A stretch of 40,078 nt of DNA, from contig QZLB01000241.1 of the NCBI GenBank assembly GCA_004796425.1, positions 1 through 40,078 of the forward strand, written 5' to 3'. Both the position numbers and the translations under genes were made by a program. Under the pieces are notes generated by a model. The model had not been told where the DNA came from. It searched no databases and saw nothing but the letters and a program-made list of their open reading frames with translations. Position 1 is the first letter of the stretch. The number at the start of each line of letters is the position of its first letter. This document shows positions 1-40,078 of this stretch, one piece after another. This DNA is from Desulfobulbaceae bacterium (lineage in GTDB: Bacteria > Desulfobacterota > Desulfobulbia > Desulfobulbales > Desulfocapsaceae).

Positions 1-154
1 AACCGGGGCTCAACGCCCGGTCCCAATGCACCAACCTGAAAATGTGCTCGCCTCACAAAAACCGTGGGCAAAACTAAGCCTGGTTGCTCCCATCATCGGG
101 GTTGCCGCTGCACTCGGACTGGCTGGTAAAAATAATCGGGAGAAACAATCATGA
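1..154 (+). CDS. C-terminal end of an unidentified membrane-anchored protein (5' end outside window)
   Basis: Reading from base 2, one frame is open from the window edge to a TGA at 152-154, giving about 50 residues. They end in a hydrophobic stretch (LSLVAPIIGVAAALGLAG) followed by a short basic and polar tail, which looks like a C-terminal membrane anchor. The stop overlaps the ATG of the cytochrome b gene in an ATGA arrangement, so the two are translationally coupled. In anaerobic proteobacteria such a cytochrome b is usually preceded by a periplasmic multihaem c cytochrome or an oxidoreductase subunit. That identity is inferred from the neighbour only, because no haem motif lies in the visible part. 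Confidence 0.6.
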   Translation, partial: TGAQRPVPMHQPENVLASQKPWAKLSLVAPIIGVAAALGLAGKNNREKQS

Positions 155-792
155 AATATCTCGTCAGGCACTCTATCGTTGTGCGTATTACCCATTGGCT
201 TGTCGCTGTGAGTGGTATTTTGCTGCTTTTTTCAGGATTCGGTCAGCTTCCGATGTACATGAGATATAATGTGGTTAAGATCCCCGGGCTTGCCTGGTCT
301 TCAAATTACGAGATTACCTTGCTTATCCATTATATCAGTGGTGCTGTCTTCACGGCTGCGATATTCTTTCATATCGTTTACCACTTGAAGCGAAAGGAAT
401 TTGCTATTGTGCCCCGCCCAAATGATCTTTCAGAATCCGTTACCGGACTCCTTGCCATGTTTGGTCTGAAAGAAGAGCCTCGTCATGAAAAATTCCAAGC
501 AAAGCAACGTGTTATCTACGCAATTTTTGCTTTGTTCTCGACAATTCTTATTGCAACGGGACTTATTAAGTCCTTTAAAAACCTCGGCCCGATTGTACTT
601 GAGCCAATGTTACTGCAATGGATTGCCTTCACCCACACTATTGCCGGTGGTATCTTTCTTCTTCTAGTTGTTGCTCATGTTGGTGCGTTATTACTCAAAA
701 ATCATCGTCCACTTATACCCTCAATGTTTACCGGAAAAATCGATGCGGAATACGCCCGGCATCACCATCCGGAATGGCGTGACAAGGCATGA
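151..792 (+). CDS. cytochrome b (b561 / formate dehydrogenase gamma-type) membrane subunit
   Basis: This 213-residue integral membrane protein has four hydrophobic helices, near residues 14-32, 55-78, 122-140 and 155-181. Histidines in or beside them (H15, H60, H74, H162, H176) are placed like the haem b ligands of the Ni,Fe-hydrogenase/formate dehydrogenase cytochrome b family. Such subunits pass electrons between the membrane quinone pool and a periplasmic partner. The partner is probably the protein whose tail ends at 154, since the start codon overlaps that stop. The C-terminus is histidine-rich (residues 204-206) and soluble. The family is clear from the layout, but the substrate of the complex cannot be told from this fragment. 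Confidence 0.8.
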   Translation: MKYLVRHSIVVRITHWLVAVSGILLLFSGFGQLPMYMRYNVVKIPGLAWSSNYEITLLIHYISGAVFTAAIFFHIVYHLKRKEFAIVPRPNDLSESVTGLLAMFGLKEEPRHEKFQAKQRVIYAIFALFSTILIATGLIKSFKNLGPIVLEPMLLQWIAFTHTIAGGIFLLLVVAHVGALLLKNHRPLIPSMFTGKIDAEYARHHHPEWRDKA

Positions 793-800
793 TATATAGA

Positions 801-837
801 CTGAGCCGACTGATCTTTGTCATCTTCATCGGCTCAG
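801..837 (+). terminator. hairpin after the cytochrome b gene
   Basis: CTGAGCCGA at 801-809 pairs perfectly with TCGGCTCAG at 829-837 around a 19-nt loop, starting 8 nt after the cytochrome b stop. No T-run follows. It may be a 3' mRNA-stabilising hairpin or a weak or Rho-assisted terminator rather than a classical intrinsic one. Confidence 0.45.
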
Positions 838-934
838 CACATCCTCATTGAGCATCAATTAAGCTGTTTCGCGCTGAATTCTCCCCTGCCAATCAACCAC
901 CTGATCACTCTCTCGTTTCCCTGCCATTGCGGCT

Positions 935-964
935 TTGCCAGTTTACTGCTTAAAAAAATAATTT
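935..964 (+). promoter_or_regulatory. possible sigma70 promoter of the BMP transporter operon
   Basis: TTGCCA at 935-940 and TAATTT at 959-964 are separated by 18 bp within an A-rich stretch. This is the best -35/-10 pair I find before the ABC operon. It would give a leader of about 120 nt containing the hairpins at 990-1014 and 1019-1062. The match to consensus is modest. Confidence 0.3.
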
Positions 965-1018
965 TGGGGCACTGTAATGGATGAAAAAGAAGACGATTTA
1001 GGATAGGTTGTCTTAATT

Positions 1019-1062
1019 CGAAAGTCTGAGCGCAACGCTTGGTACTTTCGATCCGTTTTTTT
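1019..1062 (+). terminator. terminator-like hairpin in the leader of the BMP ABC operon (candidate attenuator)
   Basis: CGAAAGT (1019-1025) pairs with ACTTTCG (1044-1050). An inner GAGCG/CGCTT stem is capped by CAA, and seven T residues follow at 1056-1062. The hairpin ends only about 28 nt before the ATG at 1091, leaving no room for a promoter after it, so transcripts entering the operon must pass it. A smaller hairpin precedes it (AAGACGA 990-996 with TTGTCTT 1008-1014). It could instead be the terminator of the upstream cytochrome b transcript. I see no recognised aptamer. Confidence 0.5.
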
Positions 1063-1090
1063 CACGCAACAGGGTTTGAAGTTTACGAAT

Positions 1091-2629
1091 ATGACGAGCA
1101 GTAACAACTACTTACTTGACATACAGGGAATGACCAAAAGTTTCCCTGGGGTCCTTGCCAATGATGGGGTTGATCTGCAGATAAAACCGGGAGAAGTGCA
1201 TGCCCTGCTTGGCGAGAACGGCGCCGGAAAATCCACCCTTGTCAAAATGATTTATGGCATCCTGAAGCCCGATCATGGCACTATCCGAATTAAGGGTACT
1301 CCCGTTACGATTGATGACCCGGCCAAGGCGCGTGAGCTCGGAATTGCCATGGTGTTCCAGCATTTCTCACTGTTCGAATCACTCAACGTGGTCGAAAATA
1401 TCGCCTTGGGCATCCACGCTGATTCGGACCTGAAGAGCCTTGCCAAAGAGGTTGTCGAACTATCTGAACGTTACGGACTTCCCCTTGACCCCAATCGACA
1501 TGTCTATACACTTTCGGTCGGTGAGCGACAACGTATTGAAATCCTCAGGTGCCTGCTTCAAAAGCCGCAGCTGCTGGTCATGGACGAGCCCACTTCCGTT
1601 TTGACGCCGCAGGAGGTTCAAAAACTGTTCATGACCTTGAACCGACTTGCCGAGGAAGGACTTTCCATCTTATACATCAGTCACAAGCTCGATGAAATAA
1701 AGGCACTCTGTCACCGGGCGACCATCCTGAGGATGGGAAAGAAAGTTGCCACGGTGACGGTCAGCGAGCAGAGTACGACGTCTCTTGCCAATATGATGAT
1801 GGGTGAAGCATTTACCGAATCATCCAAAACCAGGAATCGCCAGATCGGCGAGGTTCGACTCAGGGTGAACGATCTTAACACCCAGGCCACCGATGCCACC
1901 GGTATCTCCTTGAAGGATATTAACATCGAGGTCCGAGCAGGAGAAATTGTCGGCATTGCCGGAGTTGCCGGTAATGGCCAGGATGAACTCCTCAAAGCGC
2001 TTAACGGTGAGGAAAGTAATACCGACGCATCCTCGGTTCTCATTGAAGACCGCCAGGCGGGTAAATTGGGCCCCAATGATCGCCGTCGGGCAGGTCTTGC
2101 CAGTGTGCCGGAGAAACGGCTTGGCCATGGCGCCATCCCGGATATGGATCTGATCGATAACGCTTTTATGACCGGATACCAACGTATGGGGCTATTGATC
2201 AGGGGTATTATCAATTATCGGAAAACCAGATCATTCGCCCAGCAGGTCATCAACGATTATGGGGTAAAAACCTCCAGCTCCACAGTCTCGGCAGAAAGTC
2301 TCTCGGGTGGCAACCTGCAGAAATTTATCATTGGTAGAGAGCTCACCCAGCAACCGGATATCCTGGTAGTCTCCCAGCCAACCTGGGGTGTCGATGCCGG
2401 GGCCACCCAGACAATCAGGCAGGCGCTCAGGGATCTGGCAGAACAGGGCGCAGCCGTGTTGATCATTTCACAGGATCTCGATGAGCTGATGGACATTACT
2501 GACCGGATCGGGGCGATCTGTGGTGGTCGGGTCTCATCCTTTTACCCGACGGAATCGGTAACGATTGACCAGGTTGGATTGTTAATGGCCGGTGTTGACC
2601 TTGAAGCGGGAGCCGAACATGCTTCCTAG
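1091..2629 (+). CDS. BMP-family (nucleoside/sugar-type) ABC importer, duplicated ATP-binding subunit
   Basis: Cytoplasmic ATPase of about 512 residues carrying two ABC domains in one chain, as in RbsA and the nucleoside importer ATPase YufO/NupO. Domain 1 is canonical: Walker A GENGAGKST (residues 41-49), signature LSVGE (141-145) and Walker B LLVMDEP (161-167). Domain 2, after about residue 255, is degenerate. Its P-loop is GVAGNGQDE, its signature is LSGGNLQ, and SQP replaces the Walker B DEP, which is usual for this family. I prefer ATG 1091; a TTG at 1076 is also in frame but its only purine-rich stretch abuts it. Two permeases and a BMP lipoprotein-family binding protein follow in one operon. 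The likely substrates are purine or pyrimidine nucleosides, an inference supported by nucleobase salvage genes elsewhere in the window. Confidence 0.9.
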   Translation: MTSSNNYLLDIQGMTKSFPGVLANDGVDLQIKPGEVHALLGENGAGKSTLVKMIYGILKPDHGTIRIKGTPVTIDDPAKARELGIAMVFQHFSLFESLNVVENIALGIHADSDLKSLAKEVVELSERYGLPLDPNRHVYTLSVGERQRIEILRCLLQKPQLLVMDEPTSVLTPQEVQKLFMTLNRLAEEGLSILYISHKLDEIKALCHRATILRMGKKVATVTVSEQSTTSLANMMMGEAFTESSKTRNRQIGEVRLRVNDLNTQATDATGISLKDINIEVRAGEIVGIAGVAGNGQDELLKALNGEESNTDASSVLIEDRQAGKLGPNDRRRAGLASVPEKRLGHGAIPDMDLIDNAFMTGYQRMGLLIRGIINYRKTRSFAQQVINDYGVKTSSSTVSAESLSGGNLQKFIIGRELTQQPDILVVSQPTWGVDAGATQTIRQALRDLAEQGAAVLIISQDLDELMDITDRIGAICGGRVSSFYPTESVTIDQVGLLMAGVDLEAGAEHAS

Positions 2630-3701
2630 TCTCGTCAAACGACAGCAGCCATCAACCCTGATGGTCTACCTCTCACCAGTAATTGCCTTGATCCTCTCAA
2701 TGGTTGCCGGAGTAATCCTCTTTTTAATCATGAAGGTATCTCCGTTCGGCGGACTGCACGCGTTCTTCATCGAACCACTCTCTACCAAATATGGCATTGC
2801 AGAACTTGGTGTGAAAGCAACCCCGCTGGTGCTGATCGGGGTCGCGCTCTCGCTCGGTTTTAAAGCCGGAGTCTGGAATATTGGGGCTGAGGGACAACTC
2901 ACCATTGGTGGGCTCTGTGGCGGAGCGATGGCACTCTATTTCTATGAACAGCAGGGTTTTCACATAATCCCGCTGATCCTTGCAACCGGTATTGTCAGTG
3001 GTATGGCTTATGCATCCATCGTGGCCTTTTTACGGGTAAAGTTCAATGCCAATGAGATACTGACCAGTCTCATGCTCAGTTACGTTGCAGTGTTGTTCTT
3101 GAACCTGATGGTACACGGCCCGCTGAAAGATCCCGATGGCTTCAATTTTCCGGAATCAAGGATGTTCAGTGACTCAGCCCTGCTGCCAATTCTTCTCGAA
3201 GGGACCCGTCTGCATATCGGTGCCCTGCTGGCCCTGACCGTTGTCGCCATTGGTTGGATCGTCATGTCCAAAACCCTGTTGGGGTACCAGATCAAAGCGG
3301 CCGGTTCGGCACCTGCCGCCAGTGAACATGCGGGTTTCAGAAGGTCAAAAGTAATCTGGATCACCTTGTTGATCGGCGGCGGCATTGCCGGCCTTGCCGG
3401 CGCCATCGAAGTGTCCGGACCCATCGGGCAACTGCAACCTTCCATCTCACCGGGTTACGGATTTACGGCCATCATTGTTGCCTACGTGGGCAGGCTGCAC
3501 CCGGTCGGAGCCATGCTTGCCGGAATTCTCCTTGCTCTTACCTATCTGGGAGGTGAAACCGCTCAAATTCAATTGAACCTGCCGGTGGCAGTGACCGGCG
3601 TGTTTCAAGCGCTGCTGCTTTTTTTCCTGTTGGCCTGTGATGTACTGATTCATTACCGGATTCAGTTCACCGAACAAGCCGTGCGAGTGGAGAATACCTG
3701 A
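2619..3701 (+). CDS. BMP-family ABC importer permease, first subunit (YufP/NupP-like)
   Basis: Inner-membrane permease of about 360 residues from the BPD_transp_2 family, with roughly nine or ten hydrophobic helices. The conserved segment AGVWNIGAEGQLTIGG is typical of the nucleoside-type permeases. ATG 2619 is chosen because GGGAG lies 6 nt upstream; a GTG at 2592 is in frame but lies deeper inside the ATPase gene. The start lies within the last 11 bp of the ATPase gene, and the stop shares a base with the next start (TGATG at 3699-3703), so translation is tightly coupled. With the second permease it would form the heterodimeric channel for the substrate delivered by the binding protein at 4666. 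Confidence 0.9.
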   Translation: MLPSLVKRQQPSTLMVYLSPVIALILSMVAGVILFLIMKVSPFGGLHAFFIEPLSTKYGIAELGVKATPLVLIGVALSLGFKAGVWNIGAEGQLTIGGLCGGAMALYFYEQQGFHIIPLILATGIVSGMAYASIVAFLRVKFNANEILTSLMLSYVAVLFLNLMVHGPLKDPDGFNFPESRMFSDSALLPILLEGTRLHIGALLALTVVAIGWIVMSKTLLGYQIKAAGSAPAASEHAGFRRSKVIWITLLIGGGIAGLAGAIEVSGPIGQLQPSISPGYGFTAIIVAYVGRLHPVGAMLAGILLALTYLGGETAQIQLNLPVAVTGVFQALLLFFLLACDVLIHYRIQFTEQAVRVENT

Positions 3702-4621
3702 TGGAAATGATCGGCCCGGCACTGTTAACCATCATTACCGCTGCGACACCATTATTGTTTGCCGCCCTGGGTGAGATGGTGACGGAAAAATCCGGTGTGC
3801 TCAACCTCGGGGTTGAGGGGATGATGATCATGGGTGCGATTCTCGGCTTTGTGGCGGTACATTTTACCGATAGCGTAACCGTCGCCTTGCTGGTAAGTAT
3901 CCTTGCCGGATCAGCAATGGCAGCACTTTTTGGCCTGCTGGTCCTCAAGTTCCACGCCTCCCAGGTACCAACCGGTCTGGCTTTGACTATTTTCGGTATT
4001 GGCCTAAGTGCCCTAATCGGCCAATCCATGGTCGGCATCGCTTATGATGGACTACCCAAGCTGTCTTTGCCTGTACTTTCATCACTGCCATTTATCGGTG
4101 ATGTATTCTTTCGCCATGATATTCTCGTCTATCTGTCGTTAATCATGGTGTTCGTAATCTATTATTTTTTGAATAAGACCAGGGCAGGACTGATCCTGCG
4201 TGCGGTTGGGGATTCCCATGATGCAGCGCATGCAATGGGGTATCCGGTTGTTAAAATAAGATTCCTGGCCATATTATTTGGAGGCGGGATGGCGGGACTG
4301 GGGGGAGCATATCTGTCCCTGGCCTACTCACCACTCTGGGTCGAACAGATGACTGCCGGCAGAGGCTGGATTGCGTTGGCACTGGTCGTATTCGCCAGCT
4401 GGAGACCCGGTCGGGTCCTGCTTGGAGCCTACCTGTTTGGAGGAATCACGATCCTGCAGCTCCATGCGCAGGCCCTTGGTATTGGTGTCCCTTCTCAGGT
4501 GATGTCAATGCTTCCCTATTTGGCCACCATAATCGTGCTGGTTATTATTTCCAGCGACCCGGGAAAGATTCGATTAAACGCCCCTGCCAGCCTCGGCAGG
4601 CCGTTTCATCCAAGCCGTTAA
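3701..4621 (+). CDS. BMP-family ABC importer permease, second subunit (YufQ/NupQ-like)
   Basis: A 306-residue, highly hydrophobic BPD_transp_2 permease. The N-terminal segment LGEMVTEKSGVLNLGVEGMM is the hallmark of the second permease of BMP-type nucleoside importers. The start codon shares its A with the preceding TGA, so the two permeases are almost certainly made in equal amounts. The paired permeases, double ATPase and BMP binding protein make the system complete. A gap of 44 nt, with its own strong ribosome-binding site, separates this gene from the binding protein, which is normally needed in excess. Confidence 0.9.
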   Translation: MEMIGPALLTIITAATPLLFAALGEMVTEKSGVLNLGVEGMMIMGAILGFVAVHFTDSVTVALLVSILAGSAMAALFGLLVLKFHASQVPTGLALTIFGIGLSALIGQSMVGIAYDGLPKLSLPVLSSLPFIGDVFFRHDILVYLSLIMVFVIYYFLNKTRAGLILRAVGDSHDAAHAMGYPVVKIRFLAILFGGGMAGLGGAYLSLAYSPLWVEQMTAGRGWIALALVVFASWRPGRVLLGAYLFGGITILQLHAQALGIGVPSQVMSMLPYLATIIVLVIISSDPGKIRLNAPASLGRPFHPSR

Positions 4622-4665
4622 GATGACGATTGACACGTCATTTATCACATGAAAAGGAGAAAAAC

Positions 4666-5727
4666 ATGTTCAAGAAAACACTGATTTCACTGATTCTTGC
4701 AGCAGGACTGGCATTTGGTGCCAGTGCTTCTGCAGAAACCAAAGTTGGCTTTGTCTATGTCGGGCCGATTGGCGATCATGGCTGGAGTTATCAGCATGAC
4801 CAGGGCCGACTGGCCGTGGAGAAAGAGCTTGGGGTTAAAACTTCTTATGTCGAGAATGTCCCTGAGGGAGCTGATGCAGAGCGTGTTATTCGCCAGCTTG
4901 CCAGCTCGGGTCATAATCTCATTTTTACCACCTCCTTTGGTTTCATGAACCCGACCGTAAAGGTTGCAAAGCAGTTTCCGAATGTAAAATTCGAACATGC
5001 CACCGGTTACAAACGTGCTGATAACGTGGCAACCTACGCGGCCCGTTTTTATGAGGGACGAGCGATTATTGGCACCATTGCCGGTAAAATGACCAAGACC
5101 AACGTGGTTGGCTACATTGCCTCGTTCCCGATTCCTGAAGTTATTCGCGGCATCAACAGCTTTACCCTGGCGATGAAAAAAGTTAATCCCGAGGCAAAAA
5201 TCAAAGTTGTCTGGGTAAACACCTGGTTTGATCCGGGCAAAGAAAGTGATGCAGCAAAAGCCCTCATTGATCAAGGTTGCGACATTCTTACCCAGCATAC
5301 CGACTCACCTGCACCGCTTCAGGTCGCAGAGTCCAGAGGAGTCTATGCCTTTGGTCAGGCGTCAGATATGAAAGCATTTGCTCCAAATGCCCAGCTGACC
5401 TCCATCGTTGACAACTGGAATGACTACTATGTTGCACAAACGAAAGCGGTCATGGACGGTACCTGGAAATCCATGGATACCTGGGGTGGTCTCAAAGACA
5501 AAATGGTTGAAATGGCTCCGTATGGAGACGCGGTACCTGCCGATGTTCGCGCCATGGCTGACGCGGTCAAGAACGGAATCCTTGACGGTTCATTCCATCC
5601 CTTCCAGGGACCGATCAAGAATCAGCAGGGTGAACTGGTAGTCAAAGAAGGTGAAGTTCTTTCCGACAAAGAGCTGGTTGGAATGAATTGGTATGTTGAA
5701 GGTGTTGAAGGAAGTATCCCGAAATAA
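4666..5727 (+). CDS. BMP/PnrA-family periplasmic substrate-binding protein of the ABC importer
   Basis: About 353 residues. An N-terminal Sec signal (MFKKTLISLILAAGLAFGASASA) has a likely cut after ASA. No lipobox cysteine is present, so the protein should be freely periplasmic, unlike many BMP lipoproteins. The mature part opens with KVGFVYVGPIGDHGWSYQHD, typical of the BMP/PnrA fold that binds nucleosides. The motif ASSGHNLIFTTSFGFMNP and the tail VLSDKELVGMNWYVEGVEG also fit. ATG 4666 is chosen for AAGGAGA 6 nt upstream; a TTG at 4630 in frame has no such site and would put residues before the signal peptide. It is the last gene of the operon and is closed by the terminator at 5755-5795. 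Confidence 0.9.
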   Translation: MFKKTLISLILAAGLAFGASASAETKVGFVYVGPIGDHGWSYQHDQGRLAVEKELGVKTSYVENVPEGADAERVIRQLASSGHNLIFTTSFGFMNPTVKVAKQFPNVKFEHATGYKRADNVATYAARFYEGRAIIGTIAGKMTKTNVVGYIASFPIPEVIRGINSFTLAMKKVNPEAKIKVVWVNTWFDPGKESDAAKALIDQGCDILTQHTDSPAPLQVAESRGVYAFGQASDMKAFAPNAQLTSIVDNWNDYYVAQTKAVMDGTWKSMDTWGGLKDKMVEMAPYGDAVPADVRAMADAVKNGILDGSFHPFQGPIKNQQGELVVKEGEVLSDKELVGMNWYVEGVEGSIPK

Positions 5728-5754
5728 GCGTATCGCTTAATCCCTTCAATTTTA

Positions 5755-5795
5755 ATGGCTCGTTGCCGGGTTACCGGCGCGAGCCATTTTTTTTT
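5755..5795 (+). terminator. strong intrinsic terminator of the BMP ABC operon
   Basis: ATGGCTCG (5755-5762) pairs with CGAGCCAT (5780-5787). Inside, GCCGG/CCGGC (5765-5769 with 5774-5778) closes a GTTA tetraloop. Nine T residues run from 5787 to 5795. It lies 28 nt after the stop of the binding-protein gene. Confidence 0.92.
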
Positions 5796-5880
5796 ACAGG
5801 TGGGCCGATAGATCATTCTGAATACTTCTAATATTCAGATGTTCGCCGTAGCCAATGTTTTTATGTCCTAATCTTTTTAA

Positions 5881-6055
5881 CCCCTTTGTCACGTAGAATG
5901 AGCACCACAAGAAAGAAACGAAAAAGATGCTTAACTGTCTGAGCGAAGCGAGTTTTAAGCATCCGTTTATTTCGAGGAGCACAATGACCCGCAGGGCGGA
6001 GTGGCTTGGGTGCCCTTTTCTTGGTTCGTTCTTTTGGGCAAGCAAAAGAATGAAC
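5881..6055 (+). repeat. structured intergenic repeat, copy A
   Basis: First of two ~175 bp related elements in the gene-free stretch 5796-6448. In order it carries CCCCTTTGTCACG (5881-5893), then AGCACC. Next comes a 9-bp hairpin, GATGCTTAA 5926-5934 with TTAAGCATC 5955-5963, around the 20-nt loop CTGTCTGAGCGAAGCGAGTT. Then come AGGAGCAC and GGGTGCCC, and finally a pyrimidine/purine hairpin (TTCTTTTG 6029-6036 with CAAAAGAA 6043-6050) inside the end sequence 6013-6055. No protein-coding signal is apparent. A further small hairpin lies just before it (CTGAATA 5818-5824 with TATTCAG 5832-5838). I see nothing else in 5796-5880 or in the 112-bp spacer 6056-6167. Confidence 0.75.
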
Positions 6056-6167
6056 ATAAGCGATATCAACAATGGAAATCCAAAAGATGAGATAATGAAA
6101 GGAAACGGTATTCCTTGATTCCGTCTTATAGAAGGTTCTCTTGATCTTGCTAATTCATTATTCCCCT

Positions 6168-6345
6168 GTTCATTTTCTTTGTTCGCCCAAAGAAAACGAA
6201 CCAAAAGAAAAGTCGCCCCGTCACTGCGGCCCTCCGGGCACCTTGCGCTCCTCAAAGTTGTCGGGAGTTTGAAAACTCGCTTTGCTCAAACAGTTCAAAC
6301 TCCAGTTCGACAACTTCTCCGGTGCTCAGCTTCGTGACAACGGGG
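6168..6345 (-). repeat. structured intergenic repeat, copy B (inverted relative to copy A)
   Basis: Read on the minus strand this repeats the order of copy A at nearly the same length. CCCCGTTGTCACG comes first, then GAGCACC. Next is a hairpin of GGAGTTTGAA/TTCAAACTCC around CTGTTTGAGCAAAGCGAGTT (6264-6303), extended by an outer GTTGTCG/CGACAAC stem (6257-6314). GAGGAGCGCAAGGTGCCC follows. The end carries a hairpin at 6173-6196 (TTTTCTTTG with CAAAGAAAA). The loop matches copy A at 18 of 20 bases, while the stem differs by compensating changes. No transposase is nearby. The remaining 6346-6448 shows no feature I can name. Confidence 0.75.
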
Positions 6346-6448
6346 TGAAAACACGAGAACATCAAAACCTTAATCCTCAAACATGACAGTCAGCTGTGCA
6401 TCCGCACAAGTTAGACTGTTCATAGAAACTGAACCACATAGCACTCCT

Positions 6449-8191
6449 CTATTTCGCAGCAAGCTCCATGATCCGTTTCCCATACGCCGATTTCACCTCG
6501 TCCAGAAAGCATGGATCGATCTTTCCTTTCCAGGTTTCCACCTCATGAAATCGTTTTGGAATGGTTATCTCATCAGGATTAAACCCAGTTTGCACCCGTA
6601 CCTGCCAGCGCAATTTACGAATGTGTTCCGAAATCTCAGTACGGTTCTGGGCAAGGTTCTCGTAGCCGGCAACCGCTAAACATTTAGCCAACTGCTCATT
6701 ATCGTAGACAGATCGAGCGAAGAGACAGGCAACCATAGAGGTGAGAAAAACACGCCCTGGTTCATCGTCGAGGAGAAACTGCACACCTTTTTCGACATCC
6801 TTCTGGTCATTTTTCTGGTCCCAGGAGTAGGCCCCGGTATCAAGATGCGAATGTCTGAATCCTAACGACTGCGCCGCAAAGAACAATTCACCGGTGGCAT
6901 ACCCCGCCATTTCCTGACCGAGCACACAGCCAAACTCCTCACCCCCATACTCTTGTGCCGCTTTGAGGGTTCCCATACCCAGGAGTTGATAAAAGTCATT
7001 ACTGCCACGACCCAGATGCTGCACGGCTTGCTGGTACGCAGTGGCGTCGCCAAAGCGCAATGGAACAATGGTCTGGCACTCGTCGATCAGACCGCGCTCG
7101 GTTGCCTCAGTAGCCCAGGCCAGAGCAACGCCTCCGGACATGGCGTCCAGGCTGACCAACTCCAACTCTTCCAGAACCCTTAGAACATCAAAACAGTTGG
7201 TAACCCCAAGCATAGTGCCTGCGGCAAAGATCGGCTCATAGTCGTAAGGTACCTGATGGTAGAGATAGCGCGCCTCTTCTTTAAAACGGTCACGGTAAAA
7301 ACCAAGGTGGATACAACCAACCGGACAACCCGAGCAGGCCCCATTTCTCAATAGGGTTTGGTCGGCAAAAACTTCGCCGGTCAGATGGCTGATGGCAGGA
7401 TCAGCGGTTTTCTGGAGGTTATACCAGGGGAGTGACCTGATATCGTTGAGCCCCTGGAGATTGACCGCCGTACCCAGGTTGTAATACTTTTTCATCATGC
7501 TCGTTGAGGTTACTTTATGATAAACCTCTTTGAACACCTGAGCGTATGCTTTGTCCTGGGAAATTTCACGGCCGCTGTCCCCATTAATGATGATCCCCTT
7601 AATCCTTTTGGCACCCAAGGCAGCGCCTCCGCCCATCCTGCCAAAATGGCGGTAACTGTCGACATTAATGCAGGCCATGGCAGAGCCTATTTCACCGGAG
7701 GGGCCAATGCGAAGAATAGAGCGATGACCGGAGGCTTTTTTAAAGATTCTCCTGATTAATTTACCCGCTCCCATTGCATTCATGCCTTTCATAAATGACG
7801 TGTCTTTGATCTGGACATGATTTGAACCCACCGACACACAGCTCAAAACGGACGCCTGTCCGATTAGCACCAGAGCATCATATCCTGCAAAAAACAGCGC
7901 CAGTGCCGACCGCCCGCCACCGTGGCTCTCGGTGTATTGACTGTGGTAGGGCGAAATAAACGAGCAGATCGTTTTGGACATCAGAGGGAATATACCGGTG
8001 AGTGGTCCAATTGCCAGAATAAACGGCTGTTCGGGATGGTTCCAGTCAAGTTCAGGTTTGCCATAATTTTGATACAATTGCGCCGCCAACCCGCTGCCGC
8101 CTGCCGTTTTATCACGCCCGTCAAGCTTTTCTATTCTGCTTTTTCCGGACTCCAGGTCAACAACCAGAACCCGATAATGATCCCTGCTCAT
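6449..8191 (-). CDS. aldehyde:ferredoxin oxidoreductase (AOR) family tungsten/molybdenum enzyme
   Basis: Cytoplasmic enzyme of 580 residues with the AOR N-terminal domain up to about residue 205 followed by the AOR C-terminal domains. The family oxidises aldehydes to acids, or reduces acids, at a bis-pterin tungsten or molybdenum centre. The [4Fe-4S] ligands are visible as CSGCPVGC (C286, C289, C293), with C487 in the expected C-terminal position. GPLTG near residue 63 and GRMGGGAALG near 185 fit the pterin-binding region. The ATG overlaps the stop of the four-cluster ferredoxin gene by 4 nt, which marks that protein as the electron-carrying subunit. Such AOR plus polyferredoxin pairs recall WOR5-, AorAB- and BamBC-type enzymes. 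The substrate cannot be deduced. With 580 residues it is slightly shorter than archaeal AOR (about 605). Confidence 0.88.
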   Translation of the reverse strand: MSRDHYRVLVVDLESGKSRIEKLDGRDKTAGGSGLAAQLYQNYGKPELDWNHPEQPFILAIGPLTGIFPLMSKTICSFISPYHSQYTESHGGGRSALALFFAGYDALVLIGQASVLSCVSVGSNHVQIKDTSFMKGMNAMGAGKLIRRIFKKASGHRSILRIGPSGEIGSAMACINVDSYRHFGRMGGGAALGAKRIKGIIINGDSGREISQDKAYAQVFKEVYHKVTSTSMMKKYYNLGTAVNLQGLNDIRSLPWYNLQKTADPAISHLTGEVFADQTLLRNGACSGCPVGCIHLGFYRDRFKEEARYLYHQVPYDYEPIFAAGTMLGVTNCFDVLRVLEELELVSLDAMSGGVALAWATEATERGLIDECQTIVPLRFGDATAYQQAVQHLGRGSNDFYQLLGMGTLKAAQEYGGEEFGCVLGQEMAGYATGELFFAAQSLGFRHSHLDTGAYSWDQKNDQKDVEKGVQFLLDDEPGRVFLTSMVACLFARSVYDNEQLAKCLAVAGYENLAQNRTEISEHIRKLRWQVRVQTGFNPDEITIPKRFHEVETWKGKIDPCFLDEVKSAYGKRIMELAAK

Positions 8192-8610
8192 AACAGAACC
8201 TCCCCAATCTCATGCACTTTCTGCAATTCCAGGCAATTATGGGGACAGAACTCCACACACCTGCCACAATGGATACAGATATAAACATTACCGTCATCGG
8301 CCTGGTACACCCCATCCACCGGGCATGCCTGCACACATTCTCCACACTTGATGCAATGTTTCTTGCGGACCACCACCCCCCCACCTTTTCTCGGGGTAAG
8401 AGCACCGGTCGGACAGGCGCTGGCACAGGGCGGCGTGTCGCAGGCCAGGCAGCGTACGGCCACATAACCGGTCGAAAGACCACCGGAGGAGTGAATACGG
8501 ATACCGGATTCAGACCAGGATAGACGTTTATGTATTAATCTGGCACACGCCAGTGCACACGAATGACAGCCAATACAGCGGTCCATTCGCGGGGTTGTCA
8601 ATAATTTCAT
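8188..8610 (-). CDS. four-cluster [4Fe-4S] ferredoxin subunit (HycB/AOR partner type)
   Basis: A 140-residue iron-sulfur protein with sixteen cluster cysteines in four groups: CIGCHSCALAC, CLACDTPPCASACPTGA, CIKCGECVQACPV and CIHCGRCVEFCPHN. The CxxCD..PCxxxCP pattern of the second group is the HycB/DmsB style. It has no signal peptide, so it is cytoplasmic like the AOR. The gene ends inside the first codon of the AOR gene (shared ATGA), implying a fixed AOR:ferredoxin ratio. It would take electrons from the enzyme and pass them to soluble ferredoxin or a downstream reductase. A GGAG ribosome site sits 6 nt before the ATG at 8610. Confidence 0.88.
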   Translation of the reverse strand: MKLLTTPRMDRCIGCHSCALACARLIHKRLSWSESGIRIHSSGGLSTGYVAVRCLACDTPPCASACPTGALTPRKGGGVVVRKKHCIKCGECVQACPVDGVYQADDGNVYICIHCGRCVEFCPHNCLELQKVHEIGEVLL

Positions 8611-8646
8611 AGAGTACTCCGGGAACGTTTATATTCGAGCAATAAA

Positions 8647-9300
8647 TCAGCGATGATCAATGGTGATGACCCGACCATAACGCTCTGAAACGGCTACCTC
8701 CGTCGCATAAAAAGAGGTGGATACAATACCTTCAGCAGTTCTGGATTTACGCTGGGCCTTTCTTCTCTTCTCACCTTTCAATGAAGCGCTCTCATATTCG
8801 TCCAGAATTGTTTTAATTTCACTGAGCAGAAGATCTCTTTGAGCATTGGTTGAGCTTTCATTGTAGATTTCAGTGAGTTTCTCAATTTGAAAAAGTCTCA
8901 CTTCGGAGCCAATCAAGTATATCCGCTCCAGACCGGCGGGTGGTACAAAGGAAAAGGTATTGTCCCCGGGCGGTATAAACTTCGGTCCTCGTGGAAACCC
9001 ATAATCATAATATCCTTTTTCAGATGGATACAGAGGGGTTAACTCGCTCCCTGAATCGAGCAGGAAGAGATAGATGTAACAATTATTCAGATGCTCCACG
9101 TAAATTTGTAAATCTGTTCCGGAAAAGACAATGGGTGAGCCGGTGAAATCGAGCGGCTCCATACCTTCAGCTTTGCTCCCGGCGAGTACTGCCCACCGAA
9201 ACTCCACATCAGCACCCGTCGAGATGGACGGTATCACCAGCATGAGCGTGAGTGAAAGCAACAATAATTTCAACGGAATATTAGGACCATACCAATTCAT
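8647..9300 (-). CDS. exported DUF4384-like protein of unknown function
   Basis: About 217 residues from the ATG at 9300, which has GGGAG (complement of 9307-9311) 6 nt upstream; an upstream in-frame ATG at 9351 lacks this. The start gives a Sec signal peptide with the hydrophobic core LKLLLLSLTLMLVIPSIS, followed by a mature domain from about residue 30. The central part (DLQIYVEHLNNCYIYLFLLD, LTPLYPSE, then FIPPGDNTFSF, ending in LERIYLIGS) follows the DUF4384 pattern found in envelope proteins and some secreted-kinase tails. The C-terminal third is charged and helical. It lies 36 nt before the ferredoxin gene on the same strand, so co-transcription is likely, but a functional link to the AOR is not evident. 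Confidence 0.65.
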   Translation of the reverse strand: MNWYGPNIPLKLLLLSLTLMLVIPSISTGADVEFRWAVLAGSKAEGMEPLDFTGSPIVFSGTDLQIYVEHLNNCYIYLFLLDSGSELTPLYPSEKGYYDYGFPRGPKFIPPGDNTFSFVPPAGLERIYLIGSEVRLFQIEKLTEIYNESSTNAQRDLLLSEIKTILDEYESASLKGEKRRKAQRKSRTAEGIVSTSFYATEVAVSERYGRVITIDHR

Positions 9301-9391
9301 TTCAAACTCCCGTAACCACCAGTACCCCCCTGCACCTGCAGGGTAATTCATTTGAGTTTTCTGGCTTTTTATTTTATTTTGTCTATACTTA

Positions 9392-9397
9392 TATAAT
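9392..9397 (+). promoter_or_regulatory. possible -10 box in an AT-rich divergent intergenic region
   Basis: The 183 bp between the DUF4384 gene (-) and the PilZ gene (+) must carry both promoters. A perfect TATAAT sits at 9392-9397 in a very AT-rich run, but the -35 position (9369-9374, TTATTT) is poor, so this is only suggestive. Confidence 0.25.
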
Positions 9398-9483
9398 TAT
9401 TGGCTGTGCGACAACTGTCTTTGTGACAAATTTTCCAGGGACCTCGAACGGGACGTTTCTTTGAGCCAACTCTTACAATCTCG

Positions 9484-10410
9484 ATGACTCAAAATAATCA
9501 AGAAAGCAGTATCACCCGTATCCAGCGAAGAATGACGACCTTCTTCCCTGAGGAGATCTTCACATTAAGCATGCTGGAAGAAGCGGTCGAGGCTGGTGAT
9601 ATACTCTATAAGCCAACGGAAATATTGCCTTATCTGCAAACCGCCTTGTTTGATGAAAAGATTGTCGAGGTAGAGTTTGACGGTTTGACCCGGGTCTATT
9701 TCAGCCGGGTTCATGATCATCTGCCTGAACTGGAAGAGAGTAGCGATGATGAGGGCAACGCGATCCTGATTGAACCGCAATACACCGCAGGAGATTACCT
9801 CAAGCAGCTTTCCCACCTGATTACCTTGCCGGTGGAGCCGGGTATCGGCAATGTATTTATTCGTAATGTCAAAACCATTGTTCTGAGAATCTTCACCGCA
9901 ACCTATGCGGTGGAACTTGGCACGTTTTTTCAGGAATTAACCGAGATTCGTGAGCTGCCGGTATTGCGGCTGGACTTTCCCGTGATCGGCCGCATTGTCA
10001 GGGGAGCCCGGGAGTTCAGAGCCAAAGTTCCGGCAGAGATGGAGCTTTTTGCCTTAATTGTTGGCAAACGAAAACATAAAACCCTTAAAACCAAGATCAA
10101 GGATATCAGTGCCTCCGGTATGGCCTTTGCCATTGCCAAGGAGCAGCAGGAACTCTTCCGAATCGATGAAACTCGAACGCTGGAATTATTGAGCGATGAT
10201 ATGATGATGGCGCGAGTTAATGCTACCGTGAGACATATCTCCAAAATCAGGGGCAAGAAAGGTACTGAGTACCTGGTTGGCATCCAATTTGACCTGGTAA
10301 CCAGAGCGGTCGCCTCCAAAATTGAGGCAATCGTGGCCCAGGTACAGCGTGCACATCTCAAAGAACTTTCAGATCTCTCAGAACAGAGCGGCCTCGATCT
10401 GATCGCATGA
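9484..10410 (+). CDS. PilZ-domain protein (probable cyclic-di-GMP receptor)
   Basis: A 308-residue soluble protein without signal peptide or membrane helix. Residues 1-160 form an unassigned N-terminal domain, perhaps a YcgR-like partner domain. The C-terminal third (about 172-295) is a PilZ domain, with the arginine-rich RGAREFR segment (R173, R176, R179) followed by DISASG (D207, S209, G212), the classic c-di-GMP-binding pair. Such proteins couple c-di-GMP levels to motility, exopolysaccharide or secretion. It stands alone, convergent with the ferredoxin gene (18 bp between stops), so the target process is unknown. No good Shine-Dalgarno sequence precedes ATG 9484; ATG at residue 17 is an alternative start. 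Confidence 0.82.
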   Translation: MTQNNQESSITRIQRRMTTFFPEEIFTLSMLEEAVEAGDILYKPTEILPYLQTALFDEKIVEVEFDGLTRVYFSRVHDHLPELEESSDDEGNAILIEPQYTAGDYLKQLSHLITLPVEPGIGNVFIRNVKTIVLRIFTATYAVELGTFFQELTEIRELPVLRLDFPVIGRIVRGAREFRAKVPAEMELFALIVGKRKHKTLKTKIKDISASGMAFAIAKEQQELFRIDETRTLELLSDDMMMARVNATVRHISKIRGKKGTEYLVGIQFDLVTRAVASKIEAIVAQVQRAHLKELSDLSEQSGLDLIA

Positions 10411-10428
10411 TTCCACCACCCCGACACA

Positions 10429-11379
10429 CTAATCTTCTGTCGACTTCCGGACCCTTGCCTGGTACGTTGCCATTAATTTTTCGATTTCAAGTGGCTCTCC
10501 CCTGCTTGGCTCCCTACGCAAAGTGATTGCATCAACGGAGCAATGAGTCTCACAAACGCCACACCCCATGCATTTCTGTTCATCAATTACTGCAAAATCT
10601 GAGAGGGTAAGCGCCTCAAATTGACAGACCTCTACACAGCTGCCACAACTGGTGCAATACTCCTCGTCGACCTCACAGACAAAACCTGACGAGGCGAGCA
10701 TTGGTGTCCCGTTCTGTTGTGCCTGCATCGCCCCGCAACAACAACTGCAGCAATTACAGATGGCATAAAACCGGTCAAGCATCACGTCCTTGAAAAAGGC
10801 ATGGGCGACATGCCCCCTGTCGTTCTCCTGTTCAAGAATTTCAATGGCCTCAGCCGGGGTGATCCGACGACTTTTGTCCGGATGGTGCTCAACTATGAAG
10901 CTCACAAACGGCTCACCGACCACCAAACAGACGGCCAGGGGCAGGCAGGGGTTTTCCCGTGTAGATCGACAAGGACATTCCATCACCGCAAGCTTATCAG
11001 GATTCAGCATGACAATGTCCCGGGCCCGTTGATAGGGAATGATTTTCTCCAGATTCTCCAACCGTATCGGTTGGTTAACGGTGACCAACTGGCGGGCCCC
11101 TTCTAGGGTTAACACCTTGCCATGGTAGGTATCAGCAAAGGAGACTGTGTTATCTTTATTACTATTTCGAGCCCCCCTTATACCTGTCAGAAAACGAAAC
11201 AGCCTGATCAGCGGGTCGCTCATCCTTTTGAGCCATTTAAACGACGGGTGTGAGCCAGTACCGATACCGATATACAGATAGGGCCAGCGGGCATAAATAT
11301 AACCGTGTAATCGCTCCTTGAGCCCATACCTGCCCATCCGTTTTGCTTCCTGAAAATAGGCTCGTGTGGACTGTTTCAT
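10429..11379 (-). CDS. Cys-rich ferredoxin-type protein with two C-terminal [4Fe-4S] clusters
   Basis: A 316-residue cytoplasmic protein. Residues 1-125 are basic and lack known motifs. The middle holds ECPCRSTRENPCLPLAVC and then the unusual cluster CNCCSCCCG. The C-terminus is a bacterial-type ferredoxin domain with YCTSCGSCVEVCQFEAL and KCMGCGVCETHCSVDAI, two [4Fe-4S] sites. Proteins of this build recur in anaerobic Desulfobacterota, but I know of no proven function. An electron-transfer or cofactor-related role is the reasonable guess. It is the last gene of a gpt-usp-ferredoxin series, 54 nt after the stress protein gene, with GGAGG 7 nt before its ATG. Confidence 0.72.
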   Translation of the reverse strand: MKQSTRAYFQEAKRMGRYGLKERLHGYIYARWPYLYIGIGTGSHPSFKWLKRMSDPLIRLFRFLTGIRGARNSNKDNTVSFADTYHGKVLTLEGARQLVTVNQPIRLENLEKIIPYQRARDIVMLNPDKLAVMECPCRSTRENPCLPLAVCLVVGEPFVSFIVEHHPDKSRRITPAEAIEILEQENDRGHVAHAFFKDVMLDRFYAICNCCSCCCGAMQAQQNGTPMLASSGFVCEVDEEYCTSCGSCVEVCQFEALTLSDFAVIDEQKCMGCGVCETHCSVDAITLRREPSRGEPLEIEKLMATYQARVRKSTED

Positions 11380-11433
11380 GATCGATCCTCCATACTTGTG
11401 GTTCTCTGAGGGATCAGAAATGAAGTGAGATGA

Positions 11434-12414
11434 TCATCGCGGGAGGATGATCGTTCGTTCTCTGCAGTGTTGTATCATATCGGTACAAACCGAACCAAGA
11501 AAGACCTGCGCCATTCTTGAACGATCCCTTCGACCGATAAAAATCAGTGTCGCATCAAAGGCCATTGCCTCTTCGGCAAGTACGGTGCCCGGTTTGCCAA
11601 AATGGATGACGGTGGTGAGTTTTGAGGGTTCCACTCCTGCCTCAAGCAACATGTTCCCTGCTACCTCAAGTGCCTGTTGTCCTGCTTCACTGGCCTGCAT
11701 GCAGGATAATCCATCCTCGTCGTAGTAACAAGATTGATCAAGCACATGAACAAGCAAAATCTTTTCGATCTCATTCTCTCGGCCAACCAGCAGTGCACCC
11801 GCTTCATGAACGGCACTGATACTGGCTGGAGAACCGTCAACACCGATCAGGCAACGGGCAAAAGGCGATGTCGAAGGTGGCAGCGGTTCGTCGCCAATCA
11901 AGTACATGGTAGCATTAACATGCCGGTGCAATACCCCGGAGACCACACTGCCGGTCAGTTTCTGGGTGATTTCCGCCAGATTCCGACGACTCATAACCAG
12001 GGAAGAAAATTGGTCGTTTTGACAAACTTCAACAATGGTTTTTACCGGGTCACCATCAATAATTTCCAGCTCCGCCTCACCTTTCACCACTTCTGACAGC
12101 AGCTCTTTTGCCTGGTGCATCAATGGGTTCACATAGTTTTCAAGATGCTGGCCCCGTAATTTTTTCAGCTCTGAGGGAGGAGGAACCTCACCCGAAGATA
12201 TATCAATGGTGTCCATGTAGCCGGAAAGAAACGAGCCTTCGATCACATGGAGCAGGCGAATCTTCTCAAACGATTGAACCTGCCTTCCAGAAATCAAGGT
12301 CCCGACTACTGGAAGCAACCGCTGGTACGCCTCAAGGGTATCAATAGGGATCAGGATACTGGAGACGGGAGGAACTGATGTCTCCGGTTGATTCTGGCTC
12401 ACTGTATCACTCAT
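11434..12414 (-). CDS. tandem-domain universal stress protein (UspA family)
   Basis: A 326-residue cytoplasmic protein built of two Usp domains. The first spans about residues 15-160 (VSSILIPIDTLEAYQRLLP at its start). The second spans about 185-326, starting FARCLIGVDGSPASISAVHEAG and ending GSVCTDMIQHCRERTIILPR. The second domain carries an ATP-binding-like loop (FIGRRDRSRMAQVFLGS, G-x2-R type). The first looks degenerate at this loop (MSRRNLAEITQKLTGSV). Its ATG overlaps the gpt stop by 4 nt (ATGA at 12411-12414), so the two are translationally coupled. Universal stress proteins help survival in starvation or redox stress. The pairing with purine salvage may reflect co-regulation in stasis, but that is inference. 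Confidence 0.85.
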   Translation of the reverse strand: MSDTVSQNQPETSVPPVSSILIPIDTLEAYQRLLPVVGTLISGRQVQSFEKIRLLHVIEGSFLSGYMDTIDISSGEVPPPSELKKLRGQHLENYVNPLMHQAKELLSEVVKGEAELEIIDGDPVKTIVEVCQNDQFSSLVMSRRNLAEITQKLTGSVVSGVLHRHVNATMYLIGDEPLPPSTSPFARCLIGVDGSPASISAVHEAGALLVGRENEIEKILLVHVLDQSCYYDEDGLSCMQASEAGQQALEVAGNMLLEAGVEPSKLTTVIHFGKPGTVLAEEAMAFDATLIFIGRRDRSRMAQVFLGSVCTDMIQHCRERTIILPR

Positions 12415-12896
12415 GTCTGGTTATTAACAATCGGTTGGACAAATTGAGATTCAGTATCCCAGGGAAACAGGATCCAGGTATCCTGGCTGACCTCGGTAAT
12501 AAAGGTATCCACCAGTGGTCGGCCAGCCGGCTTGGCGTAAATAGTGGCAAAATGCGCCTTGGGAACCATCTCCTTGGCAATTTGCGCGGTGCGGCCGGTA
12601 TCAACCAGGTCATCAATCAGCAGCCACCCGTCGCCATCCCCGTCAAACCCTTTTAAAATCTGCGCCTCCCCTTTACGGTCCTTCCAGGCATAACTTGATA
12701 TGCAGATCGTCTCGATTCGGTGAATCTCCAACTCCCGAGCAATGACTGCCGCGGGCACCAACCCTCCTCTGGTAATTGCGATGAGCCCACGGATATTTTT
12801 CAACTCCACGAGTCGCCAAGCGAGCGCCTTTGAATCCCGATGAAGCTGATCCCAGGAAATCGGGTACGTTTTCTTATATTGTTTTGAAGTTCCCAT
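12411..12896 (-). CDS. gpt: xanthine-guanine phosphoribosyltransferase
   Basis: A 161-residue enzyme colinear with E. coli Gpt (152 residues). The PRPP-binding signature is LLIDDLVDTGRTA (about residues 92-104), where E. coli has VIDDLVDTGGTA. Other shared blocks are ITRGGLVPAAVIAREL, ICISSY, AHFATIYAKPAGRPLVD and DTWILFPWD. It converts guanine and xanthine, and hypoxanthine less well, plus PRPP to the nucleotides. With the BMP importer, uraA and upp it completes a nucleobase salvage set within 25 kb. It leads the gpt-usp-ferredoxin transcript. The 207-bp gap upstream to the amino-acid transporter ATPase gene must hold its promoter, but I could not fix one there. Confidence 0.92.
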   Translation of the reverse strand: MGTSKQYKKTYPISWDQLHRDSKALAWRLVELKNIRGLIAITRGGLVPAAVIARELEIHRIETICISSYAWKDRKGEAQILKGFDGDGDGWLLIDDLVDTGRTAQIAKEMVPKAHFATIYAKPAGRPLVDTFITEVSQDTWILFPWDTESQFVQPIVNNQT

Positions 12897-13009
12897 GATT
12901 GTGTAACGTATAACAAAAATTGTGCTGATTCAATGGTCGCCTGGTTATACCTTTGAGATGCATGACCGGCGAAACCAGCTCTTGGGCTCGATACCATTTT
13001 TTTGATCAG

Positions 13010-13056
13010 TCAGTGGCGCTTCCCCTCAACGGGAACCAGCCGCTGATCTGTTGGTG
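13010..13056. other. imperfect palindrome between gpt and the amino-acid ABC operon
   Basis: GATCAG and CTGATC bracket a stem containing GGC/GCC and TTCCC/GGGAA with a short loop. T residues precede it on the plus strand, which is the wrong side for a terminator of either minus-strand gene. It may be the 3' mRNA structure of the amino-acid ABC transcript. Confidence 0.35.
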
Positions 13057-13103
13057 AAAACCTCTGGTGAACAGTGACTCGTAAAGATACTCCCGCTATC
13101 GTT

Positions 13104-13838
13104 CTATAGAACCTGCTTCAAGAAAAGTTTGGTTCTCTCCTCCCGGGGAGCAGTAAAAAAGTGCTCAGGCGTTCCCACCTCAACGATTTTTCCCTGATCC
13201 ATAAAAAGAACACGATCGGCAACTTCCCGTGCGAATCCCATCTCATGGGTGACGACCATCATGGTCATTCCTTCACGAGCAAGCTGCTTCATAACATCCA
13301 GTACCTCTCCAACCATTTCCGGATCCAGTGCTGAGGTGGGCTCGTCGAAAAGCATGACCTTCGGTTCCATGGCCAGGGCTCGTGCTATTGCAACACGCTG
13401 CTGCTGTCCACCGGACAGTCGAGAAGGAAACTCATTTTCCTTCTCTGGAATACCTACTTTTTCCAAAAGTTCCCGAGCCTTCTTCTCGGCCACCTGCCGA
13501 CTTCGCTTTCTAACCTTCATCTGGGCAAGGGTAAGATTTTCCAATACCGTTTTGTGAGGGAACAGGTTGAACTGCTGAAACACCATGCCCACCTCTGCCC
13601 TGATCTTGTTGATATTCGTTTTTCGGCTTGCAATATCAACCCCATCGATATAAATGTGCCCCTCATTAAACTGCTCAAGCCCATTTACACAGCGAATAAA
13701 GGTGGATTTTCCTGAACCGGATGGGCCGATAATTACCACCACTTCTGCCTTATCAACTGAAGCCGTGACCCCATCAACCGCTCTGACGGTCACCCCACGG
13801 CCGCTGAAAATTTTGGTTACATTTTCTGCTTTAATCAC
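13104..13838 (-). CDS. polar amino-acid ABC importer, ATP-binding subunit (GlnQ/HisP type)
   Basis: About 244 residues from a GTG at 13838, which overlaps the last codons of the permease gene and has GGAGG 10 nt upstream. A longer in-frame start at 13895 would add 19 residues inside the permease gene and is unlikely. Walker A is GPSGSGKST, the Q-loop segment is [13 protein letters not shown], the signature is [15 protein letters not shown], and Walker B is [14 protein letters not shown], all canonical for the polar amino-acid uptake family. It drives import with the permease and binding protein upstream. It is the last gene of the three-gene operon; no T-tailed terminator follows it. Confidence 0.93.
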
Positions 13839-14790
13839 TGACCGCAAGCCTCCGTTCAAGATAAAAGACAAATTGTGACAATACCGATGTGACAATCAAG
13901 TACATTGCCGCAACCACCAACCAGATCTCAAAAGTGGCAAATGTTGTGGTGATGATCTCGCGACCTGATTTGGTAAGATCAGTAATCGCAATAACCGATA
14001 CCAGTGAAGAGTCCTTGATCAGACTGATAAACTGTCCCGAAAGTGGTGGCAAGATACGTTTGAACGCCTGCGGCAGGATGATATAAATCATCGCCTGCGT
14101 TAAACTCATTCCCAGTGAGCGAGCCGCCTCCATCTGTCCTTTCGGAATCGCTACAATACCCGAACGAACAATTTCAGCCACATACGCCCCGGCAAAAAGC
14201 GCCAACGCCCCGATACCGGCAACAGTCCTACTGAGGTCAAAAACGGTGCCGATAAAGAAATAGGCAATAAAGATCTGCACCAGCAGCGGGGTACCCCTGA
14301 TGATCTCAACATAAATTGCTGCCAGTGTTGATATCGTATAATTTTTGGAAATCTTCATCAGCCCTGCAATAAGCCCAATAATCAGACCCAGCACACTGGC
14401 GACAGCGGAAATCCATAATGTGGTCATGAGCCCCGTCATCAAAGGCCCCAACACCCATTCAGATGCAAAGCCAATGGTGTCATCTTCAAACAGGTCTTCA
14501 TTCTCCGCGACTTTTAAACTGTCTGAGTCAACGGTAACTTCAACCTTTTCACCACTCTCTGAAACCATTACGACAGTGGTGTCAGCACCATTCGCATTTA
14601 TCTGCTCTACGACCCCATCAAACGGTGTTTTTAAGGGTGTCTCGGCCTCATACAGAAAATACTGCGGGACCCTGTACCAGCGCCATTCGTAATCAATGCG
14701 TGATACAGAGCCCCAGATTCCGGCAGAAATCACAAGGAGGATAACTGCCAGCAGGATTTTCCAAGGCCACAATTTTTCTGTGGCAATCAC
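13831..14790 (-). CDS. polar amino-acid ABC importer, permease with a large periplasmic insertion
   Basis: A 319-residue inner-membrane protein. After a first helix (residues 9-26) comes a stretch of about 85 soluble residues, [16 protein letters not shown] to FEDDTIGFA. The usual HisM/GlnP-type permease core follows, with the EAA-type motif region [29 protein letters not shown]. Typical members are 215-230 residues, so the N-terminal helix and the beta-rich insertion ([34 protein letters not shown]) are extra and lie on the periplasmic side by topology. Only one permease gene is present, so the channel is probably a homodimer. The stop lies within the ATPase gene (8-bp overlap). Confidence 0.9.
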
Positions 14791-14810
14791 GGGTTCAATC
14801 CTTTGTTAAA

Positions 14811-15611
14811 TTACTGAATTTCTTTGATCCATGCGTCATCCTGGAACCATTTCTTGTAAATCTTGTCGTAGGTTCCATCATTTTTTACCTGGTACATGAA
14901 GTTATTGAGCCAGTTAACGAAGTCCGGATCGCCTTGTCTTACAGCCCAGGCAAGCGGTTCAAAAGTAAATGCGGAATCGATGTGGGTCACTTTGCCACCG
15001 CCGCGTTGTGCTGCCGCTACGGTGTTAAAAGGCATGTCATAAATGAACGCATCAACTTTACCATTAACCACCTCAAGCATACCTTCCTGCTCGGTCTCAA
15101 AGGAGATATATTTTGCTTTCGGGATCATCCGCTTGACCGCCTGCTCACCAGTGGTACCAAGTTTAGATGCAACGGTGAATTTTGGATCATTAAGATCTTT
15201 ATAGGACTTAACCTGATCAGCTACCTTGTTATTAACAATGACTGACTGGCCAATTTCGATATACGGTGAAGCAAATGCCACACTGAGATTTCGTTCCTGG
15301 GTCAGGGTCATACCGGACATGATGATATCAAACTTGTCGGTCAGCAGCGCGGGGATAATTCCATCCCATGCGGTTGATACCAGCTCCAGCTCTACGCCCA
15401 TCGCCTTGGCCATTCTTTTTGCCATGTCAACGTCAAAACCGATAATCTCACCTTTCTGGTTGGTCAGCTCAAACGGCATATAGCCCGGTTCCATTCCGAC
15501 CCGGAGTTTTCCCCGCTTCTGAATTTCCTGAAGTGCACCGGCAGCAACCGTTCCTGCGGTCAGTGCGCCTGCCATGATGAGGACCACGCACAGCATCATC
15601 AATCTCTTCAT
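14811..15611 (-). CDS. polar amino-acid ABC importer, periplasmic binding protein (SBP_bac_3)
   Basis: A 266-residue protein with a Sec signal (MKRLMMLCVVLIMAGALTAGTVAAG) and a family 3 solute-binding domain. LRVGMEPGYMPFELTNQKGE opens the domain, GFDVDMAKRMAKAMG follows, and DGIIPALLTDKFDIIMSGMTLTQER is the family signature region. VASKLGTTGEQAVKRMIPKA marks the second lobe. The R and D residues that hold the amino-acid carboxyl and amino groups are present in these blocks, but side-chain specificity cannot be read off. It is first in the operon, 20 nt before the permease gene, with an excellent GGAGAGG ribosome site. The leader in front of it carries the hairpins described at 15634-15700. 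Confidence 0.92.
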   Translation of the reverse strand: MKRLMMLCVVLIMAGALTAGTVAAGALQEIQKRGKLRVGMEPGYMPFELTNQKGEIIGFDVDMAKRMAKAMGVELELVSTAWDGIIPALLTDKFDIIMSGMTLTQERNLSVAFASPYIEIGQSVIVNNKVADQVKSYKDLNDPKFTVASKLGTTGEQAVKRMIPKAKYISFETEQEGMLEVVNGKVDAFIYDMPFNTVAAAQRGGGKVTHIDSAFTFEPLAWAVRQGDPDFVNWLNNFMYQVKNDGTYDKIYKKWFQDDAWIKEIQ

Positions 15612-15633
15612 CTTCCTCTCCTTTGGTAAAAGT

Positions 15634-15700
15634 AAAAAAAATAGGCAGCCTAAATGATTTTAGACTGCCTCACAATTATTTCAGGAATCGGTTCGATCCT
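15634..15700 (-). terminator. leader hairpins with T-run before the amino-acid ABC operon (candidate attenuator)
   Basis: On the minus strand AGGCAG and CTAAA pair with TTTAG and CTGCCT (15643-15670, one C-A mismatch, loop of 4), and an eight-T run follows (15634-15641). It ends 23 nt before the start codon of the binding-protein gene. A second hairpin lies just upstream (15683-15700, arms AGGATCG and CGAT-CCT). The gene upstream on the other side is divergent, so this cannot be an ordinary 3' terminator of a minus-strand gene. Confidence 0.6.
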
Positions 15701-16039
15701 GGAATAGCCAATACTATGCTCATCCTTTCCGGAATAAGTGATGAAAATAATAAATAAATCACGATCTACGTTTTCATATCCCGGTTACTGCCTCCATCTT
15801 TGGAAATAGCCTGTCCAAAACCAACCTCGCTACCCCCCGTCAAGGACATTTTGATTGCAATATTCTTTTATAACACAGGGTCATGTCCAGAACAACTGAC
15901 TTTTCAAGGGTCCGAACGTTTGATCGCTCAGCAGCTATTTCAAACGAACAAAGTCTTCACAATTCCACAAGATTCGCATTCAGAGCCGGATCGGGCTTCT
16001 GCACATTTACACTTTATGATATGCTGGCAACGAAACGTT

Positions 16040-16873
16040 ATGAAAACCAACCGCCGAACCTTCATAAAATGGCTCGGGCGATTAGGTGGTCTGGCTGCGC
16101 TTGGCTATCCGACGCTTTTCGAGCCGAATTTTCCAACCATTACCCGGACCACGCTTCAGATCCCTGGACTTGGTTCATTGTTTAACGGTACAAAAATTGT
16201 CTTTCTCTGCGATTTTCATTACTCAAAGCTTGTACTTGATCGATTCCTGAGTCGTACCATCAGCATGATCAGGGACCTCAAACCGGACGTGATTCTGCTC
16301 GGTGGTGATTATGTGAATGAGGATCCTCTTGATGCGGTCCCTCTACTCGCTCACCTGAGCAAACTGCAACCACCAGCTGGAATATATGGGGTGTTGGGAA
16401 ACCATGATTATTGGGCAGGGGCTGATCAAATCATCAAAATCTTTCATCAATCACCGATACGAATGCTGGTGAATGAAACGATCACCCTGAGAAAGGCTGA
16501 CCAGCGACTGGTCATCGCCGGACTTGATGATGCCTATCATGGTTCACCCAACCTCGAGAAAACCCTCTCGGGTATCGCCAAAGAACAACCGGTGATCGTA
16601 TTGGTCCATGAACCCGATTATGCAGATAAGACCGTTACGGCAAACAGGACACTTCCGTTACAGCTATCGGGCCATTCACATGGCGGGCAGGTTTGCCTGC
16701 CATTGATCGGCCCGCCTGTTCTGCCCCCCATGGGCAGAATTTATCCGGCCGGTTTGCAAAAGATAAAAGACACTGAGCGCCTGGTCTACACTTCGCGGGG
16801 AATTGGTAACCTGATGCCGATACGATTCAATTGTCGGCCAGAGATCAGCTACCTTGAGCTGCAGGCAGGATAA
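16040..16873 (+). CDS. Tat-exported metallophosphoesterase (YkuE-like)
   Basis: About 277 residues from ATG 16040. This start puts a twin-arginine signal at the N-terminus (NRRTFIKWLG followed by a hydrophobic run); the frame is open further upstream to 15800 but that part has no coding character. The calcineurin-like phosphoesterase motifs are all present: CDFHYS (D-x-H), LGGDYV (GD), LGNHDYW (GNHD), LVHEPD (H) and GHSHGG (GHxH), which bind two metal ions. YkuE-type members act outside the cytoplasm on lipid or nucleotide phosphates. Its stop is 2 bp from the convergent dppF stop. No clear promoter or ribosome site is seen in the 230-bp region upstream, so regulation is open. Confidence 0.85.
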   Translation: MKTNRRTFIKWLGRLGGLAALGYPTLFEPNFPTITRTTLQIPGLGSLFNGTKIVFLCDFHYSKLVLDRFLSRTISMIRDLKPDVILLGGDYVNEDPLDAVPLLAHLSKLQPPAGIYGVLGNHDYWAGADQIIKIFHQSPIRMLVNETITLRKADQRLVIAGLDDAYHGSPNLEKTLSGIAKEQPVIVLVHEPDYADKTVTANRTLPLQLSGHSHGGQVCLPLIGPPVLPPMGRIYPAGLQKIKDTERLVYTSRGIGNLMPIRFNCRPEISYLELQAG

Positions 16874-16875
16874 AA

Positions 16876-17844
16876 TCAACCAACCGGGTTGTAACAGGCA
16901 ACCACGGTTTCACCCAACTTCCGCTGTTCAGGCGGTGTCTTCAGACAGATATCGGTCGCCTCGGAGCAGCGGGGATTGAATGCACAGCCAGCCGGAGGAT
17001 CCATTGGTGATGGTAACTCTCCATGCAGGGTGATTCGCTGTTTTTCCCTGAGAGGATCAGCAATCGGAGTTGCCGAAAGCAGTGCACGGGTATACGGATG
17101 TCGGGGATTTGAGAACAACACATCACGCGAAGCCGCCTCGATGGGTACTCCCAGATACATCACCATCACCTCATCAGCGATATGTTTGACCACTGAGAGG
17201 TCATGGCTGATAAACAGATAGGCAAGGTTCAGACGTTCCTGAAGATCAGCCAGCAGGTTCAGGATCTGGGCCTGGATAGAAACGTCAAGGGCTGAAACCG
17301 GTTCATCAAGAACGAGTATTTCCGGGTTGAGCATTAAGGCGCGGGCGACTGCAATCCGCTGACGCTGCCCACCGGAAAACATATGGGGATACCGCTCATA
17401 CTGCTCAGGTCGAAGGCCGACCATCTCCATCATCTGCATGGCAGCCTTGCGGCGCTCAGACTTGCTCATCGAAGTGTTTACCAGGAGTGGTTCCTCCAGG
17501 GCACTACCGATTTTCTGCCGGGGGTTGAGCGAACCATAGGGATCCTGAAAAACAATCTGCACTTTGGATTTCAGCTCTCTTCTGGTCGGTCGGTCGGCAT
17601 TGACAATATCCACCTCTCTGATTTTCAATGCACCCGAGGTGGGTGGTTCGATCATCGTAACCAGTCTGGCTAGGGTTGATTTTCCACACCCCGACTCACC
17701 AACGACCGCGAGTGTCTTCCCCTTCTGAAGCGTAAAGGATGCACCATTGAGGGCCTTGAGGATTGCAGCGGGTTTGAAGGTCCCACGGGAAACTTCATAA
17801 AACCGTTTCAAGTCCTGGGCAACAAGGATTGTTTCACCACTCAT
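16876..17844 (-). CDS. dppF: dipeptide ABC importer, ATP-binding subunit DppF
   Basis: A 322-residue ATPase of the oligopeptide/dipeptide family, last in dppABCDF. Walker A GESGCGKST, signature MFSGGQRQRIAVARAL, Walker B ILVLDEPVSALD. The C-terminal oligo_HPY domain carries MDPPAGCAFNPRC and a trailing CYNPVG, whose cysteines fit the [4Fe-4S] site reported for related Dpp/Opp ATPases. The ATG overlaps the dppD stop by one base (shared position 17844), so the two ATPases are coupled. It pairs with DppD to form the heterodimeric motor for DppBC. Confidence 0.93.
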   Translation of the reverse strand: MSGETILVAQDLKRFYEVSRGTFKPAAILKALNGASFTLQKGKTLAVVGESGCGKSTLARLVTMIEPPTSGALKIREVDIVNADRPTRRELKSKVQIVFQDPYGSLNPRQKIGSALEEPLLVNTSMSKSERRKAAMQMMEMVGLRPEQYERYPHMFSGGQRQRIAVARALMLNPEILVLDEPVSALDVSIQAQILNLLADLQERLNLAYLFISHDLSVVKHIADEVMVMYLGVPIEAASRDVLFSNPRHPYTRALLSATPIADPLREKQRITLHGELPSPMDPPAGCAFNPRCSEATDICLKTPPEQRKLGETVVACYNPVG

Positions 17845-18842
17845 TATTCATGCTCCTTCCCACCTGGATGGTTCTGGGGTCGTTCATCAATCAATGGGTA
17901 GTGGCACAGCGCATATCCCAATTCAGCGGATGCTCGTGTTGGTTCCGTGGTACGACAGAGCTCAGTCGCAAACCTGCAGCGCGGCGAAAACAAACAGCCA
18001 CTAGGGCGATCAAACTGTCCGGGGACCACCCCGGATATCGACGGCAACTTACCTCCACCTGCTCGCTCGGGTAAGGCTGCAAGCAAGGCGCTGGTGTAAG
18101 GGTGATGCGGCTCTGTAAAGAGCCCTTTGATCTCCTGGTGTTCTACTTGCTGGCCGGCATACTGGACCATGACCCGCTTGGCTGTTTCGGCTACAACCCC
18201 CATGTCATGGGTGATCAGAACCAGTGCCATGTTGGTGTCTTCCTGGAGCTTGAGGAGCAGGTCCAGAATCTGGGCTTGAATTGTCACATCGAGCGCCGTG
18301 GTCGGCTCATCGGCGATAAGCAGGCGTGGATTACAGGCAATGGCCATGGCAATCATCACTCGCTGGGACATACCACCTGAAAGCTGATGCGGAAAGGCAC
18401 TCAACCGTTTGACCGGTTCCGGAATACCAACCTGATTAAGCAACTCAATCGCACGCTCTCTGCGTTCTTTGCGCTCCATCTGCAAGTGGGTTTTCAAGGC
18501 TTCGGTCAACTGAAAACCAACGGTAAAGCACGGGTTCAGGCTGGTCATCGGTTCCTGGAAGATCATCGATATCTCTTTGCCGATGATGCTCCGCTGCTGC
18601 TTTTTGTTCATGGCAAGCAAGTCTTTGCCATCAAACTCAAGGATATCGGCTGATACGTTGGCGGTCCAAGGGAGCAAGCCCATCAGGGCGAGCATTGAAA
18701 CCGACTTGCCGGACCCCGACTCGCCAACTATCGAGACCACTTCTCCAGGCTCAAGATCTAAAGAGACCCGGTCAACAGCGGTGAAAAGACCACCCGCAGT
18801 CTGGAACGCTACCGTAAGATTTTTAATTTCAAGCAATGGCAT
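17844..18842 (-). CDS. dppD: dipeptide ABC importer, ATP-binding subunit DppD
   Basis: A 332-residue ATPase with Walker [10 protein letters not shown] (V where most have T or S), signature [15 protein letters not shown] and Walker [13 protein letters not shown]. The C-terminal oligo_HPY region includes [19 protein letters not shown] and a final CHYPL. Family length is about 327 residues, so it is intact. It is immediately downstream of dppC (11 bp) and overlaps dppF. Position and sequence match the enterobacterial DppD. It hydrolyses ATP to drive dipeptide (and in E. coli also haem and aminolevulinate) uptake. Confidence 0.93.
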
Positions 18843-18853
18843 GTTCCACCCCG

Positions 18854-19777
18854 TTAAGACCGTTTCAGCTTGGGATCAAGGGCATCCCGCAAGCCATCGC
18901 CCATCAGGTTGATGGCCAACACAGTCAGCAGAATCGCCAGACCGGGAAGAGTGACAACCCACCAGGCACGTAAAATAAACTCTCGCGCTTCAGCGAGCAT
19001 CGTGCCCCACTCAGGTGTCGGTGGTTGGGCACCCAGACCAAGAAAGCCAAGCGCGGCGGCATCAAGAATAGCCGTTGAAAAGCTCAGGGCTGCCTGAACA
19101 ATCAGCGGCGCCATACAGTTCGGCAGTACGGTGATAAACATCAGCCGCATTCTGCGAACCCCGATGACCCGGGCCGCGGTGACATAATCTTTGCTCATCT
19201 CGCCAATCACGGCGGCTCTGGTCAATCGCACGTAATGGGGCTGTTGGACGATAGCGATGGCAATCATTGCATTGGTCAGACTGGGACCGAGAATTGCAAC
19301 CAATACCAGGGCAAGCAACAGGCTTGGAAAAGAGAGAATGATATCCATCAATCTCATGATCAGGGTATCGACCCGACCTCTGAAAAAGCCGGCAACCAGA
19401 CCGAGGACTACGCCCACAAGCAGTGCCCCCGTGACAACCACACAACCGATGAATAGTGAGTAACGCGCTCCATGAACCAACCGGGAAAACATATCCCTGC
19501 CGACTGCATCGGTTCCGAGGGGAAAGGTGATGGAGCCACCCTCCTGCCAAAACGGTGGTTGCAGGAAGGCATCACGATATTGCTCATTGGGGCCGTGCGG
19601 TGCAATAAAATCAGCAAATACCGCAACCAGGACAACGCCGATGAAAAAGACCAGGCCAATCACCGCACCCCGGTTTTCGCTGAAATAAGACCAAAACTCT
19701 TTTAAAAGAGCCATTCTGCCTGCCGGTCGGGAATCTTCTACGATCTGTTGTTCTTCCACGCGGGCGACTTCGCTCAT
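18854..19777 (-). CDS. dppC: dipeptide ABC importer, permease DppC
   Basis: A 307-residue permease. An N-terminal cytoplasmic segment of about 30 residues is followed by the OppC_N helix (AVIGLVFFIGVVLVAVFADFIAPHGP). The BPD_transp_1 core has the motif TAARVIGVRRMRLMFITVLPNCMAPLIVQ for ATPase coupling. The tail INLMGDGLRDALDPKLKRS is typical of the family. Two bp separate it from dppB and 11 bp from dppD. All five genes keep the enterobacterial order. Confidence 0.93.
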   Translation of the reverse strand: MSEVARVEEQQIVEDSRPAGRMALLKEFWSYFSENRGAVIGLVFFIGVVLVAVFADFIAPHGPNEQYRDAFLQPPFWQEGGSITFPLGTDAVGRDMFSRLVHGARYSLFIGCVVVTGALLVGVVLGLVAGFFRGRVDTLIMRLMDIILSFPSLLLALVLVAILGPSLTNAMIAIAIVQQPHYVRLTRAAVIGEMSKDYVTAARVIGVRRMRLMFITVLPNCMAPLIVQAALSFSTAILDAAALGFLGLGAQPPTPEWGTMLAEAREFILRAWWVVTLPGLAILLTVLAINLMGDGLRDALDPKLKRS

Positions 19778-19779
19778 AA

Positions 19780-20790
19780 TTACTCCGTATGCCTGATACG
19801 CGGGTTGATCAAGCCATAGAGGAGATCAACTATGAGGTTAACAATCATCACAATCATGGCAATCAGGATGAGCCCACCCTGCACCGATGGATAATCGCGC
19901 CGGGAAATGGAGTCGACCATCCATTTACCAATGCCGGGCCAGGAGAAAATCGTTTCGGTTAAAATAGCGCCGGCAAATAGAACCCCTACCTGGAGACCGA
20001 TAACGGTAATAACTGGTATCATTGCGTTTCTTAGCGCATGTAAACCGATTACCCGCTTCGGGGAAAGCCCTTTGGCCCGCGCCGTACGAACATAGTCCTC
20101 TCCCAGTACTTCGAGCATGGCCGAGCGGGTCTGACGGGCTATAACCGCAAGTGGAATCGTGCCCAGAACAATTGAGGGTAATATCAGATGTGACAGGGCA
20201 GAGGTAAAAGCACCTTTCTCACCGGAAAGTAAGCTGTCGATCAGCATGAATCCGGTAACAGAATCAAAGAAATAGAGCAGTGAGATCCTTCCTGAAACTG
20301 GTGTCCAGCCAAGGATACCGGAAAACATAATAATCAGCAGCAAACCCCACCAGAAAATCGGCATGGAATAGCCGGTAAGTGCACCGGTCATCACCACATG
20401 ATCAAAAGCGGAGCCTCTTTTTACCGCCGCAATCATCCCAGCCGGTAGACCAATGAACACGGCAAGAAAAATTGCACACAGCGAAAGCTCTACTGTGGCC
20501 GGAAAGAGGGCCATGAACTCCTCAAATACCGGTTTTTTGGTAATGATGGAGGTTCCGAAATCACCACCGAACAGATCTTTGAGATACGAACCATATTGAA
20601 CAAGAATGGGCCGATCAAAACCGAACTCGGCCATTAATGCAGCATGACGCTCCTCACTCATACCACGTTCACCAGCCATCAACAGGACAGGGTCACCGGG
20701 TAGCAGGCGAATAAAGGTAAACGCAATCAGGGTCACGCCCAGAAAGGTAGGCAGGATTACGGCAATTTTCTTAAGAATAAAAGAGAACAT
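19780..20790 (-). CDS. dppB: dipeptide ABC importer, permease DppB
   Basis: A 336-residue permease close in length to E. coli DppB (339). Blocks such as RLLPGDPVLLMAGERG, AAVKRGSAFDHV, LTGYSMPIFWWGLLLI, VLGEDYVRTARAKGLSPKRVI and GAILTETIFSWPGIGKW are nearly those of the enterobacterial protein. It has six hydrophobic helices and a long periplasmic segment after the first. A 102-bp gap containing a strong hairpin separates it from dppA, while the four downstream genes are packed tightly. Confidence 0.94.
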   Translation of the reverse strand: MFSFILKKIAVILPTFLGVTLIAFTFIRLLPGDPVLLMAGERGMSEERHAALMAEFGFDRPILVQYGSYLKDLFGGDFGTSIITKKPVFEEFMALFPATVELSLCAIFLAVFIGLPAGMIAAVKRGSAFDHVVMTGALTGYSMPIFWWGLLLIIMFSGILGWTPVSGRISLLYFFDSVTGFMLIDSLLSGEKGAFTSALSHLILPSIVLGTIPLAVIARQTRSAMLEVLGEDYVRTARAKGLSPKRVIGLHALRNAMIPVITVIGLQVGVLFAGAILTETIFSWPGIGKWMVDSISRRDYPSVQGGLILIAMIVMIVNLIVDLLYGLINPRIRHTE

Positions 20791-20846
20791 TGCAGAGCTC
20801 TAGGAACGTGTGCCGGGAAAAACCATAAAAACCTAACAACGAAGAA

Positions 20847-20877
20847 AGGGAGCCAGATTCTGAGAATCAGGCTCCCT
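20847..20877 (-). promoter_or_regulatory. intra-operon hairpin between dppA and dppB
   Basis: AGGGAGCC (20847-20854) pairs with GGCTCCCT (20870-20877), with an inner GATTC/GAATC stem and TGA loop, 13 bp in total around one A-A mismatch. On the minus strand TTTCTTCGTT follows, a weak U-rich tail. Position and shape suit partial termination or 3'-end protection that leaves dppA mRNA more abundant than dppBCDF. Confidence 0.7.
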
Positions 20878-20892
20878 AATACCCCGTGGAGA

Positions 20893-22500
20893 TTACTTCA
20901 GATCAACACCATAAAAAATGTGACCACCAAAAGGATCGATTTTAAAATCAACAACTTCCTTTCTTACCGGTTTGAATACAACCGAATGTGCGATAGTCGC
21001 CCATGGTGCTTGCTCTTTGAAGACAACCTGAGCATCCTGGTAGAGCTTGGTACGTTCTGCCGGATCAGAAACAACTTTTGCTTTTTGAATCAGATCTTCA
21101 AATGGCTTGTAGCAGAAGTTCGCACGGTTAGAACCGCCAACGGCGTCACAACCAAGGAGCACTGCCAGGAAGTTATCTGGATCACCGTTATCACCGGTCC
21201 AGCCCAGAAGAACGGCTCCGTCACGATCCTTGTCTTTGGAGCGCTTGAGGTACTCACCCCATTCATAAGATACGATCTCAGTATCAACCCCAATCTTGGC
21301 GAAGTCTGCCTGGATCAGCTCAGCCATACGACGAGCATTCGGGTTGTACGGACGCTGTACCGGCATTGCCCATACTTTCATTTTCAGACCGGTTACGCCT
21401 TCTGCCGCCAGCATTTTCTTGGCTGCTTCGGGATCATACGGATCATCGGTTACCGCATCGTTGTACGACCAGATTGTCGGCGGAATTGGGTTTTTGGCAA
21501 CTTTACCCGCACCCTGGAATACCGCGTCCAGGATCGCTTCCTTGTTGATTGCCATATTCAGCGCTTTACGAACTTTTGGGTTATCAAACGGAGCAACCAT
21601 GGTGTTGTAAGCAAGATAGCCAACGTTCAGACCTTCCTGCTCAAGCAGATTAATATCCGGATCCGCTGCCATTGCTTTCAGATCAGCAGGATTCGGGTAT
21701 GGCATTACCTGACACTCATTTGCTTTGAGCTTCTGGTAACGCACAGAGGCATCAGGGGTAATTGCGAAGATCAGATTGTCGATCGCAGCTTTGCCCGCCC
21801 AGTAATCGGGATGAGCCATAAAGCGGATAGCAGCATCCTTTTTGTAATCGACCAGCTGGAATGGACCAGTTCCAACCGGTTTCTGGTCGATAACCTCAGG
21901 GGTACCAGCGGCCATCATCTTGTCGGCATATTCGCTGGAGAATATTGAAGCGAAATCCATGGCAAGGTTTGCAATCATGGGCGCTTCAGGACGATTCAAC
22001 ATGAACTTAACGGTATAGTCGTCAACTTTAACGATGTCTTTTAACAGGTCCGGCATAGACATCGCTTCAAAGTACTCATAACTCGGGCTGGATACTTTGT
22101 GGAATGGATGGTCTTTGACAAGCTGACGTTTGAAACTGAACACGACATCATCGGCATTAAAATCACGACTCGGTGCAAATTCTTTGGTGGTGTGGAATTT
22201 TACGCCCTTCCTAAGATAAAAGGTATACTCCAGACCGTCATCAGATACACTCCACTTCTCGGCCAGCGCAGGTGCAATCTCGGTGGTTCCGCGCTTGAAC
22301 TCAACCAGTTTGTTAAAAATCTGACGAGAGGATGCGTCAAAAGTTGTACCAGCGGTGTAGAATGCCGGGTTAAAGCCTTCCGGGCTTCCTTCTGAGCAGT
22401 ACACCAGCGTTTTCGCTGCCTGAACGCTCGCCGCTGCACCAATTGCGAGCATTGATGCTCCGCAGAAGGCAGCAAGCAACTTCTTAGTCATTGGTTTCAT
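20893..22500 (-). CDS. dppA: periplasmic dipeptide-binding protein DppA
   Basis: A 535-residue SBP_bac_5 protein, the same length as E. coli DppA, with a Sec signal ending ASVQA before KTLVYCSEGSPEGFNP. That segment and others (GTGPFQL, ITPDASVRYQKLKANECQVM, MPVQRPYNPNARRMAELIQA, YEWGEYLKR, GWTGDNGDPDNF, KPVRKEV) are almost identical to the enterobacterial protein. It captures dipeptides and hands them to DppBC. First gene of the operon, with AGGAG 7-8 nt before the ATG. The 207 bp upstream (22501-22707) hold a twice-repeated AACGAAAACC (about 32 bp apart on the minus strand) but no promoter I can assign with confidence. Confidence 0.95.
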   Translation of the reverse strand: MKPMTKKLLAAFCGASMLAIGAAASVQAAKTLVYCSEGSPEGFNPAFYTAGTTFDASSRQIFNKLVEFKRGTTEIAPALAEKWSVSDDGLEYTFYLRKGVKFHTTKEFAPSRDFNADDVVFSFKRQLVKDHPFHKVSSPSYEYFEAMSMPDLLKDIVKVDDYTVKFMLNRPEAPMIANLAMDFASIFSSEYADKMMAAGTPEVIDQKPVGTGPFQLVDYKKDAAIRFMAHPDYWAGKAAIDNLIFAITPDASVRYQKLKANECQVMPYPNPADLKAMAADPDINLLEQEGLNVGYLAYNTMVAPFDNPKVRKALNMAINKEAILDAVFQGAGKVAKNPIPPTIWSYNDAVTDDPYDPEAAKKMLAAEGVTGLKMKVWAMPVQRPYNPNARRMAELIQADFAKIGVDTEIVSYEWGEYLKRSKDKDRDGAVLLGWTGDNGDPDNFLAVLLGCDAVGGSNRANFCYKPFEDLIQKAKVVSDPAERTKLYQDAQVVFKEQAPWATIAHSVVFKPVRKEVVDFKIDPFGGHIFYGVDLK

Positions 22501-22707
22501 GTCTTGATCTCCTGTTTTAGGTTTTGGGTATCAGGCACATGGCCTTGAACACTCTTCTTATCTCGTTTCCGAGAATAATCACAGCGTTTTTTTAGGTTTT
22601 CGTTGCTTTTATTAACATCCGGTTTGGTTTTCGTTAATTGCAACGATCTTACGATATTCACGTTTATATGCAAGACAAGGAACAACTCCCAAAAAATTCT
22701 AATTATT

Positions 22708-24027
22708 TCACGCTTCCTTTTCAGGTGGCAGGATCAGATTCAATATCAGGCCCAGAATCGCCGCAAGTCCGATTTTTTCAATCCCAAATGAACCCGCGGA
22801 AAATTTCATGCCGCCGATACCACATACCAGAATCACTGCAACGATGATCAGGTTTCGCGGCGTGGTTAAATCTCTGCCTGATTTAACCAAAGTGTTGATA
22901 CCAACAACGGTGATCATACCGAAAAGTAGAATCATGATCCCGCCCATCACCGGTACCGGGATGGTGGCAAGAATCGCCCCGACTTTTCCGACAAAGGAAA
23001 GAAAAATGGCGCAAAGCGCAGCCCAGGTCATAATTGCCGGATTAAATGATTTGGTAAGAGCAACCGCGCCACTTACCTCTGAATAGGTGGTATTTGGGGG
23101 GCCGCCAAGAAATGAGGCTAGTGATGTTGCAACACCATCACCCAGCATGGTGTTCTCTATTCCGGGGTCTTTGATGTAATCTTTTCCGGAGATGGAACCA
23201 ATGGCCAGAACATCACCAAAGTGCTCAATTGCCGGAGCGATAGCAACCGGTACAATAAAGAGAATTGCCGCCCAATTCCACTCTGGAAACGTAAAATTCG
23301 GCATCGCAAACCAGGGGCTTTTGGCAACCGGCTCCATGGAAATAAGTGCAGGTGCCGTCCAGTTCTGCAGTGTTCCCGGATCAAAAGAAGCCTGCAGGGT
23401 TGCCGATAGTCCTGAAATATCCATAAGCAACGAAGCAAGGTAACCGGCGATAATCCCGATAAGAATTGGAATCAACTTGAACCATCCCTTGCCAAGCAGT
23501 GAGGTAAGCATCGTGGCAATAAGTGCCACCCCACCAATTATCATGGCCGTTGGTTCCGGAACCAGCCAGGCGCTGCCATCACCGGTTCTACCCATGGCCA
23601 TATGGACTGCCACTGGTGCGAGTACCAGGCCGATGACCATGATAACCGGACCGGTAACGATGGGTGGCAGAATGCGATGAAGAATTTCCGAGCCAAAAAA
23701 CCGAACCAGAAAGCTCAGTACCACATAAAGAAGACCGGCGGCCGTCAGCCCGCACATGGTTGCCGGAATACCCCAGGTCTGTACGCCGTATATGATTGGA
23801 GCGATAAAGGCAAATGATGACGCCAGAAAAACCGGTACCTTACCCTTGGTGATGATTTGGAACAGGAGTGTTCCTGCACCCGCCGTAAATAACGCTACAT
23901 TTGAATCAAGCCCGGTAAGAATCGGTACCAGCACCAGGGCCCCAAAGGCCACAAAAAGCATCTGTGCACCCAACAGGCCATCACCCAGTCGGAACCGATA
24001 TTCGGTATTGGTCGTATCATTTGACAT
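22708..24027 (-). CDS. uraA: uracil permease, NCS2 family (UraA-like)
   Basis: About 439 residues with some 12-14 membrane helices, of the uracil-xanthine permease family. LVLVPILTGLDSNVALFTAGAGTLLFQ, the proton-coupling region (PVAIAPAIEHFGDVLAIG) and SFLGGPPNTTYSEVSGAVALTK are typical of UraA-type uracil:proton symporters. The second of two in-frame ATGs (24027) is chosen because AAGGAGG lies 9 nt before it but only 3 nt before the first (24033). It follows upp on the same strand after about 95 bp, so uptake of uracil and its conversion to UMP are probably co-expressed. Specificity for uracil rather than xanthine is inferred mainly from that linkage. Confidence 0.9.
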   Translation of the reverse strand: MSNDTTNTEYRFRLGDGLLGAQMLFVAFGALVLVPILTGLDSNVALFTAGAGTLLFQIITKGKVPVFLASSFAFIAPIIYGVQTWGIPATMCGLTAAGLLYVVLSFLVRFFGSEILHRILPPIVTGPVIMVIGLVLAPVAVHMAMGRTGDGSAWLVPEPTAMIIGGVALIATMLTSLLGKGWFKLIPILIGIIAGYLASLLMDISGLSATLQASFDPGTLQNWTAPALISMEPVAKSPWFAMPNFTFPEWNWAAILFIVPVAIAPAIEHFGDVLAIGSISGKDYIKDPGIENTMLGDGVATSLASFLGGPPNTTYSEVSGAVALTKSFNPAIMTWAALCAIFLSFVGKVGAILATIPVPVMGGIMILLFGMITVVGINTLVKSGRDLTTPRNLIIVAVILVCGIGGMKFSAGSFGIEKIGLAAILGLILNLILPPEKEA

Positions 24028-24080
24028 ACTCATTTCCCTCCTTGGTTTAACGTTCTTCTCTTCCCTTATTCCTCTAAATG

Positions 24081-24103
24081 AGAACGATACTGATCATCGT
24101 TCT
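24081..24103 (-). promoter_or_regulatory. hairpin between upp and uraA
   Basis: AGAACGAT (24081-24088) and ATCGTTCT (24096-24103) form a perfect 8-bp stem with a 7-nt loop. No T-run follows on the minus strand, so it is more likely an mRNA-processing or stability element, or an operator, than a terminator. Confidence 0.4.
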
Positions 24104-24122
24104 ATTAATCAAAATCGATTTA

Positions 24123-24749
24123 TTACTTGGTACCAAAAATCTTATCCCCGGCATCACCTAACCCCGGTAGGATATAACCCACCTCATTCAGTCGCTCATC
24201 GATTGCGGCCACATAGATCTCAACATCGGGATGAGCTTCGGTGATTGATTTTATTCCTTCCGGTGCCGCAACCAGAAACAGTCCCTTGATCGTCTTGCAG
24301 CCTGCCTTTTTGAGAGTCTCGATCGTGGCCATCAAGGTACCACCAGTGGCAAGCATTGGATCGAGGATCAGGGCGATTCGCTTATCCATTTCACTGGCGG
24401 TTTTCACGTAATATTCAACGGGCATCAGGGTTTCTTCATTTCGATAATAGCCAACCACACTCACCTTTGCTGTTGGGATCATGTCAAGCACGCCGTCCAT
24501 CATCCCCAGACCGGCCCTGAGAATCGGCACAATGGTGATTTTTTTCCCTTTTATCTCTTGAACTTTGACCGGGCCCGCCCAGCCCTGGATCGTCTTGTCC
24601 TGGGTCTCCAGATCCTTGGTCGCCTCGTAGGTCAGTAAACGAGCAACCTCCGATGAAAGATCCCGAAAATCTTTGGTTGAAATATCTTTTTCTCTCATCA
24701 GGCCGAGCTTATGTTCAATCAGTGGATGGTTGGCTACATGTACCGACAT
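24123..24749 (-). CDS. upp: uracil phosphoribosyltransferase
   Basis: A 208-residue enzyme, the length of E. coli Upp. It opens [12 protein letters not shown], and contains [49 protein letters not shown] (the PRPP-binding loop) and the uracil-binding end [16 protein letters not shown]. It converts uracil and PRPP to UMP. A GGAGG ribosome site lies about 6 nt before the ATG. A palindrome at 24856-24871 lies about 110 nt upstream and could be an operator. EamA is further upstream on the same strand. Confidence 0.96.
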
Positions 24750-24855
24750 AATATCCTCCAGGATTTATTATGAAAAGGGAAGCGGTGGCAGGGGGGGTAT
24801 ACACAAATGAGCTGGACCAGGCGGTCCGACAGGAAACGAAAAAAGTTGTGCATAA

Positions 24856-24871
24856 TTTACAGATTTGTAAA
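24856..24871. promoter_or_regulatory. palindromic operator-like site upstream of upp
   Basis: TTTACAGATTTGTAAA is a 6-bp inverted repeat with a 4-bp centre, in an AT-rich region between eamA and upp. The TACA-N4-TGTA form is typical of binding sites for small dimeric repressors. No second copy is evident in the neighbouring promoters, so the assignment is tentative. Confidence 0.35.
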
Positions 24872-24981
24872 AAAGATTAGGTTCACCGCCCTTAAGAAAT
24901 CGCCCTTTTTTGTTAAAGAAAATCGCTCGAAAAAGCAAGCTATTTAACCCCGGCTCACCATTCTTTTAGCGACACTACTTA

Positions 24982-25887
24982 TTAAGGTGAACGAAGGTCT
25001 CTTGCTTTATTGCGCATCATCGGCAGGAGTTGAACCGCTATGATACCGAAAAAGATCATCATTGCTCCTGACAGCTCGCTGTTGTTCATTCGTTCACCAA
25101 GAAATATAAAGCCGGCCATGGCAGCAAACACCGTTTCTGAACTGAGGATGATCGCCGCATCTGCCTCATGGGTAAATCGCTGGCCAACCACTTGCAGAGT
25201 AAAGCCGATCCCGGTTGACAACAGTCCTGCCCAAAGGATGCCAAACAGCGCTGTCTGGAAATCAGCAAGTGCAGGTTGCTCAATGATTACGCCCAGAACT
25301 GTCCCGGTTAGACCGCAGGCAAAGAACTGGCCACAGGCAACGATCAGCGGGGCTTTGGTTTTTGAGGCCATAGTTCCGACCATGATGACATGAAGTGCCC
25401 AGAAAATACTTGAGCTGATCACCCAGAGATCTCCCACCCTTATCTGGATCGCCTCAGCACCGGTCATGACGTAGGTACCAGCCAGGCAAAAGAGCGAAGC
25501 GGGCCAGGCTGACCAATGAACTCGCCGCCTGAGCAGGAAAAATGAGATCAGCGGTACCATGGGAACATAGAGCGCAGTTAGAAATCCGGCATTGGTTACG
25601 GTGGTATGGAAGATGCCGTATTGTTGCAGCGCTGCTGCCGTAAACAATATCACACCGGTTATCAGGATCCCGAACCAGTGCAGTGAGCTCACCGGGGTTC
25701 CCTCACGTTCCATGGCGCGGTATTGACGAAACGCAAAAGGAAAGACAAAGCAGGCGCCAAGTAACATCCTGACACCGGTAAAGGTAATTGCCTGGAGGCC
25801 TCCGGTTCCGACCTGCTGAACCACAAAGGTAGAACCCCAGATCAAGGCCGCCAGCAGTAATAGTGCATTTGCCTGTAGTCTGCTCAT
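24982..25887 (-). CDS. EamA/DMT-family transporter
   Basis: About 301 residues with ten predicted helices arranged as two EamA repeats. The first begins LLLLAALIWGSTFVVQQVG and the second near DLWVISSSIFWALHVIMVG. ATG 25887 is chosen because GGAG lies 6 nt upstream; a TTG four codons earlier is in frame. Family members export metabolites such as amino acids or nucleosides, but the substrate cannot be predicted. It precedes upp and uraA on the same strand with a 232-bp gap, so it may have its own transcript. No classical terminator lies between them. Confidence 0.85.
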   Translation of the reverse strand: MSRLQANALLLLAALIWGSTFVVQQVGTGGLQAITFTGVRMLLGACFVFPFAFRQYRAMEREGTPVSSLHWFGILITGVILFTAAALQQYGIFHTTVTNAGFLTALYVPMVPLISFFLLRRRVHWSAWPASLFCLAGTYVMTGAEAIQIRVGDLWVISSSIFWALHVIMVGTMASKTKAPLIVACGQFFACGLTGTVLGVIIEQPALADFQTALFGILWAGLLSTGIGFTLQVVGQRFTHEADAAIILSSETVFAAMAGFIFLGERMNNSELSGAMMIFFGIIAVQLLPMMRNKARDLRSP

Positions 25888-26135
25888 AACCTGCTCCAAT
25901 CCCCTCTGCCCGCATGCGATTCCTGATGGTCACCGCTATTCAGCGGCTGCCAGAGTATACTTGGTCGAAGCTTTTTTGCAAGTGCACTTTTGCTCCTGTT
26001 TTTTAAGGTTTAATTACCCCTGCCAAAAGAAGTTGTAAATCAAAAGAGGTAATGGTACTACATAGTTCCGTTATGAGGTTTGGCGACTGGAGAGCGTATT
26101 TATCCCTTAATGTATGAACTGTGAAAGGAGTGGTG

Positions 26136-28265
26136 ATGTTTGGAAAATCATCAAAACAAACCGGCCTGATGTTCTCTGTTCAATGTGTTATTTTTCTACT
26201 TTTTCTGGTTTTCTCGAAAAATGCGTTGAGCGATGACTCAAGTTGTATCGTCTGTCATACCGATATCGATCTACTTGAGGAAAATCTCGGCAAAACCAAA
26301 ACGAAAAAATCCGCGCTGCAAGCGGGAAGCGGCTGAGGCGGCGCCGTGGCTCCGTTGGAGCCACAGGAAAAAGTTCTGGTATCAGAAGAATTTCTCGAGT
26401 CTGCTCACGGTGAGCTCGCCTGTACCGATTGTCACGGGGGCGACAATAGTGCACCTGACAAAGAAAGTGCCCATGAGGGTTTTGAACCGCACCCCTCAGT
26501 CAACAATCCCCAGGAAACCTGCGGTGAATGCCACGAGGAAATAGCAGAATCGGCACCCGACTCGCTCCATGCAACCCTTAAGACCTTCCCCGGTTACCTC
26601 AAGAAGAGAAGCAGCGATGAGACCTGGCCGACCATCGACGAGGGACGAGAACGTCATTGCGCATCTTGTCACGCCAGTTGTGGTGCCTGCCATGTAAGCA
26701 GACCCAAGTATGTGGGAACCGGTTTTATTGATGGCCATATGTTTAACGCCAAACCCGATCCGGTAAATCAATGTACCGCTTGTCATGGTAGCCGGATTGG
26801 CAACGAGTTTTTCGGCAATCGCGGACAGGGTGATATCCATCTGAGAAAATTTACCATGACCTGTCGCGATTGCCACGGCGCAGAGGAGATGCATGCCGCT
26901 GCTCCCGAGGATCTTGAAAACCGTTACCATCTCGCAGAAGCGGCCAACTGCAGGGATTGCCATCAGGATCTGCAATTCGGCTCAGTTCGTGAGCATCGAA
27001 TCCATAATAATACCGTCCAGTGCCAGGTGTGCCACTCCCAGACCTACACCAATTGCTACAGCTGTCATACCGGTACCGATGAGGATGGTATTGCCTATTT
27101 TATTAACAACCTCGATTTTGAGGATATGAAGATCGGCTTCAACCCGGATCGTATTCCGGGGAACAACTATAAGTGGGTTCTACTTCGCCATGTACCGGTT
27201 GACCCACACGTCTTTGATTATTACATCAAAGATGGCTTCCCGAAATTTGACGTTGCTTCAACCTGGAAACGGACCTCCCCTCATAATATCCAGCGACGTA
27301 CCTGGCAAAATGTTAACTGTAACAACTGTCATGGTCAGCGCGACCTCTTTCTCGCGGAAAGTGACCTGCTCAACTACGAGATAAAAGCGAACTATGGTTT
27401 GACGGTAACTGATGAACAGATACCCAAAAAACGGGCCCGCACCATGGCTGTCAACATTGATACGTCTGGGGTCATAGAATCACGGGTGGTTGATGTCGCC
27501 TGGCTCAACGAGCACCTCGATGACGACGGGTTGGTTATCATTGACGCCAGGAGTGAATCGCTCTGGGAACAAGAACATATCCCCGGAGCCATCAGTCTTG
27601 ATCCTAACAACCCTGAAGAATTACGTAAAGCAGCAACTTCCGAAGCTCCTTTGCAATTGGAGGATGCAGAGTCGCTTGGTGAGATTCTTGGAGAATATGG
27701 GATGAGCGCTGATGATCATATTATCGTCTATTGCGACAAAGGTCAGAATGGCGGATTCCTGCTGTCGGTTCTCGATTATGCGGGGGCTAAAAACATCTCA
27801 TTTCTCAACGGTGGCATTGCCGCCTGGAAAAAGGCTGGCTATGAGCTTACCGATGAAGATACCGACTATGATGAAAAAACCTTTGAGGTTAACCTGCGCA
27901 CAGAACTGCTGGTGGACAATGATTTCGTGAAAGCCAATCTGGACAACCCCAATGTGGTTATTGTCGATGTCAGGATTCTCCAACAATCCATGGGGTTCCT
28001 CAAGCACGGGCTTGCTGCCCGACCTGGCCGTGTACCAGGATCGGTACAGTTCCCGATCTTTGGCCTGTATGAGGACCATTCCGGTATCAAACCCGCCGAG
28101 GAATTGCTCTGGGTCCTCAAAGAGCGGAATATTCCAAAACATAAAACCATCGTGGTGACCTGCAATACCGGCATGTGGGCGGGTGCGTCCCAATACATCT
28201 TCCGCTACCTCGGCTATCCGGATGTTAAGGTGCATGATGAATCTTGGATCGGTTGGAATGATTAG
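26136..28265 (+). CDS. 11-haem cytochrome c fused to two rhodanese domains, with a probable selenocysteine (TGA) codon
   Basis: About 709 residues if the TGA at 26334-26336 is read as selenocysteine 67. ATG 26136 has AAAGGAG 5 nt upstream and gives a Sec signal (core VIFLLFLVFSKNALS). One CIVCH site (C37) lies before the TGA and ten CxxCH sites follow (about 96, 129, 175, 182, 213, 243, 272, 296, 307, 395). Two rhodanese domains come last (about 450-575 and 590-709), with candidate catalytic cysteines in CDKGQNGG (C533) and CNTGMWAG (C676). The Sec context is GSG-U-GGA. Stopping at TGA would leave a 66-residue one-haem peptide. Starting after it (GTG 26346) would leave haem protein without an export signal. 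Both halves share one frame, and a SECIS-like hairpin follows. Likely role: periplasmic electron transfer coupled to sulfur or selenium chemistry. A pseudogene is possible but less likely. Confidence 0.82.
26334..26364 (+). promoter_or_regulatory. UGA codon and candidate bacterial SECIS hairpin
   Basis: After TGA (26334-26336) come nine bases, then GTGGCTCC (26346-26353) and GGAGCCAC (26357-26364) forming a perfect 8-bp stem around the loop GTT. The first loop base is G and is the 18th nucleotide after the UGA. This fits the published bacterial SECIS pattern of a stem-loop just after UGA, a G in the first two loop bases and a spacing of about 16-37 nt. The hairpin lies wholly within the coding frame. 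Confidence 0.72.
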
Positions 28266-28290
28266 AACTGATATTTGGATATAAACCAAA

Positions 28291-28324
28291 AGAAAGGGCG
28301 GTGCTGCAAAGCACCGCCCTTTCT
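28291..28324. terminator. bidirectional intrinsic terminator between convergent cytochrome genes
   Basis: AGAAAGGGCGGTGCT (28291-28305) and AGCACCGCCCTTTCT (28310-28324) pair perfectly over 15 bp around GCAA. T-rich bases follow on the plus strand, and the A-rich bases before it give a T-rich tail on the minus strand. It serves both the plus-strand cytochrome ending at 28265 and the minus-strand one ending at 28376. Confidence 0.9.
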
Positions 28325-28375
28325 CATTTGTACCTCTGCCAATATTGAACAGCCTTATCTACCAACAGATGGTTG

Positions 28376-29821
28376 CTAAATTCCTTTCATCACCTTCAGG
28401 ATCTCAGGATCTTTTTCATCCTCGGCCAGAATAATATGGCACGCTTCGCAGTCCATGGAGATGGTTTCACCACTACTGGTCTCGTGCTCATCATCATGGC
28501 ACCGAAAACAGCCTGAATTATTCTGGTGACCGCGCAGACTTCGATAGGTGTTCCATTTAATCTTCATCGAAGGCCAGACATTTTCCAGGTAGGCGGCCTG
28601 CACCCCCTCGATGGCCTTGTTGAGCATCGGCATGTTATTATTTACAATTTCACTGTATTTCAAACGATACCAAGCTCTGAGCTCGGTAGCAATCTGGTTC
28701 TTGGCAACTTCATGACTGGGATATTCCCGTGTTATGAGCTCGTAACCAATCTTTTTGATAAATGGCAGTTCACTCGAAATGGCCCCAAGAATGATCTTCT
28801 CGTCCAATGCTTCATCGGGTGTTTTGTAGATATGGGTCGGACGGTTATGGCAATCGACACAATCCATCTCACGTTCATACACTTCGCCATTGGTGGCGGT
28901 TGCTTCTTCACCCTTGTTGAACACAACCTTGGTACCGTCTAGCTTGGTCAGGGTGACCTCGAAAATATCTTCACGTTCCCAATCTTTATGGCGGTAGGTT
29001 ATTTTATTATCTTCGGCAACATGCCAGTGAATGCCGTGAGCCTCGGAACCCTTGTAACCACCTGAGCCGACTTTAAGCAGTAAAACGGTTTGCACATGGG
29101 TGTTCTTCTCATCAGAGAGGATCTTGTCCTTGATATAGAGTTTATCGCCATGAAAAAGTTCCGGACGATGACACTCTTCACAGGTATCGCGAGCCGGACG
29201 CAAACCATGTACCGGTGTCTCAATCGGTGTTGCATAGGATTTTGCAACCACGGCCACCAACTGCCGGGTACCGGACAATTTTGACTTCACAAACCATTGT
29301 GCACCTGAACCAATATGACACTCGACACATTTGACCCGTGAATGGGGAGAATTGGAATAGGTTGCATATTCCGGTTCCATAACCGTATGACAGAGTTGTC
29401 CGCAAAAAGCGTTGGACTCCGTGTAATGATAACCGGTGTAGGCTAGCAGAATAATGACAAAGACATTCACAAAAGTCAGGCTGGTGCCAAGAAAAATCAG
29501 TTTACGGACCTTGATGAAATTCTCCGGCACTGAGAGTTTTTCACTCAAATACTCATGGGTAAACAGGCCAACATCTTCTGTTCCTTTAAAGAAAAACAGG
29601 CCGAGAAAAATCAGGACCAATCCCAAGATAAAGGCCGGTGCAACAAACATGTAGAGTACAAAACCGAAGTACTGATTATGGATAATCCCAAACAGTTCTA
29701 GGAGGATGCCGATGAACAGAATCGGAAATGCTGCCGTCGTCATGGTTGTCCCGAAAAGCGAGACCTTACTTCGGGCAATACCCCTGATGAAAGCCTTGAT
29801 AATATGCGTGAACTTAACCAC
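28376..29821 (-). CDS. NapC/NirT-like six-haem membrane cytochrome c (probable quinol dehydrogenase)
   Basis: About 481 residues from GTG 29821, which has GGGAGG 7 nt upstream; the frame is open back to 30016 but that part lacks coding character. Three hydrophobic helices (about 25-48, 52-78, 106-130) are followed by a large periplasmic domain. The first haem motif is CGQLCH, with three residues between the cysteines (140-145). Regular sites follow: CVECH (165), CEECH (214), CVDCH (321), CFRCH (438), CEACH (458). The block around MEPEYATYSNSPHSRVKCVECH is NapC/NrfH-like. It would oxidise menaquinol and feed periplasmic cytochromes such as the rhodanese cytochrome it converges with. It is longer than NapC (about 200 residues) because of the two extra helices and the C-terminal haem region. 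Confidence 0.85.
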   Translation of the reverse strand: MVKFTHIIKAFIRGIARSKVSLFGTTMTTAAFPILFIGILLELFGIIHNQYFGFVLYMFVAPAFILGLVLIFLGLFFFKGTEDVGLFTHEYLSEKLSVPENFIKVRKLIFLGTSLTFVNVFVIILLAYTGYHYTESNAFCGQLCHTVMEPEYATYSNSPHSRVKCVECHIGSGAQWFVKSKLSGTRQLVAVVAKSYATPIETPVHGLRPARDTCEECHRPELFHGDKLYIKDKILSDEKNTHVQTVLLLKVGSGGYKGSEAHGIHWHVAEDNKITYRHKDWEREDIFEVTLTKLDGTKVVFNKGEEATATNGEVYEREMDCVDCHNRPTHIYKTPDEALDEKIILGAISSELPFIKKIGYELITREYPSHEVAKNQIATELRAWYRLKYSEIVNNNMPMLNKAIEGVQAAYLENVWPSMKIKWNTYRSLRGHQNNSGCFRCHDDEHETSSGETISMDCEACHIILAEDEKDPEILKVMKGI

Positions 29822-30044
29822 GATCCTCCCTCCCTGTTTTAACCGCGATTTTGAACTCTGCTGCTCTATCTCTCTCTGCTGGTCTGGGAAATGTACTACA
29901 TTGTGCATCGAAATTAAATGAATTTCTCCTGAGTCAGAATATCGTATCGGAGGTTTTTTTTTGTCAGGAAAGAAAAAATTCCTGAAACAATTATTTAAAC
30001 TAATAATAACTCGCAAAACCGAGAATCAGTGATAATAGTAGTGC

Positions 30045-30073
30045 TTGACTAATGGAATTACCGAATGTTTAAT
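30045..30073 (+). promoter_or_regulatory. sigma70-type promoter of the porin-lipoprotein pair
   Basis: TTGACT (30045-30050) and TTTAAT (30068-30073) are separated by exactly 17 bp, 48 bp before the porin ATG. This is the best promoter match in the intergenic region between the divergent NapC-like and porin genes. Confidence 0.5.
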
Positions 30074-30120
30074 GAGTCCTAGCAAGTTTCCATTGAAATA
30101 CACAACACGAGGAGGGTGGT

Positions 30121-31413
30121 ATGAGAGTAAAAAGGTATGCCCGTATTGCAGCCGGCACAGTACTTGCCGTTTGTCTAGCCAGCCAGGCTTATGCAAGCGG
30201 AAGTCCCATGGCAGACAACAATATGCTGCAGGAACTGAAACGAATGCTTGAGCAGCAGCAGGCGCAAATCGACAGACAGGCTGCAGAAATACAGGCCTTG
30301 AAAGAACAGCTCAAAGGTAACGATGAGAAAATCGCCGGTAAAGCTGATAAGCAGGATCTCGATGGTGCAGATAAGCTGGTCAGCTCGAGTTTTACCGATG
30401 TAAATGTCAGTCTCTATGGCCATATCAACCGGGCCCTTCTTTATGGCAACAACGGTGATTCCAGTAACTGGTATTCAGTAGACAACACCAACTCGCAGAC
30501 CAGACTCGGACTCAAAGCTGCCGTGGACACGACCAGTGGTTGGCAGGTTGGCGGGCGTATCGAGTACGGTATTGTCTCCAACGGTTCCTCTGATGTCAAC
30601 CAGGAGCAGACATACAACGCGACCGATGACAATTTCAAACTGCGTTGGGCTGATCTGAGCTTCAAGGAAAGCAACTTCGGGAAAATCTCCCTTGGTAAGG
30701 GCTCAAGCGCCACCGACGGATCAGCCGAGTATGATCTTTCCGGCACCTCCATTGCCGCATACAACAGCATTGGAGATATGGCTGGCTCAATGCTCTGGTA
30801 TGATAATGACACCAATACCAGGACCACCATCAGGATCAAAGATGTGTACAGTAATTTTGATGGTCTTGGCAGAACTGACCGCATCCGTTATGACACGCCC
30901 TCACTTGCCGGTCTTTCAGCCGCATTTTCAGCCAGTTCCGGACACGCCTTTGACGGTGCGCTTATTTACAGCAGGGATTATGGTGGAACCAAGGTTGCCA
31001 CCGCCATCGGTATTGCCAACCCAGGTAATCTGAATCGCTCTACCGACGTGCAATACAGCGGCTCCGCTTCAGTACTCCTTGCCTCCGGGTTGAACTTTTC
31101 CTTCTCAGCCGGTAGCCGGGAGCTCGATGATGACATCGTCCGCGATAACCCATTCAGTTGGTGGGGTAAACTTGGTTATAAAACCAAGTTTTATGATGGC
31201 ACAACCACTGCATTTTCTGTAGATTACGGACAGACCGAAAACCTCAGGGCAGACGACGATACAGCAAAAAGTTTTTCAGTTGCCGCCGTGCATAATGTTG
31301 CCGACTGGGGTACAGAATTTTACATGATTTACCGAAACCATCAGTTGGATGCAGACGGGTATGATTTTGATTCAATCGATACCTTCATGGCTGGTGCACG
31401 CGTAAAATTTTAA
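30121..31413 (+). CDS. outer-membrane porin with N-terminal coiled coil (ExtI-like setting)
   Basis: A 430-residue protein. A Sec signal ending QAYA is followed by a coiled coil (about residues 32-75, MLQELKRMLEQQQAQIDRQA). From about residue 90 a beta-barrel of alternating strands runs to a C-terminal phenylalanine (AGARVKF), the usual signal for outer-membrane insertion. Blocks such as SLYGHINRALLYGN, SQTRLGLKA and KISLGKGSSATDG fit the general porin family. GGAGG precedes the ATG by about 5 nt. The small lipoprotein gene overlaps its stop. In this cytochrome context it could be the channel of an outer-membrane electron conduit or an oxyanion pore, as proposed for Geobacter ExtI; that is inference from arrangement, not from sequence match. 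Confidence 0.82.
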   Translation: MRVKRYARIAAGTVLAVCLASQAYASGSPMADNNMLQELKRMLEQQQAQIDRQAAEIQALKEQLKGNDEKIAGKADKQDLDGADKLVSSSFTDVNVSLYGHINRALLYGNNGDSSNWYSVDNTNSQTRLGLKAAVDTTSGWQVGGRIEYGIVSNGSSDVNQEQTYNATDDNFKLRWADLSFKESNFGKISLGKGSSATDGSAEYDLSGTSIAAYNSIGDMAGSMLWYDNDTNTRTTIRIKDVYSNFDGLGRTDRIRYDTPSLAGLSAAFSASSGHAFDGALIYSRDYGGTKVATAIGIANPGNLNRSTDVQYSGSASVLLASGLNFSFSAGSRELDDDIVRDNPFSWWGKLGYKTKFYDGTTTAFSVDYGQTENLRADDDTAKSFSVAAVHNVADWGTEFYMIYRNHQLDADGYDFDSIDTFMAGARVKF

Positions 31414-31622
31414 TGAGTTCCCTCATAAAACGAGCCATCCAGGCAGGTGCATTATGCGCCTGCCTTTTCTTTCTCGGTTGCGGTGGCAAAGAATATCAGT
31501 ACGAGCCTCAAAACGAGTTAAAGCCTGGTCCCGGACTCTTTTCTCGTGAAGAGGGCGAGTTCAAGCTGATTGAACGCTCATACACCCAAGAGGAACCCAC
31601 AGAAGAAGAAAAAGAACAATAA
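31413..31622 (+). CDS. small lipoprotein with GPGLFS motif (ExtJ-like)
   Basis: A 69-residue protein whose ATG shares its A with the porin stop (TAATG). The signal peptide ends in the lipobox LGC, giving a lipidated cysteine at about residue 23 with GG next to it. The mature part is short and acidic: GPGLFSREEGEFKLI then a glutamate-rich tail. Small lipoproteins with a GPGLFS-type motif occur beside multihaem cytochromes and porins in Desulfobacterota and Geobacter relatives, as far as I recall. A structural or assembly role for the porin complex is plausible. No terminator is evident in the 90 bp to the next, convergent gene. Confidence 0.75.
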   Translation: MSSLIKRAIQAGALCACLFFLGCGGKEYQYEPQNELKPGPGLFSREEGEFKLIERSYTQEEPTEEEKEQ

Positions 31623-31712
31623 ATCCCGTTGCCAACTGATCTACCCGTTTAACCTTTTACAATTCGAATAGAATTACCTTCGGGCAAAGCCTGTCGATAT
31701 TTGTTCCAGGGG

Positions 31713-32264
31713 TTAATCAGACGCGATTCTCTTTTTGATTTCGTTAAACCGATTAAGCATTTCACCTGAAAAATTCTCATCAGACAGTCTTGCCTTCATA
31801 ATTGTCTCATTATCATCTTTCTGCGCATCTGGAACAACCAGGCTCATTGACAGCGGATAGCACTGAATACTCCGGTTGGTAGAGGTGTTTTTTAATTCAG
31901 AGAAGACCGACTCATACCCATATTTGCTCTTGCTATTTTCTTCGCTACTGCCACAACAGGTCACAAAGTAGAGCTGGTTTATATCACCTCCATAGTTAAT
32001 GACAAAAGACCTCAGCGGGGCAAGATAACTACCCATCCAGATCGGCCCGCAGAGGACAACCTTACGATAACCCGCAGGAAGGTGCATTAAGGGATTATTA
32101 CCAAGGTAGAGCCAGGGATACCTACTGGCCACAAACAGATATACATGGAAATCAAATCGTGGTTTTATCTCCTCAATATCGCATTGAAGCTCTTTGGCAA
32201 AACGGTTTGCAATATAGCGGTTATTGCCGGTACTGGAAAAAAACGCGATTAGTATCTCTGACAT
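31713..32264 (-). CDS. flavodoxin-like protein
   Basis: A 183-residue cytoplasmic protein with a flavodoxin fold. ILIAFFSSTGNNRYIANRFA is the phosphate-binding loop (SSTGNN) for FMN, KVVLCGPIWMGSYLAPLRSFV is the second loop with the aromatic stacking position, and VTCCGSS is the third. It is longer than a simple flavodoxin (about 150), with a C-terminal helical extension. It follows the solute-binding protein gene by 12 bp on the same strand and could act as electron donor to the radical SAM enzyme in the same gene group; that pairing is an inference from proximity. Confidence 0.8.
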   Translation of the reverse strand: MSEILIAFFSSTGNNRYIANRFAKELQCDIEEIKPRFDFHVYLFVASRYPWLYLGNNPLMHLPAGYRKVVLCGPIWMGSYLAPLRSFVINYGGDINQLYFVTCCGSSEENSKSKYGYESVFSELKNTSTNRSIQCYPLSMSLVVPDAQKDDNETIMKARLSDENFSGEMLNRFNEIKKRIASD

Positions 32265-32276
32265 GCTATGACCCTA

Positions 32277-33056
32277 TTACTGTGTTCGGGAGCGCCTCTC
32301 CCTGACTTTAGTCATTACCTTCATTTCAATTTCATCAATTGTCCCATCACGTTTCATTTCCCTGAAGGTTGCAGAAAGCTGTTCTGCTAATGAGGAATGA
32401 TGACGTTGCAGGAAACCGTGAATTGCAATTTGCTCAAGCACCCCGGCGGAGACTATTCCAGATTCACGGAACTTTTCGGATAAAAGTGCCTGATCGATGG
32501 TCCGCTTGACCCCTACAAACACATCGATGCGGCCAACTTCTAGTCTTTTAAGTCCCTGAGTCCAGTGGTTAACCTGGGTGAGCCGTTCAGGATCGATGAA
32601 TGCTTGTAATTTTTCCTCCCGGAATTTAGAACCACGCATGAATTCCACCCTGAGCTCATACTCACCAAGGCTTTCCCAGTTCTTCACCTGGACCTGAAGA
32701 TATTTTACATAGGCTGCATATTCAATTTTTCTGAGCGGTTCCTCTATCCGGATGAGGTTCGGAAAATAGTCTGCAAACTTGGCAACTCGTGCAACATCTC
32801 CATCAATGTCAGCATGTTTAAGATAGTGATTCGCGCGGGCTTCCGGCAAAAAAACCAACTCAACCTTTTTATTCAGCCTGCGAAACGCCTCGGTATACGC
32901 CTGCAAAAGCAACATCCCCTCAACGGAATCAAGCTTTCGGGTGATAGCAAGTCGATAAGTATCTTTAGTCAGCTCAGCATTGCCCAGCGAGGGAATAACG
33001 AGCACTATGAATAGTAGGTGATTAACGAGGCTGAGGATACTTCGGTATGTTTTCAT
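32277..33056 (-). CDS. periplasmic solute-binding protein (SBP_bac_3-like), orphan
   Basis: About 259 residues from ATG 33056; a TTG at 33065 is also in frame, and neither has a good ribosome site. A signal peptide (SILSLVNHLLFIVLVIPSLGNA) is followed by a domain resembling family 3 solute-binding proteins: YRLAITRKLDSVEGMLLLQAY, LNKKVELVFLPEARA and DGDVARVAKFADYFPNLIRI. The classical amino-acid ligand residues are not obvious, and no permease or ATPase is adjacent. Such orphan domains often serve as sensors or ligand carriers. It is sandwiched between flavodoxin and radical SAM genes on the same strand. Confidence 0.7.
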   Translation of the reverse strand: MKTYRSILSLVNHLLFIVLVIPSLGNAELTKDTYRLAITRKLDSVEGMLLLQAYTEAFRRLNKKVELVFLPEARANHYLKHADIDGDVARVAKFADYFPNLIRIEEPLRKIEYAAYVKYLQVQVKNWESLGEYELRVEFMRGSKFREEKLQAFIDPERLTQVNHWTQGLKRLEVGRIDVFVGVKRTIDQALLSEKFRESGIVSAGVLEQIAIHGFLQRHHSSLAEQLSATFREMKRDGTIDEIEMKVMTKVRERRSRTQ

Positions 33057-33196
33057 AGAATGCAAGATATTGTCTGATGGTACCTTTTGCAGGACTCCCG
33101 CGTAACTATTGGGCGTCCCCTCATCTCCTACTTTTTCACTCTATTTCAGATTTTCAATTATTTCCAATCAGCGCATGCATGAAATCGTAAAACTTA

Positions 33197-33230
33197 GATA
33201 GACCACGCTATTAGAAAAACGTGGTCTGTC
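33197..33230. repeat. REP-like palindrome with a GGGGACAGACCACG end
   Basis: GATAGACCACG (33197-33207) pairs with CGTGGTCTGTC (33220-33230) over 11 positions with one G-T wobble and a 12-nt loop, and CCCCGG follows. On the minus strand it lies 11 nt after the radical SAM stop. The motif GGGGACAGACCACG recalls REP-type sequences tied to Y1 (RAYT) transposases in many proteobacteria; that is from memory and only one copy is seen here. Confidence 0.5.
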
Positions 33231-33241
33231 CCCGGTTTACA

Positions 33242-34075
33242 TCAATATTTCGAAAGCTCCGGTTTGCTTTTCTTCCAGTAGGCATACGTTTCCTGCCAAA
33301 ACGGACTCTGGATCTCTTTATCCATATCTTTTGGCTTGGTGATACGATAATGCCCACAGATCTGACAATAGACTTCTTTCAAATCGTCCAGTTCATCTGT
33401 TTCTGCGGGAATCGACTTCCGGCCGTTATCATACCCGACCACTCGATCGAGACCACTGGCAACAATACATTGGTAGTACCCGCTTCTAGAGAGCCCCATA
33501 CCACATGTTTCTGTCATGATAAAACAACCGTTGCGATAATCCGTGCCACGATATGACAGGCAATCTCTTGGGGCGATATTAAATGGAGAGAAGTCATGGT
33601 TCAGGTTGCCATCTTTATCTGTACTATCAACTTCAATACCTTCTGGCATTTCCGCGAGAATAGACTGTACCTTTTTACCATGCCCATTCGAGGCAATTTG
33701 AACCAGGCAATCTGGTGCAAAATCACTCTTGTAGGCCAAAATAAGCGCGACAATTTCATGAATCTGGGGGTGCAGGGTGGGCTCTCCACCCAATAAACGG
33801 ATACGTTTCCATTTTTTCCCAATCGCCTTTGATTCTTCAATGAATTTGACGACCTGATCAACCGTCATATCTTCAGCAGATGGCGCCTGACGGCACGACA
33901 TATCACAATTGTAGCAACGCAGATTACACTTCTCCGTGATATTCAGTTCTATATGGTCCCTCGAGTGACTCTGGACAGGCCCCAGGATGGCCGTTGCAAT
34001 CCTATGGCGGCGTAGAATATATCTGGGTTTTATTAATCTGAATTTGAGTAGAAACGAGACAAGAGGGGAAGCCAT
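33242..34075 (-). CDS. radical SAM protein of unknown specificity
   Basis: A 277-residue protein. Residues near 38-60 read HIELNITEKCNLRCYNCDMSC, giving the CxxxCxxC [4Fe-4S] motif that binds S-adenosylmethionine. RIRLLGGEPTLHP provides the GGE motif. The C-terminal third has further cysteines (CLSYRG, GCFIMTETCGMG, YYQCIVASG, CQICGH) that could hold an auxiliary cluster as in SPASM-type enzymes. AAGG lies 7 nt before the ATG. The binding protein and flavodoxin genes follow on the same strand. Possible roles are peptide or sugar modification, but nothing in the sequence decides the substrate. Confidence 0.82.
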   Translation of the reverse strand: MASPLVSFLLKFRLIKPRYILRRHRIATAILGPVQSHSRDHIELNITEKCNLRCYNCDMSCRQAPSAEDMTVDQVVKFIEESKAIGKKWKRIRLLGGEPTLHPQIHEIVALILAYKSDFAPDCLVQIASNGHGKKVQSILAEMPEGIEVDSTDKDGNLNHDFSPFNIAPRDCLSYRGTDYRNGCFIMTETCGMGLSRSGYYQCIVASGLDRVVGYDNGRKSIPAETDELDDLKEVYCQICGHYRITKPKDMDKEIQSPFWQETYAYWKKSKPELSKY

Positions 34076-34285
34076 AATCGTGCCTTAATGTGTTAGGTTT
34101 AAGAGGAGTTGTACTGACCGATACACACCCATAATAGATGTGTTGAGCCTCTGTTCTGCGACCTTATGGCGAGTAAAACCCTCCTGAATAGTGGTCCTTA
34201 GATTCAGTTCTATCGGTTTTCATACGGCGATTCAAGGAAATTTTCGAAACAATAATGATCGAATAGGAGACACCGATAATCCTCT

Positions 34286-34321
34286 GGATACGCCTTGCTT
34301 ACTGAAAACCAAGGCGTATCC
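34286..34321 (-). terminator. hairpin after the MMPL transporter gene
   Basis: GGATACGCCTTG (34286-34297) pairs perfectly with CAAGGCGTATCC (34310-34321) over 12 bp with a 12-nt loop, 11 nt after the minus-strand stop. There is no T-run. It probably marks the transcript 3' end. I see no other feature in 34076-34285. Confidence 0.5.
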
Positions 34322-34331
34322 CTCCAGCAGT

Positions 34332-36872
34332 CTAATCTACCTGTGCTGCACCAAATGGCTTCAACCAGACCAGCAGTTGCGGCAGCAGGGTCAATGAGGC
34401 CAGCAAGGCGATTAGCATGGCAAGACCGGTAAACAGGCCAAAGTAGATAGTCGGCCAGAAGTTGGCCAGCATCAGGATTGAGAAACCAATGATAATAGTC
34501 ACCGAGGTGTAGTACATGGCATAGCCAATACTGTTGTGACAGCGAAACATGGACTCCCGGTAATCCTGATCTTTGGGAATTTCCTCCTGGAATCGGTGAA
34601 TATAGTGAATGGTATTATCCACCGCGATACCGATGGAAATTGCAGCGATGGTGATTGTCATCATATCAAGTGGTATATCCAGCCAGCCCATTACCCCCAG
34701 GACTGTACCTGCGGAGAGCAGGTTGGGAAACAAGGCAATAAGGGCAATTTTCAGAGAGCGAAAGAGGATCAGAAACATCACCAGTAGTGCCAGTGCCACA
34801 ACACTCAAGGTCTTGATCTGTGAGGAAAACAGGGACTGCAGCATATTGTTGTACAAGACCATGGTGCCGGCTAAACGAACCTTTTCAGGAGCCAGACCAA
34901 GTTCATGGACAAGATCGTGCTTCACCTCTTGTAAAAAGGCGTCTCGTTTTAACGATTTCAAAGAATCTTTAACTCGTAGCCAGAAGCGGACTTCATTACT
35001 CTCAAAGGAAACATAAGGAGTCAGGATCAGGTCCTTATATTCTTCGGGAATCTTGGTATAGACCACCGCCATGTCAAAGCTGTCCAACGATTTTCCATCA
35101 TTTATTTCCCGGCCGATTTTTATAAAGGTTCCCAGAGATACTACTTTACCGGTTTCAGGCCTGTTATCGAGATAGTCATGGACCCTTTCAATTGTCTCAA
35201 GACGGTGGTCCATGAACCAATACTTGTTGGGATCTTCTTCCTGGGGAGCTGTTTCCTCGTCACTAAAAAAATCCAGCCCGACTATTTCAAAGTCGTCCTC
35301 ATACTCATCTTCAGTACTTTCTTCGACCGGTTCTTCCTCAGGAGTTTCAAACTGAACGATCACATCAAGCGGTGTGGTACCGCCAAGTTTCTCATCGATT
35401 ATCTTCATTCCCCGATAGATCTCTGTTGATTCTTTAAAATAATCGATGAAGGAGTTTTCGACCCTGAGCCTGGATATCCCCATTACCGTGAACACACAGA
35501 GAGCCAGCGTGATGACTAAAATCGCCCTTCCATAAGAATCGGTGAGTTTTGCCAGAAACGCGGTCAATGAGAACTTCAGGAGTTTCTGCTGAGCCACCGT
35601 TGCCGGCTTCTTGACCATCATCAGTCCGGCGGGAAAGAGCAGAAAGGTCACTACCAGTGAAATCAGAATTCCACCACTCATCATCCAACCAAAGTTGATC
35701 ACCGGTTTGATGTCACTGAGCAGCAGAGAAATAAAGCCTGCAACGGTTGTGAGTACCGCATAGAGACAGGGAATGAACTTGGATCGCATGGTTTTACGGA
35801 CCAGACTCCGTTGATCCAAATCTGGTTGGGTCACCTGATACTCACGGTAGCGAACCACCAGGTGAACCGATATGGCCAAAGTAATAATCAATTGAAGCGA
35901 AATGAAATTAGATGAGATAACTGTGACATCCCAGCCGAAAGTTCCGAGTAGCCCCATCATCGCAATCATTGAAATGAAACAGCACAACATCGGCAAAAAG
36001 ATCCACCGTTTGGAGCGAAAGAACAACCCCAGCATGAGAACCAGGAGCAGAAAAACCCCCACTCCAAATATCTTGAGATCATTTTTGATATAGGTGATCA
36101 GGTCATCGGCGATCATGCTGATCCCACCCAGGATAAGCTCTCCATTATCGCGATGTGCTGCCATGATCGCCCGCACTGCTTTGATATTTTCATTCTGCTG
36201 GGCGTTTAAATCAACCTGTCGTGACCGAATTTTTTCCACCACTGTTTGATATTCGACAGCCTCAGCACTATTCAGCGTACCATCTGCTTTTTTATCAATG
36301 AATTCGTTTCGCGCTTTGATCAATTGCGCATACTCCGGATCCGTTTTGAGGTAGACAATGAGTGCGGTGGTCTCGAGATCTCGGCTTACGAGGAGATCCC
36401 GGTATAAATGGCTTTGGGAAAACTCCACTTTGGCCAGCTCTTTATCTGCCTCAGGACTGGTCAGAGTTGGAATGCCATCGGCGGTAAACTGTTTCAGTGA
36501 GATGGGTGGACTTGCCAGCAACGGTACATCAAGAATGGAGAGAACCGACTCCACCGTTTCCAGTTCGAGCAGTTCATCACGCAAACTGGTAATCGTCTCA
36601 AGATTTTCCGAATCGAGCAATTCTCCAGATCGGGGTGAGTAGGCAATTATCAGAAAATCCTGGACCTCATAACGCCCTGAAATTTCACGGGTATACCGCA
36701 AATCCTCATCATTTTCCAGCAGGAGTGTTTCGGTGGATGCATCAATTCTGAAATTCTGGGCCTGATAACCAAGAATAGCCGTGAAGATTACAATAAGGGC
36801 AATGACTATTTCAGGACGATCAATAACCAACCTGTTGTAACCGTTAATCAACTTATCTTTCATGCTGGCCAT
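34332..36872 (-). CDS. MMPL/RND-superfamily transporter (hopanoid/lipid exporter-like)
   Basis: An 846-residue inner-membrane protein with twelve helices in the RND arrangement. Helix 1 (IVIALIVIFTAILGY) is followed by a large periplasmic domain, then five helices including a long sterol-sensing-like block. A second periplasmic domain and five more helices follow. SIGIAVDNTIHYIHRFQEE and TSVTIIIGFSILMLANFWPT match the conserved ends of the MMPL domain. The second periplasmic domain holds an acidic insertion at about residues 505-547 (runs such as EEEPVEESTEDEYEDD). Relatives move lipids or lipid-linked molecules to the outer membrane. The ATG has GAGG 5 nt upstream. The 248 bp upstream (36873-37120) show no feature I can name. 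Confidence 0.85.
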   Translation of the reverse strand: MASMKDKLINGYNRLVIDRPEIVIALIVIFTAILGYQAQNFRIDASTETLLLENDEDLRYTREISGRYEVQDFLIIAYSPRSGELLDSENLETITSLRDELLELETVESVLSILDVPLLASPPISLKQFTADGIPTLTSPEADKELAKVEFSQSHLYRDLLVSRDLETTALIVYLKTDPEYAQLIKARNEFIDKKADGTLNSAEAVEYQTVVEKIRSRQVDLNAQQNENIKAVRAIMAAHRDNGELILGGISMIADDLITYIKNDLKIFGVGVFLLLVLMLGLFFRSKRWIFLPMLCCFISMIAMMGLLGTFGWDVTVISSNFISLQLIITLAISVHLVVRYREYQVTQPDLDQRSLVRKTMRSKFIPCLYAVLTTVAGFISLLLSDIKPVINFGWMMSGGILISLVVTFLLFPAGLMMVKKPATVAQQKLLKFSLTAFLAKLTDSYGRAILVITLALCVFTVMGISRLRVENSFIDYFKESTEIYRGMKIIDEKLGGTTPLDVIVQFETPEEEPVEESTEDEYEDDFEIVGLDFFSDEETAPQEEDPNKYWFMDHRLETIERVHDYLDNRPETGKVVSLGTFIKIGREINDGKSLDSFDMAVVYTKIPEEYKDLILTPYVSFESNEVRFWLRVKDSLKSLKRDAFLQEVKHDLVHELGLAPEKVRLAGTMVLYNNMLQSLFSSQIKTLSVVALALLVMFLILFRSLKIALIALFPNLLSAGTVLGVMGWLDIPLDMMTITIAAISIGIAVDNTIHYIHRFQEEIPKDQDYRESMFRCHNSIGYAMYYTSVTIIIGFSILMLANFWPTIYFGLFTGLAMLIALLASLTLLPQLLVWLKPFGAAQVD

Positions 36873-37120
36873 GTGTACCTCATGAGCAAAAATAACCCCG
36901 TGCGTTAGGTGGTAGGAAGCGATCTATGATAGTTCAATCTCTTATCCAGTGCAATGAACTACTAACAGGATAGGCGAAAGCTATTCGGTAAGGATCCATG
37001 TTTGTCTCTGGCTGCGCCTGGTTTTCTCCACATTTTTATCATCCAACGTAACACTAAGCCAAAAGGTAAGATGGTTGTTATACTTTTGCAAAGAATATCG
37101 CCAATCAAAGATCTTCCCTT

Positions 37121-40078
37121 TTATCTCGTTGAACTTTCCTCCTGGAGCACCACCTGTTCTCTCATATTTTTCTCCTTTTGAGATTGGGCAACTTCGCTAT
37201 TTTCAGTTTGCTCGGTAATTCTCCAGAAGGTGCAATAGAGTACCGGAACAACGACCAGCGTAAGGAGGGTTGCGAAGGTAAGTCCTGCCATAATGGTCAC
37301 CGCCATCGCGTTGAAAAACGCATCCCACAGAAGCGGCAACATGCCCAACACTGTCGTGAAAGCAGCCATGGTAACCGGACGAACACGACTGACGGCCGAA
37401 TCGATAACCGCCTGGAGGGGACGTTTTCCTGCCTGCAGTTCGATATTTATCTGATCCAGCAGGACAATTTCATTCTTGATAAGCATACCGGAAAGGCTGA
37501 GAAAACCGAGCAACGCCATGAAGCCAAAGGGCATGTTGAAAAGGAGTAACCCCGCAGCCACCCCGATCAACGCAAGGGGTAAACCGAGAAAAATAATCAC
37601 GGGATGTCGAAGCGAGTTAAAGAGCATTACCGAAATAAAAAACATCAGCACAAATGCCAGGGGCACCTTGGCCATCAGTTTTTCGTTTGCTTCTTTTGAG
37701 TTTTCGTACTCACCGCCCCACTCGAGCGTATAACCGGTGGGCAATTCTATGGCCTCAATTTCACCTCGCAACTCATTAAAAAGACTATTCGCCGTTCCCT
37801 CCAGTTGTACACAGGAGACAGTAAGAGTGCGCTGGCGATTGAGCCTTCTTATTACCGGGTCTTCCCAAGAAGTGCTAACTCCGGCCGTGACCTGCTCCAA
37901 CGGCAGTGATGTTGAGGTCGCATCACTCCACACCATGACGCTTTGCAGGTTATCAATACCTTTTCTCTGATTTTCTGGTGGTCTGATCACAATCGGCAGA
38001 AGATCTTCACCTTCACGATATAACCCGACCGTAGTTCCTGAAAAATTACCAGCCAGCGATTGGGCGATTTCCGGTCTGATAACAGTACTCTCCTGGGACC
38101 GTGTAACAGCCATCTCAACTGAGGCAACTTTAACCATTTCTCCCCAGTCGGTGGTTATGGCGTCGGTATTGTCATGCCGGTACATAATGCTTTTCGTCTG
38201 CTCACCAAGCTGCCTGAGGATGGTAGCATCAGGACCGCTGAAACGCGCCTCTATCGCTTTTCCACCCGGTCCAAGTTTGAACTTTTCAACCTTACTGACC
38301 GCACCCTGGTGATTTGAACGCAGGTAATCTCGAACCATTGGGATCAGCTCATCAATTTTGCGATAATCATCAACGGTGACGAGAAGCTGACCATAGCCAC
38401 TGTGAGGGTTTTCAGGGTTATAGGTAAGAATAAATCTCAATGCGCCCAAGCCGGTGAAACTGGTCACGTCTGTCACCCCTGGAAGGGTCCGAAGCTGACG
38501 ATACGCCCGATCTACCTCGCTGGCCGTATGGGCAATATGGGTTCCTTCCGGATAGGTGAGATCAACCATGAACTGCGGCCTGGTGGAGCCGGGAAAAAAG
38601 TTTTGCTTTACAAATCCAAAACCATAGATGGCACCCATCAGCATCCCCACCACCATCACCAAGGTCAAACCTCGCCGTTTAATACACCCGGAAAGAAAGG
38701 TTTTATAGAGACGAAAAAAGCGGTTGCCATACATATCCCTACCCTGCAGCTCCGGATTGGCTGGGATAAAAGTGACACAAAGATACGGCACCACCGTGAT
38801 CGCCAGAATCCAGCTCAACCCAAGTGCAAGTGCAATAACCTTGAAAAGGCTCCCCAGAAACTCTCCCGTTACATCATTGGAAAGAGAAATAGCGGCAAAA
38901 GCGAGGATAGCGATTACCGTGGCGCCCAACAAAGGGTATTGCGTTTCTTTTACCGTCTGTAATGCAGCCTGTTGAGAGTTTAGCCCCTTACGCGTTTTGA
39001 TACTATATCCTTCGGCTACAACGATGGCATTGTCCACCAGCATACCAAGCGCGATTATGAGTGCACCCAGCGAAATACGCTGCAGATTAATCTCCAAAAT
39101 TTCCATACCGATAAAGGTTGCAAGAATCGTCAGGAGTAAGACCCCACCGATAATGAATCCCTCTCGCAGACCCATGAAAATCACCAGTAAAAGTACGACA
39201 ATTGCAACAGCTTCAAGCAGATTGAGAACAAAACCATCAACTGCATCCTGAACGGTCTCTGATTGAAAAGATATGGTGTGTAATTCCATCCCCACCGGTA
39301 ACCGATGATGGAGTTCTCCAAGTTTGTCCTTTATGCTGTCACCCATTTTCACCACGTTTCCCCCGGAAACCGTGGAGATACCAATACCGACCGCCGGCAG
39401 ACCATTTTGGTGAAGGAGACTGTTCTGTGGTTCAACAAACCCTTTATGGATTCGGGCAACATCTTTCAGCCTTACCAACCCGTTGTCACCGCCACCCTGA
39501 ATAAGCTGATTTCCTATATCCTCAATGGTTGAATAATCACCGGTAACCCGAAGCTGGATATGTTCTGAGCCAACCTGCACTTTGCCCGCCTCAGTTACCG
39601 AATTCTGCTGACGAATGGTATTGAATATCAAACCGGGAGAAAAGCCGAGCGCTGCAAATTTGGCCCGGTCAAACTCTACATAGACCACCTCCTGCTGGAC
39701 ACCCCAGAAATCAATCCGACCAACATCGTCACAGAGCAGCAATTCACGGCGCAGATCTTCTGCCGTTTTCTGCAGTTCCCGCTGGGTATAGCCATCACCG
39801 GTAAGAGCCAGGAACACACCATACACATCCCCAAAGTCATCGTTTATGTTCGGAGATGACGCGCCGGGCGGAAGTTCAGCTGCTGCAGCGTTGATCTTTC
39901 TGCGCAATTCATCCCAGACTTGTGGCAGGGTGTCTTTGTCGTAGCTGTCTTTTATTTCGGCGTAGATAATCGAGAGCCCCGACCGAGAGATGGAACGCAC
40001 CTCATGGAGTTGCTTTAATTGCTGAACTGCGGTTTCAAGTGGTTCGGTTATTTCCCGCTCAACCTCAGCAGCTTCTGC
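37121..40078 (-). CDS. HAE-type RND efflux permease (AcrB/MdtB-like), N-terminus outside window
   Basis: At least 985 residues; the frame stays open to the window edge, and the bases at 40001-40078 encode EVEREITEPLETAVQQL, the standard segment near residue 60 of RND pumps. A GTG at 40000 is therefore internal, not the start. Helical motif GALIIALGMLVDNAIVVAEGY (motif A, with the conserved DN pair), the porter-domain repeats, and GFLSLSGMLIKNEIVLLDQINIELQ in the second half are typical. The protein is a proton-driven inner-membrane pump that normally joins a periplasmic adaptor and an outer-membrane channel, here expected beyond base 40078. Drug, solvent or metal specificity is not decidable. 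Confidence 0.92.
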   Translation of the reverse strand, partial: AEAAEVEREITEPLETAVQQLKQLHEVRSISRSGLSIIYAEIKDSYDKDTLPQVWDELRRKINAAAAELPPGASSPNINDDFGDVYGVFLALTGDGYTQRELQKTAEDLRRELLLCDDVGRIDFWGVQQEVVYVEFDRAKFAALGFSPGLIFNTIRQQNSVTEAGKVQVGSEHIQLRVTGDYSTIEDIGNQLIQGGGDNGLVRLKDVARIHKGFVEPQNSLLHQNGLPAVGIGISTVSGGNVVKMGDSIKDKLGELHHRLPVGMELHTISFQSETVQDAVDGFVLNLLEAVAIVVLLLVIFMGLREGFIIGGVLLLTILATFIGMEILEINLQRISLGALIIALGMLVDNAIVVAEGYSIKTRKGLNSQQAALQTVKETQYPLLGATVIAILAFAAISLSNDVTGEFLGSLFKVIALALGLSWILAITVVPYLCVTFIPANPELQGRDMYGNRFFRLYKTFLSGCIKRRGLTLVMVVGMLMGAIYGFGFVKQNFFPGSTRPQFMVDLTYPEGTHIAHTASEVDRAYRQLRTLPGVTDVTSFTGLGALRFILTYNPENPHSGYGQLLVTVDDYRKIDELIPMVRDYLRSNHQGAVSKVEKFKLGPGGKAIEARFSGPDATILRQLGEQTKSIMYRHDNTDAITTDWGEMVKVASVEMAVTRSQESTVIRPEIAQSLAGNFSGTTVGLYREGEDLLPIVIRPPENQRKGIDNLQSVMVWSDATSTSLPLEQVTAGVSTSWEDPVIRRLNRQRTLTVSCVQLEGTANSLFNELRGEIEAIELPTGYTLEWGGEYENSKEANEKLMAKVPLAFVLMFFISVMLFNSLRHPVIIFLGLPLALIGVAAGLLLFNMPFGFMALLGFLSLSGMLIKNEIVLLDQINIELQAGKRPLQAVIDSAVSRVRPVTMAAFTTVLGMLPLLWDAFFNAMAVTIMAGLTFATLLTLVVVPVLYCTFWRITEQTENSEVAQSQKEKNMREQVVLQEESSTR

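Follow-up and report, generated by a model that had tools for sequence, protein, structure and literature searches.

Cytochrome selenoproteins are represented in a May 2026 review by ExtKL and by a GenBank-annotated selenocysteine (Sec) form of the TIGR04315 family, with several rhodanese forms also covered (PMC13188914). ExtKL (NF040886, cyt_C_like_Sec) was predicted in 2007 from the pair GSU2937 and GSU2936 (PMC1914089), and its link to selenite reduction rests on preliminary data only (PMC5877670). TIGR04315 is the family of octaheme tetrathionate reductase (OTR), whose structure 1sp3 serves as the reference below, and a further point of comparison is provided by the two-domain rhodaneses.

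The locus analyzed here lies in a 40,078-nt stretch of DNA from a Desulfobulbaceae bacterium (contig QZLB01000241.1, hereafter the window) and comprises a forward-strand coding region for 709 residues (26136-28265, stop TAG at 28263-28265). On translation, the only internal stop in this frame is the TGA at 26334-26336, codon 67, in the context GSG-U-GGA. A ribosome-binding site read in the sequence as AGGAG (26126-26130) stands 5 nt 5' of the ATG at 26136, and the N-terminus carries a signal peptide of approximately residues 1-32 (26136-26231, end judged by eye), with residues 6-29 forming a helix in the predicted structure. By sequence count, the protein has 11 CxxCH haem-binding motifs, one N-terminal to the TGA and ten C-terminal: motif 1 is CIVCH (residues 37-41; 26244-26258), 5' of the Sec codon and invariant in A4/A5, and motifs 2-11 are found at residues 96, 129, 175, 182, 213, 243, 272, 296, 307 and 395 (26421-27332), so that, going by comparison with homologues, the putative Sec67 falls between motifs 1 and 2. 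Two rhodanese domains complete the protein, the first at residues 454-567 (27495-27836, from Pfam), and the second at approximately residues 592-701 (27909-28238, from Pfam, structure and alignment) with the active-site loop CNTGMWA and the active-site cysteine Cys676 (28161-28163), which is invariant in 34/34 fused proteins. Structure prediction for all 709 residues is confident (pLDDT 88.9, pTM 0.86).

This architecture bears out the initial annotation, made from the letters alone, in its frame, length and Sec67 context, as well as in its signal peptide, its one plus ten haem motifs and its two rhodanese domains, all seen in the sequence and by Pfam. Also borne out is the expectation that automatic annotation would split the gene: under translation table 11 the outcome is a 66-residue peptide plus a 639-residue ORF that starts at GTG 26346 and has no signal peptide. 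Current annotation thereby removes the N-terminus, including signal peptide and first haem, and the protein looks cytoplasmic. We consider it very likely that the product of the gene is a selenoprotein, a secreted c-type cytochrome with eleven haems and hairpin-directed Sec67, from an apparently undescribed rhodanese-partnered family, both Sec incorporation and substrate being unproven.

As with ExtKL, the window protein is predicted to be a periplasmic multihaem c-type cytochrome selenoprotein of the Desulfobacterota, and the ExtKL system likewise has a rhodanese (ExtH). ExtKL, however, has five haems and a C-terminal Sec (PDG-U-PTPNR), whereas the window protein has eleven haems and places Sec between haems 1 and 2. 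We rejected identity with ExtKL, with NF040886 absent from the matches listed for E values of 1 or less, and the true ExtKL of the window genome lying on another contig (C27:803-2101, locus L070; 566 bits), where five haems are followed by a TGA in that same C-terminal motif. A suggestion in the initial annotation, that the adjacent extK and extL genes of Geobacter sulfurreducens might be split at an equivalent UGA, proved inapplicable here, as no ext genes adjoin the window gene and both the Sec position and the family differ.

The ext cluster nevertheless raises one functional alternative, namely that the window protein is a selenite or tellurite reductase or detoxifier, as proposed for that cluster in Geobacter. 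Both systems pair a Sec cytochrome with a rhodanese, the pair in the ext cluster (ExtKL, ExtH) having been linked to selenite reduction (PMC5877670), and the window protein gives weak profile matches to ExtM, ExtN, ExtO and ExtH. These matches fall far below cut-off, however, and a detoxifying role sits poorly with the lack of adjoining ext genes, with a core that resembles tetrathionate reductase and with the occurrence of relatives in sulfur-cycling lineages (e.g., Desulfocapsa and Desulfofustis), leaving it unlikely in our judgment. Nor did we find an existing name for the family: no NCBIfam model (June 2026) reached its curated cut-off with the window protein or with any of nine relatives also scanned, the protein is absent from the prokaryotic selenoprotein families in the May 2026 review (PMC13188914), and no paper on it was found in the open literature, most subscription papers being outside the search. 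Apparently, then, the family is undescribed so far, which is likely rather than certain.

With OTR (TIGR04315; 1sp3), the window protein has the haem core in common, but OTR has eight haems, whereas the window protein has eleven, together with an N-terminal haem 1-Sec-haem 2 module and the rhodanese part. All 31 of the further members checked (31/31) contain exactly eleven CxxCH motifs. An hhalign comparison with OTR (probability 97.7%, E = 1.5e-12) places window motifs 3-9 against OTR motifs 1-7, and motifs 3-9 and, by position, motif 11 form what is, on this alignment, a predicted OTR-like octaheme core. The TIGR04315 profile itself gives the window protein 18 bits against a curated cut-off of 375. 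At the structural level, VIA-align matches the predicted cytochrome domain to 1sp3 at Z 8.1 over 217 residues with rmsd 4.3, a Z value close to the noise that helical proteins give, and a Foldseek search of the cytochrome domain alone against the PDB gave no significant match. Since the structural match is near noise, the relationship of the window haem core to OTR, which we accept as one of shared ancestry, is supported mainly by hhalign. Single in-frame TGA codons were also seen in some TIGR04315 members (G043:C171, G085:C168, G068:C110 and G125:C388), which are likely Sec forms.

Several residues are nearly invariant in Sec forms and switched in the non-Sec clade described below (G218, R220, E224, H352, P354 and W377). 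The first three of these lie in a loop C-terminal to haem motif 6 (G218-x-R220-x3-E224; 26787-26807) that switches along with Sec67 and is aligned to the OTR loop containing Lys153 of 1sp3, the residue that serves OTR as an unusual ligand to its active-site haem. In the window family, R220 and E224 of the loop are conserved and no Lys is invariant, and the alignment is loose there. As a lead only, these observations suggest that Sec67 may act in an OTR-type active site, with the caveat that a switch in one clade could equally be plain divergence. Only nine non-motif His residues are invariant or nearly so for eleven haems, from which we infer that up to two haems may be open or otherwise bound.

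For the rhodanese part, PF00581 matches the window protein at 119 bits in two stretches, and the C-terminal 260 residues of the predicted structure match the two-domain rhodaneses 1uar, 1e0c and 1urh at Z of approximately 29-32 and rmsd of 1.9-2.4, with the MST model scoring 92 bits where its cut-off is 250. The likeness to two-domain rhodaneses and mercaptopyruvate sulfurtransferase thus consists in the C-terminal fold and the active Cys676; unlike the two-domain rhodaneses, the rhodanese of the window protein forms part of a secreted multihaem cytochrome. Asp in domain 1 is the usual inactive pattern of double-rhodanese pairs, and most relatives have Asp at the domain 1 active-site position, where the window protein has Cys533.

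Nearly all subfamilies examined have a rhodanese, either as a fused part or as the product of a gene just downstream. For instance, the next downstream gene of unfused members encodes a double-domain rhodanese in several groups, and in further unfused cases at least one rhodanese domain was detected by Pfam directly downstream in 10/10. The presence of this gene where the fusion is absent strengthens the sulfur link that the initial annotation had drawn from the fused domains. No rhodanese was detected downstream of the member at L118, an Anaerolineae MAG; here (L118:3626-4852) the member gene precedes one for a nine-haem cytochrome and another ORF, membrane-protein-like and with two haem motifs. 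Separately, a rhodanese gene with one in-frame TGA (G061:C9:23930-24694) possibly represents a known Sec rhodanese form.

That the window protein has a sulfur-compound redox role, as a periplasmic enzyme of sulfane-sulfur compounds, is an inference that we hold with roughly even confidence, the substrate being unproven. In such an enzyme, the selenol or selenolate of Sec67, placed in or close to a haem active site, would attack a sulfane-sulfur substrate—polysulfide, thiosulfate, tetrathionate or an S0-derived persulfide—to give an Se-S intermediate, with electrons supplied or removed by the haem chain and with rhodanese Cys676, as a persulfide, acting as donor or acceptor of sulfane sulfur. 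In sulfur-cycling bacteria, whose enzymes for reducing and disproportionating sulfur have yet to be settled, selenium would in this way be tied both to electron transfer by periplasmic multihaem proteins and to the handling of sulfane sulfur.

Eleven haems would also fit a plain electron relay between the membrane and the outside, in which Sec is a structural or tuning residue. The non-Sec clade offers some support for such a relay, having Tyr at the Sec column and, just upstream, a gene for a DUF3373 protein, possibly an outer-membrane barrel (seen at the loci L063:5814-7601 and L064:2449-4488); this neighbor of the Tyr/Cys form suggests a barrel-cytochrome pair. Sec is costly, however, and yet is kept almost without exception in the family, several residues switch along with it, and the rhodanese coupling points to sulfur chemistry, so that a mere relay seems doubtful to us, and we continue to favor an enzyme of sulfane-sulfur compounds.

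A narrower version of the enzymatic proposal, for which we have no haem-bearing structure and which remains only a tentative possibility, is that a c-type haem has Sec67 either as a natural axial ligand, in selenolate form, or as an immediate partner in its active site, at the place of the OTR lysine. Sec, Cys and Tyr are all able to bind haem iron, and because Sec is usually replaced by Tyr rather than by Cys, the chemistry of Sec may not be simple thiol/selenol chemistry. Cys-ligated haems carrying sulfur adducts are known in TsdA and SoxA (PMC4423706), which would resemble the window protein in having a chalcogen side chain on a c-type haem that acts on sulfane sulfur; TsdA and SoxA are dihaem-type, unlike the eleven-haem window protein, and serve as precedent only, with no homology claimed. 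With the natural Sec-to-Tyr/Cys clade as control, the family allows the idea of Sec at a haem centre to be put to the test, and if Sec67 does prove to be a haem ligand, its members would make up a new class of periplasmic enzymes for sulfur compounds, with joint action of a selenocysteine-haem centre and a rhodanese.

The reading of UGA 67 as Sec draws on TGA codons at the same column in approximately 69 distinct homologues, from several phyla and with identities down to approximately 33%. We searched 146 genomes of the same order as the window genome for fused and non-fused relatives, and found nine fused relatives (52-55% identity) that all have one TGA in the context SG[SA]G-U-GG[AK], a second, unfused group of 11 members (35-39%) that all have TGA in the context AG-U-GV, and a third, fused group (36-39%) with no stop. 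Overlapping partly with these order-level homologues, TGA also occupies the Sec column in 38 named genome contigs, from Desulfobulbaceae, Desulfocapsaceae, Desulfosarcina, Syntrophaceae, a Geobacteraceae MAG, Desulfuromusa, Nitrospirae, Anaerolineae and Rokubacteria. Surveying the phylum (395 genomes) with no selection for a stop, we obtained 52 matches in 48 genomes, with TGA in 50/52, the remaining two being a Tyr form (G012) and a match that begins past the Sec column (G146). Where examined, the TGA in these survey matches lies in the same motif, which in the most distant subfamily takes the form EGEG-U-AG. What is added is thus a conserved, widespread selenoprotein family found in 48/395 sampled genomes of its phylum, all but one or two in the UGA form. 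A plasmid search for the family gave no full-length match.

The initial annotation had proposed searching homologues for Sec, Cys or Ser at the aligned position, together with an intact frame. TGA is present in every Sec subfamily, and the non-Sec forms belong to one clade in which both halves are one protein with an intact frame; as for the residues, Sec was found, Cys in one case (L034; n = 1) and Ser in none (n = 0), the usual replacement being Tyr (n = 8). A tree of 78 cytochrome domains, built by a quick method and rooted at its midpoint, with some branches long, gathers the 9 non-Sec rows in a single clade that excludes all 69 Sec rows, and since two changes explain all states in the tree, Sec appears to be ancestral in the family and to have been lost once. 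Codons 5' of the TGA show dN of 0.15-0.31 against dS that is >1 or saturated, and this purifying selection speaks against a decayed leader. Most family-bearing genomes are MAGs; a sequencing error or decaying stop, which would have refuted the original proposal, is excluded by a TGA that dozens of genomes have conserved and that is flanked on either side by codons with low dN/dS.

Downstream of the UGA, a SECIS-like hairpin (26346-26364; GTGGCTCC-GTT-GGAGCCAC) occupies the position 10-28 nt 3' of it. Its 8-bp stem, GUU loop and loop G at 18 nt 3' of the UGA are as first described, and it is the sole perfect 8-bp/3-nt hairpin in the 40-kb window, where approximately 0.6 would be expected (1/4^8 count). 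Taken singly, the 45-nt sequence folds in a way that stands out only moderately (z -1.9), and the weight of the hairpin comes from its conservation and not from single-sequence folding energy. Within a gap-free alignment of 39 sequences, pairing in the stem holds for 95.7% of cells and 5/8 stem pairs exhibit compensatory changes on both sides, values that none of the shuffles reach (0/500), with the caveat that kinship among the 39 sequences inflates covariation counts; RNAalifold, unprompted, recovers the same stem. For instance, CCG-TTG has become CAG-TTA in two relatives (L094 and L022), changing Pro to Gln, and GAG has become GGG opposite a GCT-to-GCC change in another (L091), replacing Glu by Gly, with the pair kept in each case. 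RNA pairing thus appears to overrule protein sequence at the putative hairpin. The loop Leu codon is TTG or TTA in 39/39, compared with 17% of Leu codons elsewhere in the same genes, and no such hairpin is left in the Tyr/Cys clade.

The genome also holds the machinery that the initial annotation had proposed looking for, with tRNA-Sec (73.8 bits), SelB (364), SelA (615) and SelD (359) all detected; the SelD gene (C311:2-904) itself has an in-frame TGA, consistent with a Sec-containing selenophosphate synthetase. Across the phylum sample, SelA is near-universal, being found in 44/48 family-bearing genomes against 355/395 (90%) of all genomes sampled, and its co-occurrence with the family is therefore necessary but not discriminating, and was dropped as proof. 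The four TGA-form genomes in which SelA was not found (G212, G292, G299 and G355) likely lack the relevant contigs. There is no protein-level evidence of Sec, and yet the comparative record leaves us little doubt that the window gene is a selenoprotein gene in which UGA 67 is read as Sec.

Were the TGA instead a real stop, a short secreted peptide would be followed by a second protein restarting at GTG 26346. A GAGG (26335-26338) does lie 7 nt 5' of this GTG, and GTG or TTG occupies the codon in 35/39 relatives; the codon is not kept in all, however, being GTA, GTT or CTG in four relatives and other codons in a separate-rhodanese subfamily, and the restart product would have no signal peptide, although c-type haem attachment is periplasmic. 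The Tyr/Cys clade, where both halves are one protein, and the unselected searches, in which the internal stop is TGA, with TAA or TAG only additional and at gene ends where examined, further make such a restart highly improbable. Reading of the UGA by another route (Trp suppression, or leaky readthrough, which would need no extra machinery) or a decaying gene, MAG error also being possible, is scarcely credible beside a TGA kept across several phyla with a covarying hairpin, TGA as the ordinary stop of 10/32 long ORFs in the window, and a non-Sec clade with Tyr or Cys but never Trp.

Within the 40-kb window, the gene whose UGA we read as Sec is solitary and not in a sulfur operon, and for the fused form we found no conserved gene neighbors outside its closest relatives. 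The locus is flanked on the reverse strand by genes for an NrfH/NapC-like multihaem cytochrome (28376-30016) and an EamA-like transporter (24982-25899), which are retained in four and three close relatives, respectively. At another locus (L059; G058:C204), a gene for a window-type selenoprotein (51-2120) and one for an NF040886 (ExtKL-type) selenoprotein (2237-3388) are convergent neighbors.
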